A stretch of DNA of 64,000 bases from Rhodobacter sp. CZR27 (GTDB lineage: Bacteria; Pseudomonadota; Alphaproteobacteria; Rhodobacterales; Rhodobacteraceae): NCBI RefSeq assembly GCF_002407205.1, contig NZ_CP023548.1, positions 2,318,501 to 2,382,500 on the forward strand, written 5' to 3'. The translations under genes were made by a program, and so were the position numbers. Below, piece by piece: positions 1-64,000 of the stretch. Within the stretch, counting starts at the first letter, position 1; each line of letters starts with the position of its first letter. Below the pieces are notes generated by a model. It did not search any database. It was not told the DNA's origin and worked only from the letters and a program-made list of their open reading frames with translations.

Positions 1-126
1 CGGGGTGGCGGGGGCTGCGGTGTCCGGCGGCGTCACGCCCTCGATCACGATCATCGGCGCCTCGTCAGCCAGGGCGGCGGTGCCCCAGGCGAGAAGGACC
101 ATCGGCAGGATCGGAAGGCGCATCAT
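1..126 (-). CDS. bcsB: BcsB, cellulose synthase periplasmic subunit (5' end only)
   Basis: Only the first 42 codons are inside the window; the gene continues leftward. The visible protein starts MMRLPILPMVLLAWG, reaches ALA-DE, which looks like a signal-peptidase I site, and continues into a Pro/Ala-rich stretch. BcsB is the periplasmic, carbohydrate-binding, membrane-anchored partner of BcsA. Assignment rests on the secretory signal and on position immediately downstream of bcsA, with which it is translationally coupled: the bcsA stop TGA lies inside an ATGATG that offers two start codons (126 or 123). The body of the protein cannot be checked here. Confidence 0.75.
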   Translation of the reverse strand, partial: MMRLPILPMVLLAWGTAALADEAPMIVIEGVTPPDTAAPATP

Positions 127-2489
127 TCCGCCCCCCAGGCAAGAGGCGCGGGCCGCGACGGCACCTGCCACGTGGGATCGAGCAGCTCGTCCGCCCAGTC
201 GGTCCGGCCGCTGAAATCGGATCCGAAGGCCATCAGATGCGCCGGCCGGTCGGGAGGCGCAGCGCGGCGGCGGCGGCGGCGGCCCGGCTCGGCCAGGAAG
301 TCGCCCAGCGTGCGCGGAAGGGTCGACACCGCCAGCCAAAGCACCTGCGCCATGCCGGCGAGCAACCCCTTCGGTCGGCTCGTAGCGGCGCGCATCGCCT
401 GCCAGTGCGCGCTTTCGCCGAAGATCAGATAGGCCACCGTCTCGCGCACCGCGATGGGCTGGCCCGCATCGAACACGAGGCCGACCATCACCGTCCCGCC
501 GTCGCGCCGGGCGGACCGCACGCGGCCCTTCACCATCCGCTCAAGCTGCGGTGCATCCGGAAAGCGCGGCTGGAACTGGATCTGCGTTCCCGGCTCGATC
601 GCCGGGCGCGGATCGCCGGTGCCCGGCAGGCGCAGCAGGAGCCGCACGCCGCTGGTCGAGGCGTCGAGCACGGTGGCCGCCATCGGCCGGTTGCCGAAGG
701 CCGGCAGCAGCGCCTCGGCGGGAACCTCCATCTGGACGCGGGGCGCGGCACGGCGTTGCTGCTTCTCGGCGACGGAGCGCAGCGCGAGTCCGACGAGAAG
801 CAGGTTGAACACCGCCCACCCCCCCACGACGAGCAGCACCGAGCGGTCGCCGGGGAAGGCCAGCCAGCGCGCCGCCGCGGCCGCCACGCCGGCAAGGCAG
901 AGCAGGAAGGTGGCAAGCAGCGGCTTGTAGATCGGCGAGATGTAGTTCTCGCTCAGCGTCTCGTCCTTGGCGGTGACGGCAAAGCGCGCGCTGCGCGGGC
1001 GGAGCAGCGTGCCAAGGATCGCGCGCGTCAGGTAAGGCGCCTGCGCGATCTCGTAGACCTCCGAGACCAGCGGCCATCGCTGCCGCGAGAACAGCGCGTT
1101 CTGGACAAGGAAGCTGACCGCCAGATAGCCCGGCATGTAGGCCAGAACCTCCTCGAAGGTCGCCACGAAGATCTCGACCCCGAAGAACAGGTAGATCATC
1201 GGCGCGATCAGGAAGATCATCCGCACCAGCGGGAAGAACCAGAAACTCATCGAGTTGAGATAGCAAAGCCGCTGCGACAGGCTCAGCCCGCGGCGGAACA
1301 GCGGGTTCTTCAGCATCAGCATCTGCATCATGCCGGTGGCCCAGCGGCCGCGCTGCTGGATGAACGAGGCGAAGGTCTCGGGCTGCAGGCCCGCGATCAT
1401 CGCGCGGTCGAGATAAAGGCTCTTCCAACCGCGGGAATGGATCTCCAGCGCGGTCTCGGCATCCTCGGTGATGGTCTCGCCGGCAAAGCCGCCCACCTCG
1501 TCCAGCGCGCTGCGCCGCAGGACGGCGGCCGAGCCGCAGAAGAACGCCCCGCCCCAGCGGTCGAGGCCGCGGTGGATGCGTCCGTAGAACATCTCGTTCT
1601 CGGGCGGACAGCGGTCGCCGAGGCCGAGGTTGCGCTGGATCGGGTCGGGATTGATGAAGAAATGCGGGGTCTGGACCAGGAACAGCCGGGGGTCGGCGAC
1701 GAAATAGCCGACCGTCCGGGCAAGGAAGTCGCGGCTCGGCACGTGGTCGGCATCGAAGACCACCACGAGGTCGCCCTTCAGCCGCTCGAGCGCGGCGGAC
1801 ATGTTGCCGGCCTTGGCATGCTCGTTGCGCTCCCGCGTGGCATAGACCACGCCGAGGTCGCGGCAAAGCTGCTGCAGTTCGCGCCGCCGCTCCTGCGACC
1901 GGTGGGCAAGCTCGGGATCGGCGGACAGGCAGCGCTCGTCGGTGCCGCCGTCGTCGCACAGCACCACCGTGCGAAGCCGGGCGGGATAGATCATGTTCTT
2001 GGCCGCGGCGAGCGTGACGCTCAGCATGTCGGCCGGCTCGTTGTAGGAGGGCACGAGGATGTCCACCGTCGGCAGATCCTCGGGCTTGACCTGCGGCGGG
2101 AACGGCGGGTCGGTCGGATCCGCGCTGAGGAAGCCGTTGAGGAAGAAGATGCCGATCGAGAAGGTCTCGACCGCGAAGAGAAGGGCCGCGCAGATGAAGG
2201 AGGCCTCGGGTGCCGGCGGCGGCAGCGTCTCGAAGAGCCGCCAGAACCAGTAGCGCAGCACCACGATGCTGGCCGCCGACATCAGCAGGAAGCGCGCCGC
2301 CATGCTTTCGGCCAAGGGCTTGAGCGCCGCCACGAGCACCACCGCCACAAGCGCGATCAGCCCCTGCGTCGAAGGCGCGACAGGGGCGGCCGCCAGCATC
2401 CCGAAGGGCAGCAGCAGCAGCAGCCACGCCGCGATCAGCAGGACGGCGACGATCCGGCGGGGCTCGCGGGCCGGGACATGGGCGGTCAT
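123..2489 (-). CDS. bcsA: BcsA, cellulose synthase catalytic subunit (UDP-forming)
   Basis: Processive family 2 glycosyltransferase of the inner membrane that polymerises UDP-glucose into beta-1,4-glucan and moves the chain into the BcsB channel. The 788 residues match the length of the structurally known R. sphaeroides enzyme, so its numbering applies. Visible features are two N-terminal helices, the DDG motif near 179-181, DAD near 246-248, the TED catalytic-base motif near 341-343 and QQRGRW near 378-383, flanked by further membrane helices. A C-terminal PilZ domain follows, with the cyclic di-GMP motif RRAAPR near 579-584 and DASTSG near 609. All catalytic and effector residues are present, so the enzyme should be active and controlled by cyclic di-GMP. 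It lies 19 bases downstream of the lipoprotein gene and overlaps bcsB. Confidence 0.97.
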   Translation of the reverse strand: MTAHVPAREPRRIVAVLLIAAWLLLLLPFGMLAAAPVAPSTQGLIALVAVVLVAALKPLAESMAARFLLMSAASIVVLRYWFWRLFETLPPPAPEASFICAALLFAVETFSIGIFFLNGFLSADPTDPPFPPQVKPEDLPTVDILVPSYNEPADMLSVTLAAAKNMIYPARLRTVVLCDDGGTDERCLSADPELAHRSQERRRELQQLCRDLGVVYATRERNEHAKAGNMSAALERLKGDLVVVFDADHVPSRDFLARTVGYFVADPRLFLVQTPHFFINPDPIQRNLGLGDRCPPENEMFYGRIHRGLDRWGGAFFCGSAAVLRRSALDEVGGFAGETITEDAETALEIHSRGWKSLYLDRAMIAGLQPETFASFIQQRGRWATGMMQMLMLKNPLFRRGLSLSQRLCYLNSMSFWFFPLVRMIFLIAPMIYLFFGVEIFVATFEEVLAYMPGYLAVSFLVQNALFSRQRWPLVSEVYEIAQAPYLTRAILGTLLRPRSARFAVTAKDETLSENYISPIYKPLLATFLLCLAGVAAAAARWLAFPGDRSVLLVVGGWAVFNLLLVGLALRSVAEKQQRRAAPRVQMEVPAEALLPAFGNRPMAATVLDASTSGVRLLLRLPGTGDPRPAIEPGTQIQFQPRFPDAPQLERMVKGRVRSARRDGGTVMVGLVFDAGQPIAVRETVAYLIFGESAHWQAMRAATSRPKGLLAGMAQVLWLAVSTLPRTLGDFLAEPGRRRRRRAAPPDRPAHLMAFGSDFSGRTDWADELLDPTWQVPSRPAPLAWGAE

Positions 2490-2508
2490 GGGCGGGTCTC
2501 CGGGGGAA

Positions 2509-3228
2509 TCAGGGCAACGGGGCGGCGAGAGGCGAGCGCGTGCGCCCGGCCGCGCCCTGCGCGAGGACCTCGCCGCCGGCGGGCGCCACGCCGGGGAAGC
2601 CGAGGCTTGGGGCCGAGATCGGGCGAAGCGCGTCCTCGGGCCGGCCGCGGACGCAGTTGCGCAGCATCACGTCCAGAACCTCGGCCTGCGCGGGAAGCGG
2701 CCGCGCCGTCGGCGGCATCCGCCGCAGCGCCAGCACGCAGACGGTATCCACGCCGAAGCGCCGCTCGGCATGAACGACGCTGCCCAGCGCATCCTCGCCC
2801 GAGCGCAGGTCGCTGGTGGCCAGCGTGGCGAAGGGCTGTGGCAGCCGGCCCTCGGCATCGGCGAAGGCCGACAGCCCGAGGCGCGGCAGCGCCGTTCCTC
2901 GGGCGGCACGGGCGCGCAGCACCATCATGTTGTCGCCCTCGATCGTCGTCGCGTTCGGCAGGGCGATGCGCTGCTCGACATCGCCGCCAAGGTCCCGCTC
3001 CTGCGTCAGCAGGGCACCGGCCACCGGGATCCAGCGGCGGCTGTCGGGCACGCTGCGGAATTGCGCGGTCTCTTCCCGGATCGAGAGCGCGGGGCGACCG
3101 GGCACCGAGGTCGCCTCGCATCCCGCGACGAGTAGGGCCGCGCCGGCGGCAAGCCAGAGGCCCGCACGAAACCCGAGCGGCGATGTCGATCCTGCGGTCA
3201 TGTCCTGCCCTGCAACCTGCTGCCGCAT
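2509..3228 (-). CDS. BcsN-like lipoprotein of the cellulose operon
   Basis: A 239-residue predicted lipoprotein: a hydrophobic segment ends in the lipobox LVAGC at about residues 32-36, so the mature protein would be lipid-anchored at that cysteine. A second start, MTAGS, at 3201 would give a shorter and more usual signal peptide; I cannot decide between them. The rest is a soluble domain with no catalytic motif I recognise and a low-complexity C-terminus. Position directly upstream of bcsA on the same strand, length and lipobox fit the BcsN family of alphaproteobacterial cellulose operons. The BcsN assignment is inference from context, while the lipoprotein prediction is direct. Confidence 0.6.
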   Translation of the reverse strand: MRQQVAGQDMTAGSTSPLGFRAGLWLAAGAALLVAGCEATSVPGRPALSIREETAQFRSVPDSRRWIPVAGALLTQERDLGGDVEQRIALPNATTIEGDNMMVLRARAARGTALPRLGLSAFADAEGRLPQPFATLATSDLRSGEDALGSVVHAERRFGVDTVCVLALRRMPPTARPLPAQAEVLDVMLRNCVRGRPEDALRPISAPSLGFPGVAPAGGEVLAQGAAGRTRSPLAAPLP

Positions 3229-3591
3229 CCTGCCCGTCCCCGGCCAGCCCGGCTGAGGCCGCCTTCTATCGCACAGGTCGGGAAATGCCGACAGTTTTTC
3301 TCAATGCTACACTTTTTAGGGCCGGGCGACTGTTGCAGCCGTGCATCCTTGAGGCGAGTCACGTCGCACATCCTTCGCCTCGGGCAGATCCGCCGCCTGC
3401 GAAGCCCCGGAAGCGGGCCTGCCGACGCCCGGGTGACGCTACGGAAGCCTCCCTCGCGCTTCTCAGCATGATCGGCGGGGCTTGGCCCGGGACGCGTTCT
3501 CCCCTAACGGTTTGACAGTCCGTTCGACTGTGCTCTAGGTTGAATGCACGGTCGGGCCGCACCCACTGGAACAGGACACGAAGCCGATCGG
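3229..3591. other. Divergent intergenic region between the bcs operon and the EAL gene
   Basis: About 360 bases separate the leftward lipoprotein/bcsA/bcsB operon from the rightward GGDEF-EAL gene. The stretch around 3290-3320 is A/T-rich compared with its surroundings. The right end holds a good sigma70-type element, listed separately. No open frame here has convincing codon use, and I see no RNA gene. Both transcription units should start from this region, so a shared regulator could bind here, although I see no clear operator palindrome. Confidence 0.55.
3512..3541 (+). promoter_or_regulatory. Putative sigma70-type promoter for the GGDEF-EAL gene
   Basis: A perfect TTGACA -35 hexamer lies at 3512-3517, followed after 18 bases by TAGGTT at 3536-3541, which matches the -10 consensus only moderately. 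Transcription would begin near 3548, beyond the most upstream ATG at 3544. This favours the in-frame ATG at 3592 as the start of the downstream gene. Confidence 0.45.
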
Positions 3592-6024
3592 ATGACGGGC
3601 AAGGGACAGCGCGGATCATGGGTGCGTTCGGTCGGGGCATCGGCTGATGCCGGCAAGTTTCATGCCATCCCGACGCCCGCGGAAATCCTCGAAATCATCA
3701 GCGGGCTGCTGCGCGCCCCGCAGGCGTCGATCGAGCGCGCGATCCGCGCGGCGCTTGCGCGGGTCGCCTCGGCCTGCGGCGCGGACCAGGCGCAGGTCTG
3801 CCGCGTGATGCCCGACGGCAGGCTGCGCGCGACCCATGACTGGACCCGCTCGGGGCGGACGCGGGCGCGCCGGCACCGGATGGAGTTCTGCGACGGCTGG
3901 TGCGCCGGCCTGCAGGGCCGCACCCCGACGGTGATCCCCGACAGCGCGGCACTGCCGCAGGGGCCGGAGCGCGAACGGCTCGAGGCCGAGGGGCTGCGCT
4001 CGATGGTGGCGGTGCCGATGCTGCGCGACGGCCGACTTGCCGGCTGCGTCATGCTGGCTTGGGGGCAGTGCCGGACCGAGCTCGCACCCGAGGATGTCAC
4101 GATCCTGCAATCGCTCGCCGAGGTCATGCTGACCGCCGCCCAGCGCCGCGAAAGCGAGCGGCAGGCGGCCGAGGCGGCGCAGGCGCTGCGCGAGGACCGG
4201 CTGCTGCTCGAATCCATCCTGCAGACCAGCACGTCCGCCATCCTCGCCTTCGACGGCGCCGGCCGGATCGTCTTCGCAAATGGCGAGGCGGCGGCGCTTC
4301 TGGGCGCGGAGCCCGGGGCCCTGCCCGGCCGGACGCTGGAGGCCATCGGCTGCCGCCTGCTCTCGCGCGAGGGCGAGCCGCTGCCGGCGACCGCCATGCC
4401 GGTCGCGCGCGCCCTGGCCGAGGGGCAGGCGCTGCGCGACCTTCACCATGTGCTGCTGGGCGCGGACGGGCGGCAGCGGGTGCTGTCGGTCAACGCGGCT
4501 CCGGTGGCACCGACCGGCGCCTCGGGGGTGCGGGTCGTGCTGACCGTCGATGACGTCACGGGGCAGGTTTCGGCGGATACCGCGTTGCGCACGGCGCTGG
4601 CCGAGGCGCATCAGCTGGCCTTCTTCGATCCGCTGACCGGGCACTACAACCGCCGCGGCCTTGTCGAGGTGCTGCGCGACTGCCTGCAGACCTGCGTGCG
4701 CGAGAACGGCCACCTTGCGCTGCTCTACATCGACGTGGACGGCATGCGGCAGGTCAACGGCACGCGCGGCCAGTGGCTGGGCGACCGGCTGCTTCAGGCG
4801 GTGGCGGCGCGGCTGGACGGCCTGCGGCCCGAGGGCGGCGATCTCGGGCGCATCTCGGCGGACGAGTTCGTCATGACCTGCGGCGAGCTTCACGCCGATC
4901 CCTCGGCGGCGGTGGCCGCGGCGGAAGCGCGGGCCGGGCAGATCCTCGCCACGCTGCGCGCGCCCTTCCAGGTGGACGGCCTGTCGCTGGAGATCACCGC
5001 AAGCATCGGCCTTGCGGCGATCTCGGCGGGAAACACCGTCGACGGCCTGCTGAAGGGCGTGGACCTCGCGGTGATGGCCGCCAAGGCCGAGGGCGGCGAC
5101 CGCGCCCGCGCCTATCGCGCCGACATGGAGCAGGACATGGTCGGCCGCGTCGCCCTCGCGCAGGAACTGCGCGAGGCGGTGCGCCGCAACGAGTTCCGCA
5201 TCTTCTTCGAACCGCTGGTGCGGCTGGGCGCCAACGGCCTCGAGATCGTGGGCCAGGAGGCGCTGATCCGCTGGCAGCACCCGCAGCGCGGCCTGCTTGC
5301 ACCGCTCGCCTTCATCCCCTTCGCGGAAGAGACCGGCTTCATCCGCGACATCGATCTCTGGGTGCTGCGGGCGGCCGCGGAGGTGCTCGCCGGCTGGGCG
5401 CAGGATCCGGCGCGGCGGCACCTGCGGATGTCGGTCAACATCAGCTCGGCGCAGTTCCTGTCGGAGGAGTTCGGGCCGACCCTGCGCGAGGTTCTGGCCG
5501 AGACCGGGGCCGACCCCTCCCGGATCGAGCTGGAGGTCACCGAGGGCACGCTGCTGTCCAACCTCGGCGCGGCGCGGGCGACCATGATGGACCTGCGCTC
5601 GCTCGGCCTGACCATCGCGCTCGACGATTTCGGCACCGGCTTCTCGTCGCTCAGCTACCTGCGCGACCTGCCGGTGGACGTGCTGAAGATCGATCGCAGC
5701 TTCCTTGGTGGCCTGTCCGGGCCGAAGACCAACATGACCATCCTCGAGGGCATCATCGGCCTCGCCCGCGGTCTGGGCGTCGAGATGGTGGCCGAAGGGG
5801 TCGAGACGCCGTCACAGCTCGCCTGGCTTCGCGACAAGGGCTGCCGGACCTTCCAGGGCTACCTGTTCGGCCGCCCCTCGCCCGAGCCTCAGCTGGAGCT
5901 TCCGCCGGGGATCGAGGCGCCCGGATCGCCCGCCCCGGCGGCGGATCCGGCGGTGTCAGGGCTCGACGCTCCAGCGCCCGCCGCCGCCGTGGAAGGCGCG
6001 GCTGTCGGTGATCCGGAAGCCTGA
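3592..6024 (+). CDS. GAF-PAS-GGDEF(degenerate)-EAL protein, probable cyclic di-GMP phosphodiesterase
   Basis: About 810 residues, soluble, with no signal peptide or membrane segment. Order: a GAF-like sensor domain near 30-175, a PAS domain near 190-325, a GGDEF domain near 340-490 whose signature reads SADEF (about residue 422) instead of GGDEF, and an EAL domain near 500-750. The EAL motif EALIRW (556), the VNIS segment, DDFGTG, KIDRSF, AEGVET and QGYLFG are all intact. The sequence therefore predicts an inactive cyclase and an active phosphodiesterase cleaving cyclic di-GMP to pGpG, tuned by two sensory domains. No RxxD inhibitory site is seen at the usual distance. It sits divergently beside bcsA, whose PilZ domain binds cyclic di-GMP. 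The start is uncertain (3544 is also possible); 3592 was chosen from the promoter position. The last 69 bases overlap the convergent phosphoesterase gene. Confidence 0.9.
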
Positions 6025-6756
6025 GGCATCCTCGCAGGCGACGTAGCGCTGCACGCGGATCCGGGCGGACGAGACCTCGAGCAGGTTGAAGTCGTTGGGC
6101 TCTCCGCGCACCCGGGTCGAGAGGCCGGTGCCGGCATGGACCTGCAGCACCACCCCGCGGCCCGCGGCCTCGGCGAAGGGACCGACGCGCCAGGTGTGCA
6201 GATGGCCCGAAAGGACCACGTCGGCGCCGCAGCCGGCCAGATCCTCGATGGCGCGTCCCGCCCCGTGCATCAGTTCCTTGTCGTCCTCGGGCGTGTGCTC
6301 CATCGGGTGATGCACCACGACGATGCGGACCCGTTCCGTCTCGCCCGCGAAACTGCGGCGGATGCGGGCCAGCGAGCGCGACCGGAACCAGCCGCGCTGC
6401 CAGGCCAGCGGATTCACCGTATTGGCGCCGACCACGATCATCTCGTCGTCGATCCAGCAGGGTTCCAGGTCGCGGCCGAACCAGCGGCGGTAGCGTTGCC
6501 ACGGCTTCACCAGCCGCACCGCAAGATTGTGCAGCGGCACGTCATGGTTGCCCGGCACCACCAGGACCGGCGGCTTCAGCGCCGCGACGAAGGTCGCCGC
6601 CGCGCGGAACTGCGCCTCGGTCGCCCGCTGCGTCAGGTCGCCCGAGATCGCCACCAGATCCGGCTCTAGGCTGTTCACCGTCTCGATCAGCGGCCGCATG
6701 AGCTCCGGTCGGTCGCGGCCGAAATGGAGGTCAGACAGATGGAGAACCCGCCTCAT
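5956..6756 (-). CDS. Calcineurin-like metallophosphoesterase
   Basis: A 266-residue cytoplasmic enzyme with the full binuclear-metal signature: DLHF (D9, H11), GDLT (D40), GNHD (70-72), an HHP motif, then GHLH. The arrangement resembles class III cyclic-nucleotide phosphodiesterases such as CpdA, but substrate cannot be decided; UDP-diacylglucosamine or other phosphodiesters are equally possible for this superfamily. It is the last gene of a leftward group and overlaps the stop of the upstream kinase-like gene's ATG by four bases (ATGA), indicating translational coupling. Its final 69 bases run antisense to the end of the EAL gene. Confidence 0.9.
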
Positions 6757-7670
6757 CGCACGTCGCGATCCCAGTGCCCGGGCACGGTGACCTCCAGCGC
6801 GCCCTCGATGGCGCGCAGGTCGAACGGTGGCACCATCCGCTCGCGCTCGCCGTCAAGGGCGACGTGCCAGCGCCGGCTGCGGCCGGCGGGCAGGTCGATC
6901 TCGACATGCGGGCCGCTCATCATCGCGTAGTTCTGGTCGACGCTGGCATAGCCCAGCGCGAGTGCCGCCGCGTTGCGGAACATGCCGAGCCGCCCGGTGT
7001 CGGGCGCGATGAAGACCACGAGATCCCCTGCCGCCACCCGGTCCGAGCCTTCAAGCTTCATCTGTTCCAGCTGGAAGGCGTTGTTTACCACGAAGATCAG
7101 CGGCGAGCGCACGATCCGTTCCTCGCCGCCGGCCCGGACGTGCAGGCGCAGCGGCCTGCCCATCCTTGCCAGCACCTTCAGCACCGACCAGTAGGCAAGG
7201 AAGCGGCTGCGGCCCCAGCGGCCATAGATCTCCTCGCGCACCTTCAGGATCGCCGGATACACGCCAAGGCTCGCGTTGTTCAGGAAGACCTGCCCGTTCA
7301 CGGTGGCGACGCGGATGGGCGCCGTGCGGCCGGCGCAGATCACCGCCACCGACTCGTCAAGATCGTCCGGCAGCGCCAGCGAGCGCGCGAAATAGTTGAA
7401 TGTGCCCAGCGGCAGGATGCCCATCCGCCGCCCGCTCTGCGACAGGGCGGCGGCGACGGCGCAGATCGTGCCGTCGCCCCCCGCGGCCACGATGGTGCCG
7501 AAGCCGCGCTCGACTGCCTCGCGCGCAACGGCCTCGATCTGGCTGCCATCCTCGACCAGATCGACGTGCACCTCGACACCCTGCGCCCGGAAGGCGTCGC
7601 GGACGCGATCCGCCTCCTCGCCCTTGCCGGAGCCGGCATTCATCACCACACAGATGTCGGGCTGGGCCAT
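6753..7670 (-). CDS. Diacylglycerol kinase-like lipid kinase (DAGK_cat / YegS family)
   Basis: A 305-residue protein with the catalytic-domain signature NAGSGKG near residue 11 and GGDGT at 64-68, followed by GILPLGTFNYFAR. Members phosphorylate diacylglycerol, phosphatidylglycerol or sphingoid-type lipids with ATP at the inner membrane surface. There is no membrane helix, so this is not the small integral DgkA type. It is coupled by a four-base overlap to the metallophosphoesterase, so a kinase and a phosphatase/phosphodiesterase are made together. I infer a role in lipid head-group turnover; the lipid substrate is unknown. Confidence 0.88.
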   Translation of the reverse strand: MAQPDICVVMNAGSGKGEEADRVRDAFRAQGVEVHVDLVEDGSQIEAVAREAVERGFGTIVAAGGDGTICAVAAALSQSGRRMGILPLGTFNYFARSLALPDDLDESVAVICAGRTAPIRVATVNGQVFLNNASLGVYPAILKVREEIYGRWGRSRFLAYWSVLKVLARMGRPLRLHVRAGGEERIVRSPLIFVVNNAFQLEQMKLEGSDRVAAGDLVVFIAPDTGRLGMFRNAAALALGYASVDQNYAMMSGPHVEIDLPAGRSRRWHVALDGERERMVPPFDLRAIEGALEVTVPGHWDRDVR

Positions 7671-7746
7671 GCTTCTCTCCGCTCTCGTGCCTCACGGCAC
7701 CATCGCAGCCGCCCGGCCAAACGCCCCTTCGGCGGGCCGGTTCCGC

Positions 7747-8316
7747 TCAGGCCTCGACCAGCTCGTGTTCGAACACGTCGATGCGGAACCCGGTGCCAAG
7801 ATAGCTGGCGGTCAGCGGCCAGCCGAGCGAGGCCGCCAGCAGCGCCTGCGGCCGGAAGGCCTCTCCCGGTTCCTCGAAGGCCATGCGCCGCAGGCAGAGA
7901 AGGTCCGCAGCCGGCGCAACCTCGCCGATCCGCCGCGCGAGGTGCCGGATCTGGTCGGGGCGCAGCTCGTGCAGGATGTCGCTCAGCACCACCAGGTCGA
8001 ACTCGCGATCCGGGATGTCGGAGGGCAGCAGGGCTTGGCGGAATTCCATCGCGGCCATCGGCGACGGCTCGGCACCGGCGGCCTCGATCGCATCGGCATC
8101 CCCGTCCAGCCCCAGGTAGGCATCCGCCCGGCCAGACAGGCGGCGGCCCAGCGCCCCCGCCCCGCAGCCAAGCTCCAGGACGCTGCGGTAGTGCTGCCGC
8201 GGCAGGAAAGCGAGCGCCTGGGTTTGCATCCGACGCTCGGACAGGCCGAACGCAAGGCTGGGGTGCCCCGCGATATCGAGGCAGCGGTCCAGGGTCTGGG
8301 CCAGGGTCAGGTGCAT
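7747..8316 (-). CDS. Class I SAM-dependent methyltransferase (NodS-like)
   Basis: A 189-residue protein with the Rossmann motif I VLELGCGAGALG at 46-57, an acidic motif II (GLDGD) and a post-I segment LVVLSDILHEL. Overall pattern resembles small NodS/UbiE-type methyltransferases. The frame is open further upstream, but the ATG at 8316 is preceded by GGAGA at proper spacing and the family begins here, so I reject the longer version. It lies 76 bases upstream of the lipid-kinase gene on the same strand and may share its transcript. Substrate unknown. Confidence 0.8.
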   Translation of the reverse strand: MHLTLAQTLDRCLDIAGHPSLAFGLSERRMQTQALAFLPRQHYRSVLELGCGAGALGRRLSGRADAYLGLDGDADAIEAAGAEPSPMAAMEFRQALLPSDIPDREFDLVVLSDILHELRPDQIRHLARRIGEVAPAADLLCLRRMAFEEPGEAFRPQALLAASLGWPLTASYLGTGFRIDVFEHELVEA

Positions 8317-8419
8317 GTGCTTTCTCCGCGCTTCAAGTTGGCAGCCGCCGTCCGTGGACGGTGCGCGACACCAAGCCGGGCCGCCGGGGTCCGTTCCGGA
8401 CGATCCGACAAAAGACGTG

Positions 8420-9439
8420 TCACTGTTGCCCGAAAGTCGCAATCGGCGGCTTGTCCCGCTCCAGATAGTCGAAGACATAGAGTTCGCGGATCAGCGCAAG
8501 GCCAAGGGCCGCCAGCGGCGTGGCCAGCAAGAGCCCCATCAGGCCGAACAGGACGCCGAGCAGCAACTGGGCCGAGATGATCAGTGCGGGCGGCAGATCC
8601 ACCTGTTCCTTCTGCACGAGCGGAGTGATCAGGTAGCTCTCGAGCGTCTGCACCCCGAGATAGACCGCGACCACCAGCCCGACGAGGCCCCAGCCCTCGG
8701 GCAGGGCAAGCAGCAGCGCGGGCAGCGCCGCGATGACCGGGCCGATGTTCGGGATGAAGGCAAGCAGCGCCGCGATCAGCCCCAGGATGAAGGCCAGGGG
8801 CACGCCGATCAGCCAAAGCCCCAGCCAGGTGAGCACGCCGACCACCGTCATCGAGATGAGCTGCCCGCCCAGCCAGCCGCGCAGGGTGCGGTTCGCGATG
8901 TCCATGATCTCGTCGCCGCGCGGCCGGACCGGCGGCGCCAGCAGCGCGCGCAGCCCGCGCCGGTAAAGGCCGGGATCGATCGCGGTGTAAAGGCCGATGA
9001 ACAGGATGATGACGAGGTTGCCCAGCGCGCCGAAGGTGGCGCTGACCGCGGTCGAGGCAAAGCCGCCCTCGCCCGACATCAGCCGGGACGGCGCGAGGCG
9101 CGACAGCAGGGTCGAGCCCCAGGAATATTGCGCGATGCGCTCGCGCAGGCCCTCGAAGGCCGGGGGAAGCTGGCGCGTCAGTTCCTCGATCTGGTCGAAC
9201 ATGTCGGCGGCGAAGGACAGGAACGCTCCGGCCAGCGCGGCGAGGCAAAGGAGGATGAAGACCGCGATGCCGCCGCCCCGCGGCAGGCCGGTCAGGCCCG
9301 AGACGATCTCGCCGCCCGCCGACAGGAAGACGCCGAACAGGATGGCGGCAAAGATCACCAGCAGCACGTCCGGGGCGATCACGACCAGCACCGCCAGCAC
9401 GAGCGCCAGCACCAAGAGGGAAACCGTCCGCCGGCGCAT
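8420..9439 (-). CDS. AI-2E family transporter (PerM-like membrane protein)
   Basis: A 339-residue integral membrane protein with about eight hydrophobic helices: a pair at the N-terminus, one near residue 60, a soluble middle segment, then a C-terminal cluster containing GLIAALLAFIPNIGPVIAA, the typical family signature. Family members are putative permeases; only a few export autoinducer-2 and others act as Na+/H+ antiporters, so no substrate is given. A GGAGG ribosome site precedes the ATG. It ends 103 bases before the methyltransferase start on the same strand. Confidence 0.9.
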   Translation of the reverse strand: MRRRTVSLLVLALVLAVLVVIAPDVLLVIFAAILFGVFLSAGGEIVSGLTGLPRGGGIAVFILLCLAALAGAFLSFAADMFDQIEELTRQLPPAFEGLRERIAQYSWGSTLLSRLAPSRLMSGEGGFASTAVSATFGALGNLVIILFIGLYTAIDPGLYRRGLRALLAPPVRPRGDEIMDIANRTLRGWLGGQLISMTVVGVLTWLGLWLIGVPLAFILGLIAALLAFIPNIGPVIAALPALLLALPEGWGLVGLVVAVYLGVQTLESYLITPLVQKEQVDLPPALIISAQLLLGVLFGLMGLLLATPLAALGLALIRELYVFDYLERDKPPIATFGQQ

Positions 9440-9521
9440 CGTTCCTCCGCATCAGTCTGGGGCCAACGTCCTGGTCCGGCGCCTGTTCCCCGCCGCCTGC
9501 CGGTCGGCGCACCAGTCGCAC

Positions 9522-9560
9522 GGGCCGCAGGGGCGATAGCCGAGCGGGCGGCTGCGGCCC
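9522..9560. repeat. Inverted repeat downstream of the deaminase operon
   Basis: GGGCCGCAG at 9522-9530 and CTGCGGCCC at 9552-9560 form a perfect nine-base inverted repeat with a 21-base loop, in the gap between the deaminase stop and the AI-2E gene start. It may end or stabilise the leftward transporter-deaminase transcript, but no U-tract follows, so a terminator role is uncertain. Confidence 0.4.
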
Positions 9561-9633
9561 CGACCGGCCGTGGCGCCCGGCTCTCCTGCCCGGCGGGATG
9601 CGGCCCTGTCGTCGCCTTCCCGCGCGGACGAGC

Positions 9634-10911
9634 CTAGGCGGAGGGGGCCTTGTGGCGGCGCCGGACGCTTTCCGGGCGGCCCGGCAGCGACAGCCGGGCG
9701 TCGTTGCGGACCTTCTCCGAGATCACCCGACCTTGCGCGATGACGCAGAGCCGGTCGGGCCGCAGCCGCACCGCCTCGACCGCATCGCCGGCATCGAGCA
9801 CCACGAGCGAGGCTGGCGCGCCTTCATGCAGGCCGTAGTCGAGCCCCATGATCCTCGCGTTCTCGGCCGTCACCATGTCGAAGCAGCGCCGCATCTCGGC
9901 CGGATGGGTCATCTGCGCGACATGCAGCCCCATGAAGGCCACGTCGAGCATGTCCGCGGTGCCCAGCGAATACCACGGGTCGAGAACGCAATCCTGCCCC
10001 CAGCCGACGGAGATGCCTTGCGCCTGCATCTCCTTCACCCGCGTCAGGCCGCGCCGCTTGGGATAGGTGTCGTGCCGGCCCTGCAGCACGATGTTGATCA
10101 GCGGGTTCGGGATCGCGGCCACCCGCGCCTCGGCCATCAGCGGCAGCAGCTTCGAGACGTAGTAGTTGTCCATCGAATGCATCGAGGTCAGGTGGCTGCC
10201 CGCCGCCCTGCCCTGCAACCCGGTTCGGATCACCTCGGCGGCCAGCGTCTCGATGTGGCGGCTCAGCGGGTCGTCGGTCTCGTCGCAATGCAGGTCCAGC
10301 ATCAGCCCGCGGTCGGCGGCGATCTCGCAGAGGTCGCGCACCGAGGCCGCTCCCTCGGCCATCGTGCGTTCGAAATGCGGGATGCCGCCCACCACGTCCA
10401 CGCCCATGTCGAGCGCGCGCAGCAGGTTCGCCCGCGCCGTCGGATCGCGGTAGAGCCCGTCCTGCGGGAAGGCGACAAGCTGGAGGTCCATCCAGCCCTT
10501 CACCTGCTCGCGCACCTCCAGCAGCGCCTGCACGCCGAGCAGCCGGTCATCGCAGACATCGACGTGAGAGCGGATGGCAAGCAACCCCATGCTCGCCGCC
10601 CAGTCGCAATAGGCGAGCGCGCGCGCGATCATCTCCTCGACCGTGACGATGCGCTTCAGCTCGCCCCAGAGCGCGATCCCCTCCAGCAGCGTGCCCGACG
10701 CGTTCACCCTCGGCAGGCCGTAGGAGAGCGTCGCGTCCATGTGGAAATGCGGATCGACGAAGGGCGGGCTGACGAGGTCGCCGGTGGCATCGATCACGCG
10801 GCCCGCCTCGGCTTCCAGCCGGCCGATGGCGGCGATCCGGTCGCCGCGGATGCCCACGTCGGCCACCCGGCCATCGGGCAGCGTGCCGCCCCTGACGATG
10901 AGATCGAACAT
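9634..10911 (-). CDS. CodA-like cytosine deaminase, probable 5-methylcytosine deaminase
   Basis: A 425-residue amidohydrolase closely similar in pattern to E. coli CodA. Metal ligands H55 and H57 (DPHFHMD), later HCDETDD with the third histidine and catalytic glutamate, a conserved SHLTSMHS segment, and the catalytic aspartate D307 in GQDCVLDPW are all present. CodA has Asp at the next position (Asp314 in E. coli), whereas here it is Cys308. Loss of that 'discriminating' Asp is the published mark of bacterial 5-methylcytosine deaminases, one of which is Rsp0341 of R. sphaeroides; this gene is almost certainly its orthologue. The product would be thymine (or uracil from cytosine) plus ammonia. 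It overlaps the upstream permease stop by one base (TGATG) and is the last gene of a nucleoside-type ABC operon, which should supply its substrate. Confidence 0.9.
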
Positions 10912-11858
10912 CAGCGTTCCCCGCGGTTGAAGGGCTGCATCAGCGCCGCCGGAACCTCGGCGCGGCGCGACATGAGGACAAGGGCCAGGATCGACAGCGC
11001 ATAGGGCGCCATCAGGAACAGCTGGTAAGGCACGAGCTGCCCCAGCGGCGTCTGCTGCAGCCGCACCTGCAGCGCATCGAAGGCGGCGAAGAGCAGCGCG
11101 CCGAGCACTGCCTTGCCGGGCTTCCACGCCCCGAAGATCACGAGCGCGATGCAGATCCAGCCGCGGCCGTTCACCATCTCGAAGAAGAAGCTGGAGAAGG
11201 CGGAGAGCGTCAGGAACGCCCCGCCCACCGCCATCAGCCCCGAGCCGACGACCACCGCGCCGATCCTGAGGCCCACAACGGACAGCCCCTGCGCATCGAC
11301 GGCGGACGGGCTCTCTCCCGCCGCCCGCACGGCAAGGCCCAGCGGCGTGCGCCACAGCACCAGCGCGACGAGCGCGGCCACCACGAAGGCCGCATAGGTC
11401 AGCGGCGTCTGTTGGAAGAGTGCCGGACCGACCAGCGGGATCTGCGACAGACCCGGCACCGGCCAGACGGCAAAGGGCTCGATCTTCGGCGGGCTGGAGA
11501 CCTCGGGCAGGATCAGGCGATAGGCGAAGTAGCTGGTCGAGGTGGCAAGCAGCGTGATCCCCAGCCCTACGACATGCTGCGACAGGCCGAAGGGCACGAC
11601 CAGCACCGCGTGGAGCAGGCCGAACAGCATCCCGGCCAGCATGGCGACCGCCGCGCCCTCCCACAGCCCCGCGCCGGCCCAGACCGTGATCCAGCCGGAG
11701 AAGGCGCCGACCACCATGATCCCCTCGATCCCGAGGTTCAGAACGCCCGCGCGCTCGCAGATCAGTTCCCCCATCGTGGCGAAGATCAGCGGCGAGGCGA
11801 TGCGCACCGCGGCCGCCCAGAAGCTGACCGAGAGCAGGATGTCCAGAAGCTCGCTCAT
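10911..11858 (-). CDS. Nucleoside-type ABC transporter permease 2 (YufQ/BmpD-like)
   Basis: A 315-residue inner-membrane permease with about eight helices and the signature [21 protein letters not shown] typical of the second permease of BMP-dependent (purine) nucleoside importers. Its start overlaps the first permease by four bases (ATGA) and its stop overlaps the deaminase start, so all three are translationally coupled. It should form the channel with permease 1 and use the ATPase and binding protein of the same operon. Confidence 0.92.
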
Positions 11859-12898
11859 CCGCGCACCACCCGGAACCGGATCAGGAGGATCGCCAGCACC
11901 ATGAACAGCAGCGACGTGGCCAGCAGCATGTCGGCGATATAGGTCGGCACATGGGCCGCGCGGCTCATGCTGTCGGCGCCGACGAAGACGCCCGCGACGA
12001 ACAGCGCCGCCGGCACCACGGCGAGCGGGTTGAGCAGCGCGAGCATCGCCACGATGATGCCAGTGTAGCCGAAGCCGGGGCTGAGATCGAGCGTCAGGTG
12101 CCCCTTCAACCCCGCCACCTCGGAAAAGCCCGCGAGTGCTGCAAGGCCCCCCGACAGCAGCGCGGTCTTCACCAGCACCCCGTCCACCGGGATGCCGGCA
12201 AAGCGCGCGGCCCGGGCGTTCAGCCCCACGGCACGCATCTCGTAGCCAAGCGCGGTGCGCCGCTCGATCACCCAGACCGCGAGGGCGGCGATCAGCGCGA
12301 GGCCGAAGCCCCAGTGCAGGCGCAGCCCCTCGACCAGCCGCGGCAGCCGCGCCTCCTTGAGCAGAGGCGCGGACTTGGGCCAGCCCATGCCCATCGGGTC
12401 CTTCAGCGGTCCTTCCAGCAGGTAGCTGACGAAGAGCAGCATGATGAAGTTGAAGAGCAGCGTGGTCACGACCTCGTCCACGCCAAAGCGGGTCTTGAGC
12501 GCGACGGGTCCAAGCAGGACCAGCGCGCCCGCGGCCATCGCGGCCAGCGCCATCAGCGGCAGCACCAGCGGCCCGCCGACCGCGCCGCTGCCCAGCAGGA
12601 CGGTGATGATGGCCCCGGCGTAAAGCTGCGCCTCGGCGCCGATGTTCCACAGCCGCGCGCGGAAGGCCACCGCCACCGCGAGCCCGGTGAAGATCAGCGG
12701 CGTCGCGCGGTTCAGCGTCTCGAGCGCCGCGAACTTCGACCCCACCGCGCCCTTCACGATCAGGCCGAGCGTGGCCAGCGGGTCGGCCCCCGCCACCGCG
12801 GCAAGGCTTGAGGCCACGACGAGCGTCGCGAGCAGTGCGGCGGCGGGCAGTCCGATCCGGCGCAGCGCCGACGGGTTGGCAACCGGCTCAAGCCGCAT
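11855..12898 (-). CDS. Nucleoside-type ABC transporter permease 1 (YufP/BmpC-like)
   Basis: A 347-residue inner-membrane permease with about ten hydrophobic segments. The segments [18 protein letters not shown] and [13 protein letters not shown] are typical of branched-chain/ribose-type permeases that work with BMP proteins. It overlaps the ATPase gene by 11 bases and permease 2 by four bases. It has the family's usual length, with no break. Confidence 0.92.
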
Positions 12899-14408
12899 CG
12901 GCGAACCCGTGCCCGGCCATCCAGAGGCCGAGTTCGGCCTGCGATTTCGTGCCGCGCGGGAAGCCGGGCGACAGGCGGCCTTCGGACATTACATGAATGG
13001 TGTCGGACAAGGCCATGATTTCATCCAGATCTTCCGATATCAGCAGAACCGCTGCCCCCTCGTCGCGCGCCTTGAGGAGCCGCGAATGGACATAGGTGAT
13101 CGCGCCGATGTCCAGCCCGCGCACCGGCTGGTTCGCGAGGATGATCCGCGGCCCCGGCTCCAGCACCCGGCCAAGGATCAGCTTCTGCATGTTGCCGCCC
13201 GACAGCAGGCGGATGCGCGTCTCGGGCCCCGGGCAGCGCACGTCATAGGTGCGGATGATCACCTCGGTGAAGGCCCGCGCCGCGCGCCAGTCCATCCAGC
13301 CGCCTTTCGCGAAGCGCGAGCGGTAGCCTTCGAGGATCGCGTTCTCGGTCAGGGTGAAGTCCGCGATGGTGCCGGTGGCGTGGCGATCCTCGGGGATGCG
13401 CGCGATGCCCGCGCCCACCGCCGCCCGCGGCGTCCAGTCATGGACCTCGGCCCCGGCGACCATGAGCGCGCCCGCGTCCGGCCGGATCAGCCCCGACACC
13501 AGATCGGCCAGCGCCGCCTGGCCGTTGCCGGACACGCCGGCAAGGCCGGTAATCGTGCCGGCGCGAAGGTCGAGCGTCACCGCGCGCAGCCCGGGAATCG
13601 CCCCCCGGTGCGGGGTAAAGACCGCCTGAAGCCGCATCAGCACCGCGCCGGGACGCGGCGGGGCGACCTCGGGCGGCACCACCTCCTCGCCGACCATCAT
13701 CGCGGCCAGCGCGTGGCGGTCGGTCTCGGCGGTCGCGACCTCGCCCACCACGCGGCCGTGGCGCAGAACGACGCAGCGGTCGGCCACTTCGACCACCTCA
13801 TGCAGCTTGTGCGAGATGAAGATGATCGAGAGCCCCCTGGCCACGGCCAGACGCAGGGTGCGGAACAGCGCCTCGGTCTCCTGCGGGGTCAGGACGGCGG
13901 TGGGCTCGTCCAGGATCAGGATGCGCGCGTCGCGGTAGAGCGCCTTGAGGATCTCGACCCGCTGCCGCTCGCCCACCGACAGGGTGCCGACCTTGGCATC
14001 GGGGTGAACCGACAGGCCGAAGTCGCGGCTCAGCGCCTCGACCCGCGCCCGCGCCGCGCGCTGCCCGAGCGACAGGCGCCAGAGCGGCGCGGTGCCGATC
14101 AGGATGTTCTCCAGCACCGTCAGGTTGTCGGCCAGCGTGAAGTGCTGGTGCACCATGCCGACGCCCGCGGCCAGCGCCGCGCGCGGATGGCCCGGCGGCA
14201 GCGGCTTGCCGAAGACCTCCACCGTGCCCTCGTCGGCCACATAATGGCCGAAGAGGATGTTCATCAGCGTGGTCTTGCCGGCCCCGTTCTCGCCCAGAAG
14301 CGCCACGACCTCTCCCTGTCGCAGGGAGAGGCTGATGCCGGCATTGGCGAGAAGCGCTCCGAACCGCTTGGTGATCCCGGAGAGGCGCAGGACGACCGGT
14401 TCGCTCAC
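12888..14408 (-). CDS. Nucleoside-type ABC transporter ATPase, two-domain (YufO/BmpB-like)
   Basis: A 506-residue cytoplasmic ATPase with two fused nucleotide-binding domains, as in ribose and BMP-type importers. The first has an intact Walker A (GENGAGKTT, 39-47), signature LSVGERQR and Walker B ILILDEPTAVLT. The second is degenerate as usual for the family: GVSGNGQAA replaces the Walker A lysine, the signature reads LSGGNMQK and the Walker B region LANQPVRGLD lacks the normal acidic pair. The first ABC domain is therefore the likely catalytic site. Its ATG overlaps the stop of the binding-protein gene by four bases. Confidence 0.93.
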   Translation of the reverse strand: MSEPVVLRLSGITKRFGALLANAGISLSLRQGEVVALLGENGAGKTTLMNILFGHYVADEGTVEVFGKPLPPGHPRAALAAGVGMVHQHFTLADNLTVLENILIGTAPLWRLSLGQRAARARVEALSRDFGLSVHPDAKVGTLSVGERQRVEILKALYRDARILILDEPTAVLTPQETEALFRTLRLAVARGLSIIFISHKLHEVVEVADRCVVLRHGRVVGEVATAETDRHALAAMMVGEEVVPPEVAPPRPGAVLMRLQAVFTPHRGAIPGLRAVTLDLRAGTITGLAGVSGNGQAALADLVSGLIRPDAGALMVAGAEVHDWTPRAAVGAGIARIPEDRHATGTIADFTLTENAILEGYRSRFAKGGWMDWRAARAFTEVIIRTYDVRCPGPETRIRLLSGGNMQKLILGRVLEPGPRIILANQPVRGLDIGAITYVHSRLLKARDEGAAVLLISEDLDEIMALSDTIHVMSEGRLSPGFPRGTKSQAELGLWMAGHGFADAA

Positions 14409-15409
14409 GAGGATTTCGGCTCGCTGTCGTCAATGGCCACGGTGAAGGTTCCGGCCTTGATCGCGGCCTCGCGTTCCGCCACCAGCGCCATCGTCTCGGC
14501 AGGCACCTTGCCCTCGAAGGTGCCGAGCGGGGCGAGCGAGCAGCCGCCTTCCTTCATGAAGGAATAGACCCCGTAGTCGGCGGCCTTGAAGGTGCCGGCC
14601 TGAACCTCGGCCACCGCCTTCTCGAAGGTCGGCTCGAAATGCCAGAGCGCGGAGGCCACCACCGTATCGGGATAGTCGGCCTGCGTGTCGATCACGTTGC
14701 CGATCGCCAGCACGCCGCGCTCCTTGGCGGCATCCGAGACGCCGAAGCGTTCGGCGTAAAGCAGGTCGGCGCCATTCTCGATCATGGCGAAGGCGGTTTC
14801 CTTCGCCTTCGGCGGATCGAACCACGAGCCGATGAAGCTGACCTGGAACTTCGTCTCGGGCTTCACCTCGCGAGCACCCGCGATGAAGGCGTTCATCAGC
14901 CGGTTGACCTCGGGGATCGGGAAGCCGCCGACCATGCCGATGTTGCCCTTGCTCATCGCGCCGGCAATGAGTCCCGTAAGATAGGCCGCGTCCTGGATGT
15001 AGTTGTCGAAGACGGCGAGGTTCGGCACCGCCTCGTCCGGCGGGAAGCTCGACCCCATCAGGAAGGCCACGTCGGGATAGTCGGCCGCGACCTCGCGGGC
15101 CTCCTGCTCGACGCCGAAGATCTCGCCCACGATCAGCTTCACGCCGCTCTCGGCATATTCGCGCATGACGCGGGGATAGTCGGTGTTCGCGACGTTCTCG
15201 GTGAAGCTGTAGTCCACGCGACCCGCGGCCTTCGCGGCCTCGGCGGCCTTGTGGATGCGGCTGACCCACTGCTGCTCGACCGGCACGGTGTAGATGCCGG
15301 CGACCTTCAGCGTCTCCTGCGCCCGAAGCGTCCGCGGCAGGGCGCCCAGCGCCAGCGCCGCACCTCCGGCCATCAGAACTCCTCGCCGCGTCGTTGCGAA
15401 TCCCGTCAT
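14405..15409 (-). CDS. BMP-family (basic membrane protein) substrate-binding protein
   Basis: A 334-residue periplasmic binding protein, first gene of the leftward transporter-deaminase operon. Residues 1-30 form a signal with a twin-arginine-like TTRRGVLM motif and a possible cleavage after LRAQ. The mature part has the PBP1-type core LKVAGIYTVPVEQQW and GGFPIPEVN. BMP proteins of this group bind nucleosides or related purine/pyrimidine compounds. The chosen start (15409) has GAGGA five bases upstream; the frame remains open further upstream but without a better start. The deaminase at the operon's end suggests nucleobases or nucleosides as ligand (inference). Confidence 0.9.
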   Translation of the reverse strand: MTGFATTRRGVLMAGGAALALGALPRTLRAQETLKVAGIYTVPVEQQWVSRIHKAAEAAKAAGRVDYSFTENVANTDYPRVMREYAESGVKLIVGEIFGVEQEAREVAADYPDVAFLMGSSFPPDEAVPNLAVFDNYIQDAAYLTGLIAGAMSKGNIGMVGGFPIPEVNRLMNAFIAGAREVKPETKFQVSFIGSWFDPPKAKETAFAMIENGADLLYAERFGVSDAAKERGVLAIGNVIDTQADYPDTVVASALWHFEPTFEKAVAEVQAGTFKAADYGVYSFMKEGGCSLAPLGTFEGKVPAETMALVAEREAAIKAGTFTVAIDDSEPKSS

Positions 15410-15670
15410 GTCCGTCCTCGCCCTGCTGGATGTTTGACCGGACGGTAAGACGCGGGCGTCCGAGGGGCAAGACCGCGGCCCCTGCCCGAAAGTCGGCACT
15501 GCCGTCGAATTCCTTACAGCCCGAAATGCCTGCGAAAAATTTGTTACCTGCCGCGGTTAGGGAACTTGCAAGAATCCGTTTTCGGCCTTTAGCTGACACT
15601 AATAGCCGCTGTGGTGGGTCCCTCCCGCCGAAAGAACGGCATTCGAAACGACAACAACGGGAGAGTTCCG

Positions 15671-16771
15671 ATGACGATGAAACTTGCACTGGCCGCCTCG
15701 GTCAGCCTTGCGGCGCTTGGCGCGGCCTCGGGCGCGCTGGCCCAGAGCGACGAACTGGTCGCCGCCGCCAAGGCCGAAGGCATGCTGACGACCATCGCGC
15801 TGCCGCACAACTGGTGCGGCTATGGCGACGTGATCGCGGGCTTCAAGGCGAAATATCCCGAGATCACCGTGAACGAGCTGAACCCCGACGCGGGCTCGGC
15901 CGACGAGCTCGAGGCGATCCGGGCGAACAAGGACAACACCGGCCCGCAGGCGCCCGACGTGATCGACGTGGGCCTGGCCTTCGGTCCGCAGGCCAAGGCC
16001 GAAGGACTGATCGTGCCCTACAAGGTCGCGACCTGGGACGAGATCCCGGCCGAGATCAAGGACGCCGACGGCTACTGGTATGGCGACTATTACGGCGTGA
16101 TGTCCTTCGGGGTGAACACCGACCTCGTGTCCGAGGTGCCGAAAAGCTGGACGGCGCTGCTCGACAGCCAGTATGCCAACGCCTTCGCGCTGGCGGGCGA
16201 TCCGCGCGCCTCGAACCAGGCGATCCTCGCCGTCATGTCGGCGGGCGTCGCGGGCGGCGCCGAGCCGGGGCAGGCCTCCGGCGAGAAGGGACTCGAGTTC
16301 TTTGCCGAGCTGAACAAGGTGGGCGGTTTCGTCCCGGTGATCGGCAAGGCCGGCACCATCGCCCAGGGCCAGACCCCCATCGTCGCGGCCTGGGACTACA
16401 ACCTGCTGTCCTGGCGCGACGAGCTGAAGGGCAACCCGCCGATGGAGGTCATCATCCCCGAGGGCCCGAGCCTCGCCGGCGTCTATGTGCAGGCGATCTC
16501 GGCCTATGCGCCGCATCCGAACGCGGCGAAGCTGTGGATGGAATACCTTTACTCGGACGAGGGCCAGCTGGGCTGGCTGAAGGGCTACTGCCACCCCGCC
16601 CGCTTCAACGCCATGGTCGAGGCCGGCAAGGTGCCGCAGGACCTGCTCGACGCGTTGCCCCCGGCCGAGGGCTACGCCCGCGCCGTCTTCCCGACCGTCG
16701 AACAGCAGGAGGCGAACAAGGCCGCGGTGACCGCGGGCTGGGACAAGGTCGTGGGCGCCAACGTCCAGTGA
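15671..16771 (+). CDS. ABC transporter substrate-binding protein (family 1, Fe3+/aminoethylphosphonate/polyamine-like)
   Basis: A 366-residue periplasmic protein with a clear signal peptide (MKLALAASVSLAALGAASGALA, cut after ALA-Q; residues 3 onward). The mature sequence has the binding-protein fold seen in Fe3+, 2-aminoethylphosphonate and spermidine/putrescine receptors, with segments DVIDVGLAFG and GVMSFGVNTD. The ligand cannot be named. A GGGAGAG ribosome site fixes the ATG at 15671, and a longer in-frame version from 15611 is rejected. It is first in a rightward binding protein-permease-permease-ATPase operon and is followed by a strong hairpin that probably keeps its expression higher than that of the permeases. 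Confidence 0.88.
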   Translation: MTMKLALAASVSLAALGAASGALAQSDELVAAAKAEGMLTTIALPHNWCGYGDVIAGFKAKYPEITVNELNPDAGSADELEAIRANKDNTGPQAPDVIDVGLAFGPQAKAEGLIVPYKVATWDEIPAEIKDADGYWYGDYYGVMSFGVNTDLVSEVPKSWTALLDSQYANAFALAGDPRASNQAILAVMSAGVAGGAEPGQASGEKGLEFFAELNKVGGFVPVIGKAGTIAQGQTPIVAAWDYNLLSWRDELKGNPPMEVIIPEGPSLAGVYVQAISAYAPHPNAAKLWMEYLYSDEGQLGWLKGYCHPARFNAMVEAGKVPQDLLDALPPAEGYARAVFPTVEQQEANKAAVTAGWDKVVGANVQ

Positions 16772-16782
16772 CCTGACCTTCC

Positions 16783-16813
16783 GGGCCTCCGCCACGCCGG
16801 CGGAGGCCCTTTT
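16783..16813 (+). terminator. Intra-operon hairpin with short T-run after the binding-protein gene
   Basis: A perfect 11-base stem (GGGCCTCCGCC at 16783-16793 and GGCGGAGGCCC at 16799-16809) with a five-base loop is followed by TTTT at 16810-16813. It lies 11 bases after the binding-protein stop and just before the first permease, so it fits a partial terminator or 3'-end stabiliser that sets a high receptor-to-permease ratio. Confidence 0.75.
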
Positions 16814-16826
16814 CGGTGGACCCTGC

Positions 16827-17708
16827 ATGACTGACCTGCCTCCGAAGAGCGCCAAGGCCTTCGTCTCGCTGCCGCTGAACTGGTTCGGTGTCGCGCCGTT
16901 CCTGCTGTTCGCGCTGCTGTTCCTGATCCTGCCCACGGCGCATATCGTGCTGGGCGCCTTCCGCAACCCGGCGGGCGACTTCACGCTGGCCAATATCCGG
17001 GGCCTCTTCACGCCCTCGATCCTCGGCGCCTTCTGGATCTCGATCCGGATCAGCCTGCTGACCGCGGCGCTCGGCTGCCTCGCGGGCTTCCTGATCGCTG
17101 CCGCCGTGACGCGCGGCGGGCTGCCGGGGCCTTTGCGCGGCGCGCTGCTGACCTTTTCCGGCGTGGCGTCGAACTTCGCCGGCGTGCCGCTGGCCTTCGC
17201 CTTCATCGCCACGCTCGGGCGGCTCGGCTTCCTGACGGTGATCCTGCGCGAGTGGTTCGGGCTGAACCTCTATGGCACCGGCTTCAACCTGATCAGCTTC
17301 CTCGGGCTGACGCTCACCTACCTCTATTTCCAGATCCCGCTGATGATCCTGATCATCACGCCCGCGCTCGACGGGCTGAAGCGTGAATGGCGCGAGGCGG
17401 CCGAGACGCTGGGCGCGTCCGGCGCGCAATACTGGCGGATGGTGGCGCTGCCGGTGCTCTGGCCGTCGTTCCTCGGCACCTTCGCGCTGCTCTTCGCCAA
17501 TTCCTTCGGAGCGGTGGCGACCGCCATGGCGCTGACCGGCTCGCAGCTCTCCATCGTGCCGATCATCCTTTTCGCGCAGATCCGCGGCGACGTGCTGCAG
17601 GACCCGCACCTGGGCTATGCCATCGCCTTCGGAATGATCGTGCTGACGGGGCTGGCGAACGTGATCTACATCGTGCTGCGCACCCGCGCCGAGAGGTGGG
17701 TGAAATGA
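16827..17708 (+). CDS. ABC transporter permease 1 (PotB/FbpB-like)
   Basis: A 293-residue inner-membrane protein with six predicted helices and the cytoplasmic EAA loop REAAETLGASGAQYWRMVALP that contacts the ATPase. A GGTGGA sequence precedes the ATG. Its stop overlaps the ATG of the second permease (ATGA), so the two channel halves are translated together. Family: binding-protein-dependent transport systems inner membrane component. Confidence 0.93.
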   Translation: MTDLPPKSAKAFVSLPLNWFGVAPFLLFALLFLILPTAHIVLGAFRNPAGDFTLANIRGLFTPSILGAFWISIRISLLTAALGCLAGFLIAAAVTRGGLPGPLRGALLTFSGVASNFAGVPLAFAFIATLGRLGFLTVILREWFGLNLYGTGFNLISFLGLTLTYLYFQIPLMILIITPALDGLKREWREAAETLGASGAQYWRMVALPVLWPSFLGTFALLFANSFGAVATAMALTGSQLSIVPIILFAQIRGDVLQDPHLGYAIAFGMIVLTGLANVIYIVLRTRAERWVK

Positions 17709-18493
17709 GATCGGCCAAGCTCTGGTCCTGGCTCGCGCTTGCGGCGGGCATGCTCTACTTCTTCCTGCCGCTGATCGGGATGTTCGAGTTCTCGCTGCGG
17801 GCGCGGCGGGGCGAATACAGCTTCGACGCCTATGCGAGCGTGCTGGGCGACCCGGCCTTCCGCGCGACCTTCGGCTATTCGGTGCTGATGGCACTCTTCA
17901 CCATCGCCTTCGGCATCCTGCTCGTGGTGCCCACGGTGTTCTGGGTGCGCCTGAAGCTGCCTCGCTGGCGGCCGGTGATCGAGTTCATCACGCTTCTGCC
18001 GCTGGTGATCCCGCCCATCGTCATCGTCTTCGGCTACATCCGGCTCTACAACACATCGAGCTGGCTGCCGCTGACCGGCACGGCGATGGGGACGAACCTT
18101 CTCCTGATGTTCGGCTACACGATGCTGGCGCTGCCCTACATGTATCGCGCCGTGGATACCGGTCTTCGCACCATCGACGTGCAGACCCTGACGGAAGCGG
18201 CGCAAAGCCTCGGCGCGGGCTGGGTCACCATCCTCGCGCGGCTGATCCTGCCCAACGTGCTGGTGGCGGTCCTGTCGGGGGCCTTCCTGACCTTCGCCAT
18301 CGTGATCGGCGAGTTCGTCCTTGCCGCTCTGCTGAACCGCCCGGCCTTCGGGCCCTACATGGTCTGGATGGGCTCGAACAAGGCCTATGAACCGGCGGCG
18401 CTGGCCGTGATCGCCTTCGTCGTCACCTGGGCCTGCATGGCCCTGATCCAGCTGGTCACCCGGCTGTCGAAACATACCAGAGCCCAGAGATGA
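17705..18493 (+). CDS. ABC transporter permease 2 (PotC-like)
   Basis: A 262-residue inner-membrane protein with six helices and an EAA loop reading LTEAAQSLGAGWVTILARLILP. The ATG at 17705 overlaps the preceding stop by four bases. The frame is open upstream but this is antisense-free overlap with permease 1 and not a plausible start. It forms the channel with permease 1. Confidence 0.93.
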   Translation: MRSAKLWSWLALAAGMLYFFLPLIGMFEFSLRARRGEYSFDAYASVLGDPAFRATFGYSVLMALFTIAFGILLVVPTVFWVRLKLPRWRPVIEFITLLPLVIPPIVIVFGYIRLYNTSSWLPLTGTAMGTNLLLMFGYTMLALPYMYRAVDTGLRTIDVQTLTEAAQSLGAGWVTILARLILPNVLVAVLSGAFLTFAIVIGEFVLAALLNRPAFGPYMVWMGSNKAYEPAALAVIAFVVTWACMALIQLVTRLSKHTRAQR

Positions 18494-18509
18494 GAAGGAA
18501 CTTCGCCTG

Positions 18510-19568
18510 ATGGCCTTCCTCGAGATCGCCCGGCTGGAGAAATCCTTCGGCCCCCTGCACGTCGTGCGCAACTTCAACCTGTCGGTCGAGAAGGGAGAGT
18601 TCGTCTCGCTGCTCGGCCCATCGGGCTGCGGCAAGACCACGGTGCTGCGCATGGTCGCCGGCTTCGAGTCGGCGGATCAGGGCGCCATCCTGATCGAGGG
18701 CAAGGACGTGGTGCGCCAGCGCCCGAACGCCCGCAAGATCGGCATGGTGTTCCAGGCCTATGCCCTCTTCCCGAACCTGACCGTGGCGCAGAACGTGGGC
18801 TTCGGGCTGAAGGTCGCGGGCGTGCCCCGGCGCGAAGCCGATGCGCGCGTGGCCGAGATGCTGGCGCTGATCGGCCTGCCCGATCTGGGCGGACGCTACC
18901 CGTTCCAGCTGTCGGGCGGGCAGCAGCAGCGCGTGGCGCTGGCGAGGGCGCTCGCGGTGCGGCCGCGGGTGCTGCTGCTGGACGAGCCGCTTTCAGCGCT
19001 GGATGCGCAGATCCGCGTATCCTTGCGCAACGAGATCCGCGCCATCCAGCAGCGGCTGGGCATCACGACGATCTTCGTGACCCACGATCAGGAAGAGGCG
19101 CTGTCGATGTCCGACCGCATCGTGGTGATGAACGGCGGCGTGGCGGAACAGGTCGGCACGCCGTTCGAGATCTACAACCACCCGACGACGAAGTTCGTGG
19201 CCAATTTCGTGGGCACGCTGAACACGCTGACCGCCGAGGTCGAGGACCCCGCCGCCGGCACCGTCCGCGTCGCCGGCCAGGTCATCCAGTTGCCCGCTCC
19301 GGTCCCGGCGCCGCGCGGCGGGCGCATCGGCCTTGCCCTGCGCCCCGAGGCGCTGCGCCTCGGCACGGTGGCGGGGCGCGAGGTGATCCTGCCCGCCACC
19401 ATCGCGAACGTGCATTTCCTCGGCAGCGTGATCCGCCTGCAGGTCCAGACCGCCGGCACCAGCGTGGCGCTCGACACCTTCAACCGGTCCGACGTGCCGC
19501 CGCCGCAGGTGGGCGCGCAGACACAGGTCAGCTTTTCCGCGCGGGACGTGATCGTGCTGGAGCACTAG
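18510..19568 (+). CDS. ABC transporter ATPase with TOBE domain (PotA/FbpC-like)
   Basis: A 352-residue ATPase: Walker A GPSGCGKTT (36-44), Q-loop MVFQAYALFP, signature LSGGQQQR, Walker B LLLDEPLSALD and H-loop VTHD are all intact. The C-terminal third is the regulatory/TOBE domain of the CUT1/PotA group (ALRPEALRLG and following). An AAGGAA ribosome site precedes the ATG. It completes a rightward receptor-permease-permease-ATPase importer; the ligand is not deducible from this gene. Confidence 0.94.
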   Translation: MAFLEIARLEKSFGPLHVVRNFNLSVEKGEFVSLLGPSGCGKTTVLRMVAGFESADQGAILIEGKDVVRQRPNARKIGMVFQAYALFPNLTVAQNVGFGLKVAGVPRREADARVAEMLALIGLPDLGGRYPFQLSGGQQQRVALARALAVRPRVLLLDEPLSALDAQIRVSLRNEIRAIQQRLGITTIFVTHDQEEALSMSDRIVVMNGGVAEQVGTPFEIYNHPTTKFVANFVGTLNTLTAEVEDPAAGTVRVAGQVIQLPAPVPAPRGGRIGLALRPEALRLGTVAGREVILPATIANVHFLGSVIRLQVQTAGTSVALDTFNRSDVPPPQVGAQTQVSFSARDVIVLEH

Positions 19569-19824
19569 GAGCGGCGGAAGCCGCGACCGCGCAGGCGGCA
19601 AGGCCGACAGGACTCCGCTGCCGCGCCGGGGGTTCAACACCGCAGGCTCCGATGCCGGTCTCCCGCGGGTGAGGCGTCAGGCACCGGCCCGCCTGGGACC
19701 TGGGCAGGACGCTGGACCTCGCGCCCGTGATCCGACCCCTCTCGCCCGTCGTTCTCGACGGGACCTCCGGGGAACCGGCCCGCCACCCGCCGCCTTGACC
19801 TTCCTCAGGTGAGGGGAGGATGCG

Positions 19825-20253
19825 ATGGAGCGCAGGATCATCTTCGACGGGCTGATCGAATACGACCGGCTGTCGCTCAGGGGCGGAATCTGGGGCGAGC
19901 TGAGCGACGAGGACGAGCGCCTGACCGTGGTGACCGAGTTCGAGGAAGCCGATCCCGCCTCGCCCGCCGGGTTCCGGCTGCTGAACCTGCGGCAGGAGTT
20001 CAGCGCGCAGCCGAGGCTCAGCGAAGCGGGGATCGTGCTGAACGCGGGCGGCATGTATGCGGCCTGCGTGGCGGGCCGGCTTGGCCGCTACGTGCTGGAG
20101 CGTCTGGTGGACCGGCTCGACGACGAGGGCACGCCGCTCGAACGGCTGGCCGCGGCGCAGGACTGCCTCGTCCGCCATGCCGACGACCATGAGGAGGAGG
20201 TGCGGCAGGCGCTGGTCCGCTGCGCCTTCCTCGGGGTGACGCTGGCGGCGTGA
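19825..20253 (+). CDS. Conserved-looking protein of unknown function (142 aa)
   Basis: I do not recognise this family. The 142 residues are soluble, acidic in the first half (LSDEDERLTVVTEFEEAD) and helical in the second, with three cysteines and a final alanine-rich helix. A strong GGGGAGG ribosome site five bases before the ATG and normal high-GC third-position bias support a real gene. It ends 17 bases before the aldo/keto reductase start on the same strand, so the two are probably cotranscribed. The 256 bases upstream contain a CCCGTCG-TTCT-CGACGGG hairpin at 19745-19762 but no recognisable promoter. Confidence 0.75.
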   Translation: MERRIIFDGLIEYDRLSLRGGIWGELSDEDERLTVVTEFEEADPASPAGFRLLNLRQEFSAQPRLSEAGIVLNAGGMYAACVAGRLGRYVLERLVDRLDDEGTPLERLAAAQDCLVRHADDHEEEVRQALVRCAFLGVTLAA

Positions 20254-20270
20254 CGGAAGGGAGGTCTTTC

Positions 20271-21296
20271 ATGCAACTGACGACGCGGGACTTCAACCGG
20301 ACGGGGCGCCGGCTGCGCTTCACCGAACTGGGCTTCGGCTCGGCACCGCTGGGCAATCTCTACCGCGCCATTCCCGATGCCGAGGCCGAGGCCATCCTTG
20401 GTCGCGCGTGGGAGGGCGGCATCCGCTACTTCGACACCGCCCCGCTCTACGGCTATGGTCTGGCCGAGACGCGCCTTGGCCGCTTTCTCGCGGGGCGGGT
20501 GCGCGAGGATTACGTGATCTCGACCAAGGTGGGCCGGCTGCTGCGGCCGGTGGAACCCGGCGAGACCCGCGACGGTCTGGGCAAGTTCTTCGAGGTGCCC
20601 GAGCGCAAGGAGGTCTTCGACTATGGCCACGACGGGGTCATGCGCTCGCTTGAAGCCTCGCTGAAGCGGCTGGGCCTTGACCGGGTGGACGTGCTCTTCG
20701 CCCATGACCTCGACCTCTTCACGCACGGTTCGCCCGAGGCGCTTCAGGCCCGGCTCGAAGAGTTCATGCGCGGCGGCTACCGCGCCCTTGTCAGCCTGCG
20801 CGAGCAGGGGGTGATCTCGGCCTTCGGCGCGGGAGTGAACGAATGGCAGCCCTGCCAGTGGCTGGCCGAGCGGGGCGACTTCGACCTCTTCCTGCTCGCC
20901 GGCCGCTATACGCTGCTGGAGCAGGAGGCGCTGGACAGCTTCCTGCCGCTCGCCGAAGAGAAGGGGATCGGCATCGTGATCGGCGGCCCCTACAACTCGG
21001 GGATCCTTGCAACCGGGCCGAGGCCGGGCGCGCATTACGACTATCGTCCCGCACCGCCGCCGGTGCTGGACCGCGTCGCGCAGATCCACGCGATCTGCGA
21101 GCGCTGGGGCGTGCGGATGTTCGAGGCCGCGCTTCGCTTTCCGCTGTGCCATCCCGCGGTGGTCTCGGTCGTGCCCGGCATCCAGTCGGTCACGGAAGTG
21201 ATGGAGAGCTTCATCGCTGCCGGCGCCGAAATGCCCGGGGGGCTCTGGGCCGATCTGAAGGAGGCCGGCCTGATGCGCGAGGACGCCCCCGTCTGA
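20271..21296 (+). CDS. Aldo/keto reductase (D-threo-aldose 1-dehydrogenase / pyridoxal 4-dehydrogenase group)
   Basis: A 341-residue NAD(P)H oxidoreductase of the TIM-barrel aldo/keto reductase superfamily. The catalytic set is visible: D55 and Y60 (FDTAPLYGYG), K86 (ISTKVG) and H145 (LFAHDLDL). The motif LGFGSAPLGNL near the N-terminus and FDYGHDGVMRSLEASLKRLG are typical of the aldose/fucose and pyridoxal dehydrogenase branch. I chose the ATG at 20271, with GGAAGGGAGG upstream, over the in-frame GTG at 20250 that overlaps the preceding gene. Its substrate could be the sugar or aldehyde derived from the upstream importer's cargo, but that is only an inference. Confidence 0.88.
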   Translation: MQLTTRDFNRTGRRLRFTELGFGSAPLGNLYRAIPDAEAEAILGRAWEGGIRYFDTAPLYGYGLAETRLGRFLAGRVREDYVISTKVGRLLRPVEPGETRDGLGKFFEVPERKEVFDYGHDGVMRSLEASLKRLGLDRVDVLFAHDLDLFTHGSPEALQARLEEFMRGGYRALVSLREQGVISAFGAGVNEWQPCQWLAERGDFDLFLLAGRYTLLEQEALDSFLPLAEEKGIGIVIGGPYNSGILATGPRPGAHYDYRPAPPPVLDRVAQIHAICERWGVRMFEAALRFPLCHPAVVSVVPGIQSVTEVMESFIAAGAEMPGGLWADLKEAGLMREDAPV

Positions 21297-21420
21297 GGCG
21301 TCCCTCCGCCTCCGCTGCCGATCGACCAAAGGCAGGTTCCGGCCTGCCAGTCAGCCGGCTACGGAAGATGCTGCCCGCGCGGCATCCGGCGGCAGGGCGC
21401 CAGTGCCGCGTCGCAGGGCG

Positions 21421-21786
<366 letters not shown>

Positions 21787-21851
21787 TTAGGACAATCCCG
21801 CGCGCTTGGCCAGAGGGCCCAAGGCTTGCCGGCGGCACCGGAGCGGTCTAT

Positions 21852-21866
21852 GTTCATAGTATGTTT
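21852..21866. promoter_or_regulatory. LexA-box-like sequence at the start of the DnaE2-tail gene
   Basis: The sequence GTTC-N7-GTTT overlaps the first possible start codon. The alphaproteobacterial LexA box is GTTC-N7-GTTC, with GTTC-N7-GATC reported for Rhodobacter recA, so this is a one-mismatch version. One-mismatch boxes occur by chance many times in 64 kb; only the position, beside a gene of SOS-mutagenesis ancestry, makes it notable. Confidence 0.3.
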
Positions 21867-22280
21867 CTACCCGATCCCCCTTCCGACTGGCTGCGCATGA
21901 CCCCGGTTCCGGGCAGCTGGCCGCGCCCGCCCAAGGCGATCCCGGCCGGCCGGCTGGACGAGCCGCCTTCCGGCGCGCGGGTGGCGGTGGCCGGGCTGGT
22001 GCTGGTCCGGCAGCGACCGGGGACGGCCAAGGGCGTGATCTTCCTGACGCTCGAGGACGAGACCGGCGTTGCCAACGTGGTGATCTGGGCGAAGATCTAC
22101 GAACGCTTCCGGCGGGCGGTGATCGCGGGCCGGCTGCTGAAGGTCACGGGCCGGCTCCAGCGCGAGGCCGGCGTGACGCATGTGGTGGCCGAGGGGATCG
22201 AGGATCTCTCGCCGCTCCTCGACCGGTTGCTGGCCGAGGACTTCCGCCCCGACGGCACCCGCGCCGGCGACCAGCCCTGA
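21861..22280 (+). CDS. Stand-alone OB-fold protein resembling the C-terminus of error-prone DNA polymerase DnaE2
   Basis: A 139-residue protein whose core matches the end of DnaE2/Imu[33 protein letters not shown], then [27 protein letters not shown] (given here in pieces for the reader: residues about 46-77 and 91-117). That is the OB-fold which in the full polymerase of about 1,000 residues binds single-stranded DNA. Nothing of the catalytic part remains upstream; a divergent ferredoxin gene begins 116 bases away. The reading frame is intact, with normal codon use, so it is either a functional single-domain protein or a relic. The ATG at 21897 is an alternative start. The pattern match is clear, the function is not. 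Confidence 0.7.
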
Positions 22281-22409
22281 GCGGCGGAGGCCCGGACGGA
22301 CTTGCGCTGCCATTCGGCGCGGCGCGCCCCTGTCTGCTGCGACCCGCCGGCCCTTTCCTCGGCCGGCGCTTTGCGGCATCCTCCGCCGCCGAACCGGGAC
22401 CGGACTCAC

Positions 22410-22871
22410 ATGACGCGCATCTTCCTTCTGGCCGGCCTTCTCGCCCTGACCGCCTGTCAGGGCCCACCCATGCCCGAGGCGCCACGCCGCCCCGATCTCT
22501 CCCTCGAACTCCGTCCCGAGAAGCCCGAGCCGGAGGAGGGTATCTGCTGGGCAGGCAAGGACGGGGCGTGGTTCCGCGCCCCCTGCCCCGAGGCGCTGAC
22601 GCCCGAGGTGCTGGCCTCGCTGCAACGCGCGCTGGAGGTGCGCGAGCTTTACGACGAGGAGATCACCGGCGAGATGGACCCGGCGACGCGCCAAGCGGTG
22701 CGGCGCCTGCAGGAGCCGCTCGGCCTCGACAGCGAGCAGCTGTCCCTTGCGGCCGCGCGGTATCTGGGGATTCTGCCGGTCGATCTCGACGCGCTTTGGG
22801 GAGCGCGTTCCAAAGAACCCGACCCACCGACGTCATCGCCGCCGGCACCGGCCGATCCCGACACGCTCTGA
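22410..22871 (+). CDS. Small lipoprotein with peptidoglycan-binding-like segment
   Basis: A 153-residue predicted lipoprotein: MTRIFLLAGLLALTAC gives a short signal and lipobox with Cys16. A Pro/Glu-rich linker follows, then a helical segment near residues 78-115 (ITGEMDPATRQAVRRLQ and the following GLD) that resembles the peptidoglycan-binding-domain 1 repeat. The end is a Pro/Ser-rich tail. I infer an outer-membrane- or wall-associated protein. A longer open frame upstream is ignored because the lipobox signal fixes the start. It is convergent with degP. Confidence 0.72.
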   Translation: MTRIFLLAGLLALTACQGPPMPEAPRRPDLSLELRPEKPEPEEGICWAGKDGAWFRAPCPEALTPEVLASLQRALEVRELYDEEITGEMDPATRQAVRRLQEPLGLDSEQLSLAAARYLGILPVDLDALWGARSKEPDPPTSSPPAPADPDTL

Positions 22872-22872
22872 C

Positions 22873-22902
22873 GCAGCGCCGCGCAGGTATCGGCGGCGCT
22901 GC
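22873..22902. repeat. Perfect inverted repeat in the convergent lipoprotein/degP gap
   Basis: GCAGCGCCGC at 22873-22882 and GCGGCGCTGC at 22893-22902 form a ten-base stem with a ten-base loop immediately after the lipoprotein stop. Probably an RNA 3'-end structure for one or both convergent genes; no T-run follows. Confidence 0.55.
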
Positions 22903-22910
22903 AATGCGGA

Positions 22911-22933
22911 CGCCCCGGCCAAGGGCCGGGGCG
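22911..22933. terminator. Strong GC hairpin, probable bidirectional terminator of degP and the lipoprotein gene
   Basis: CGCCCCGGCC at 22911-22920, a three-base AAG loop, and GGCCGGGGCG at 22924-22933 form a very stable stem just past the degP stop. There is no U-tract on either strand, so efficiency is uncertain. It is the second of two hairpins nine bases apart. Confidence 0.5.
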
Positions 22934-22940
22934 TAGGTCG

Positions 22941-24425
22941 TCATTCCGGCAGCGAGAGCGCCACGAAGCGCGGGTCTCCGCCGCGACGGATCAGCAGCAG
23001 CAGCGACTTGCGCCCCGCCTCGCGGGCTTCCTCGATCCGGTCCTGCAGGTCCTTGATCCCGGTCACCTTCTGCTGGCCGGCCTCGGTGATCACGTCCCCT
23101 TCGCGCAGCCCCTTGGCATAGGCTTCCGAGGCCGGATCGACATCCGTCACCGCAAGCCCCTCGGTCCCGCCGGGCAGGCCCATCTCGCCCGCCTGCTCCG
23201 CGGTCAGTGGCGCGACCGTCAGGCCCAGCACCTCGGCCGAGGACGGCTCGGCCGGCTTTTCCGGACCGCCGGGCGCCGTCGGACCCTCGTTCTCGGCCTC
23301 CTCGCGGCGGCCAAGCACGATCGACAGGGTCCGCGTCTTGCCTTCGCGCATCACCACCACGCGGACGGCCTCGCCGATCGGGGCATCGGCCACGCGGCGG
23401 ACGAGATCGCGGGTATCGGCGACGGGCGAGCCGTCGAAGGTCACGATCACGTCGCCCGCCTGCATGCCGGACTCTTTTGCCGGACCCTCGGGGACATCGG
23501 TCACCAGCGCGCCCTTGGATTCCTTCAGGCCCATCGCCTCGGCCACGTCCGGCGTCACATCCTGGATGCGCACGCCCAGCCAGCCGCGCCGCGTCTCGCC
23601 GAACTGGCGCAACTGCGCAACGACCTTCGTCACCACGTTCGAAGCCATCGAGAAGCCGATCCCGATCGAGCCGCCGTTGGGCGACAGGATCGCGGTGTTC
23701 ACGCCGATCACCTGCCCGTCCATGTTGAAGAGCGGCCCGCCCGAGTTGCCGCGGTTGATGGCGGCGTCGGTCTGGATGTAATCGTCATAGGTGCCGGAAA
23801 GCGCGCGGTTCCGCGCCGAGACGATGCCGGCCGAGACCGAGAAGCCCTGCCCCAGCGGGTTGCCCATCGCCACCACCCAGTCGCCCACGCGCGCAAGGTC
23901 CGAATTGCCGAAGCTCACGAAGGGCAGCGGCGTGTCGCTTTCCACCTTCAGCAGCGCGATGTCGGTCTTGGGATCGGTGCCGACCAGCTTCGCCTCGAGC
24001 TTCTTGCCCGAGAAGAATTCGATCTGGATGTCGTCGGCGCCCTCGATCACGTGGTTGTTCGTGACGATGTAGCCGTCTTCCGAGATCACGAAGCCCGACC
24101 CCAGCGCCTCGGAGCGGCGCGGGCCCTGGTCGCGGTTCTCGGGGTCCATGAAGTCGCGGAAGAAGTCCTCGAAGGGCGAGCCCTCCGGCACCATCGGCGA
24201 GTTCTGCGCGGGCGCCGCGACCACCGTCGCGGTCGTGATGTTCACCACCGCCGGGCTGATCTTCTCGGCCAGGCTCGCAAAGCTCGCCGGAGCGCCCTGG
24301 GCGTGGGCTGTGACGGCCTGTGCAAGCGCGAGCCCGAGGCCGAGCATCAGCGCGAGGAACAGGCGCAGCGCGGCGGCAGGCACGGGCTCGACCCGGCGGG
24401 CGATGGTAATGGCGTGAGACTGCAC
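22941..24425 (-). CDS. degP: DegP/HtrA-type periplasmic serine protease (Do family)
   Basis: A 494-residue protease-chaperone exported to the periplasm. The N-terminus has a basic stretch, a hydrophobic core LALMLGLGLALAQAV and a likely cut after AHAQ. The trypsin-like domain carries the triad His in TNNHVIEG, Asp in KTDIALLK and Ser in GNSGGPLF. Two PDZ domains follow, the first around GWLGVRIQDVTPDVAEAMGL and the second around EVLGLTVAPLTAEQAGEMGL. The GTG at 24425 is preceded by AGGAG at six bases and gives a standard signal peptide; the open frame upstream to 24506 is rejected. It is the last gene downstream of hflK-hflC, the usual alphaproteobacterial order, linking membrane-protein turnover to periplasmic quality control. 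Confidence 0.95.
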   Translation of the reverse strand: MQSHAITIARRVEPVPAAALRLFLALMLGLGLALAQAVTAHAQGAPASFASLAEKISPAVVNITTATVVAAPAQNSPMVPEGSPFEDFFRDFMDPENRDQGPRRSEALGSGFVISEDGYIVTNNHVIEGADDIQIEFFSGKKLEAKLVGTDPKTDIALLKVESDTPLPFVSFGNSDLARVGDWVVAMGNPLGQGFSVSAGIVSARNRALSGTYDDYIQTDAAINRGNSGGPLFNMDGQVIGVNTAILSPNGGSIGIGFSMASNVVTKVVAQLRQFGETRRGWLGVRIQDVTPDVAEAMGLKESKGALVTDVPEGPAKESGMQAGDVIVTFDGSPVADTRDLVRRVADAPIGEAVRVVVMREGKTRTLSIVLGRREEAENEGPTAPGGPEKPAEPSSAEVLGLTVAPLTAEQAGEMGLPGGTEGLAVTDVDPASEAYAKGLREGDVITEAGQQKVTGIKDLQDRIEEAREAGRKSLLLLIRRGGDPRFVALSLPE

Positions 24426-24580
24426 ACCCGACTCCTTTCGAAAATCACGGGCTGCCGGTGCCAGCACCGAAGCCCAGAGATGACAGTCGGGCAAGACGCG
24501 GCGCAATGCAAACGGCGTCTTGGCCCGTCAAGCTCATGTGATGCCTGCCGATGGCGGACCGCCGCCGGCAGGCATGGCCG

Positions 24581-25558
24581 TCACTGGATCGCCGGTGCCG
24601 CGGGTTCCGCCGGCTCTGCCGCGGCGCCCGTTGCGGGTGCCTCGGCAGCGGGCGTTTCCGCCGCGGCGGGGGCCGGCGCGGCGCCGTTCTCCGGCGCCTG
24701 ATCGCTGCGCAGATACTGGAAGAACTCGCTGTCCGGTTGCATCACGATAGAGGAATTGCCGGTCTGCAGCGCGCGCTCGTAGGACGTGAGCGAGCGGGTG
24801 AAGGCGAAGAACTCGGGGTCGCGGCCGAAGGCTTCGGCATAGATCGAGTTCCGCAGCGCGTCGGCCTCGCCGCGGATCACCTCGGCCTGCTTGCGCGCCT
24901 CGGAGGTGACCTCGACCACTGTCCGGTCGGCCGCGGCGCGGACGCGCTGTGCCGCCTCGTTGCCGCGCGCGATCTCGTCGGCCGCTTCGCGCTCGCGCTC
25001 GGCCCGCATCCGGCCATAGGTGGCCGAGAGGTTCTGCTCGGGCAGGTCGGTCCGGGTCAGGCGCACGTCGATCACGTCCACGCCCAGCGCCAGCGCCTGG
25101 CGGCGGGCGAGGTCGCGGATCTGGTTCATCAGCACGGTCCGGTCCTCGGACAGCACGCGGATCGAGGGCACGCCACCCAGCACCTCGCGGATCGCCGGGC
25201 TCATGATGCGCTGCAGGCGCGTCTGGGCCGCGTCGATGCCGCCCGCGCCCACCGCCTCGCGGAACTCCACGAGATCGACGATACGCCAGCGCGCGAAGGC
25301 GTCCACGACGAGGCGACGGTCGTCGAGCGGCGTCACCTCGATCGGCTGGGTGGGCAGCCCGAGGATCCGGCCGTCGTAGCGCACGACCTCCTGGATCAGC
25401 GGGATCTTGAAGCCGATGCCCGGCTCTTCCTTGACCGCCTTGACCTGGCCGAACTGCAGGACCAGCGCCTTCTCGCGCTCGTCCACGATGAAGACCGACG
25501 AGAAGCCCAGCGCCACGAGGATGGCGAGGATCGGCAGGATGAGGGAACTGCGGTTCAT
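24581..25558 (-). CDS. hflC: HflC, regulator of FtsH protease
   Basis: A 325-residue SPFH/prohibitin-family protein with one N-terminal membrane helix (ILPILAILVALGFSSVFIV) and the start of the band-7 domain VDEREKALVLQFGQV, then a long coiled-coil rich in Ala, Arg and Glu (about 190-260). A Pro/Ala-rich tail of about 45 residues extends beyond the E. coli protein. HflC and HflK form a cage in the inner membrane that surrounds and restrains FtsH. The start overlaps the hflK stop by one base (TGATG). Confidence 0.95.
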   Translation of the reverse strand: MNRSSLILPILAILVALGFSSVFIVDEREKALVLQFGQVKAVKEEPGIGFKIPLIQEVVRYDGRILGLPTQPIEVTPLDDRRLVVDAFARWRIVDLVEFREAVGAGGIDAAQTRLQRIMSPAIREVLGGVPSIRVLSEDRTVLMNQIRDLARRQALALGVDVIDVRLTRTDLPEQNLSATYGRMRAEREREAADEIARGNEAAQRVRAAADRTVVEVTSEARKQAEVIRGEADALRNSIYAEAFGRDPEFFAFTRSLTSYERALQTGNSSIVMQPDSEFFQYLRSDQAPENGAAPAPAAAETPAAEAPATGAAAEPAEPAAPAIQ

Positions 25559-26730
25559 CAGTTGGCCTCCCCACCGATCACGCCCGTGCGGGCGGGGGCC
25601 GGGCTGCGGCCAAGCTCGTTCAGCGGCAGGTAGGGCACCACGCCCGAGCCGCCCTCGCCCTGGACGCCGTCCAGGATCACCTTGTCCATCGAGCCGAGCA
25701 CCTTCTCCATCGTCTCAAGATACATCCGGCGACGCGTCACGTCGGGCGACTTCACATATTCGTCGTAAACCGACACGAAGCGGCTCGCCTCGCCCTGCGC
25801 GTTGTTCACGACCTCGGCGCGATAGCCTTCGGCCTGTTCGGTCAGCCGTGCGGCCTCGCCTCGGGCGGCGGCGGTCACGCGGTTGGCATAGGCATCGGCC
25901 TCCTTCTCAAGGCGGTCACGCTCCTGCTGCGCCGCCTGCACTTCGCGGAAGCTGTCGATGACCTCCTGCGGCGGGTCGGCCTTGTCGAAGTTCACCCGCA
26001 CGATGTTGATGCCGGCCTGATAGCTGTCGAGCGTGGTCTGCACCGCCGCCACCAGATCCGAGGCGATGATGCCGCGGTCGCGGTTCAGGATCGGCGAGAG
26101 TTCCGAGCGCGCGATGATGTCGCGCATCGCCGATTCCGAGACCGCACGGATCGTGTCGGCGGGATCGGCGAGGTTGAACAGGAATTGCGCCGGGTCCGAG
26201 ATGTTCCAGACCACCTGGAACTCGATGTCCACGATGTTCTGGTCGCGCGTCAGCATCAGGCCGCTGTCGGCGTCGCCACCGCGGCCGGTGCCGATGTCGG
26301 TCGTCCGTTCGCCGGTCACCTGCACGACCTCGGCCGTCACCAGTGGCCAGGGCGCGAAGTTCAGGCCCGGATTGCCGATCGCGCTGAACTCGCCCAGGAA
26401 GAGTTCGACCGAGCGTTCCTCGGGGCGCACCGTGTAGAACGACATGAAGGCCCAGAGACCGGCCAGCGCCAGCGCACCAAGCGCGATGCCCTGCCGGGTG
26501 AACAGCGGCTTCATCGGATTGCCGCCGCCTCCGCCGCCGCGTCCGCCCGTGGGGCGGCCCCGGCCGCCCATCAGGACGCGCAGCTGTTCCTGCCCCTTCT
26601 TCACGATCTCGTCGATCTCGGGGATCTGCGATCCGTCGCCGCCGCCGGGACGCCGCCCGCCGCGGCCGTCACGCCCGTCCCTGTCACCGCGGTCTCCGCC
26701 GCCTCCGCCCCAAGGTCCTCCGCTGGACAT
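25558..26730 (-). CDS. hflK: HflK, regulator of FtsH protease
   Basis: A 390-residue partner of HflC. The first 80 residues are Gly/Arg/Asp-rich and disordered (several GGGG runs), followed by one membrane helix (IALGALALAGLWAFMSFYTV), the band-7 domain beginning VRPEERSVELFLGEF, and a coiled-coil with many Glu/Arg/Ala near 270-330. The Gly-rich cytoplasmic N-terminus is normal for HflK. The gene lies 56 bases after the glutathione reductase stop and is coupled to hflC. Confidence 0.95.
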   Translation of the reverse strand: MSSGGPWGGGGGDRGDRDGRDGRGGRRPGGGDGSQIPEIDEIVKKGQEQLRVLMGGRGRPTGGRGGGGGGNPMKPLFTRQGIALGALALAGLWAFMSFYTVRPEERSVELFLGEFSAIGNPGLNFAPWPLVTAEVVQVTGERTTDIGTGRGGDADSGLMLTRDQNIVDIEFQVVWNISDPAQFLFNLADPADTIRAVSESAMRDIIARSELSPILNRDRGIIASDLVAAVQTTLDSYQAGINIVRVNFDKADPPQEVIDSFREVQAAQQERDRLEKEADAYANRVTAAARGEAARLTEQAEGYRAEVVNNAQGEASRFVSVYDEYVKSPDVTRRRMYLETMEKVLGSMDKVILDGVQGEGGSGVVPYLPLNELGRSPAPARTGVIGGEAN

Positions 26731-26786
26731 ATAACCCTTTCCCTTTTCCTTGCCTGCCGCACTAACTGGTCATCCGCACAAGAATA

Positions 26787-28145
26787 TCAAGCGGTGCGGA
26801 CCGGTTTGCGCAGGGTCACGAGTTCCTCCGCCATGGTCGGATGCACCGCGACCGTGCGGTCGAAATCCTCCTTGGTCGCCCCCATCTTCACCGCGATGGC
26901 GGCAAGCTGGATCATCTCGCCGGCGTTGGGTGCCACGATATGGCATCCCAGCACCTTCCGCGTGTTGGCGCTGACGATCAGCTTCATCAGCACGCGGTCG
27001 GGCCGTCCGGCGAACATCGACTGCATCGGCCGGAACGCCGCGGCATAGACCTCGATCGGCTCCTGCTCGCGCGCGGCTTCCTCGGTCAGGCCGACGCTGC
27101 CCAGCTCCGGCTGGGTGAATACGGCCGAGGCTACAAGCTCGTGGTCGGCCTTGCGCGCCTCGCCCCGGAACACCGTGTCGGCGAAGGCATGGCCCTCGCG
27201 GATCGCCACGGGCGTCAGGTTGATCCGGTCGGTCACGTCGCCCACGGCATAGATCGAGGGCACGGCGGTCTGGCTCCAGTCGTCAACCGGGATCTGGCCG
27301 TTGCGGCCGAGCTCGATCCCCAGCGCCTCGAGACCGAGGCCTGCGGTGTTCGGTCGGCGGCCCGTGGCGTAAAGCACCGCGTCGAACTCGCGGTCGGAAC
27401 CGTCGGTCGAGATCACCCGTATGCCGCCTTCGGTCTTCTCCAGCCGGATCACGTCGGTCCCGCACTTGATCGTGATGCCGCGGTCCTGCATGGCCGAGGC
27501 GACGTGCCCCCGCGCCTCGTCGTCGAAGCCGCGCAGGATCTGCGCGCCGCGGTAGAACTGGCAGACCTCGACGCCCAGCCCGTGCAGGATGCAGGCGAAC
27601 TCCGACGCGATGTAGCCGCCGCCGACCACCAGCATCCGCGCCGGCAGGCTCTCCATCCGGAACACGTCGTCCGAGGTCATAGCCAGTTCGCAGCCGGGGA
27701 AGTCCGGCACGAAGGGCCGGCCGCCGGTGGCGATCAGGATGTGCTTGGCCGTCACCGTTTCGCCCGAGGCGAGCCGGACGGTGTGCGCATCGGCAAGCGT
27801 GGCCCTCGCGTCGAAGATCGCGACGCCCGCGCCGGTCAGGCCGCTGCGATAGGCGGCCTCGAGCCGGTCCAGTTCACGGTCCAGGCTGGCGCGGAAATGC
27901 GGCCAGTCGAAGCCGCCCACCGTCGCATCCCAGCCATAGGCGCGGGCATCCGTCACCGCATCGGGATAGGCCGAGGCGAAGACCATCAGCTTCTTCGGCA
28001 CGCAGCCGCGGATGACGCAGGTCCCGCCCATCCGGCTTTCCTCGGCCAGCGCCACGCGGGCGCCGCCTTCCGAGGCCGCGATGCGCGCGGCCCGCACGCC
28101 CCCCGAACCGCCGCCGATGACGAAAAGGTCGTAGTCGAAGCTCAA
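26787..28145 (-). CDS. gor: Glutathione-disulfide reductase
   Basis: A 452-residue FAD enzyme that uses NADPH to reduce glutathione disulfide. Visible are the FAD motif [13 protein letters not shown], the redox-active pair in GGTCVIRGCVPKKL (C-x4-C), the second nucleotide-binding motif VVGGGYIASEFACI, the ATGRRPN segment, the second FAD motif YAVGDVTDRINLTPVA and the C-terminal HPTMAEELV carrying the catalytic histidine. Length is normal. It begins three bases after the rpiA stop, so the pentose-phosphate enzyme and the NADPH-consuming reductase are expected on one transcript with hflK-hflC-degP. Confidence 0.96.
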   Translation of the reverse strand: MSFDYDLFVIGGGSGGVRAARIAASEGGARVALAEESRMGGTCVIRGCVPKKLMVFASAYPDAVTDARAYGWDATVGGFDWPHFRASLDRELDRLEAAYRSGLTGAGVAIFDARATLADAHTVRLASGETVTAKHILIATGGRPFVPDFPGCELAMTSDDVFRMESLPARMLVVGGGYIASEFACILHGLGVEVCQFYRGAQILRGFDDEARGHVASAMQDRGITIKCGTDVIRLEKTEGGIRVISTDGSDREFDAVLYATGRRPNTAGLGLEALGIELGRNGQIPVDDWSQTAVPSIYAVGDVTDRINLTPVAIREGHAFADTVFRGEARKADHELVASAVFTQPELGSVGLTEEAAREQEPIEVYAAAFRPMQSMFAGRPDRVLMKLIVSANTRKVLGCHIVAPNAGEMIQLAAIAVKMGATKEDFDRTVAVHPTMAEELVTLRKPVRTA

Positions 28146-28148
28146 GGC

Positions 28149-28934
28149 TCAGTCTCCCAGATCCGAGAAGATGTTGCGCGCCTCCTGCAGGTCCACGCGA
28201 CCCTCCTGCGCGCCGGCCTGAAGGTCGCGCACGATCACCCGCCCGTCGCCGTGGCCCACCACCACCACGTCGCAGATGTCGATGAACAGGCCGTTCTCGA
28301 CCACGCCGGGGATCTGGTTCAGCACCAGCGCCAGCTGGCGCGGATTGCCGATGCGCTTCAGGTGCAGGTCGAGGATGTGGTTCTTCTCGTCGGTCAGAAG
28401 CGGCGCGTCGCCGCTCATGCGCAGCGTGACCTCGCGGTTCAGCACGTCCATGCCGTCCAGCGTCTCCTCGATCAGCCGCCGCGTGGTCTGCCAGCCGAAG
28501 GGGATGACCTCGACCGGCAGCGGGAAGGCGCCAAGCTGCGCCACCTCCTTCGCCGCATCCGCGATCACGATCATCTGGTCCGAGGCCGAGGCCACGATCT
28601 TCTCCTGCAGAAGCGCCGCGCCGCCGCCCTTGATCAGGTTGAAGTCGGCGTCGAACTCGTCCGCCCCGTCGATGGTCAGGTCGAGCCACTTCGCATCGTG
28701 GAGGCTGACCACCGTCAGGCCAAGCTGGCGCGCAAGCTCGGCCGTGCGGGTCGAGGTCGGAACGCATGTGACGCGCAGCCCCTCGTCCCGGACGCGCTCG
28801 GCCAGGCAGCGCACCATCCAGGCCGCCGTCGATCCGGTGCCGAGGCCAAGCTTCATGCCGTCCTGCACGAAGTCCACCGCGCGCCGCGCGGCCACGAATT
28901 TCGCCGTGTCGATGGGGGAAAGTTCTGCGGGCAT
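28149..28934 (-). CDS. rpiA: Ribose-5-phosphate isomerase A
   Basis: A 261-residue cytosolic enzyme interconverting ribose 5-phosphate and ribulose 5-phosphate, for the pentose-phosphate and Calvin cycles. The phosphate-binding segment LGLGTGSTAAWMV, the TIDGADEFD motif, KGGGAALLQEKI and the C-terminal NPRQLALVLNQIPGVVENGLF segment are all typical. The start at 28934 has GAGGAC just upstream; an open frame extending to 29060 lacks a ribosome site and family similarity and is rejected. It is the first gene of the leftward operon leading to gor. Confidence 0.96.
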   Translation of the reverse strand: MPAELSPIDTAKFVAARRAVDFVQDGMKLGLGTGSTAAWMVRCLAERVRDEGLRVTCVPTSTRTAELARQLGLTVVSLHDAKWLDLTIDGADEFDADFNLIKGGGAALLQEKIVASASDQMIVIADAAKEVAQLGAFPLPVEVIPFGWQTTRRLIEETLDGMDVLNREVTLRMSGDAPLLTDEKNHILDLHLKRIGNPRQLALVLNQIPGVVENGLFIDICDVVVVGHGDGRVIVRDLQAGAQEGRVDLQEARNIFSDLGD

Positions 28935-29054
28935 GTCCTCGTCTCCGGTCTGGCGCCTCCGGTTATAGGCAAGGAGCCGCGAGGGCGCGAGCGGAAAGCA
29001 CCGGCAATCCCCTGTGTCCCTGCCGCAACGGCACTTGAAAAAATTCGCGCTTTG

Positions 29055-29071
29055 GTGCATCCTTTATGCAC
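29055..29071. promoter_or_regulatory. Operator-like palindrome in an A/T-rich divergent leader
   Basis: GTGCAT-CCTTT-ATGCAC is a perfect six-base inverted repeat inside a roughly 65-base A/T-rich patch (29040-29106) between rpiA and the small rightward ORF. The local composition suggests a promoter region. The palindrome could bind a dimeric regulator, but I do not recognise its family. Confidence 0.35.
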
Positions 29072-29118
29072 TTTTTCGCGTTTCGTTTTTAACATTCAAT
29101 TTTCACAGGATGACGGCC

Positions 29119-29286
29119 ATGTCTGTCTTCAGCTCCCTCGGTCGCGCGCATCTTCGCCCCGACCGGCGCAACGGACCCGAGTTCTCCGACGCAATCCTCT
29201 GCGAGGCCGCCTGCCAGGCCATAGTGGATGCACTCTACGGCGAGGGCGCGCTGGCCGCCCCCTGTCGGGACAACCGGCGGCTGTGA
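29119..29286 (+). CDS. Small protein of unknown function (55 aa)
   Basis: A short frame beginning MSVFSSLGRAHLRPDRRNG, containing two central cysteines and one near the end (EAACQAIVDALYG, then APCRDNRRL). AGGA eight bases before the ATG at 29119 is an acceptable ribosome site; an ATG at 29110 is the alternative. Upstream lies an A/T-rich promoter-like patch. No domain is recognised and there are no membrane segments. It might be a real small gene, or simply the leader of sdaA, whose ATG is 115 bases downstream. Confidence 0.45.
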   Translation: MSVFSSLGRAHLRPDRRNGPEFSDAILCEAACQAIVDALYGEGALAAPCRDNRRL

Positions 29287-29400
29287 CGCGACCGCGGATG
29301 GCGGCCCCGCTGGCGGAAATGGCGGCCTGAGGTCGCTTTCGGCCATGTCCGCGGCAGGCTGACGCACCTATCTAGGAACGACAGCCGCCCCGAGGTCCGC

Positions 29401-30780
<1,380 letters not shown>

Positions 30781-30963
30781 CGGTCCGCTGCGGGCGCCAA
30801 CCCGGCACCGCGCAGGCGGCCGTTCCGCGTCCCTAATGGCCCACCGACCGCCGGCATAGCCCTTCACCCCACCGCTCTGGACGCGGCGCCTCCCGTGGGC
30901 ATGACGGCCACGACCGATACCCTTCCTCTGGACGCGGCCCTTGCCGCAGGTTACCCGAACCGC

Positions 30964-31887
30964 ATGAGCCCCTCCTCCGACCGCATCCTGCCCGGCGTGG
31001 CGCTGATGATCGCCTTTTGCGTCCTCGCGCCGCTGCTCGACGTCTGCGCGAAACTCGCGACCGCGACGATCCCGGTCGGCCAGATCACCGGCGCGCGCTT
31101 CCTCGTGCAGGCGGCGCTCATGCTGCCGGTGGTGGCGGTGATGGGGACCGACTGGCGGATGTCGCGCAGCATGGCGGGGCTGGTGCTGCTGCGCGCGGTG
31201 TTCCTGATCCTGTCCACCTACAGCTTCGTGGCGGCCGTCACCGTCATGCCGATCGCCGACGCGCTGGCCATCGCCTTCGTCGAGCCGTTCATCCTGCTGA
31301 TCCTCGGCCGGGTCCTGTTCGGCGACGAGGTCGGCCCGCGCCGGATAGGCGCCAGCATCGTGGGCTTCGGCGGCGCGCTGATGGTGATCCAGCCCTCGCT
31401 TGCCGCCTTCGGTCTGGTGGCGCTCTGGCCGCTCGGCACCGCGTTCTTCTTCGCCTTCTACATGCTGGTGACGCGGCAGATGTCGCGCGGCATGCATCCG
31501 GTGACGATGCAACTGCACACGGCCCTTGCTGGCGTGCTGGTCATGCTGCCGGTGCTGGCTGCGGGCGAGGCGCTGGCGATCCCTTCGCTCGATCCGGTCA
31601 TGCCCGAGGGCCGCGCGTGGCTTCTGCTCTTCGGCGTGGGGTTCTGGGCCTCGGCCAGCCACATCTGCATGACCTATGCGCTGAAGTTCGCGCCCTCCGC
31701 CACGCTCGCGCCGTTGCACTACCTCGAGATCGTGGCGGCGGTGATCCTTGGCTACCTCGTGTTCGGCGACTTCCCGAACCCGATGACCTGGGCCGGGATC
31801 GCGACCATCGTGGCCTCGGGCCTCTACATCATCTACCGCGAGCGGATCTCGGCCCGCGGCCGCCCCAGCCCGGCACCAGCGCCCTGA
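30964..31887 (+). CDS. EamA/DMT-superfamily transporter
   Basis: A 307-residue inner-membrane protein with ten predicted helices arranged as two EamA repeats; the repeat ends show the usual glycine-rich helices (GASIVGFGGALMVIQPS and WAGIATIVASGLYIIYRER). Family members export amino acids, metabolites or nucleotide precursors; this one cannot be assigned. Starts at 30895 (GTG) and 30901 (ATG) are open, but the first helix begins just after the ATG at 30964, so I prefer that. Its last 59 bases are antisense to the 3' end of the thiamine pyrophosphokinase gene. Confidence 0.85.
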   Translation: MSPSSDRILPGVALMIAFCVLAPLLDVCAKLATATIPVGQITGARFLVQAALMLPVVAVMGTDWRMSRSMAGLVLLRAVFLILSTYSFVAAVTVMPIADALAIAFVEPFILLILGRVLFGDEVGPRRIGASIVGFGGALMVIQPSLAAFGLVALWPLGTAFFFAFYMLVTRQMSRGMHPVTMQLHTALAGVLVMLPVLAAGEALAIPSLDPVMPEGRAWLLLFGVGFWASASHICMTYALKFAPSATLAPLHYLEIVAAVILGYLVFGDFPNPMTWAGIATIVASGLYIIYRERISARGRPSPAPAP

Positions 31888-32527
31888 GCGCCGCGTCAAG
31901 CCGGTTGCGCGGCAGGATGACCAGCATGCCGGGACCGTCGAAGGCCAGCCGCACCTCGGGCGCCGAGACCTCGTTCGAGGTGCCGATGCGGCCATCGGGC
32001 GCGAAGCCGATGCCGTCGATGGGCCAGCGCAGCCCCTCGCTCTGGCCCGTGACGGGGCCGAGCGGGAACAGCGACAGCCGCTCGCCCGCCGACATCCGCA
32101 GCGAGATCTCGGCGGGCGCGTGGAACACCACGTCCTGCGGCCCGAGCAGCAGGCAGGGCCGTTCGGTCCGCCGCACGAGAACGTTCATCACCGCAAGCCC
32201 GTGGTCGATCCGCGCCCCCGCCACCCCCAGCGCCAGCACGAAGGGCGCGTGGATGTTCCTCAGGCACTTGTCGAAGTCGGTGGTCTCCTGCTCGGCCAGA
32301 TGGTGCACCCGGCCAGCCAGAGCCTGCCGGCCCGCATCGGACAGCGAGTCCATGTCGCCGATCACCGCCTCGGGCGGAAAGCCCAGCCGCAGCGCGCTGT
32401 CCGCGCCACCATCCGCCGCCACCAGCCGCGGCGCGCGCGCCACCGCAAGGCTCAGGTCGCGCCGCGTGACCGGGCCGCCCGCCACCAATGTGACGCCCTC
32501 GGAACACTCGATTATGGGCTGGGTCAT
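31829..32527 (-). CDS. Thiamine pyrophosphokinase (thiamine diphosphokinase)
   Basis: A 232-residue enzyme that transfers pyrophosphate from ATP to thiamine. Recognised by VAADGGADSALRLG, VIGDMDSL and ETTDFDKCLR, the conserved acidic motifs of the catalytic domain, and by a C-terminal vitamin-B1-binding beta domain (GERLSLFPLG and EVRLAFDGPGMLVILP). It would allow salvage of imported thiamine. I see no TPP riboswitch in the short upstream region; the leader is only tens of bases, A/T-rich and shared with the divergent 490-residue protein gene. It overlaps the EamA gene's end by 59 bases on the opposite strand. Confidence 0.9.
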   Translation of the reverse strand: MTQPIIECSEGVTLVAGGPVTRRDLSLAVARAPRLVAADGGADSALRLGFPPEAVIGDMDSLSDAGRQALAGRVHHLAEQETTDFDKCLRNIHAPFVLALGVAGARIDHGLAVMNVLVRRTERPCLLLGPQDVVFHAPAEISLRMSAGERLSLFPLGPVTGQSEGLRWPIDGIGFAPDGRIGTSNEVSAPEVRLAFDGPGMLVILPRNRLDAALRALVPGWGGRGPRSARGR

Positions 32528-32551
32528 GCAGATACTATATATTAAGCTTTA

Positions 32552-32579
32552 TTGAGTTATGCCTGCCAAGGGCCATAAT
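32552..32579 (+). promoter_or_regulatory. Putative promoter of the 490-residue unknown protein
   Basis: TTGAGT at 32552-32557 and CATAAT at 32574-32579 are separated by 16 bases in the most A/T-rich stretch of this area (32530-32560). The spacing to the chosen start (32673) leaves a leader of roughly 85 bases. Confidence 0.4.
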
Positions 32580-32672
32580 CAATCCTTCAAATCACCCAAC
32601 TCTGTCCATCCAGATGCAGGGGGAGGCGGGGGCAGGTCCGAGAATGGAAGGTCCGGAAGGAGGATGCGTCCG

Positions 32673-34145
32673 ATGAGCGGGGGAACGAAGATCCTCACCG
32701 TCAGCTACGGAGCGTTCTCCTGCACCCTCGAGGGATTCGAGGACCCCTTCACCATGATGAAGGCCATCGCCGACTATTTCAGCGAGCTTGCCGCGCAGGA
32801 TCGCGGCTTCGGGGCCGGCCCGCCCGATCCCGATGCGGCCGTGCTCCATCGCATCGTGGAACGCGAGGCGCGCGGCCGGGTCGAGGCGCAGGTCGGGGCG
32901 CATGGCGTGACGCTGCGCGCGACACAGGCCGCCGGCGCCAGCCCCGACCGCATCGCCGAGCGGCTGACGCGGCTGCGCTCGGCAATGGTCGATGCCGCGC
33001 TACTGAAGCCGTCGGGGCGCCCTGCCCCCGAAGCCCCGTCGGGCGGCGACCGGGTGGCGGCGCCGGAAGGTCCGGCAGGAGATCGCGCGGATGATGCGGG
33101 CGCGCCCGCGATGACGCGGCTGGCAGTGATCGACCCGATCGCCGTCGGCGCCGCCCTGATCGCCGAGGACGAGCTTCCCCCCGGCGGCCCGCTTGCAGCG
33201 GCAGCCGCGCCGCTGGTCCTCTTGCCTGAGGATGCGCGGCCCGCCGCGCCGCAGGTGGACGATGACGCAGCCCTGCGCAGCCTGATCGCGGAGGCCAAGG
33301 CCGAACAGGATCGCGAGGCGGCCGAGGAACTGGCCGGAAAGCTCGATCGTGCGCGCGCCCGCGTCGTCCGGATCCGGACCGAGGCCGACCCGCACCTGTT
33401 GCAGGAACTGGCGCGGATGGAACACGAACTGGCCCCCGACGCGCCGCGCGCGGATGCCGGGCGCCAGCTTGCCGATGCGACCGGCGAGGATGCGGTGGAG
33501 CGGATCCTCGACAAGACCACGACCGAGATGAGCGCGCCAGAAAGCCGGCGCCGGATCTCGGCGCTGTCCCATCTCAAGGCCGCGGTGGCGGCCACCGTGG
33601 CGGAACGCCTGTCGGGCGGCCGGTCGGCCGATGACGAGTCCGACCGGCTTGGCGCCTATCGGGACGATCTCGCGCGCGTCGTCCGCCCTGCCGGGTCCGG
33701 GGCCGGCGAGCGCCCGCCGCCGCTCGTCCTCATCTCCGAACAGCGCATCGACCCGCAGCAGGACCAGACACAGGTCATGGAAGCGCGGGACGAGGGTCTG
33801 CCGGGCGACGACGAGGACGAGGATGACGACGCGGGCACTCTTGTCCCCGATCCTGCGGATTTTGCCGATTTCGCGCGGCGGGTCGGGGCCAGCGAACTCG
33901 GCGACCTGATCCAGGCCGCCGCCGCCTATGCCGAGGTCGTCGAGAAGCGGCCGCACGTCAGCCGCCCCCACCTGCTGCGCTGCATCGCGGGTGTCGGGGC
34001 CGGCGGCGGGCCGGGGCGCGAGGAGGCGCTGCGCAGCTTCGGCACCCTGCTGCGTCAGGGCATGATCGAGAAGGTGCGCCGCGGCCAGTTCGCGCTCACG
34101 GACCGCTCGCCCTTCCGCACCGCCGCGCGCCGGCTGGGGCGCTGA
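32673..34145 (+). CDS. Rhodobacterales-type protein of unknown function (490 aa)
   Basis: Function unknown. The first 65 residues form a compact domain (KILTVSYGAFSCTLEGFEDPF, then MMKAIADYFSELAAQDR; residues 5 onward) that I recall as characteristic of a protein widespread in Rhodobacterales, sometimes misnamed as chemotaxis-related. The middle is a long Ala/Arg/Glu/Asp-rich, probably coiled or disordered region with an acidic run (DDEDEDDD) near 390. The last 90 residues look like a winged-helix-type domain (DLIQAAAAYAEVVEKRPHVSRPHLL, positions about 412-436, to KVRRGQFALTDRSPF). There is no signal peptide. AAGGAGG nine bases before the ATG at 32673 selects that start over the earlier in-frame codons. 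It is monocistronic and convergent with DUF2842. A DNA-associated role is only a guess. Confidence 0.75.
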   Translation: MSGGTKILTVSYGAFSCTLEGFEDPFTMMKAIADYFSELAAQDRGFGAGPPDPDAAVLHRIVEREARGRVEAQVGAHGVTLRATQAAGASPDRIAERLTRLRSAMVDAALLKPSGRPAPEAPSGGDRVAAPEGPAGDRADDAGAPAMTRLAVIDPIAVGAALIAEDELPPGGPLAAAAAPLVLLPEDARPAAPQVDDDAALRSLIAEAKAEQDREAAEELAGKLDRARARVVRIRTEADPHLLQELARMEHELAPDAPRADAGRQLADATGEDAVERILDKTTTEMSAPESRRRISALSHLKAAVAATVAERLSGGRSADDESDRLGAYRDDLARVVRPAGSGAGERPPPLVLISEQRIDPQQDQTQVMEARDEGLPGDDEDEDDDAGTLVPDPADFADFARRVGASELGDLIQAAAAYAEVVEKRPHVSRPHLLRCIAGVGAGGGPGREEALRSFGTLLRQGMIEKVRRGQFALTDRSPFRTAARRLGR

Positions 34146-34155
34146 GGCGCCGGGG

Positions 34156-34401
34156 TCAGCGCGGGTCGTCCTTTTCCTCGGGCTTGTCCGCATCGGGATC
34201 GGCACGGCCGACGCCGATGAACACCGGCTTCAGTGGCAGGATCCACAGGAAGCCGAGCCCGACATAGATCACCAGTTCCAGCCAGAACGGCGGCCGATCG
34301 AAGAGGCCGACCACCGTCACTGCCGCCACCACGTAAAGCGGCATCCCCACGACAAGCACCAGCAGCGACAACCGGCGACGGGTCTTGTAGCTCAGGGCCA
34401 T
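34156..34401 (-). CDS. DUF2842 membrane protein
   Basis: An 81-residue protein with two hydrophobic helices (LSLLVLVVGMPLYVVAAVTVVG in two halves around residue 12-33, and WLELVIYVGLGFLWILPL) and a charged cytoplasmic tail. Length and pattern fit DUF2842, an uncharacterised small alphaproteobacterial membrane family. It follows purA on the same strand after 33 bases and is probably cotranscribed. Confidence 0.8.
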   Translation of the reverse strand: MALSYKTRRRLSLLVLVVGMPLYVVAAVTVVGLFDRPPFWLELVIYVGLGFLWILPLKPVFIGVGRADPDADKPEEKDDPR

Positions 34402-34434
34402 GATGCCTCCTTCTGTGCAAAGGCCGGGTGGCCG

Positions 34435-35727
34435 TCAGTCCTCGAACGGGTCGGTGACGAGGATGGTGTCGTCGCGCTCGGGCGAGGTCGAGAGCAGCGC
34501 CACCGGGCACTGGATCAGTTCCTCGATCCGGCGGACGTATTTCACCGCCGCGCCCGGCAGGTCGGCCCAGCTGCGCGCTCCGGCGGTGCTTTCGGACCAG
34601 CCCGCCATTTCCTCGTAGATCGGGGTGCAGCGCGCCTGCTGGTCGGCCGCGAAGGGCAGATGGTCCAGCCGCTCGCCGTCGAGGTCATAGCCCACGCAGA
34701 TCTTCAGCGTCTCGAAGCCGTCCAGCACGTCGAGCTTGGTCAGCGCGATGCCCGAGACGCCGGAGGTGGCACAGGTCTGGCGCACCAGCACCGCGTCGAA
34801 CCAGCCGCAGCGGCGCTTGCGCCCCGTGACGGTGCCGAACTCGCGGCCGCGCTCGCCCAGACGCTCGCCGTCGGCGTCCTTCAGTTCCGCCGGGAACGGA
34901 CCTTCCCCGACGCGGGTGGTGTAGGCCTTGACGATCCCCAGCACGAAGCCGATGGCGCCCGGCCCGATGCCGGTGCCGGTCGCCGCCTGCCCGGCGATCA
35001 CGTTGGAGGAGGTCACGAACGGATAGGTGCCGAAGTCGATGTCCAGCAGCGCGCCCTGCGCCCCCTCGAACAGGATGCGCTTCCCGGCCTTGCGCATCTC
35101 GTTCATCACCTTCCAGACCGGCTTGGCGTAGGGCAGCACCTTGGGCGCGATCTCGCGCAGTTGCGCCAGCAGCGCCTCGCGGTTGATCGGGTCGATCCCG
35201 AGGCCGCGGCGCAGCGCGTCGTGGTGCATCATCAGCCGGTCGACGCGCAGTTCCAGCGTTGCCTCGTCGGCAAGGTCGGCCACGCGGATCGCGCGGCGGC
35301 CAACCTTGTCCTCGTAGGCAGGACCGATGCCGCGCCCCGTGGTGCCGATCTTCGCGACCGAGTTCACGGATTCGCGCGCGCGGTCGAGTTCACCGTGGAG
35401 CGGCAGGATCAGCACGGCGTTCTCGGCCACCATCAGGTTCTCGGGGCCGATCTCCACGCCATCGGCACGCAGCTTGGCGATCTCTTCCACGAGGTGCCAC
35501 GGGTCGAGCACCACGCCATTGCCAATCACCGAAAGCTTGCCGGGCCGCACGATCCCCGAGGGCAGCAGCGACAGCTTGTAGACCTTGCCGTCGATCACCA
35601 GCGTGTGGCCGGCATTGTGCCCGCCCTGGAAGCGCGCGATCACGTCGGCCCGCTCGGAGAGCCAGTCGACGATCTTGCCCTTTCCTTCGTCGCCCCACTG
35701 GGCGCCCACGACGACGACGTTGGCCAT
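34435..35727 (-). CDS. purA: Adenylosuccinate synthetase
   Basis: A 430-residue enzyme joining IMP and aspartate with GTP to form adenylosuccinate, first committed step to AMP. The GTP loop GDEGKGK sits at 12-18, and the IMP-binding segment GGHNAGHT, the [13 protein letters not shown] motif, and [15 protein letters not shown] are present. AAGGA lies seven bases before the ATG at 35727. A further open stretch upstream has no support. Full length, no anomalies. Confidence 0.97.
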
Positions 35728-35961
35728 GTCCGTTCCTTGCTGATGAAAATAGACCCCGGGCTCTATATCCCCCTGCCGTGCGGGACGGAACCGCAAATTC
35801 GCGGCGCCCCGGACGCGGCCCGTCTGGCCTGCCGTCCGCGGGGTGGGCCAGCGGAGGCGGCCTGGCCCCCGTTCAGGGCACCTGCGTGCGGCGCCGAAGG
35901 GCTTGCGGCGACCGGCGCATGGGCCTAGATAGGCGCGTCAGCATCTGAAGGCCCCCTCCGA

Positions 35962-36566
35962 ATGCAAAACGTCGTCCTCATCGTCCACCTGATCCTTGCC
36001 CTGCTGCTCATCGGCGTGGTGCTGCTGCAGCGGTCGGAGGGCGGCGGGCTCGGGATGGGCGGCGGCGGCGCGATGACCGGCCGGCAGGCGGCCAATGCCA
36101 TGACGCGGCTGACCTGGATCTTCGCCATCGCCTTCATCGGCACCTCGATCGCGCTGACGATCTTTGCCGCGCAGAACTCGCACAGCTCCTCGGTGATCGA
36201 CCAGTTCGGCGGCACCGTCCGCGAGGAGGCCCCGGCCACGCCGGAGGCCCCGCTGGGCGGCGACCTGCTGCCGCCCGCGCCGGCCAATGCACCGCTGACG
36301 CCGCCGCGTGCCGACGAGCCGGCCGCGACCGAAGCGCCGGCGCAGGAACCGGCCCCCGCCGCGGCACCGGAAGGCGATGCGGACGCAGGCCCGGCTCCGG
36401 CATCGGAAACCGCGCCGGCCGTGCCCCCGGCCCCGAGGCCGAGGCCCCGGCGGAAGCGCCGGTGCAGGCTCCGGCCGTCGAGCCCCCGGCGCCCGCGGCG
36501 GGCGAGGCCCCCGCCTCGGGCGAGGCCCCGGCGCCTGCCCCGGCCACTCCCGCGACGCCGAACTGA
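35962..36566 (+). pseudogene. secG: SecG, protein-export membrane subunit, with apparent frameshift in its C-terminal tail
   Basis: The N-terminal 75 residues are typical SecG: helix 1 VVLIVHLILALLLIGVVLLQ (split at residue 4-23), the GGGLGMGGGGAMTGRQ loop and helix 2 WIFAIAFIGTSIALTIFAA. A long Ala/Pro/Glu tail follows. At about 36424-36434 (C5 and C4 runs) the frame changes: continuing in frame gives an implausible Arg-rich peptide that runs over the start of pyrG to 36864, whereas one extra base restores EAEAPAEAPVQAPAVEPP and a stop TGA at 36564-36566. The intact gene would encode about 201 residues. This is a one-base deletion in the genome or the assembly. The essential membrane part is unaffected, so export function could persist. 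Confidence 0.75.
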
Positions 36567-36601
36567 GCCTCCACAACCTTTTGAGCCCACGCAGATCGTG
36601 A

Positions 36602-36620
36602 CGACAGCATCTAGCTGTCG
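36602..36620. repeat. Small hairpin between secG and pyrG
   Basis: CGACAGC, a five-base ATCTA loop, and GCTGTCG form a perfect seven-base stem, placed just upstream of the putative pyrG promoter. It may end the secG transcript. Confidence 0.4.
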
Positions 36621-36625
36621 CCCGG

Positions 36626-36654
36626 TTGCGAAGCTTTTGCCGATCGGCTATACC
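36626..36654 (+). promoter_or_regulatory. Putative sigma70 promoter of pyrG
   Basis: TTGCGA at 36626-36631, a 17-base spacer, and TATACC at 36649-36654. Transcription would begin near 36661, leaving a leader of about 70 bases before the pyrG ATG. Confidence 0.55.
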
Positions 36655-36731
36655 TCGACTCCCGTGATGGCGAGATTCGGGATGGTGGATCGCGCCCCTG
36701 TTCAACTGACACTCACGGGAGATCCCACCGA

Positions 36732-38375
36732 ATGGCACGCTATGTCTTCATCACCGGCGGGGTGGTCTCTTCGCTGGGGAAAGGCCTCGCCTCGGCCGCG
36801 CTCGGTGCGCTGCTGCAGGCACGCGGCTTCTCGGTGCGGTTGCGCAAGCTCGATCCCTACCTGAACGTCGATCCGGGCACGATGTCGCCCTTCGAGCATG
36901 GCGAGGTCTTCGTCACCGATGATGGCGCCGAAACCGATCTCGACCTCGGCCATTACGAGCGCTTCACGGGCGTGTCGGCGCGCAAGACCGACTCGGTCTC
37001 GTCGGGCCGGATCTATTCCAACGTGCTCGAGAAGGAACGCCGCGGCGACTACCTCGGCAAGACCATCCAGGTGATCCCGCATGTCACCAACGAGATCAAG
37101 GACTTCCTGAGGATCGGCGAGGACGAGGTCGACTTCATGCTGTGCGAGATCGGCGGCACGGTGGGCGACATCGAGGGTCTGCCCTTCTTCGAGGCGATCC
37201 GCCAGTTCGCGCAGGACAAGCCGCGCGGCCAGTGCATCTTCGTCCACCTGACGCTCTTGCCCTATGTCTCGGCCTCGCACGAGCTGAAGACCAAGCCCAC
37301 GCAGCATTCGGTGAAGGAGCTGCGCTCGATCGGCATTGCGCCCGATGTGCTGCTGCTGCGCTCGGAACATCCGATCCCGCAGAAGGAGCGCGAGAAGATC
37401 GCGCTGTTCTGCAACGTGCGGAAAGAGGCGGTGATCGCGGCCTATGACCTCAAGACCATCTACGAGGCGCCGCTGGCCTATCACCGCGAGGGCTTCGATC
37501 AGGCGGTGCTCGACGCCTTCGGGATCTCGCCCGCGCCCAAGCCGAACCTCGACCGCTGGACCGACGTGATGGACCGGCTGGAACATGCCGAAGGCGAGGT
37601 GCGCGTCGCCATCGTCGGCAAGTATACCCAGCTGGAAGACGCCTACAAATCCATCGCCGAGGCGCTGACCCATGGCGGGATGGCGAACCGGACCCGCGTA
37701 AAGGCGGAATGGATCAATGCCGAGATCTTCGAAAGCGAGGACCCCAGTGCCTTCCTCGAAGGCTTCCACGCCATCCTCGTGCCCGGCGGCTTCGGCGAGC
37801 GCGGCACCGAAGGCAAGATCCGTGCGGCGCAATACGCCCGCGAGAAGGGCATCCCCTATCTCGGCATCTGCCTCGGCATGCAGATGGCGGTGATCGAGGC
37901 GGCGCGGAACCTTGCCCATGTTAAGGACGCGGGCTCCGAGGAGTTCGACCACGAGGTCGGCAAGAAACGCTTCACCCCCGTGGTCTATCACCTGAAGGAA
38001 TGGATCCAGGGCAACCACCTCGTCGAGCGCAAGCACGACGACGACAAGGGAGGCACGATGCGGCTTGGCGCCTATACGGCCGCGCTGACGCCCGGCTCGC
38101 GCGTGGCCACGATCTACGGCTCGACCGAGATCGAGGAGCGCCACCGCCACCGCTACGAGGTGGACGTGCGCTACCGCGAGGCGCTGGAGGGCTGCGGGCT
38201 GACCTTCTCGGGCATGAGCCCGGATGGCCGCCTGCCCGAGATCGTCGAGATCAAGGACCACCCGTGGTTCATCGGCGTGCAGTTCCACCCGGAGCTGAAG
38301 TCGAAGCCCTTCGCCCCCCACCCGCTGTTCGCCGACTTCGTCCGGGCGGCTGTCGAGGTGTCGCGGCTGGTCTGA
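36732..38375 (+). CDS. pyrG: CTP synthase
   Basis: A 547-residue enzyme converting UTP to CTP with ATP and glutamine. The amidoligase domain opens [22 protein letters not shown] and contains [15 protein letters not shown]; the class I glutamine amidotransferase domain has the nucleophile in GICLGMQ and the His/Glu pair in VQFHPELKS. Length is normal for the family and the gene is complete. It follows secG after 165 bases that carry a plausible own promoter. Confidence 0.97.
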
Positions 38376-38485
38376 GATTAGCGCCCCGCGCCTGGTCCGG
38401 GGCGGAAGCGGACGGCGCCGGGTCGGCGCTACCCTTCCCCCTTTCGGTCCCCCGTGCTACCCCTCGGCCACCGGAGGGCCATGAC

Positions 38486-39289
38486 ATGATCAAGCAGGTC
38501 ATCTGCATCAACTGGGGCACGCGCTACGGGGCGCGGTTCATCAACCGGCTCTACGGCATGGTGGCGCGGAACATCACGCCGCCGTTCTCCTTCACCTGCT
38601 TCACCGATTCCGCCGAGGGCGTCCGGCCCGAGGTCGATTGCCAGCCCCTGCCCGAGCTGGACTTCGAGATGCCGAAGAACACCAAGGGCAAGTGGCCGAA
38701 GGCCCGGCTCTGGGGCGAGCGGCTGGGGGATCTGAAGGGGCCGGTCCTGTTCATGGACCTCGACCTTGTCATCACCGGCAGCCTCGACGACTTCTTCACC
38801 TATGGCGATCCCGACAAGGTGATCCTGTCGCGCAATCCTGCGAAACCCTTCGAGCGGCTGGGACAGACCTCGGTCTTCCGCTTCCCGGTCGGCAAGCTGG
38901 TGGACCTGCAGCGCCGCTTCCTTGCCGATCCGCAGGGCGTCGCTGACGAATACCGCTACGAGCAGCGCTTCGTGACGCGCAACGCGCCGGGCGGGATCGA
39001 CCTCTTTCCGCGGCCCTGGGTGCGGCACTTCCGCTACGACTGCCTGCCGACCTTCCCGCTGAACCTCGTGCAGCCCGCGCGGCTGCCGAAGGACGCGCGG
39101 ATCGTGATCTTCCCGGGCGGCGTTCTGCCGGAACATGCGATCCGCGGTGGCTGGGCGGGCCGCGAGGGCTGGACGCTCTCGCAGCACCTGAAGGGGCTGG
39201 CCGAGCCGCAAGCCGACGGCTCGCGCTGGCGCTACCTGCGCCACTTCATGCAGCCGGTGCCCTGGGTCGCCGAGCACTGGCAGCCCTGA
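38486..39289 (+). CDS. Glycosyltransferase-like protein with DLD motif
   Basis: A 267-residue cytosolic protein. VLFMDLDLVITGSLDDFF near residue 90 resembles the DxD metal/nucleotide-sugar motif and surroundings of family 8-like glycosyltransferases, and the N-terminus VICINWGTRYG is a typical first strand. The closest general description is a putative glycosyltransferase of alphaproteobacteria; sugar and acceptor are unknown. The ATG at 38486 follows an earlier out-of-frame ATG at 38481; the frame is open far upstream over pyrG but that part is antisense-free shadow without a start signal. Its stop overlaps the rlmJ start (TGATG). Confidence 0.75.
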   Translation: MIKQVICINWGTRYGARFINRLYGMVARNITPPFSFTCFTDSAEGVRPEVDCQPLPELDFEMPKNTKGKWPKARLWGERLGDLKGPVLFMDLDLVITGSLDDFFTYGDPDKVILSRNPAKPFERLGQTSVFRFPVGKLVDLQRRFLADPQGVADEYRYEQRFVTRNAPGGIDLFPRPWVRHFRYDCLPTFPLNLVQPARLPKDARIVIFPGGVLPEHAIRGGWAGREGWTLSQHLKGLAEPQADGSRWRYLRHFMQPVPWVAEHWQP

Positions 39290-40071
39290 TGCTTTCCTAC
39301 CAGCACATCTATCACGCGGGAAACCTTGCCGACGTGCACAAGCACGCGCTGCTTTGCGCGATGCTCGACTACATGACGCGCAAGGAGAAGCCCCTCACCT
39401 ATATCGAGACCCATGCCGGGCGCGGGCTCTATGACCTGGCCTCGCCCGAGGCGGTGAAGACCGGCGAGGCCGCGCAGGGGGTCGAGGTGCTCGAGGCGAA
39501 GTTGCCCGAGGACCATCCCTACCGCCGCCGCCTGCGGGAGGAGCGGGCGCTGTTCGGCCCGCAGTCCTATCCCGGCTCGCCGCTCTTCGCCGCGGGTTTC
39601 CTGCGCGACGGCGACGTGATGCATCTGGCCGAGCTTCACCCGCAGGAGCATCGGGCGCTGGCGAAGGTCATGGAGCCCTGGGGCGCCCATCTGCGGGCCG
39701 AGGACGGGTTCAGGGCCGCGCTCGCGCTGGCACCGCCCACCCCGCGCCGCGGACTGATGCTGATCGACCCGAGCTTCGAGGTGAAGGCGGACTATGCCGC
39801 GATCCCGAAGCACATGGCGGCGATCGCCCGCAAGTGGAACGTGGGCACCATCGCGCTCTGGTATCCGCTGCTGACCTCGGGCCTGCACAGGCCGATGATC
39901 GAGGAGCTTCGGCGGCAGTTTCCGGACGCGCTCTGCCACGAGGTGCGCTTCCCCCCCGCGCGCGAGGGGCACGGGCTGGTCGGCTCCGGCATGTTCATCG
40001 TGAACCCGCCCTGGGGCACCGAGGACGAGGCCGCGCGCCTGACCGCGCTGTTCAAGGGCCTGTCCGCATGA
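39289..40071 (+). CDS. rlmJ: 23S rRNA (adenine(2030)-N6)-methyltransferase
   Basis: A 260-residue enzyme methylating A2030 of 23S rRNA. The N-terminus MLSYQHIYHAGNLADVHKH is the RlmJ signature, followed by YIETHAGRGLYDL (SAM-binding) and LMLIDPSFEVKADY, the catalytic D-P-P/S-F/Y-type motif. Its length is close to the E. coli protein. It is coupled to the genes on both sides by one- and four-base overlaps. Confidence 0.93.
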   Translation: MLSYQHIYHAGNLADVHKHALLCAMLDYMTRKEKPLTYIETHAGRGLYDLASPEAVKTGEAAQGVEVLEAKLPEDHPYRRRLREERALFGPQSYPGSPLFAAGFLRDGDVMHLAELHPQEHRALAKVMEPWGAHLRAEDGFRAALALAPPTPRRGLMLIDPSFEVKADYAAIPKHMAAIARKWNVGTIALWYPLLTSGLHRPMIEELRRQFPDALCHEVRFPPAREGHGLVGSGMFIVNPPWGTEDEAARLTALFKGLSA

Positions 40072-40361
40072 GCAAGGGCTACTGGGTCGGGCACATCGAC
40101 GTTGCGGATCCGGCCGCCTACGAGGCCTATCGCGCCGCCAATGCCGAGGCGTTTGGCAAGTATGGCGGGCGGTTCCTGGTCCGCGGCGGCGAGCAGGCGG
40201 TGGTCGAGGGCGCGTTGCGGCGCCGCACCCTGGTGATCGAGTTCCCCACTCCGGAGGCGGCCCGGGCCTGCTACGACAGCCCGGAATACCAGCGGGCGCG
40301 GGCTTTGCGTCTGCCGGTTTCGACGGCCGATCTCGTGATCGTTCGGGGGCTGGAAGACTGA
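40068..40361 (+). CDS. DUF1330 family protein
   Basis: A 97-residue soluble protein, MSKGYWVGHIDVADPAAYEAY at the start and EFPTPEAARACYDSPEYQRA in the middle, which are the typical segments of DUF1330 (a dimeric alpha/beta-barrel fold). Activity unknown. Its ATG overlaps the rlmJ stop by four bases, so it is translated in the same operon. Confidence 0.9.
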   Translation: MSKGYWVGHIDVADPAAYEAYRAANAEAFGKYGGRFLVRGGEQAVVEGALRRRTLVIEFPTPEAARACYDSPEYQRARALRLPVSTADLVIVRGLED

Positions 40362-40401
40362 GACCGTTGGCAAGCGGGCGCGCCTGCCCTATATCCGGGT
40401 C

Positions 40402-40839
40402 ATGTTCGACAGCCTCCTCCGCCGCCTCACGGCGCCCGCACCCGACCGACTGCCCGATCCCGATGCGGACCTTGCGCTTTCGGCGCTGCTGGTCCGCGTG
40501 GCGCGGGCCGATGGACGCTATGACGAGGCCGAGATCGCCCGCATCGACAAGGTGCTGGCCGGCCGGCGCGGGGTTCCGGCGGGGGATGCCGCTAGGCTGC
40601 GCCGCGAGGCCGAGGCCTTCGAGGCCGAAGCGCCGGACACGGTCCGCTTCACCCGCGCGCTGAAGGAGGCCGTTCCCGTCGAGGATCGCTTCGCCCTGAT
40701 GCAGGCGCTCTGGGCCGTGGCGCTGGCCGACGGGTCGCGCGACGACGACGAGGATCAGGTGCTGCGGCTGGTGGCCAATCTTCTCGGCCTGACGGATCAG
40801 GACTCGGCACTGGCCCGCCAGCGCGCCGAACGCGGCTGA
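40402..40839 (+). CDS. TerB-like (tellurite resistance/DnaJ-associated) domain protein
   Basis: A 145-residue all-helical protein with the TerB pattern: SALLVRVARADGRYDEAEIARIDKVL early and ALWAVALADGSRDDDEDQVLRLVANLL later, each containing an acidic, possibly metal-binding ADG turn. Such proteins are common in alphaproteobacteria and do not by themselves imply tellurite resistance. It is the last gene of the rlmJ group. Confidence 0.85.
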   Translation: MFDSLLRRLTAPAPDRLPDPDADLALSALLVRVARADGRYDEAEIARIDKVLAGRRGVPAGDAARLRREAEAFEAEAPDTVRFTRALKEAVPVEDRFALMQALWAVALADGSRDDDEDQVLRLVANLLGLTDQDSALARQRAERG

Positions 40840-40984
40840 GCCGGGCGCAGCGCCCGTCGCTTGCGCAGCAAGGGCGGGGTTGCCTGGCATTTGGGCCAAG
40901 CGCCGCGACGCCGCAGCGAATGCGCCTTGCCACCGCCCCGGATTTGCGCCCTACTCGGGCGACCGTGACAATTTGCGAGCCGTC

Positions 40985-41788
40985 GTGAACGCCCCGAACC
41001 GAGATCAAGGCCAGGCCCCTGCAGGCGCCACGCCCGTCATCGAGATCCGCAACCTCCACAAGAGCTATGGCAGCCTCGAGGTTCTGAAGGGCGTCGACAT
41101 GGTGGCGCCCAAGGGCCATGTCGTCTCGCTCATCGGCTCGTCGGGGTCGGGCAAGTCCACGCTCTTGCGCTGTTGCAACCTGCTCGAGGACAGCCAGGAG
41201 GGCGAGATCCTGTTCGAGGGCGAAGCCGTGCGCTGGCGCGGCACGGGGCTGGCGCGCCATCCCGCCGACAAGGCGCAGGTCATCCGCATCCGCACGAATC
41301 TGTCGATGGTGTTCCAGCAGTTCAACCTCTGGTCCCACCTGACGATCCTGCAGAACGTGATGGAGGCACCGGTCACTGTCCTCGGCCGCCCGAAGGCCGA
41401 GGTGGAACAGGCGGCGCGCGGCTATCTTGCCAAGGTGGGCATCGGCGACAAGTGTGACGCCTACCCCGCCCAGCTTTCCGGCGGCCAGCAGCAGCGCGCC
41501 GCCATCGCCCGCGCGCTCTGCATGGAGCCGCGGGCACTTCTGTTCGACGAGCCGACCTCGGCGCTCGATCCCGAGCTGGAACAGGAGGTCGTGCGCGTCA
41601 TCAAGGCCCTCGCCGAAGAGGGCCGGACCATGCTGCTCGTCACCCACGACATGCGGATGGCGGCGGACGTGTCCGACCACGTGATCTTCCTTCACAAGGG
41701 CAGGATCGAGGAGGAGGGGCCGCCCGACCGGCTCTTCGGTGCGCCGCAGACCGACCGTCTGCGCCAGTTCCTGTCGGCCACCGCCTGA
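40985..41788 (+). CDS. Polar amino-acid ABC transporter ATPase (HisP/GlnQ family)
   Basis: A 267-residue ATPase with Walker A GSSGSGKST (51-59), Q-loop MVFQQFNLW, signature LSGGQQQR, Walker B LLFDEPTSALDPE and the switch histidine in VTHDM. The start is taken as GTG 40985 because the upstream in-frame TTG and earlier codons would add a non-conserved, poorly coding extension; the ribosome site is weak. It is the first gene of a rightward cluster continuing into the binding protein, two permeases and polyamine-type catabolic genes. Confidence 0.92.
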   Translation: MNAPNRDQGQAPAGATPVIEIRNLHKSYGSLEVLKGVDMVAPKGHVVSLIGSSGSGKSTLLRCCNLLEDSQEGEILFEGEAVRWRGTGLARHPADKAQVIRIRTNLSMVFQQFNLWSHLTILQNVMEAPVTVLGRPKAEVEQAARGYLAKVGIGDKCDAYPAQLSGGQQQRAAIARALCMEPRALLFDEPTSALDPELEQEVVRVIKALAEEGRTMLLVTHDMRMAADVSDHVIFLHKGRIEEEGPPDRLFGAPQTDRLRQFLSATA

Positions 41789-41825
41789 AAAACCAGATAA
41801 CCAACAAACTGACCGGGAGATATCG

Positions 41826-42551
41826 ATGAACAAGCTGATCCTGACCACCGCGCTTCTGGCGCTGGCCGCAGGGGCGGCCTCGGCCCAGCAGACCGTGCGC
41901 ATGGGGACCGAGGGCGCCTACCCTCCCTACAACTTCATCAACGACAAGGGCGAGGTCGACGGCTACGAGCGCGAACTGGGCGACGAGCTGTGCAAGCGCG
42001 CCAGCCTCACCTGCACCTGGGTGAAGAACGACTGGGACAGCATCATCCCGAACCTTCAGTCCGGCAACTATGACACGATCATGGCCGGCATGAGCATCAC
42101 CGAGGAGCGCGAGGAAGTCATCGACTTCACGCAGAACTACATCCCGCCGCTGGCCTCGGCCTATGCCTCGACCTCGCCCGATGCCGACATCAAGGGCGGC
42201 GTGGTGGCGGCGCAGACCGGCACGATCCAGGCCGGCCATGTGGCCGAAAGCGGCGCGACGCTGCTGGAATTCGCCACTGGCGAGGAGACCGTGGCGGCCG
42301 TCCGCAACGGCGAGGCCGATGCGGTCTTCGCCGACAAGGACTTCCTCGTGCCCTTCGTGACCGAGTCGAACGGCGAGTTCACCTTCGTCGGCGAGGACGT
42401 GCCGCTGGGCGGCGGCGTGGGCATGGGCCTGCGCAAGTCTGACACCGAGCTGAAGGAGAAGTTCAACGCGGCCATCCAGTCGATGAAGGACGACGGCACG
42501 ATCAACGCGCTGATCAGGAAGTGGTTCGGCGAAAAGATCCAGACCTTCTGA
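41826..42551 (+). CDS. Polar amino-acid ABC transporter substrate-binding protein (family 3)
   Basis: A 241-residue periplasmic receptor with signal peptide MNKLILTTALLALAAGAASA cut before QQ. EGAYPPYNFINDKGEVDGYERELGDELCKR (residues about 28-57) and DWDSIIPNLQSGNYDTIMAGMSIT are the family 3 ligand-binding pattern seen in lysine/arginine/ornithine and glutamine receptors. There are two cysteines near 55-63 (CKRASLTC), as in many basic amino-acid receptors. GGGAGA precedes the ATG. The neighbours suggest polyamines or basic amino acids, but family 3 proteins usually bind amino acids, not polyamines. Confidence 0.9.
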   Translation: MNKLILTTALLALAAGAASAQQTVRMGTEGAYPPYNFINDKGEVDGYERELGDELCKRASLTCTWVKNDWDSIIPNLQSGNYDTIMAGMSITEEREEVIDFTQNYIPPLASAYASTSPDADIKGGVVAAQTGTIQAGHVAESGATLLEFATGEETVAAVRNGEADAVFADKDFLVPFVTESNGEFTFVGEDVPLGGGVGMGLRKSDTELKEKFNAAIQSMKDDGTINALIRKWFGEKIQTF

Positions 42552-42557
42552 TCGAAA

Positions 42558-42583
42558 GGAGGGGGGCCCCGCGAGGGCCCTCC
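42558..42583 (+). repeat. GC hairpin between the binding-protein and permease genes
   Basis: GGAGGG at 42558-42563 pairs with CCCTCC at 42578-42583, with further GGCC pairing inside. It fills the 40-base gap before the permease ATG and might reduce permease expression relative to the receptor, as at the other ABC operon in this window. No T-run follows. Confidence 0.4.
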
Positions 42584-42591
42584 GCCCGCCC

Positions 42592-43473
42592 ATGTTCGCA
42601 AGCTGCGCCGATCCCCAAAGTCTCGAGGGCCTGAGCTGGCTCCTGTGCTACCTCACATCGGGGTCGCACATCGCCTTCTACTGGTCGTTCGTCACCGTGC
42701 TCGTCCTGCTGGCGGTCACGGCACCGGCCGCGCTGGCCTTCGGCTTCCTCGGCGCGGTGGCGGCACGCTCGCATCTCTGGCCGCTGTCGCTTCTCGGCCG
42801 GGCCTATACGGCGATGGTGCGCGGCGTGCCCGACATCGTCTTCTTCCTGTTCTTCGTGATTGCGCTGGACCAGGGCGTCGAATGGCTGACCCATCAGGTC
42901 CGCTGCCCGGACTGGACCGAGCCGGTGCGGCAGGGGATGGAGTTCCGCGTCTGCCCCGAGGCCAAGGTGCCCCCGGGCAATGCCCCGCAGATCTGGCACC
43001 AGATCTACGGCTTCTGCCTGGCGGTCGTGACCTTCGCGCTGGTGTTCGGCGCCTTCGTGTCGAACGTGCTGACCGGCGCGATGAACGCCGTGCCGCGCGC
43101 GCAGCTTGAAACCGCCGAAAGCTACGGCATGACGCAAGGCCAGGTGTTCCGCCGCATCCTCGTGCCGCAGATGTGGGTCTATGCGTTGCCCGGCCTCTCG
43201 AACCTGTGGATGATCCTGATCAAGGCCACGCCGCTTCTGTTCCTGCTGGGCGTGCAGGACATCGTCTACTGGGCGCGCGAGCTGGGGGGCACCAAGACCT
43301 CGCTGTTCGCCTATCCGCACCCGGACTGGCGGCTCTACTACTTCCTCGCCCTGCTGGTCTTCTACCTTGCCATGACGCGCGCCTCCGAGGTCCTGCTGGG
43401 CCGCCTGACCCGCCGGCTCAACTTCGGCCAGGCCACCGCGGCCGGCGAAGCGCAACGGAAGGCCGCCGCATGA
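42592..43473 (+). CDS. Polar amino-acid ABC transporter permease 1 (HisQ-like)
   Basis: A 293-residue inner-membrane protein with about six helices and an EAA-type loop (ETAESYGMTQGQVFRRILVPQMW). It is longer than HisQ (about 230 residues) because of a periplasmic insert around residues 105-135. Its stop overlaps the next permease start by four bases. Confidence 0.9.
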   Translation: MFASCADPQSLEGLSWLLCYLTSGSHIAFYWSFVTVLVLLAVTAPAALAFGFLGAVAARSHLWPLSLLGRAYTAMVRGVPDIVFFLFFVIALDQGVEWLTHQVRCPDWTEPVRQGMEFRVCPEAKVPPGNAPQIWHQIYGFCLAVVTFALVFGAFVSNVLTGAMNAVPRAQLETAESYGMTQGQVFRRILVPQMWVYALPGLSNLWMILIKATPLLFLLGVQDIVYWARELGGTKTSLFAYPHPDWRLYYFLALLVFYLAMTRASEVLLGRLTRRLNFGQATAAGEAQRKAAA

Positions 43474-44297
43474 GCTGCTGGGACACCATCGCGGATTACG
43501 GCCTGCGCTCGATCGGCATCGGCGAGCGGCTTCTGCCGCGCAGCGACTTCACGCTCTGCCAGCAATTCACGCTGATCGGCTCGGGGATGATCTGGAACAT
43601 CTACTTCGGCGTCCTCGCGCTGGCTGCGGGCTTCTTCCTTGCCAATGCGCTGGCGGTCGCGCGCGCCGCGCGCTCGCCCCTGCTGCGCAAGCCGGCCGAC
43701 TGGTTCATCTTCGTCTTCCGCGGCTCGCCGCTCTTCATCCAGTTCTTCCTGGCCTACGAGGCGCTGGTGATGCTGCCGCGCGCCGGGATCGACGTGCTCG
43801 GGCTGACGATCGAGACCGGCTGGCTGACCCGCGCCTGGGCCGGCGCGCTGATCGTGCTGTTCCTGAACACCGCCGCCTATTCGGCCGAGATCTTCCACGG
43901 CGCGCTGATGGCGATCCCCAAGGGCGACCTCGAGGCCGCGGATGCCTACGGCTTTTCCGGCTGGAAGAAGTTCCGCCGCATCCAGTGGCCCACGATGCTC
44001 CGCCTCGCATGGCCCGCCTATACCAACGAGGCGATCTTCCTGTTCCACGCCACGACGCTGGTGTTCTTCTCGGGCTTCCCCGCCTTCCAGCAGCGCGGCG
44101 ACGCGCTCTACTACGCCAATTATTTCGCCGACAAGACGTTCAATCCCTTCGTGCCTTACCCCATCGTGGCCTTCTATTTCATCTGCCTCACGCTGACCGT
44201 GATCTGGCTTTTCGGGCTGATGAACCAAAGGCTGAACCGCCACCTTCCCGCCCATCGGCGGGTGCGGATCAGGGTCAGGCCACAACTCATCAGGTGA
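43470..44297 (+). CDS. Polar amino-acid ABC transporter permease 2 (HisM-like)
   Basis: A 275-residue inner-membrane protein with five to six helices. VFRGSPLFIQFFLAYEAL and LEAADAYGFSGWKKFRRIQWP are typical of HisM-type permeases, the second being the ATPase-contacting loop. It is coupled to permease 1 by ATGA and followed by three bases before the first ligase gene's ATG, so transport and metabolism genes are in one unit. Confidence 0.92.
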   Translation: MSCWDTIADYGLRSIGIGERLLPRSDFTLCQQFTLIGSGMIWNIYFGVLALAAGFFLANALAVARAARSPLLRKPADWFIFVFRGSPLFIQFFLAYEALVMLPRAGIDVLGLTIETGWLTRAWAGALIVLFLNTAAYSAEIFHGALMAIPKGDLEAADAYGFSGWKKFRRIQWPTMLRLAWPAYTNEAIFLFHATTLVFFSGFPAFQQRGDALYYANYFADKTFNPFVPYPIVAFYFICLTLTVIWLFGLMNQRLNRHLPAHRRVRIRVRPQLIR

Positions 44298-44300
44298 GTG

Positions 44301-45638
44301 ATGAAAGACTGGCTGAGAAAGCACCCGCAGGTCCGCACGATCCGTGTCGCGGCCGCGGACCTGAACGGGCAGGCGCGCGGCAAGCGCATCCCGGCGCGCT
44401 TCGCCGACAAGGTCGTGAAGGACGGGACACGCTTTCCCTTCTCGGTGCTGAACCTCGACATCTGGGGCGAGGACATCGACGACAGCCCGCTGGTCTTCGA
44501 GCAGGGCGATGCCGACGGCATCCTGCGCCCAACCGAGCGTGGCTTCATGCCGATGCCCTGGCTCGAGGCGCCGACCGCGCTGCTGCCGATCTGGATGTTC
44601 CGCGAGGATGGCCGCCCCTACGAGGGCGACCCCCGCCACGCGCTGCGCGCCGTGGTGGACCGCTACAAGGCCCGCGGGCTGACCCCGGTCTGCGCGGTGG
44701 AGCTTGAGTTCTTCCTGATCGACGACAGCGGCAAGACGCTTCAGGTGCCGCCCTCGCCGCGGTCCGGCAAGCGGCGCAAGGCGGCCGAGACACTTTCGAT
44801 CCGCGCGCTCGACGCCTTCGACACCTTCTTCACCGATCTCTACGACGCCTGTGAAGAGATGGACATACCCGCGGACACGTCGACCTCGGAAACCGGCCTT
44901 GGCCAGTTCGAGGTGAACCTGATGCATTGCGACGACGCGCTGCGCGCAGCCGACGACGCGTGGCTCTTCAAGCTGCTGGTCAAGGGTCTTGCGCGCCGAC
45001 ACGGGTTCGCCGCGAGCTTCATGGCCAAGCCCTACCCGGAATACTCCGGCTCCGGCCTGCACGTGCATTTCTCGGTGCTGGACGCGCAGGGACGGAACGT
45101 CTTCGACAGCGGAGGGCCCAAAGGCACCGCGATGATGCGGCATGCGGTGGCGGGGTGTCTCAACGCGATGCACGACTCGACGCTGGTCTTCGCGCCGCAT
45201 GCCAACAGCTACGAGCGGCTGGTGCCGGGAATGCATGCGCCCACCGCGATCTCGTGGGGCTACGAGAACCGCACCACCGCCGTCCGCATCCCCGCCGGCA
45301 ACCCGGCCGCGCGGCGGATCGAGCACCGCGTGGCGGGCGGCGACGTGAACCCCTACCTGCTGCTCGCCGTGATCCTCGGCTCCGCCCTGACCGGCATCGA
45401 GGATCAGGAAGAGCCGCCGCCGGCCGTCATGGGCAACGCCTATGCGCTGGAGGATCTGGCCCAGATCCCCGGAACCTGGGAAGCGGCGATCGAGGCTTTC
45501 GAAAATTCGGCCGTGATGCCCCGCATCCTGCCGCGGGAACTGATCCGGAACTACGTGCTCACCAAGCGGCAGGAACTGCATTACCTGGCCGAGCTTTCGC
45601 CCGAGGAACAGGTCGAGCTTTACCTCGACACCGTGTGA
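44301..45638 (+). CDS. Glutamine-synthetase-like ligase 1 (PuuA/SpuB-type gamma-glutamyl-polyamine synthetase)
   Basis: A 445-residue member of the glutamine synthetase family that I place among the non-GlnA ligases which gamma-glutamylate amines such as putrescine. The catalytic beta-barrel motifs are present: VELEFFLID, ETGLGQFEVN, SGSGLHVHFS (the ATP/glutamate-site His), VPGMHAPTAISWGYENRTTAVRIP in two parts, and RIEHRVAGGDVNPYL. The adenylylated tyrosine region of GlnA is absent. The ATG at 44301 has AGGTGAG upstream; GTG 44298 is adjacent. A second homologue lies two genes downstream. Substrate: putrescine or another amine, by context. Confidence 0.85.
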   Translation: MKDWLRKHPQVRTIRVAAADLNGQARGKRIPARFADKVVKDGTRFPFSVLNLDIWGEDIDDSPLVFEQGDADGILRPTERGFMPMPWLEAPTALLPIWMFREDGRPYEGDPRHALRAVVDRYKARGLTPVCAVELEFFLIDDSGKTLQVPPSPRSGKRRKAAETLSIRALDAFDTFFTDLYDACEEMDIPADTSTSETGLGQFEVNLMHCDDALRAADDAWLFKLLVKGLARRHGFAASFMAKPYPEYSGSGLHVHFSVLDAQGRNVFDSGGPKGTAMMRHAVAGCLNAMHDSTLVFAPHANSYERLVPGMHAPTAISWGYENRTTAVRIPAGNPAARRIEHRVAGGDVNPYLLLAVILGSALTGIEDQEEPPPAVMGNAYALEDLAQIPGTWEAAIEAFENSAVMPRILPRELIRNYVLTKRQELHYLAELSPEEQVELYLDTV

Positions 45639-45698
45639 CCCCCTTGCCGCCTTCCCGGGGCGGGGTTACTCTCCGCCCCTGACAATTTCGGACAATTC

Positions 45699-46376
45699 AT
45701 GCTGATCGGCATCCTGCAGACGGGCGAAGCGCCCGACGTCCTCTCCGCTGAGATGGGGGACTATCCCGACATGTTCCAGCGGCTTCTCGACGGCCAGGGC
45801 TTCGAGTTCCGCACCTTCCGCGTGGTGGACATGGAGTTCCCGGCTTCGGTGCATGACTGCGATGGCTGGCTCATCACCGGCTCGCGCCATGGCGTCTACG
45901 AGGACCACCCCTTCATCCGCCCGCTCGAGGAGTTCATCCGCAAGGCCTATGCCGAGCATGTGCCCGTGGTGGGCATCTGCTTCGGCCACCAGATCGTCGC
46001 CCAGGCGATGGGCGGCAAGGTGGAACGGTTCGACAAGGGCTGGGCGGTCGGCCCGACCAGCTACGATTTCAACGGCGAGCCGATCACGCTGAACGCCTGG
46101 CACCGCGACCAGGTGACCGCCGCGCCCGAGACGGCCGAGGTCGTGGCCTCGAACGAGTTCTGCGAGAACGCGGCGCTGCTCTACGACACCCGCGCCTTCA
46201 CCCTGCAGGCACATCCCGAGTTTCGCGACGAGTTCATCGACGGGCTGATGCGGACCCGCGGCAAGGGCCTCGTGCCCGATGACCGGATGGAGGCCGCACA
46301 GGAGAAGCTCGGCCAACCCAACGATGCGGCGCGCATGGCGCATCGCATCGCCGAATTTTTCAAGCAAGCAAGATAG
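45699..46376 (+). CDS. Class I glutamine amidotransferase (SpuA/GMP-synthase-like GATase)
   Basis: A 225-residue class I amidotransferase with nucleophile Cys94 in GICFGHQI and His172/Glu174 in LQAHPEF. It stands alone, without a synthetase domain. In Pseudomonas spu and E. coli puu clusters such a protein hydrolyses gamma-glutamyl-GABA; the present one resembles the GMP-synthase-like branch more than PuuD, so this role is inferred. It has its own 60-base upstream gap containing two GACAATT copies and ends four bases before the second ligase gene. Confidence 0.82.
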   Translation: MLIGILQTGEAPDVLSAEMGDYPDMFQRLLDGQGFEFRTFRVVDMEFPASVHDCDGWLITGSRHGVYEDHPFIRPLEEFIRKAYAEHVPVVGICFGHQIVAQAMGGKVERFDKGWAVGPTSYDFNGEPITLNAWHRDQVTAAPETAEVVASNEFCENAALLYDTRAFTLQAHPEFRDEFIDGLMRTRGKGLVPDDRMEAAQEKLGQPNDAARMAHRIAEFFKQAR

Positions 46377-46380
46377 TCCC

Positions 46381-47787
46381 ATGTCCGACTGGACCGACCG
46401 CCTTCCCCCTGCCGCCCCGGGCCTTGCCGGCAGCGGCGACTGGACCGACCGCCTTCCCGAAGCGGCCCGCGCCTATATCGGCAACCGCCGCGTGGACGAG
46501 GTGGAATGCATCGTCTGCGACATTGCCGGCGTGGCCCGCGGCAAGGCCATGCCCGCCGCCAAGTTCGGCAAGCAGACCAGCTTCTTCCTGCCCAACTCGA
46601 TCTTCCTGCAGACCATTACCGGCGAATGGGCCGACAATCCCTCGGGCGCCTTCACCGAGCCCGACATGATCCTCATTCCCGACTACTCCACCGCCACGGC
46701 CGCGCCCTGGACGGCGGACGTGACCTTGCAGGTGATCCACGACGCAGTGGACCAGCAGGGCCGCGCGGTGCCAGTCTCGCCGCGCAATGTGCTGAAGCGC
46801 ATCGTCGAGCTTTACAACGCCGAGGGCTGGACCCCGATCGTCGCGCCCGAGATGGAATTCTTCCTCGTCGCGCGCAACATCGACCCCAACATGCCGATCA
46901 TCCCGCCGATGGGCCGCAGCGGCCGGCGCGCGGCTGCGAAACAGGCCTACTCCATGTCCGCCGTGGACGAATACGGCAAGGTGATCGACGACATCTACGA
47001 TTTCGCCGAGGCGCAGGGCTTCGAGATCGACGGCATCCTGCAGGAAGGCGGCGCGGGCCAGGTCGAGATCAACCTCGCCCATGGCGACCCGGTGGCGCTG
47101 GCCGACCAGATCTTCTACTTCAAGCGGCTGATCCGCGAGGCGGCACTGCGCCACGACTGCTTCGCCACCTTCATGGCCAAACCGATCGAGGGCGAGCCCG
47201 GTTCGGCCATGCACATCCACCACTCGGTGGTGGAGACCGCGACCGGCCTCAACATCTTCTCGGATGCGGCGGGCGGCGAGACCGAGGCTTTCCTGCATTT
47301 CATCGCCGGGATGCAGACCCACCTGCCCGGCGCGGTGGCGCTGCTGGCGCCCTACGTCAACAGCTACCGCCGCTACGTCCCGGACTTCGCGGCTCCGATC
47401 AACCTCGAATGGGGCCGCGACAACCGCACGACGGGGCTGCGCGTGCCGATCTCCGGCCCGGAGGCGCGGCGGCTGGAGAACCGGCTGGCGGGGATGGACT
47501 GCAACCCCTACCTCGGGCTGGCGGCCTCGCTCGCCTGCGGCTTCCTCGGGCTGAAGGAAGGGAAGATGCCGCGACCCGAATGCACCGGCGACGCCTACAT
47601 GTCCGAGACCGACCTGCCCTACAACCTCGGCGACGCGCTCGACCTGCTGGAAGAGAACGCGGCCCTGCGCGACGTGCTGGGGCCCGAGTTCTGCGGCGTC
47701 TACGATTCGGTGAAGCGCAACGAGTACAAGGAGTTCCTGCAGGTCATCAGCCCGTGGGAGCGTGAGCATCTGCTGTTGAACGTATGA
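46381..47787 (+). CDS. Glutamine-synthetase-like ligase 2 with duplicated N-terminal segment
   Basis: A 468-residue GS-family protein of the same non-GlnA group as the gene at 44301. It contains PEMEFFLVA, EGGAGQVEINLAHGD, GSAMHIHHSV and INLEWGRDNRTTGLRVPISG in order, so the active-site framework is complete. The N-terminus holds an in-frame tandem repeat: SDWTDRLPPAA at 2-12 and GDWTDRLPEAA at 19-29, with an identical 21-base DNA core at 46387-46407 and 46438-46458. The family normally begins near the second copy, so the first is likely an added segment or the true start is further in. Its stop overlaps the oxidase gene by four bases. Confidence 0.85.
   Translation: MSDWTDRLPPAAPGLAGSGDWTDRLPEAARAYIGNRRVDEVECIVCDIAGVARGKAMPAAKFGKQTSFFLPNSIFLQTITGEWADNPSGAFTEPDMILIPDYSTATAAPWTADVTLQVIHDAVDQQGRAVPVSPRNVLKRIVELYNAEGWTPIVAPEMEFFLVARNIDPNMPIIPPMGRSGRRAAAKQAYSMSAVDEYGKVIDDIYDFAEAQGFEIDGILQEGGAGQVEINLAHGDPVALADQIFYFKRLIREAALRHDCFATFMAKPIEGEPGSAMHIHHSVVETATGLNIFSDAAGGETEAFLHFIAGMQTHLPGAVALLAPYVNSYRRYVPDFAAPINLEWGRDNRTTGLRVPISGPEARRLENRLAGMDCNPYLGLAASLACGFLGLKEGKMPRPECTGDAYMSETDLPYNLGDALDLLEENAALRDVLGPEFCGVYDSVKRNEYKEFLQVISPWEREHLLLNV
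46387..46458 (+). repeat. 21-base direct repeat at the start of ligase 2
   Basis: The same 21 bases occur at 46387-46407 and 46438-46458, offset 51 bases (17 codons), so the reading frame is kept and DWTDRLP is repeated. Confidence 0.9.
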
Positions 47788-49085
47788 ACCTGCTCTATGC
47801 CAACGACCGGCCGGGGGAATATCCCCGGTCGTGGTATGCCGCCACGGCGGCGGACCTTGCCCCCTTCCCAGCACTTCAGGGCGAGACGCAGGCCGACGTC
47901 TGCGTCGTGGGCGCGGGCTACACCGGGCTTTCGGCGGCGCTGCATCTGGCGCAGCGCGGCTTTTCGGTCGTCCTTCTGGAAGCGCATCGCGTGGGCTTCG
48001 GCGCCTCGGGGCGGAACGGCGGTCAGGTCGGCTCGGGCCAGCGGCTGGAGCAGGACGAGCTGGAGCACATGGTCGGTCGCGAGGACGCGCGCCGGCTCTG
48101 GGATCTCTCCGAGGAATCCAAGGGACTGGTCCGCGGCCTGATCGACACCCACGCCATGCCGGTCACCTTCCATCCCGGCGTGGCCCATGCCTGCCGGAAA
48201 CCTTCCGAGGTCGCCCACGCCCATGCCAATGCCGAGAAGCTGGCGCGCGACTACGGCTATGACCAGATCCAGCCGCTCGACCGCGAGGGGATCCGGGGGC
48301 TGATCGGCTCGGACACCTATGTCGGCGGCGACATCGACCGCGGCGCCGGGCATCTGCATCCGCTGAACTTCGCCATCGGCCTCGCCCGCGCCTGCGCAGC
48401 CGCCGGCGTGCGGCTGCACGAGATGAGCGCGGTGGTGGGCATCGAGCGCGGCGCGCGCCCGGTGGTGCGGACCGCCGAAGGGTCCGTCCGGGCCGGACAA
48501 TTGATCCTCGCGGCCAACGGCTATCTCGGCAACCTCATGCCAGAGGTGGCGGCGCGCGTCATGCCGATCAACAACTTCATAGTCGCCACAGAGCCGCTCG
48601 GCCCGCGCGCCGCCGAGGTGCTGTCCGAGCCGGTCGCCGTGGCCGACACCCGCTTCGTGGTGAACTACTGGCGGCTGTCCGAGGACGGACGGCTCCTGTT
48701 CGGCGGCGGGGAAAGCTATGGCTACCGCTTCCCCGACATCGTGAAAACGGTGACGAAGCCGATGCTCGATGTCTATCCGCAACTCCGCGACGTCCGCATC
48801 GACCACGCCTGGGGCGGGACGCTGGCGATCACCATGAACCGCCTGCCCTGCTTCACGCGGATCGGCCCGAACGTGCTGTCGGCTTCGGGCTATTCCGGGC
48901 ATGGCGTGGCGCTGGCCACGCTCGCGGGGCGCATCCTCGCCGAGGCGGTGGCCGGTCAGGCCGAGCGCTTCGACCTGATGGCGAGCCTGCCGCAGCCGCG
49001 TTTTCCGGGCGGGGCCGCGCTGCGCTGGCCGATGCTGGTGCTGGCGATGACGTGGTATTCGATGCGCGACCGTCTCGGGATCTGA
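47784..49085 (+). CDS. FAD-dependent oxidoreductase (PuuB/OrdL-like gamma-glutamylputrescine oxidase)
   Basis: A 433-residue flavoenzyme of the DAO family. The FAD-binding motif VVGAGYTGLSAALHLAQRG is at about 36-54, followed by FGASGRNGGQVGSGQR, and the C-terminal AWGGTLAITMNRLPCF and SGYSGHGVALATLAG are the PuuB/OrdL hallmarks. In the Puu pathway it oxidises gamma-glutamylputrescine to the aminoaldehyde with release of hydrogen peroxide and ammonia. It is directly coupled to ligase 2 by a four-base overlap, which supports that pairing. Confidence 0.9.
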   Translation: MNLLYANDRPGEYPRSWYAATAADLAPFPALQGETQADVCVVGAGYTGLSAALHLAQRGFSVVLLEAHRVGFGASGRNGGQVGSGQRLEQDELEHMVGREDARRLWDLSEESKGLVRGLIDTHAMPVTFHPGVAHACRKPSEVAHAHANAEKLARDYGYDQIQPLDREGIRGLIGSDTYVGGDIDRGAGHLHPLNFAIGLARACAAAGVRLHEMSAVVGIERGARPVVRTAEGSVRAGQLILAANGYLGNLMPEVAARVMPINNFIVATEPLGPRAAEVLSEPVAVADTRFVVNYWRLSEDGRLLFGGGESYGYRFPDIVKTVTKPMLDVYPQLRDVRIDHAWGGTLAITMNRLPCFTRIGPNVLSASGYSGHGVALATLAGRILAEAVAGQAERFDLMASLPQPRFPGGAALRWPMLVLAMTWYSMRDRLGI

Positions 49086-49240
49086 GGCGCCGTCACCCGA
49101 AGGAATGACGCCGTTGCCGACCTTCGGTGCAAGATCCTTCGAACTCACGCCATGTCATCCGCCGCCCGTCTGGCGGGGTGTTGAACCCCGCCGCCGCCGC
49201 GGATAGCGTGACGGCACCCGATCATGTGAGGACCCTGATC

Positions 49241-50608
49241 ATGCGTGACGATGCACCGAATTCGTGGGAGTCGCGGGCCGACTCCTTCTCGCTCTACGGT
49301 TTCACCGACCTGCCGTCGGTGCACCGGCGCGGCGCGGTGGTGCTGACCCACGGCAAGGGCCCCTATGTCTACGACGTGCACGGCCGCGCCTACCTGGATG
49401 CGAACTCGGGCCTCTGGAACATGGTTGCGGGCTTCGACCACCCCGGCCTGATCGAGGCCGCACAGGCGCAGTATGCCCGCTTCCCGGGTTACCACGCCTT
49501 CTTCGGCCGGATGTCCGACCAGACGGTGATGCTGTCGGAGAAGCTGGTCGAGGTCTCGCCCTTCGACCGCGGCCGGGTGTTCTACACCAACTCCGGCTCC
49601 GAGGCGAACGACACGATGGTGAAGATCCTGTGGTTCCTCGGGATCGCCGAGGGCAATCCGCAGCGCCGCAAGATCATCACCCGGGTGAACAGCTACCACG
49701 GCGTGACCGCCGTATCCGCCTCGATGACCGGCAAGCCCTACAACTCCCTCTTCGGCCTGCCGCTGCCCGGCTTCATCCACGTCGGCTGCCCGCATTACTG
49801 GCGCTTCGGCGAGGCCGGCGAGACCGAGGAGCAGTTCACCGCCCGCCTCGCGAAGGAACTCGAAGCCACGATCATCAAGGAGGGCCCCGACACGATCGCC
49901 GGCTTCTTCGCCGAGCCTGTCATGGGCGCAGGTGGAGTGATCCCGCCCTCCAAGGGCTATTTCCAGGCGATCCAGCCGGTGCTGAAGCGCTACGGCATCC
50001 CGCTGATCGCGGACGAGGTGATCTGCGGCTTCGGGCGCACCGGGAACACCTGGGGCTGCCAGACCTACGACTTCATGCCGGATGCGATCATCAGCTCGAA
50101 GAACCTCACCGCGGGCTTCTTCCCGATGGGCGCCGTCATCCTTGGGCCGGAGTTGTCGGACCGCGTGCAGGCGGCCGCCGAAGCGGTCGAGGAATTCCCG
50201 CACGGCTTCACCGCGAGCGGTCACCCGGTCGGCTGCGCCATCGCGCTGAAGGCCATCGACGTGGTGATGAACGAGGGGCTGGCCGAGAACGTGAAGCGGC
50301 TGACCCCGAAGTTCGAGGCGGGGCTGGCTTATCTCGCCGAGATCCCCAACATTGGCGAGTGGCGCGGCAAGGGGCTGATGGGGGCTCTGGAGGCGGTGAA
50401 GGACAAGGCCACCAAGACCCCCTTCCCCGGCACGCTCTCCGTTTCGGAACGGATCGCCAACAGCTGCACCGACGTGGGCCTGATCTGCCGCCCGCTCGGC
50501 CAGTCCATCGTGCTCTGCCCGCCCTTCATCATGACGGAAGCGCAGATGGACGAGATGTTCGACAAGCTGGGCGCCGCGCTGAAGAAGGTCTTCGCGGAAG
50601 TCGCCTGA
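49241..50608 (+). CDS. Class III PLP aminotransferase (SpuC-like, putrescine/omega-amino acid type)
   Basis: A 455-residue pyridoxal-phosphate aminotransferase. YTNSGSEANDTMVKILWF, the cofactor-binding DEVICGFGRTG and the Schiff-base Lys287 in SSKNLTAGFFPMGAV place it among omega-transaminases that use putrescine, cadaverine or beta-alanine with pyruvate. GAGGA lies eight bases before the ATG; an open frame to 49127 without ribosome site is rejected. A 155-base gap separates it from the oxidase, so it may have its own promoter. With the ligases and oxidase it provides an alternative route for putrescine. Confidence 0.9.
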   Translation: MRDDAPNSWESRADSFSLYGFTDLPSVHRRGAVVLTHGKGPYVYDVHGRAYLDANSGLWNMVAGFDHPGLIEAAQAQYARFPGYHAFFGRMSDQTVMLSEKLVEVSPFDRGRVFYTNSGSEANDTMVKILWFLGIAEGNPQRRKIITRVNSYHGVTAVSASMTGKPYNSLFGLPLPGFIHVGCPHYWRFGEAGETEEQFTARLAKELEATIIKEGPDTIAGFFAEPVMGAGGVIPPSKGYFQAIQPVLKRYGIPLIADEVICGFGRTGNTWGCQTYDFMPDAIISSKNLTAGFFPMGAVILGPELSDRVQAAAEAVEEFPHGFTASGHPVGCAIALKAIDVVMNEGLAENVKRLTPKFEAGLAYLAEIPNIGEWRGKGLMGALEAVKDKATKTPFPGTLSVSERIANSCTDVGLICRPLGQSIVLCPPFIMTEAQMDEMFDKLGAALKKVFAEVA

Positions 50609-50626
50609 GCGACTGGCCAATGAAGG

Positions 50627-50659
50627 ACGCCCCGCGGCACAGCCGCGGGGCGTTCCATT
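50627..50659 (+). terminator. Rho-independent-like terminator of the polyamine cluster (and possibly phaR)
   Basis: A perfect 12-base stem (ACGCCCCGCGGC at 50627-50638, GCCGCGGGGCGT at 50642-50653) with an ACA loop, followed by TTCCATTT. It lies between the convergent aminotransferase and phaR genes. Confidence 0.7.
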
Positions 50660-50674
50660 TCCGGGCCCCGAGGC

Positions 50675-51235
50675 TCAGAGTTTCGACAGCTTCTTCTGCA
50701 ACTCGGCCAGCTGCTTGCGGATCTGCGCCAGCTCGTCCGCGCTGCCGGGCGCCGCTGCCGGCGGCTCCTCCTTGTCCGAGGACGGGGTGTTCCAGGCCTG
50801 CAGGCCCATCATGGTCTTGAGGAACGCCTCCTGCTGCTTGCGCATCACCTCGAAGCCGGGCATCCCCACCATCGGGTTCGGCATCTGGCTGAGGTTCTCC
50901 ATCATCTTGGTCTGCCCGGTGCGCAGCATCTCGAACGAGGCGGCCAGGAACTGCGGAACGACCGACTGCACCTCGGTGGTGTAGCTGCGGACAAGGTCGG
51001 TCAGCACGGCCAGCGGCAGGACGTTGTCGCCCTTCGATTCATGTTCGGCGATGATCTGAAGCAGATACTGCCGCGTGAGATCGTCGCCCGACTTCAGGTC
51101 GATGATCTGCACCTCGCGGCCGGCGCGGATGAAGCCCGCGATATCCTCGAGCGTGACGTAGTCGCTCGTCTCGGTGTTGTAGAGACGCCGGCTGGCATAG
51201 CGCTTGATCAGCAACGGCTTTTCGGTCTCGGCCAT
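50675..51235 (-). CDS. phaR: PhaR, polyhydroxyalkanoate synthesis repressor
   Basis: A 186-residue regulator of polyhydroxybutyrate (PHB) granule genes. It begins with the PHB accumulation DNA-binding N-domain (LLIKRYASRRLYNTETSDYVTLEDIAGFIRAG, residues 8-39) and continues with a helical PHB-binding domain, ending in a Leu/Lys coiled segment. PhaR represses phaP and its own gene and is released when it binds PHB or nascent granules. A CTGC-N4-GCAG motif lies 20 bases upstream of its ATG, consistent with autoregulation. The preceding phaP has its own terminator, so phaR is probably separately transcribed. Confidence 0.96.
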   Translation of the reverse strand: MAETEKPLLIKRYASRRLYNTETSDYVTLEDIAGFIRAGREVQIIDLKSGDDLTRQYLLQIIAEHESKGDNVLPLAVLTDLVRSYTTEVQSVVPQFLAASFEMLRTGQTKMMENLSQMPNPMVGMPGFEVMRKQQEAFLKTMMGLQAWNTPSSDKEEPPAAAPGSADELAQIRKQLAELQKKLSKL

Positions 51236-51254
51236 ACCCACCCCATCGGTTTTT

Positions 51255-51266
51255 CTGCAGTTGCAG
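51255..51266. promoter_or_regulatory. PhaR-box CTGC-N4-GCAG upstream of phaR
   Basis: CTGC-AGTT-GCAG, perfect half-sites with a four-base spacer, 20 bases before the phaR ATG. Matches the CTGC-N3/4-GCAG motif described for Rhodobacter and Paracoccus PhaR; predicts autorepression. Confidence 0.75.
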
Positions 51267-51289
51267 AGAAGCTTAGGACACGGCCGGGC

Positions 51290-51320
51290 AAAAAGAAAGG
51301 GCGGGCACAAGGCCCGCCCT
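51290..51320 (-). terminator. Rho-independent terminator of phaP
   Basis: Reading leftward: AGGGCGGGC (51320-51312), a five-base loop, GCCCGCCCT (51306-51298), then TTCTTTTT (51297-51290). A textbook stem and U-tract between phaP and phaR. Confidence 0.85.
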
Positions 51321-51367
51321 CCGCGCTTCCGCCTTGGGAGGAATGGGTGGAAGCGCGCTCGTTCCGA

Positions 51368-51817
51368 TCACTTCGCCGGAGCGGTGGCCTTCTTGGCGGC
51401 CGTGGTCACGTCGGCGGTCGCCTTTTTCACGGCGGCGGTCGCGTCTTCCGACATGTCCTTGCCGGCGGCCAGCATCAGCTCGACGGTTTCCATCTGCACC
51501 TTCTTCGCCACTTCGGCGAAGGCGGCGAGGTTCTCGGCAGCCATCTCGGCAGCAGCCGAGGCGAAATCGGTCGCGGCCTTGGTGTATTCGGTCGGTTCCG
51601 ACTTGGCTTTCGCCATGTCGCCGAACTTCGCGATGGTGTCCTTGGCCCACTTGGCGGTGATCTCGGTCGACTTCTCAGCGGCTTCGAGGGCCACTTTCGA
51701 CATCTTCTCGGCCATCGCGGCCTGGGTCTTGAAGGCGTTCTGCATGGCGGACGCGTCAACCGGGAAGGCCGACATCATGTCCTGCATGACTTTGGTGAAA
51801 TCGGGGGTCTTGGTCAT
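51368..51817 (-). CDS. phaP: PhaP phasin, PHB granule-associated protein
   Basis: A 149-residue amphipathic, Ala/Lys/Glu-rich helical protein (phasin) that coats PHB granules and controls their number and size. KTPDFTKVMQDMMSAFP opens the typical phasin domain and an Ala/Lys-rich tail ends it. A GGAGA ribosome site precedes the ATG at 51817; the frame remains open to 51919 but overlaps the operator. Its promoter contains two PhaR boxes and a terminator follows, so it is an individually and strongly regulated unit. Confidence 0.95.
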   Translation of the reverse strand: MTKTPDFTKVMQDMMSAFPVDASAMQNAFKTQAAMAEKMSKVALEAAEKSTEITAKWAKDTIAKFGDMAKAKSEPTEYTKAATDFASAAAEMAAENLAAFAEVAKKVQMETVELMLAAGKDMSEDATAAVKKATADVTTAAKKATAPAK

Positions 51818-51865
51818 TGCCTTGTCTCCTGCGAGCGGGCGCATGCCCGGGTTTTCCTGAGACAA

Positions 51866-51894
51866 GATATAAATGCTGCGGTGCAGAAAAGCAA
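51866..51894 (-). promoter_or_regulatory. phaP promoter
   Basis: Reading leftward, TTGCTT (51894-51889) and TATATC (51871-51866) are separated by exactly 17 bases. One PhaR box lies entirely within the spacer and another just upstream of the -35. Confidence 0.65.
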
Positions 51895-51916
51895 GCAGTT
51901 TTCTGCACCGCAGCAT
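51873..51916. promoter_or_regulatory. Perfect 18-base inverted repeat with two PhaR boxes
   Basis: ATGCTGCGGTGCAGAAAA (51873-51890) and its exact reverse complement (51899-51916) flank an eight-base spacer. Each arm contains a perfect CTGC-N3-GCAG PhaR motif (51876-51886 and 51903-51913). It covers the phaP promoter spacer and -35, suited to cooperative repression, and could also form a hairpin at the end of the phaC transcript. Confidence 0.8.
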
Positions 51917-51970
51917 CATTCTTCCGGCGTAGCGCGAAAGGGCTGCCGCGGCCGCCCGTTGCCGGCCGGT

Positions 51971-53776
51971 TCAGGCGGCCGGGGTGACGACGACGTAGGT
52001 GCCCGGCGCCGGCGCCAGCTCGGGATGCTTCGAATCGCCCGGCTGGCGGGCCTTGATGCGCTCGCCCGAACGGGCCGCGAGCCACTCGCCCCACCGCGGC
52101 CACCACGATCCCGTGTGGAACTCGGCACCCGCGCGGAACTCGTCCGGCGTCGCCGCATCGGCCGGATTGACGTAGTGGCCATACTTGTTCCGGCTGGGCG
52201 GGTTCACGATGCCCGCGACATGGCCGGATTCGGACAGGATGAAGGTCTTGTCCCGCGAGCCGAACTGCCGGAACCCGTTGAAGCTGCTTTTCCAGGGCGC
52301 GATGTGGTCGGTCTCGCAGGCGATGGCGCAGATCGGCAGCTTCACGTCCTTCAGCCCGACGGGCGAGCCCAGCACGGGGAAGGTGCCACCGGCCAGCTTG
52401 TTCTGCTGGCAGAGGCCGCGCAGGTATTCCACCGCCATCTGCGCCGGCAGGTTCGTGCCGTCGCCGTTCCAGTAGAGCAGGTCGAAGGCGGGCGGCGCCT
52501 CACCCATCATGTAGCTCTTGATGGCGGGCTGGTAGATCAGGTCGTTCGAGCGCAGGTAGCTGAAGGTCCGCGACATGAAGGTCCGGTCGAGGATGCCGTC
52601 CACCGCGACCTGCCGCTCGATCCCGTCGACGAAGTCGTCGTTCAGGAACACGCCCACCTCGCCCGGGTCCGCGAAATCGGTGAGCGTGGTGAAGAAGGTG
52701 GCCGAGCGCACGGAAGGGTCGCCCGCCTTCTCGAGATGCGCGAGCGTCAGCGTCAACGTCGTGCCGGCGATGCAGTAGCCCACCGCGTTGATCTGCTTCT
52801 GCTTCGTGATCGAGCGCACCTCGGCGATGGCGCGCATGTAGCCTTCGCGGATGTAGTCGTCCATGCCGATGCCGGCATAGTGCGAATCCGGGTTCACCCA
52901 GGAGACGACGAACACCGTGAAGCCCTGGTCCACGAGCCACTTCAGCAGCGAGTTCTGCGGCTTGAGGTCCAGGATGTAGAACTTGTTGATCCAGGGCGGG
53001 AAGATCAGCAGCGGCGTCTCGTGGACCGTCTCGGTCGTGGGACGATACTGGATCAGCTCGAACATGCGGTTGCGGTAGACCACCGCGCCCTCGGTCGTCG
53101 CAAGGTTGTGGCCCACCTGGAAGGCATCGCGGTCGGCCAGCGTCACCAGCAGGTCGCCGTTGTTCGCCTCGATGTCGCGCACGAGGTTCTCCAGCCCCTG
53201 CACGAGGCTCTCGCCATCGGTCGCGATGGCGCGTTCCAGCGCGTCGGGGTTGGTGCCGAAGAAGTTGGTGGGCGAGAACAGGTCGACGATCTGGCGCGAG
53301 AAATACTCCACGCGCTTCTTGTCGGCCGGATCGATGTTCTGCAGCCCCTCGACCGCCTGATGCACGGCTTCGGCGTTCATCAGGTATTGCTGCTTGAGGT
53401 AGTTGAAGAACGGATGCGTCTGCCAGAGCGGGTTCGAGAAGCGGCGATCCCTCGGCGTTGCGTCCGGCGGCGGCTTCAGCTCGCCCTTCACCAGCTGCTG
53501 CTGCGCCTCGACATAGTGCTTCAGGCTCTTGCCCCAGAAGTTGATCTGATGCTCGAGAATCTTCGCCGGATTCTGCATCATCTCGGTCATGTAGGCGGTC
53601 ATCGCCTTCAGGAACACGTCGCCCGACGGGCCATGCAGCGAGGGATCGGAGATCTTCCGCTTGCTCAAGGCGGCCGTCAGGCGCTTCGACAACTCGTCGA
53701 TGCGCACCAGGTTGGCGTTCAGACGCTCGAACTGGGCGTCGCGGACGGAACCCGGCGGCTGGTCTTCGGTTGCCAT
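51971..53776 (-). CDS. phaC: Class I polyhydroxyalkanoate synthase PhaC
   Basis: A 601-residue enzyme polymerising (R)-3-hydroxybutyryl-CoA into PHB at the granule surface. The alpha/beta-hydrolase core has the lipase-like box GYCIAG with nucleophile Cys335, Asp490 in CETDHIAP and His519 in SESGHVAG, matching the known Cys-His-Asp triad of the family. The PHBC N-terminal domain (PLWQTHPFFNYLKQQYL and DPADKKRVEYFSRQIVDLFSP) is complete. A GGAGGG site precedes its ATG. It is divergent from the depolymerase gene, with a PhaR box in the shared 104-base gap, and upstream of phaP on the same strand. Confidence 0.97.
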   Translation of the reverse strand: MATEDQPPGSVRDAQFERLNANLVRIDELSKRLTAALSKRKISDPSLHGPSGDVFLKAMTAYMTEMMQNPAKILEHQINFWGKSLKHYVEAQQQLVKGELKPPPDATPRDRRFSNPLWQTHPFFNYLKQQYLMNAEAVHQAVEGLQNIDPADKKRVEYFSRQIVDLFSPTNFFGTNPDALERAIATDGESLVQGLENLVRDIEANNGDLLVTLADRDAFQVGHNLATTEGAVVYRNRMFELIQYRPTTETVHETPLLIFPPWINKFYILDLKPQNSLLKWLVDQGFTVFVVSWVNPDSHYAGIGMDDYIREGYMRAIAEVRSITKQKQINAVGYCIAGTTLTLTLAHLEKAGDPSVRSATFFTTLTDFADPGEVGVFLNDDFVDGIERQVAVDGILDRTFMSRTFSYLRSNDLIYQPAIKSYMMGEAPPAFDLLYWNGDGTNLPAQMAVEYLRGLCQQNKLAGGTFPVLGSPVGLKDVKLPICAIACETDHIAPWKSSFNGFRQFGSRDKTFILSESGHVAGIVNPPSRNKYGHYVNPADAATPDEFRAGAEFHTGSWWPRWGEWLAARSGERIKARQPGDSKHPELAPAPGTYVVVTPAA

Positions 53777-53797
53777 ATTGACTTTTCCCTCCCCATT

Positions 53798-53814
53798 ATG
53801 CTGCTATGCAGCAT
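53798..53814. promoter_or_regulatory. PhaR-box palindrome between phaC and phaZ
   Basis: ATGCTGC-TAT-GCAGCAT is a 17-base palindrome whose core (53801-53811) is CTGC-N3-GCAG. The arms are the same ATGCTGC sequence as in the phaP operator. It could control both divergent genes. Confidence 0.75.
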
Positions 53815-53880
53815 TGTGTGCCTGCCTCCGGGGGGAGTGGTCTGCAGGAACACAGAGCCTCCACCGGGCAGGGATGACCC

Positions 53881-55221
53881 ATGAAATATATGACAACCTA
53901 TGACGTCATGGAGAGTGCGCGCAACACCAACGAGTGGTTGGGGGCGACGGCGCGGGCCATGGCTTCCTACCCCGTGTTCGCACTGTCCATGAACCCGATG
54001 CTCGCGCTGACGGCCGCCTGGGGCGACGTGACCGAGCGGAGTTTCGCCCGAATGGTGGCGAAACCGGACTGGGGCATCCGCTCCATCGTGGGCGAGGACG
54101 GCCAGGATCACCTGGTGGACGTCAAGACCATCGTGGAAAAGCCCTTCGGCAACCTGATCCAGTTCTTCGTGCGCCGGCGACCGCCGATGGCGCGCAAGGT
54201 GCTGCTGGTCGCGCCGATGTCGGGCCACTACGCGACGCTCCTGCGCTCCACCGTGCTCAGTCTGCTGCCCGATTGTGACGTCTATATCACGGACTGGCAC
54301 AATGCACGTGACATTCCCGTGTCCGCGGGCAAGTTCGACGTCGAGGACTACACGCTCTACATCGTCGACTTCATGCGCGAGCTTGGCCCCGAGACCAACG
54401 TGATCGCGGTGTGCCAGCCCGCGCCGCTGGTGCTGGCGGCCACCGCCTATCTGGCGGGCGAGGATCCGGCGGCGCAGCCCCGCACGCTGACGCTGATCGG
54501 CGGCCCGATCGATCCGGATGCCGCCGCGACCGAGGTGACCGACTTCGGCCGTCGCGTCACCATGGGTCAGCTCGAACAGCTTGCGATCCAGCGCGTCGGC
54601 TTCAAGTACAAGGGCGCCGGCCGGCTGGTCTATCCGGGCCTCCTGCAGCTGCAGAGCTTCATCTCGATGAACATGGAGCGCCACTCCAAGGCGTTCCAGG
54701 AGCAGATCGTCCGCATCGCCCGGGGCCAGGCCTCGGATCACGACGCGCACAACCGCTTCTACGACGAATACCTCGCCGTCATGGACATGACGGCCGAGTT
54801 CTACCTGTCCACCGTCGAGCGGGTGTTCAAGAACCGAGAGATCGCCCGCAACCAGTTCGTCGTCGCCGGCAAGAAGGTGGATATCGGCGCGATCACCGAC
54901 GTGGCCGTAAAGACCGTCGAGGGCGAGAAGGACGACATCTCGGCCCCCGGCCAGTGCGTCGCCGCTCTGGACCTTCTGACCGGCCTGCCCGACAGCAAGA
55001 AGGCCCGCCACCTCGAACCCGATGCGGGCCACTACGGCATCTTCGCGGGCAAGAGCTGGCGCCTGAACATCCGCCCGCTGGTCTTGAACTTCATCGACGC
55101 GAACGCGCCGAAACCGAAGCCCAAGATCGTGCCGTCGACGGCACCGGCAACGGCGGCCCCCACGCTGGTAGCGGCCACCGTGCCGGTCGACGGTGCGGCC
55201 GGCGCCGCTCAGGCCGGCTGA
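53881..55221 (+). CDS. phaZ: Intracellular PHB depolymerase PhaZ
   Basis: A 446-residue intracellular depolymerase of the PhaZ type (PHB_depo_C). YMTTYDVMESARNTNEWLGATARAM at residues 3-27 and VLLVAPMSGHYATLLRSTV are the family's hallmarks; the likely nucleophile is the cysteine in VCQPAPLVLAA instead of a serine, with DITDWHNARDIP-like and GHYGIFAGKSWR segments following. The C-terminus is Pro/Ala-rich. It mobilises stored PHB and is divergent from phaC, so synthesis and degradation share a control region. Its last 13 bases overlap the convergent hydrolase gene. Confidence 0.94.
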   Translation: MKYMTTYDVMESARNTNEWLGATARAMASYPVFALSMNPMLALTAAWGDVTERSFARMVAKPDWGIRSIVGEDGQDHLVDVKTIVEKPFGNLIQFFVRRRPPMARKVLLVAPMSGHYATLLRSTVLSLLPDCDVYITDWHNARDIPVSAGKFDVEDYTLYIVDFMRELGPETNVIAVCQPAPLVLAATAYLAGEDPAAQPRTLTLIGGPIDPDAAATEVTDFGRRVTMGQLEQLAIQRVGFKYKGAGRLVYPGLLQLQSFISMNMERHSKAFQEQIVRIARGQASDHDAHNRFYDEYLAVMDMTAEFYLSTVERVFKNREIARNQFVVAGKKVDIGAITDVAVKTVEGEKDDISAPGQCVAALDLLTGLPDSKKARHLEPDAGHYGIFAGKSWRLNIRPLVLNFIDANAPKPKPKIVPSTAPATAAPTLVAATVPVDGAAGAAQAG

Positions 55222-55958
55222 AGCAGGTCCTCCACCGCTTGCTCGATCAGCCCGAGACATTCGGGCGTCGAGAAGCGGTGGTCCGCCCCCTTCACCAGCA
55301 GCAGCCTGATGTCGGGCCCCTCGGCATGGCCGAGCAGGCGCAGCGCGACCTCCTGCGGCACGTCGGTATCCGCCGTGCCCTGCAGCAGCCGCACCGGAAA
55401 CGGCAGGTCAAGCCGTTCCCGCAGCACGAGGCGGGTGCGGCCCTCCTCGATCAGCCGGCGGGTGATGATGTAGGGCTCGTCCGAGTAATCCGAGGGCAGC
55501 GCCACCCTGCGCTCGCGCTCCAGTTCCGCGCGCTGGTCGGGCGTGAAGCCCTGCCACATGCTGTCCTCGGTGAAGTCGGGCGCCGCGGCGATGCCGACGA
55601 GGCCCGCGATGCGGTCGGGCATCTCCCGGGCCAGCAGCAGCGAGATCCAGCCGCCCATCGACGAGCCGACCAGCAGGATCGGCCCCGCGACGAGGCCGAT
55701 CACCGCGCGGGCATCCTCGAACCAGTCGCCGATGGCGCCCTCGAGGAAATCGCCGCCCGACGAGCCATGGCCGGAATAGTCGAAGCGCAGGAAGGCGCGG
55801 CCCGTCGTCTCGGCCCAGCGCTGCAGATGGAGCGCCTTCGTGCCCTCCATGTCGGACCTGAAGCCGCCGCAGAACACCACGCAGGGGCCCGTGCCATCGG
55901 TCAGGCGATACGCGATGCGCCGCCCCTGCGGCGTGACGAGAAAGCTCGGCTCGGTCAT
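55209..55958 (-). CDS. Alpha/beta hydrolase (serine hydrolase)
   Basis: A 249-residue soluble hydrolase with nucleophile serine in GSSMGGWISLLLA, oxyanion-loop segment VVFCGGFRSDMEGTKA and a final GADHRFS carrying the catalytic histidine; the acid is in TADTDVP. The pattern resembles small acyl-esterases/thioesterases (ABHD10-like). AAGGGAG sits six bases before the ATG at 55958; the adjacent ATG at 55964 would have none. Overlap with the phaZ 3' end is 13 bases. A role in hydroxybutyrate oligomer or thioester turnover is possible but not shown. Confidence 0.85.
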   Translation of the reverse strand: MTEPSFLVTPQGRRIAYRLTDGTGPCVVFCGGFRSDMEGTKALHLQRWAETTGRAFLRFDYSGHGSSGGDFLEGAIGDWFEDARAVIGLVAGPILLVGSSMGGWISLLLAREMPDRIAGLVGIAAAPDFTEDSMWQGFTPDQRAELERERRVALPSDYSDEPYIITRRLIEEGRTRLVLRERLDLPFPVRLLQGTADTDVPQEVALRLLGHAEGPDIRLLLVKGADHRFSTPECLGLIEQAVEDLLQPA

Positions 55959-56111
55959 GGTCATCTCCCTTTGCTTCTCCCGCATAGCAAAGCCGCCATG
56001 CCGCGGCCACCCGAGCGTTGACTTCCCGCCCTCGGCGGCGCAGAAGCGGCCGGCACTTGAACCCGCAACCGGGCGCATTCGTAGGCGCCAAACCGACGAG
56101 GAGAGCCAGCC

Positions 56112-58052
56112 ATGGCCCAGATTTCCCTCACATTTCCCGATGGCAACGTCCGCGAGTTTCCCGCGGGCAGCACCCCTGCCGACGTGGCGGCCTCGATCTC
56201 GACCTCGCTCGGGAAAAAGGCGATCTCGGCCAGCGTGGACGGCAAGCACTACGACCTGCAGTGGCCGATCGAGGCGGACGCGAAGATCGCGATCCACACG
56301 ATGGCCGACGAGGCGCAGGCGCTGGAACTGATCCGCCACGACCTCGCCCATATCATGGCCCGCGCCGTGCAGGAGCTGTGGCCCGACGTGAAGGTCACCA
56401 TCGGCCCGGTCGTTGCGAACGGCTGGTATTACGACTTCGACCGCGAGGAGCACTTCACGCCCGAGGATCTCGGCGCGATCGAGAAGCGGATGAAGGAGAT
56501 CATCAACGCCCGCGACGCGGTGAAGACCGAGACATGGGACCGCGACCGCGCCATCGCCCATTACGAAGGCCGCGGCGAGAACTTCAAGGTCGAGCTGGTT
56601 CAGGCGATCCCCGCCGACCAGCAGATCCGCATGTATTGGCACGGGAACTGGCAGGACCTCTGCCGCGGCCCGCACCTGCAGCACACGGGGCAGGTTCCGG
56701 CCGATGCCTTCAAGCTGATGTCGGTGGCGGGCGCCTACTGGCGCGGCGACAGCAACAACAAGCAGCTTCAGCGCATCTACGGCGTGGCCTTCAAGACCCG
56801 CGACGAGCTGAAGGCCTATCTCCACATGCTGGAAGAGGCCGCCAAGCGCGACCACCGCAAGCTCGGCCGCGAGATGGAGCTGTTCCACCTGCAGGAAGAA
56901 GCCCCCGGCATGGTGTTCTGGCACCCGAACGGCTGGCAGATCTACCGCACGCTGGAAGACTACATGCGCGGCCGCCTGCGCAAGGCGGGCTACAAGGAGA
57001 TCCGCACCCCGCAGGTGGTGGACCGGAAGCTCTGGGAAGCCTCGGGCCACTGGGAGGCCTACAAGGAGAACATGTTCATCGTCGAGGTCGAGGAGGAGCA
57101 TGCCAAGGAAAAGCGCATCAACGCGCTGAAGCCGATGAACTGCCCCTGCCACGTACAGGTCTACAACCAGGGCCTGAAGTCCTACCGCGACCTGCCACTG
57201 CGGCTGGCCGAGTTCGGCTCGTGCCACCGCTACGAATCGTCAGGGAGCATGCACGGGCTGATGCGCGTCCGCGGCTTCACGCAGGACGATGCCCACATCT
57301 TCTGCACCGAGGACCAGATCGAGAGCGAATGCGCCGCGTTCATCGAACTCCTATCCAGCGTCTACAAGGACCTCGGCTTCGACAGCTTCGAGATCAAGCT
57401 GTCCACCCGCCCCGAGGTCCGCATCGGCTCGGACGAAGCCTGGGACAAGGTCGAGACCGCCCTTGAGAACGCGATCAAGAAGGTCGGCTGCGCCTACGAG
57501 ATCGACCCCGGCGAGGGCGCCTTCTACGGGCCGAAGCTCGACTTCAAGCTGACCGACGCCATCGGGCGCAAGTGGCAGTGCGGGACCTTCCAGGTCGACC
57601 CGAACCTGCCCACCCGCCTCGGCGCGGAATACATCGGCGAGGACGGTGCGAAGCATCGGCCCTACATGCTGCACCGCGCGATCCTCGGCAGCTTCGAGCG
57701 GTTCATCGGCATCCTGATCGAGAACTACGCCGGCAAGCTGCCGTTCTGGCTCGCACCGCGGCAGGTGGTGGTGGCCTCGATCGTCTCGGACGCCGATGCC
57801 TATGTGGCCGAGGTCGTGGCGGCGCTGCGGGCCCGCGGTGTGCGCGCCGAGGCGGATACGCGGAACGAGAAGATCAACTACAAGGTCCGCGAGCATTCGG
57901 TCGGCAAGGTGCCGGTGATCCTGGCCATCGGCATGCAGGAGGTCGAGGCCCGCAGCGTGTCGGTCCGGCGGCTGGGCGAGACCCGGACAGAGTCGCTGCC
58001 ACTTGATCAGGTGGTCGAGACGCTGGCCGCGGATGCCCGCATTCCGGGCTGA
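56112..58052 (+). CDS. thrS: Threonyl-tRNA synthetase
   Basis: A 646-residue class II synthetase charging tRNA-Thr. Domain order: TGS (1-60), editing domain with HDLAH at 76-80 and CRGPH (zinc/editing pocket), catalytic core with zinc ligand in [10 protein letters not shown], motif 2 [24 protein letters not shown] (split at residue 374-398), motif 3 [15 protein letters not shown], and anticodon-binding domain ([11 protein letters not shown] onward). Full length. GAGGAGAG is found upstream of the ATG. I see no T-box or leader peptide in the short divergent gap. Confidence 0.97.
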
Positions 58053-58080
58053 GTCGCCCGATCGGCAAGAACCTGCTCAT

Positions 58081-58124
58081 CGCGGCCCGGAGTGCCCCCG
58101 ATCGGGGACCCACCCCGGGCCGCG
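58081..58124 (+). terminator. Branched GC hairpin after thrS, putative terminator
   Basis: CGCGGCCCGG (58081-58090) pairs with CCGGGCCGCG (58115-58124); inside lies the palindrome CCCCGATCGGGG (58096-58107). The structure begins 28 bases after the thrS stop. No U-tract follows, so it may be a Rho-dependent or RNA-stabilising end. Confidence 0.5.
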
Positions 58125-58553
58125 CGCGTTAAGTGCATGCTTTCGCGTCCTTCGCTGGCACGCGAACAGGCCATCGGCCGGCGGCCCATCCCGGCGAACC
58201 TGCGGTTTCCCGCAATCGCAGAGCCTTATCAACCCCTTGGCAAGACTTTGGTCGTAGATGCCGCGGCAATTCGTCTACTGCGCAGCCGGCGCGCAGAGGC
58301 TAGGTAAATGAGAGAAGCTGCAGGTCCGATGTCCCCAACCTGCTCGCATTGAACTTTTGCCCGCGCGTCGAACAAATGCTTGTTCTACGTGACTTTTCTT
58401 TGCCGCTTGATTTTCGGCGGCGCTTTGGCATCCTTTCGCACGTGACAACAGACGTTCTGACGCTTTCCTGTTTCCAGGGCATACGCGGAGAACCTGGATG
58501 CACGGCTCGCGGCAATGTCGCCGCGGGTGAAGGCTGACGAAGGGAGAGACGGA
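58125..58553. other. Long non-coding gap between thrS and the cold-shock gene
   Basis: Beyond the thrS hairpin, about 430 bases have no convincing gene. From about 58310 to 58480 the composition becomes markedly less GC-rich than the surrounding genes (runs such as TTTTCTTTG and CTTTCCTGTTTCC), suggesting the promoter and long 5' leader that cold-shock genes usually carry. I find no tRNA T-loop (GGTTCRANNC) signature, and short frames here have atypical codon use. A small RNA cannot be excluded. Confidence 0.5.
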
Positions 58554-58760
58554 ATGCCGACGGGCACCGTAAAATGGTTCAATAGTACGAAGGGCTTTGG
58601 CTTCATCGCTCCGGATGATGGCGGCAAGGACGTGTTCGTCCACATCTCGGCGGTCGAACGCGCAGGCCTCAAAGGGCTCAGCGACAATCAGAAAATCGGT
58701 TACGAACTGCAGTCCGGTCGCGACGGCCGGTCCTCGGCGGGGGACCTGAGGCTGCTGTAA
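58554..58760 (+). CDS. Cold-shock protein (CspA family)
   Basis: A 68-residue nucleic-acid-binding beta-barrel protein. RNA-binding motifs RNP1 KGFGFI (13-18) and RNP2 VFVHIS (27-32) are perfect, and the chain starts MPTGTVKWFNSTKG. It binds single-stranded RNA or DNA, melting secondary structure at low temperature or in stress. AAGGGAGAG precedes the ATG; earlier in-frame starts are rejected. The long leader upstream is consistent with post-transcriptional control, as in other csp genes. Confidence 0.95.
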   Translation: MPTGTVKWFNSTKGFGFIAPDDGGKDVFVHISAVERAGLKGLSDNQKIGYELQSGRDGRSSAGDLRLL

Positions 58761-58812
58761 CGCGGCGCAGCACAAGTGATTCCGAGGCAGCCTGCCAATC
58801 CGCGGGCTGTTC

Positions 58813-59139
58813 TCACCCGAGAAGGCGGCGCTGCACGCCCGCATCCCATCCCAGCAAGAGCATGTCGCCATCCCGGATCACCGGCCGCTTCATCAGCGTC
58901 GGCTGCGCCGCGATCTGCGCCTCGGGCTCGGAGGCCTTCAGCCAGTCCGAAAGGCCTCGCCAGGTGGTCGACTGCCGGTTCACCAGCGCATCGCCGAACT
59001 CCGCCACAAGCTCGGCGATCTCGGTTTCCGACAGCGGCTTCGCCCGCACGTCGCGGAACTCCACGCTGCGGCCTGCCGCCTCCAGCGCCTTGATCGCCTT
59101 CTTGCAGGTGTCGCAGGTGGAAATGCCGTAGAGGATCAT
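58813..59139 (-). CDS. ArsC/Spx-family protein (YffB-like)
   Basis: A 108-residue thioredoxin-fold protein. ILYGISTCDTCKKAIKAL at the start has a C9-x2-C12 pair; the second half (STTWRGLSDWLKA, PTLMKRPVIRDGD) fits the ArsC/Spx/YffB family. The lysine/arginine in KRPV, central to ArsC fold, is present, but there is no arsenical context, so a glutathione-dependent reductase role is only a family inference. It is last in the thyA-folA-DUF2177 direction. Confidence 0.87.
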   Translation of the reverse strand: MILYGISTCDTCKKAIKALEAAGRSVEFRDVRAKPLSETEIAELVAEFGDALVNRQSTTWRGLSDWLKASEPEAQIAAQPTLMKRPVIRDGDMLLLGWDAGVQRRLLG

Positions 59140-59205
59140 GGTCGCGCCGTCCGTGGTCGTGGGTCCGCCGAGTCATGCCACATCCGCGCGGCGGCGCAAG
59201 CCACC

Positions 59206-59610
59206 TCAGGCAGGGACAACGAGACGTGTGACCGCGACGCCCACGGCGGCCGAGACCGCGGTCAGCACCGCACCCCAGGTCAGGTCGACCGCCACCATGG
59301 CCGGGTGCCAATCGCGCATGATGGTGTAGCTGGTCAGTTCGTAGGTGCCGTAGGCCACGGCACCCAGCACCGCCCCGCCCGCCAGCGCCTGCAGCACAGT
59401 GCCCTCGCGCAGGGCGGGCCAGGAGACCAGCCAGACCACCCCCGCGACATAGCCGAGGTAGAACAGCGCCGCCGGCAACATCCGCGGGCTGTCGAGCATC
59501 AGTGGCCCGATATGCGCCTGAAACAGCGGCTTCATCACGCGCGACAGCATCAGGGCGTCGAGTCCGAGGAAGACGAGGGCGGTGACGATGTAGAGGATGG
59601 CCAGACTCAT
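59206..59610 (-). CDS. DUF2177 membrane protein
   Basis: A 134-residue integral membrane protein with four predicted helices. It begins LAILYIVTALVFLGLDALML and has YELTSYTIMRDW and a final VDLTWGAVLTAVSAAVGV, the conserved features of DUF2177. Function unknown. It follows folA by 36 bases on the same strand. Confidence 0.9.
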   Translation of the reverse strand: MSLAILYIVTALVFLGLDALMLSRVMKPLFQAHIGPLMLDSPRMLPAALFYLGYVAGVVWLVSWPALREGTVLQALAGGAVLGAVAYGTYELTSYTIMRDWHPAMVAVDLTWGAVLTAVSAAVGVAVTRLVVPA

Positions 59611-59646
59611 GCGCGCGATGCTCCCTGATGTGCCGTCGGGCCAGTA

Positions 59647-60126
59647 TCAGCGCCGCCGCAGGTATTCGTAAAGCTCGCATCCGGGCGCGTCGCGGCGCAA
59701 CTCCATTCGCGCGGCACAGTGCCACTCGTCCGCGTCGAAGTCGGGGAAGAAGGTGTCGGCGCCCTCGACCTCCAGATCGACCTCGGTCACCAGCAGCCGG
59801 TCGGCCAGAGGCAGGTGCCCGGCGAAGATGCGCGCCCCGCCGATCGAGTAGATCCGCGCATGCCCCGCCGCGCGCGCCGCCGGGATGGCCGCCTCGAACG
59901 AGGTGAACAGCGCCTCGCCCTCGCCCCGCCCGGAGGTCACGACGATGTTCATCCGCCGCGGCAGCGGGCGCTTCGGCAGGCTTTCCCAGGTGCGTCGGCC
60001 CATGATCACCGCGCCGCCCAGTGTCTCGCGCTGGAAGAAGGCCAGGTCCTCGGGCGCGTGCCACGGGATCGTGCCATCCTTGCCGATCGCGCCTCCCCTC
60101 GCGCGGGCAACCACAAGCGTCAGCAT
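59647..60126 (-). CDS. folA: Dihydrofolate reductase
   Basis: A 159-residue NADPH enzyme reducing dihydrofolate to tetrahydrofolate. The motifs IGKDGTIPWHAPEDLAFF (catalytic acid and substrate loop), VIMGRRTWESLP and YSIGGARIFAG (nucleotide site) are all present. It overlaps the thyA stop by one base (TGATG), so the two enzymes of the thymidylate cycle are made together: ThyA produces the dihydrofolate that FolA regenerates. Confidence 0.96.
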   Translation of the reverse strand: MLTLVVARARGGAIGKDGTIPWHAPEDLAFFQRETLGGAVIMGRRTWESLPKRPLPRRMNIVVTSGRGEGEALFTSFEAAIPAARAAGHARIYSIGGARIFAGHLPLADRLLVTEVDLEVEGADTFFPDFDADEWHCAARMELRRDAPGCELYEYLRRR

Positions 60127-61022
60127 CAGACGGCGACCTCCGCGGCAATGGGGGGATGCGGGTCATAGCTTTCCACGGCGAAATCCTCGATCCGGTAATC
60201 GTCAATGCTCGCGGCGCGGCGCACCAGCCGCATGCTGGGCCAGTCGCGGGGCTTGCGCGAGATCTGCTCGCGCGCCTGATCGAGGTGGTTCAGGTAGAGA
60301 TGGGTATCGCCCCCCACCCAGACCAGCTCGCCCGGCCGCAGGCCCGCCTGATCGGCAAGCATCAGAAGCAGCGCGGCCGCGCCGACGAAGTTGAACGGCG
60401 CGCCGAGCAGCAGGTCCACCGAGCGCTGGTAGAGCAGCCCGTTCAAACGCCCGTCCGAGGTCACGTGATACTGATAGACCATGTGGCAGGGCGGCAGCGC
60501 CATGGCGCCGACCTCGGCCACGTTCCAGGCGTGGAACAGCATCCGCCGGCTCGAGGGGTTCTGGCGCAGCGTATCGATCAGTCCCGCGATCTGGTCATGC
60601 TCCTGCCCGTCGGGTCCAAGCCACCGCCGCCACTGCTTGCCGTAGACGGGGCCCAGCTCGCCCCAGCGCGCCGCAAAGGCCTCGTCCTCGACGATGCGCC
60701 GCTCGAACTCGGCCTGAGAGATGTTCTCGCCCGTTTCGCGCCGATAGCTGGCCAGCGGCCAATCGGTCCAGATCCGCACATTCTGCTGCAGCAGCGGCCG
60801 GAGGTTGGTGCCGCCGGTCAGGAACCAGAGCATCTCCTTCACCGCGGTCTTCCACCAGACCTTCTTGGTGGTCAGGATCGGCGCGCGACCCTCGGACAGG
60901 TCGAACCGCAGCATGGCGCCGAAGACCGAAAGCGTCCCCACCCCCGTCCGGTCGATCCGCCGGTCGCCCCGCTCCAGCACATGCGAGAGCAGGTCGAGAT
61001 ACTGCTGTTCGGGATGTGTCAT
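60126..61022 (-). CDS. thyA: Thymidylate synthase
   Basis: A 298-residue enzyme methylating dUMP to dTMP with methylene-tetrahydrofolate. The catalytic cysteine is in MALPPCHMVYQYH, the dUMP-binding arginine pair in PSSRRMLFHAWN, and LYQRSVDLLLGAPFNFVG and the YRIEDFAVESYDPHP terminus are normal. It is somewhat longer than the 264-residue E. coli protein because of an insert around 95-130. First gene of the operon with folA. The start at 61022 is the family start. Confidence 0.96.
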   Translation of the reverse strand: MTHPEQQYLDLLSHVLERGDRRIDRTGVGTLSVFGAMLRFDLSEGRAPILTTKKVWWKTAVKEMLWFLTGGTNLRPLLQQNVRIWTDWPLASYRRETGENISQAEFERRIVEDEAFAARWGELGPVYGKQWRRWLGPDGQEHDQIAGLIDTLRQNPSSRRMLFHAWNVAEVGAMALPPCHMVYQYHVTSDGRLNGLLYQRSVDLLLGAPFNFVGAAALLLMLADQAGLRPGELVWVGGDTHLYLNHLDQAREQISRKPRDWPSMRLVRRAASIDDYRIEDFAVESYDPHPPIAAEVAV

Positions 61023-61188
61023 GCCCGTTGTCCTGCCGCCGCGAGGTGCCCCGTCCCGCCGGGAATGACGGACATGCGCGTGCAGGTCAAGGACTGCCGG
61101 AACCGGCCCCGGCAGCGCGCGTGCATCAGGCGGCGGTTTCCTTTCCGCCTCGCCATGCTAGCTTCCCGCTCGCAACAGGAGGGCCGTC

Positions 61189-61617
61189 ATGCAGATCAGA
61201 TACCTTCACACCATGGTCCGGGTTCTGGACCTGGACAAGACCATCGCCTTCTTCCGCCTCCTCGGCCTCGAGGAGACGCGGAGGACAGAGAGCGAACAGG
61301 GCCGCTTCACCCTCGTCTTCATGGCGCCGCCGGGACAGCCGGACTGTCCGGTGGAGCTGACCTACAACTGGGACGGCGACGAGGGCCTGCCCTCGGACAG
61401 CCGGCACTTCGGCCACCTCGCCTACGGGGTCGAGGACATCTACACGATGTGCGCCCATCTGCAGGCGAACGGCGTGACGATCAACCGACCGCCGCGCGAC
61501 GGGCGCATGGCCTTCGTGCGCAGCCCCGACAATGTCTCGGTCGAGCTTCTGCAGATCGGCGATGCCCTGCCCCCGGCCGAGCCCTGGAGCTCGATGCCCA
61601 ACACCGGTCACTGGTAG
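61189..61617 (+). CDS. gloA: Lactoylglutathione lyase (glyoxalase I)
   Basis: A 142-residue metalloenzyme converting the methylglyoxal-glutathione hemithioacetal to S-lactoylglutathione. The vicinal-oxygen-chelate signature YLHTMVRVLDLDKTIAFF, the KGLGLEETRR-type strand (LLGLEETRRTES), HFGHLAYGVEDIY and NVSVELLQIG supply the metal ligands (His/Glu). A GGAGG site precedes the ATG. The stop abuts the convergent ribD stop with no gap. Confidence 0.94.
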   Translation: MQIRYLHTMVRVLDLDKTIAFFRLLGLEETRRTESEQGRFTLVFMAPPGQPDCPVELTYNWDGDEGLPSDSRHFGHLAYGVEDIYTMCAHLQANGVTINRPPRDGRMAFVRSPDNVSVELLQIGDALPPAEPWSSMPNTGHW

Positions 61618-62706
61618 TCAGAGCGGCCGCCAGCGGGCCAGGACATCCACGCCCACCGCCTCGACCGACGCCAGCTCAAAGGCTGGCGCTTCGGCCAGGT
61701 GCAGAAGGTGCAGCGGCCCCATCGCCGCGCGCCCCTCGGCGCCGATCAGCTTGCCGGCCATGAAGCTCACCAGTTCGTCGCAGAGACCGGCGCGCACCAG
61801 ACCGGCGGCGAGCGTGGCGCCGCCCTCGCAGAACACCCGCGTCAGCCCCTCGGCCGCCAGCCGCCGCAGCACCGAGCGCAGGTCGAGGCCCTGAGGCCCC
61901 GCCTCGCACTCAAGAAGCAGTGCGCCGGCGGCCTGCCACGCCTCCCGCGCCTCCGGCGGCGCGTCCGGCCCATGGCAGAGCCAGACCGGCACATGCCGCG
62001 CCGTGCGGCCCAGACGGCTTTCCGGGGTGTGGCGAAGCCGGCTGTCGATCACGATCCGCACCGGCTGGTGCGCCGAGCCCATCTCGCGCACCGAAAGATC
62101 AGGATCGTCGGCCAGCGCCGTGCCGGAGCCGACCAGCACCGCATCGTGCCGCATCCGCATCGCATGAACCGCACGACGCGCGACGGCACCGGTGATCCAG
62201 CGGCTCTCGCCCGAGGCGGTGGCGATGCGGCCATCCGCGGTCGCGGCCAGCTTCAGCGTCAGGAACGGAAGCCCCTCGGTCACGCGCTTCAGGAAACCCG
62301 CGTTCAGGCGGCGCGCTTCGGCCTCCATCACGCGCTCGGTCACCGGAATGCCCGCGGCGCGCAGCATGGCGTGGCCCTGCCCCGCCACGCGGGAGTCGGG
62401 ATCGCCGGTGGCAGTGACCACGCGCGCCACGCCCGCGGCGATCAGCGCCTCGGCGCAGGGCGGCGTGCGGCCGTGATGGGCGCAGGGTTCCAGCGTGACA
62501 TAGGCCGTGGCGCCCAGTGCCGCCGCGCCGGCCTGCGCCAGCGCCACCGTCTCGGCATGCGGGCGCCCGCCCGGCTGGGTCCAACCGCGGCCGACGATCC
62601 GTCCGCCCTTAACGATCACGCAGCCCACGGCCGGGTTCGGCCAGGTCCGCCCCAGCCCGCGCGCGCCCAGCGCCAGCGCATGGGCCATGTGGACGCTGTC
62701 GGTCAC
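61618..62706 (-). CDS. ribD: Bifunctional riboflavin deaminase/reductase
   Basis: A 362-residue enzyme: N-terminal deaminase (zinc site HAE at 50-52 with Cys75 and Cys84 in the [12 protein letters not shown] motif) and C-terminal reductase domain ([44 protein letters not shown]). It performs the deamination and side-chain reduction steps of riboflavin synthesis. It overlaps nrdR by four bases; nrdR-ribD is the common alphaproteobacterial order. A proline/arginine-rich end is normal. Confidence 0.96.
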
Positions 62707-63170
62707 TCTTCCGGGGCGTGGGCGGGGCGCAGCTCGGACACGAACTTGTCGAAGTCGTCCGCCGCCTGGAAGTTCTTGTAGACGCTCGCGAACCGGACGT
62801 AGGCCACGGTGTCGATCCGCGCGAGGCTCTCCATCACGATCTCGCCGATCACCTTCGAGGGGATGTCGGTATCGCCAAGGCTTTCCAGCCGCCGCACGAT
62901 CCCCGAGATCATCTGGTCGATGCGCTCGGGCTCGATCGGGCGCTTCTGCATGGCGATCCGGATCGAGCGTTCGAGCTTCGTGCGGTCGAAATCCTCGCGC
63001 TTGCCCGAGGACTTGATCACCACGAGGTCGCGCAGCTGCACCCGCTCGTAGGTGGTGAAGCGGCCGCCGCAGGCCGGGCAGAACCGGCGCCGGCGGATCG
63101 AGACGTGATCCTCGGCGGGACGGCTATCCTTCACTTGCGTGTCGATGTTTCCGCAGAACGGACAGCGCAT
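62703..63170 (-). CDS. nrdR: NrdR, ribonucleotide reductase transcriptional repressor
   Basis: A 155-residue ATP/dATP-sensing repressor. Zinc-ribbon cysteines C3, C6, C31 and C34 (CPFC...CPAC) lead into the ATP-cone domain beginning [23 protein letters not shown]. It represses nrd operons by binding NrdR boxes. The ATG at 63170 (MRCPFC) has GGGAGAG upstream; a longer reading to 63185 is rejected. A perfect DnaA box lies 43 bases upstream of the start. Overlaps ribD. Confidence 0.96.
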
Positions 63171-63212
63171 CCGTCTCTCCCTCAAGCCTCGATCCGGGGG
63201 GTCGCCCTCTCG

Positions 63213-63221
63213 TTATCCACA
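63213..63221. promoter_or_regulatory. Perfect DnaA-box sequence upstream of nrdR
   Basis: TTATCCACA, the consensus DnaA box, lies 43 bases before the nrdR start in the gap divergent to the dienelactone hydrolase gene. About one such nine-base word is expected by chance per 130 kb of random sequence on both strands, fewer in GC-rich DNA. Confidence 0.4.
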
Positions 63222-63377
63222 AGACCATAGCCAGAGCCCGAGGGGTTGCACAGCGGAAATCGCCCGGCCCCAGATGAGGGGTTGCCGCTGTGTCCTTGCG
63301 GACTCATGACGCATCCGTGAAGCGGAAAACGACGCATGCGCGGCTAAGCTTTCCGGCACAAGCACAGGGAGGACGCC

Positions 63378-64000
63378 ATGACCCGGATGACCGCCAAGGA
63401 CTTTCACCCCAGGCTGCTGGAGCTTTACGACTACTACGCCCACGGGCGGATCACGAAGCGCGAGTTCCTCGACCGGGCGGCGTCCTATGCGGTGGGCGGG
63501 CTGACGGCGGCGGCAATCCTCGACCTGATGAGCCCCAACTACGCGCTGGCCCAGCAGGTGCCGGCCAGCGATCCCGGCATCCGCGGCGACTACATCACCT
63601 ATCCCTCGCCCGAGGGGCATGGCGAGGTGAAGGGCTACCTCGTGCGGCCGGCCGAGGGCGAGGGACCCTGGCCCGCCGTGGTGGTGGTGCACGAAAACCG
63701 CGGCCTCAATCCCTACATCGAGGATGTGGCGCGCCGGCTGGCCAAGGAAGGCTTCCTTGCGCTGGCGCCGGACGGGCTGACCTCGGTGGGGGGTTATCCC
63801 GGCAATGACGACAAGGGGCGCGAGCTGCAGCAGCAGGTGGACCCCGAGAAGCTGATGAACGACTTCTTCGCCGCGGTGGACTACATGAAGACCGCCGAGG
63901 GCTCGAGCGGTCGCGTCGGCATCACCGGCTTCTGCTATGGCGGCGGCGTGGCCAATGCGGCGGCCGTGGCCTTCTCCGACCTGGGCGGAGCGGTGTCGTT
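63378..64000 (+). CDS. Dienelactone hydrolase family protein with Tat-like signal (5' part only)
   Basis: The gene runs off the right end; about 207 codons are visible. MTRMTAKDFHPRLLELYDYYAHGRITKREFL leads to a hydrophobic segment (AVGGLTAAAILDLMSPNYALAQQ, cut here for reading at residue 37-59) that looks like a signal peptide with a likely cut after ALA-Q; a twin-arginine pair is not obvious. The mature part has VVVVHENRGLNPYIEDVARRLAKEG and the nucleophile-elbow cysteine in GITGFCYGGG, the dienelactone-hydrolase pattern. AGGGAGG precedes the ATG. Divergent from nrdR. Substrate unknown; most likely a periplasmic or cell-associated hydrolase. Confidence 0.88.
   Translation, partial: MTRMTAKDFHPRLLELYDYYAHGRITKREFLDRAASYAVGGLTAAAILDLMSPNYALAQQVPASDPGIRGDYITYPSPEGHGEVKGYLVRPAEGEGPWPAVVVVHENRGLNPYIEDVARRLAKEGFLALAPDGLTSVGGYPGNDDKGRELQQQVDPEKLMNDFFAAVDYMKTAEGSSGRVGITGFCYGGGVANAAAVAFSDLGGAVS

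Follow-up and report, generated by a model that had tools for sequence, protein, structure and literature searches.

A BMP-type ABC importer encoded with a CodA-type deaminase in Rhodobacter sp. CZR27: a probable entry route for cytosine-type bases

What does an ABC importer carry when its last permease gene runs directly into the gene of a CodA-type deaminase? The question is raised by a locus of Rhodobacter sp. CZR27 that lies within the window, i.e. the whole stretch of 64,000 nucleotides analysed here (contig NZ_CP023548.1, positions 2,318,501 to 2,382,500). An enzyme of this type has been described in a close relative; what can be added concerns the pump, whose likely cargo and probable control switch look newly assignable. 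No publication was found on a cytosine deaminase paired with a basic membrane protein (BMP) ABC transporter, and a study of Ruegeria transporters makes no mention of cytosine or nucleoside (PMC10130141). In an excerpt of another report, SPO2802-2805 of Ruegeria pomeroyi, with the gene order of the window, is given as a nucleoside ABC transporter (PMC9870897).

Five overlapping genes on the minus strand span positions 9634-15409. The uppermost encodes a BMP-type periplasmic receptor of 334 aa (14405..15409; PF02608, 116 bits), at the N-terminus of which a twin-arginine-like stretch, TRRGVL, was recognised by eye. It is followed by a double-domain ABC ATPase with a GTG start (12888..14408; PF00005 in two stretches), two BPD_transp_2 permeases (permease 1, 11855..12898, and permease 2, 10911..11858; PF02653, 124 and 95 bits) and the deaminase of 425 aa (9634..10911; NF005748/PRK07572, 764 bits against a cut-off of 438). 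Receptor, ATPase and permeases make up a BMP-type ABC importer set. At each of the four junctions the neighbouring genes overlap (1, 4, 11 and 4 bases, counted from the deaminase upwards); the uppermost 4 bases are common to the ATPase and receptor genes, and at the TGATG junction the deaminase start shares the last base of the permease 2 stop codon. The coordinates and gene calls of an earlier note on this DNA were right, as was its statement that the deaminase (10911-9634) is coupled to the last permease of a BMP-type ABC operon. Over positions 9000-16500 there was no Rfam match, and a pattern scan gave neither sigma-70-type promoters nor terminators.

Solved structures that match the deaminase are 4r7w from Klebsiella (E 4.2e-98) and E. 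coli CodA, 1k6w (E 1.1e-96). In the HMMER alignment to the latter, gapless up to the pair, Asp307 and Cys308 (codons at 9988..9993, minus strand) fall on chain positions Asp313 and Asp314, which bears out the earlier claim that Asp-Cys replaces the Asp-Asp pair of CodA; 4r7w has Asp-Ser at the aligned pair. His55, His57, Gln150, His208, Glu211, His240 and Asp307, which we take to be the metal and catalytic positions with roles as in CodA, do not vary across 20 aligned sequences, that of the window among them. As in the 5-methylcytosine deaminase type, these residues are present and CodA Asp314 is replaced, while the score to E. coli-type CodA (PRK09230) is 399 bits against a cut-off of 483. 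The cysteine highlighted in the earlier note is the rule in this subfamily rather than a local oddity. Among the 40 class-sample proteins above the NF005748 cut-off (window's included), 36 have Cys, 4 Ser and none Asp, and Cys occupies the position in 80/80 named relatives (best 80 of 586) and 120/120 homologues listed (best 120 of 8000 scored). Loss of CodA Asp314 is said to mark bacterial 5-methylcytosine deaminases, including Rsp0341 of C. (Rhodobacter) sphaeroides, which together with Kpn00632 of Klebsiella was reportedly characterised as such by Hitchcock in 2014. The window's genome belongs to Cereibacter, and its deaminase is 88% identical to a protein of a C. sphaeroides-like genome, the sole full-length relative found there; for that reason it is almost certainly the Rsp0341 orthologue, and its activity on 5-methylcytosine is predicted only by way of this orthology. 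Passages of PMC6186785 cite Kpn00632 and a CodA Asp-to-Ala mutant in connection with 5-methylcytosine deaminases.

How general is the association with the importer? In raw counts, which like all genome and locus counts given here ignore kinship among genomes, all five genes occur in identical order and strand in 28 of the 40 class-sample genomes with an NF005748 protein above the cut-off (the window's included) and at 56 of the 80 named loci (best 80 of 586). The receptor clade, defined by E <= 1e-60 (weakest member 9.1e-150) in a search with an alignment (A2) built mostly from cassette receptors, was found in 31 of 385 genomes, and all 31 are among the 40 deaminase genomes; in two genomes (G001 and G131) the receptor does not adjoin the deaminase. 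Nine of the 40 deaminase genomes lack the receptor clade, and no transporter gene lies beside the deaminase at 23 of the 80 named loci (best 80 of 586), of which 15 are from Mesorhizobium and two (L089 and L090) have the contig ending just before the gene; because of these genomes and loci, the deaminase is taken to work also without the receptor. No common substitute transporter was seen among 30 ORFs scanned near receptor-less loci. At one such locus (L043), a BPD_transp_2 permease lies about 2.6 kb away. Of the Mesorhizobium loci, L114 was scanned: its neighbours encode a dihydroxy-acid dehydratase and an EamA protein, relatives of which were found by clustering at 14 and 16, respectively, of the 23 transporter-less loci. 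Clustering of ORFs around the 28 full cassettes gave no neighbour recurring in a fixed place outside single genera, the largest cluster covering 7 of the 28 loci at varying positions. Distance correlations between deaminase and transporter genes over these cassettes (0.53-0.71) had no control and were set aside.

A family search of the genome gave no match to PF02133 (NCS1) and none to PF00860 (NCS2). PF02133 was found in 7 of the 31 receptor-bearing and 1 of the 9 receptor-less genomes, an NCS1 permease being undetected in the other 32 of the 40; the cassette is the probable route of base entry in most of these deaminase genomes. Elsewhere in the window's genome, a reductive pyrimidine cluster encodes PreA, a PreT-like protein, dihydropyrimidinase and a carbamoyl-type hydrolase, and upp is also present. 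There are two other BMP operons, one adjoining a purine nucleoside phosphorylase (PNP) gene, with an Lbp/PnrA-like receptor nearest guanosine-bound Lbp, and the other adjoining a xanthine dehydrogenase gene, with a receptor nearest 3s99.

A degenerate palindrome resembling the RutR operator, CTTACCGTCCGGTCAA (15434..15449, minus strand), lies 24 bases before the ATG of the BMP gene. The cassettes were scanned with the E. coli RutR consensus, fixed beforehand: 48 of 85 cassettes carry TTGACCANNTGGTCAA, with at most 3 mismatches, ahead of the BMP gene, against about 1% in shuffles and 0 of 35 deaminase genes outside the 85 (up to 3 of which are cassette loci with the stretch before the BMP gene missing). 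At L095 the site ahead of the BMP gene is perfect. The palindrome is less common in the broader class sample (11 of 28 cassettes) than among the named loci, whose genomes are closer relatives. The window's palindrome has 4 mismatches to the consensus and is outside the 48; it is conserved in one sister genome (L172), and its right half is altered in two (L170 and L171). Over the whole window, the consensus with up to 3 mismatches gave two sites, neither in the operon, as expected by chance, and the degenerate pattern TTKACCNNNNGGTMAA, chosen post hoc after sites in these data had been seen, gave 23 sites genome-wide against 29 for its reversed control. Palindromes of the same kind precede both RutR-like genes of the genome and the presumed start of the PreT-like gene, and in genomes G169 and G266 the cassette and a RutR-like gene are divergently oriented. 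One of the genome's two RutR-like proteins matches 3loc with E 1.5e-57; all RutR-like proteins score below the NCBIfam RutR cut-off. The best reading is that the importer cassette is often under RutR-like control by a putative regulator of this type; a RutR prediction for the operon may already be in a regulon database. RutR is termed uracil/thymine-sensing in the title of a reference listed in PMC10891134.

The receptor has AtzT (6pi5, E 1.3e-37) and 3s99 (E 6.9e-35) as its best solved relatives, and by sequence it groups with these free-base binders (133 and 124 bits), not with the named nucleoside binders (60 bits or less). The nucleoside label of the earlier note thus needs correcting, and of its proposal that the operon imports pyrimidine bases or nucleosides the pyrimidine part gains from conserved linkage, co-occurrence, the missing base permeases and, in relatives, the RutR-like operator. 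That cytidine or 5-methyldeoxycytidine is the cargo, with the base released by an intracellular hydrolase or phosphorylase before the deaminase acts, would agree with the several solved BMP receptors that bind nucleosides, and nucleoside-bound chains fit the AlphaFold2 model of the receptor (mean pLDDT 91) about as well as AtzT does (TM-score 0.72-0.78). The PNP-linked paralogue, however, with 156 bits to Lbp, is the better fit for a nucleoside receptor and has the DxSFN and GVDSNQ motifs, presumably ribose-site motifs of nucleoside (PnrA) receptors, which are absent from the window receptor; moreover, the cassette has no cross-genera neighbour gene at a fixed place, and import of nucleosides is considered unlikely.

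CodA-type enzymes can deaminate isoguanine, and the importer might accordingly take a purine or isoguanine-like base, the deaminase acting on isoguanine or a similar ring with pyrimidines as side substrates. AtzT binds guanine and adenine and hardly any other nucleobase (KD at least 620 µM), and 3s99 has been modelled with adenine (PMC6834077); lineage alone would therefore suggest a purine ligand. Of the AtzT site set Tyr45, Ser97, Glu165, Asn169, Trp194, Asn218 and Asn220, however, sequence mapping finds only Glu and Trp retained (Glu167 and Trp196); Ser97 and the three Asn are all replaced, and an invariant Trp48 lies one column off Tyr45. Leu171 and Glu220 occur in 28/28 cassettes, the remaining two changed positions being variable. 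3s99, for its part, retains Ser, Glu and Trp, with Gly, His and Asp at 169, 218 and 220. Since the xanthine dehydrogenase-linked operon, whose receptor is closely related to 3s99, is already a good match for purine bases and the RutR-like palindrome points to pyrimidines, a purine cargo is judged slightly less likely again than nucleosides. Very improbable is a receptor-deaminase pair handling creatinine or another cyclic guanidine: some homologues are named cytosine/creatinine deaminase and a few receptor-less ones have one-carbon, arginase or arginine-deiminase-family genes nearby, but such neighbours are single cases in transporter-less loci, one of these loci (L070) has Ser instead of Cys, and RutR-like control does not fit.

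The preferred reading, and in our judgement the probable one, is that the five-gene unit takes up a 4-aminopyrimidine as the free base (cytosine, 5-methylcytosine or both), which is deaminated as it enters. Captured in the periplasm by the BMP receptor, the base would be carried inward by the two permeases and the double ATPase, and the Asp-Cys deaminase would convert cytosine to uracil or 5-methylcytosine to thymine with release of ammonia; uracil or thymine would then be salvaged (upp) or enter the reductive pyrimidine pathway, whose genes lie elsewhere in the genome. In roughly half of the examined cassettes, and at this locus perhaps weakly, a repressor of RutR type may sit on the palindrome before the BMP gene, from which uracil or thymine, the reaction products, would lift it. 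It is rather doubtful that 5-methylcytosine is the preferred ligand of the receptor, in a system for ABC uptake of methylated DNA/RNA debris, deamination to thymine and reductive degradation under RutR-like control by thymine; the sequence comparison revealed no receptor feature discriminating 5-methylcytosine from cytosine. Members of the receptor clade are so far named only as nucleoside-binding or basic membrane proteins, and the proposal offers a testable ligand for them. The clade would be a candidate third BMP branch, for pyrimidine bases, in a genome that has one for purine nucleosides and one for purine bases as well, and in many relatives the cassette appears tied to a RutR-like switch whose E. 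coli effectors are the reaction products.

Compared with known systems, the deaminase has the family and catalytic residues in common with Rsp0341 and Kpn00632, the Asp at the discriminating position being lost in all; nothing essential was seen to differ from Rsp0341, whereas Klebsiella has Ser in place of Cys. With AtzT (6pi5/6pi6/6pii) and Brucella 3s99, the receptor shares the fold, the closest sequence match and two base-site residues, Glu and Trp, and AtzT likewise has a twin-arginine signal (PMC6834077). Identity to the two is about 31%, however, with the other site residues changed, and Glu96 (Asp in 3/28), Glu220 and Arg221 set the window's clade apart. PnrA, BmpD and Lbp have PF02608 and the fold in common with it, but the sequence match is weaker and the DKSFN and GVDSNQ of the PNP-linked paralogue are missing. 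The 'putative B6 ABC transporter' set (NF047927-NF047930) gives the best NCBIfam matches for receptor (84 bits, cut-off 400), ATPase (423, cut-off 670) and permeases (164 and 208, cut-offs 400 and 465), yet was set aside, all four proteins being far below the cut-offs. The resemblance to E. coli RutR lies in the RutR-like proteins and in the kind of palindrome, although the proteins here sit in a reductive pyrimidine cluster and below the family cut-off. In E. coli codBA, CodB is an NCS1 symporter and CodA the deaminase; the likeness lies in a base importer encoded together with a CodA-type deaminase, and the difference in that the importer of the window is of the ABC type and has a BMP receptor, in a genome that gives no NCS1 match.

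The cassette consists of five genes, all on the minus strand and with overlapping ends throughout, whose roles were assigned by Pfam: a BMP receptor (15409-14405), a double ATPase (14408-12888), two permeases (12898-11855 and 11858-10911) and a deaminase (10911-9634). The nearest named homologues indicate that the genome, G000 (4.44 Mb, 4 contigs), is that of a Cereibacter. A divergent ABC operon at 15611-19568 (+) encodes a substrate-binding protein, PhnS-like only distantly (58 bits, cut-off 395), two permease-like genes and an ATPase near the putative 2-aminoethylphosphonate PhnT2 (428 bits, below the cut-off of 458); the lipid-kinase-like protein (YegS/MamU type) at 6753-7670 (-) falls under family cut-offs.

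The deaminase scores 764 bits against NF005748, above the cut-off of 438, and 399 bits against the E. coli-type CodA family, below the cut-off of 483. The Asp-Cys pair described in the earlier note was confirmed by alignment: D307-C308 matches D313-D314 of CodA, and the Klebsiella structure 4r7w has Asp-Ser there. An even sampling of the class gave 385 genomes, 40 of which match NF005748 over its cut-off; the discriminating position holds Cys in 36 of these proteins and Ser in 4. Cys was also present in all 28 class-sample deaminases from full cassettes (the window's included), in 80 of 80 named loci (the best 80 of 586 relatives) and in every one of the 120 homologues listed (the best 120 of 8000 scored), and is a feature of the subfamily. 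Two Ser-type relatives, L062 and L071 (in G081 and G367), lack the transporter and adjoin acetamidase/formamidase-family genes; their substrate may be different.

All 4 other genomes of the genus that were compared carry the deaminase, at 88-93% identity to the window's; the whole cassette was seen in 3, and in the fourth (locus L173) the contig stops within the ATPase gene. Since the deaminase of one of them, the C. sphaeroides-like G388, is 99% identical to the Rhodobacter sp. AKP1 protein and no second full-length relative was found in that genome, the window's enzyme is almost certainly the orthologue of Rsp0341, reportedly a 5-methylcytosine deaminase of R. sphaeroides. The deaminase type is hence not new, being already known through this orthologue. 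The rule that loss of the Asp marks 5-methylcytosine deamination is supported by PMC6186785, both in the case of Klebsiella and in that of CodA once this Asp (Asp315 there, Met counted) is replaced.

The full cassette, with order and strand kept, was found in 28 of the 40 class-sample genomes with the deaminase and at 56 of the 80 named loci (best 80 of 586 relatives); one more locus per set is interrupted by a contig end (G071 and L151, respectively). The receptor clade was searched independently at E <= 1e-60, using an alignment made mostly from cassette receptors, and was found in 31 of the 385 genomes (weakest E 9.1e-150), all belonging to the 40 with deaminase; by handle labels they span 18 families, a raw count that ignores kinship. 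The receptor is adjacent to the deaminase in 28, on a separate short contig in G071 and away from the deaminase in G001 and G131, and 9 of the 40 genomes have the deaminase without receptor.

The best solved relatives of the receptor are AtzT (6pi5/6pi6/6pii; 133 bits) and the Brucella receptor 3s99 (124 bits), against at most 60 bits for named nucleoside binders, and both again came first in a profile search. Structure comparison of the receptor model (pLDDT 91) placed AtzT top by E-value, with TM-scores of about 0.72-0.78 alike for free-base and nucleoside binders, which the fold does not distinguish. For AtzT, PMC6834077 gives KD values of 110 nM for guanine, 2.5 uM for adenine and at least 620 uM for other nucleobases, and 3s99 is described there as modelled with adenine. 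The site residues of AtzT were mapped onto the receptor by sequence and compared over 28 cassettes. Glu165 corresponds to Glu167 (28/28) and Trp194 to Trp196 (Trp in 25, Phe in 3), and Trp48 (28/28) stands one column off Tyr45; Ser97 is Ile97 in the window's receptor (over the cassettes Ala in 19, Val in 4, Ile in 4 and Ser in 1), Asn169 is Leu171 (28/28), Asn218 is Glu220 (28/28) and Asn220 is Phe222 (F 20, A 8). Glu96 (E 25, D 3) and Arg221 (28/28) are features of the clade. Compared with AtzT, the receptor retains one Glu and some of the base sandwich but has a rebuilt purine-reading edge, from which we infer that the receptor would bind a different base. The operon had been proposed to import pyrimidine bases or nucleosides; free bases of the cytosine type are probably its cargo, while nucleosides lost ground because the receptor is nearer by sequence to AtzT and 3s99 than to nucleoside binders. 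It is unlikely that 5-methylcytosine is the main ligand.

G000 holds 3 BMP genes, the two other operons lying at L168 (G000:C1:951000-970900) and L169 (G000:C2:768000-787900). In one of these a purine nucleoside phosphorylase follows (TIGR01698, 338 bits), and the receptor is nearest PnrA and Lbp, which was solved with guanosine; the other occurs together with xanthine dehydrogenase (TIGR02965, 1211 bits), its receptor being nearest 3s99 (E 3e-100) and AtzT. Each of the three receptors is accompanied by an enzyme that could carry out the step that follows. By Pfam, G000 has no base permease of the NCS1 or NCS2 type; in a control set of 14 genomes, NCS1 was matched in 4 and NCS2 in 11. Among the deaminase genomes, NCS1 was matched in 7 of 31 receptor-bearing genomes versus 1 of 9 deaminase genomes without receptor. 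The genome carries upp (281 bits, cut-off 208) and a pyrimidine cluster with PreA (726 bits, cut-off 335), dihydropyrimidinase (609 bits, cut-off 393). The same cluster holds two RutR-like genes, an ABC ATPase, a hydrolase of the allantoate/carbamoyl type and a flavoprotein assigned as PreT-like solely by its location and overall resemblance. This gene set is compatible with uracil and thymine breakdown.

Stretches of 381 bases reaching 30 bases into the BMP gene, with extrapolated starts, were scanned at <=3 mismatches for the E. coli RutR consensus. PMC10891134 describes a palindrome about 16 bp long and cites RutR as sensing uracil and thymine. The consensus was found upstream of BMP in 48 of 85 cassettes versus 1.0% of first-order shuffles. 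The class sample contributes 11 of its 28 cassettes, representing five families, and the remaining 57 cassettes contribute 37; the window's cassette, scanned likewise, is not among the 48. Site density was 1.48 per kb in these stretches versus 0.09 elsewhere in the same loci. A prior-free inverted-repeat search ranked the same palindrome top (TTTTA-N8-TAAAA, 11 loci; TTACC-N4-GGTAA, 9; TTTAC-N6-GTAAA, 8; TGACC-N4-GGTCA, 6), and 20 shuffles gave no repeat in more than 4 loci. A degenerate form, chosen after seeing sites in these data, occurred at <=1 mismatch before BMP in 47 of 85 cassettes (class sample 7/28, named 39/54), before 0 of 84 ATPase genes, 4 of 82 deaminase genes within cassettes and 0 of 35 other deaminase genes; its reversed control gave 1 of 85 before BMP. 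Of the three receptor genes with no deaminase next to them in their contig, that of G001 is preceded by a perfect site and that of G071 by a site carrying 2 mismatches, while that of G131 has none. RutR-like proteins (E <= 1e-40, none reaching the family cut-off) occur in 28 of the 31 genomes with the receptor and in 5 of the 9 that have the deaminase without it, and in G169 and G266 the gene lies divergently beside the cassette. It is likely, judging from these sites, that many cassettes are controlled by a RutR-like protein. At L188:9361-10835, a tandem pair of RutR-like TetR genes, each preceded by a RutR-type palindrome, lies within a reductive pyrimidine breakdown cluster.

Such control is uncertain in Cereibacter, because the window's own copy (15434-15449) has one mismatch even to the degenerate form, reversing that form yields more sites in G000 (29 versus 23, the window's among the latter) and the right half of the palindrome is altered in two sister genomes. 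The sole perfect degenerate-form site in G000 lies upstream of one RutR-like gene, and two sites with one mismatch precede the second RutR-like gene and the presumed start of the gene for the PreT-like protein; none was found near the other two BMP operons. What is new here is the probable ligand class and the likely control logic of the transporter, which is probably the ABC counterpart of E. coli CodB.
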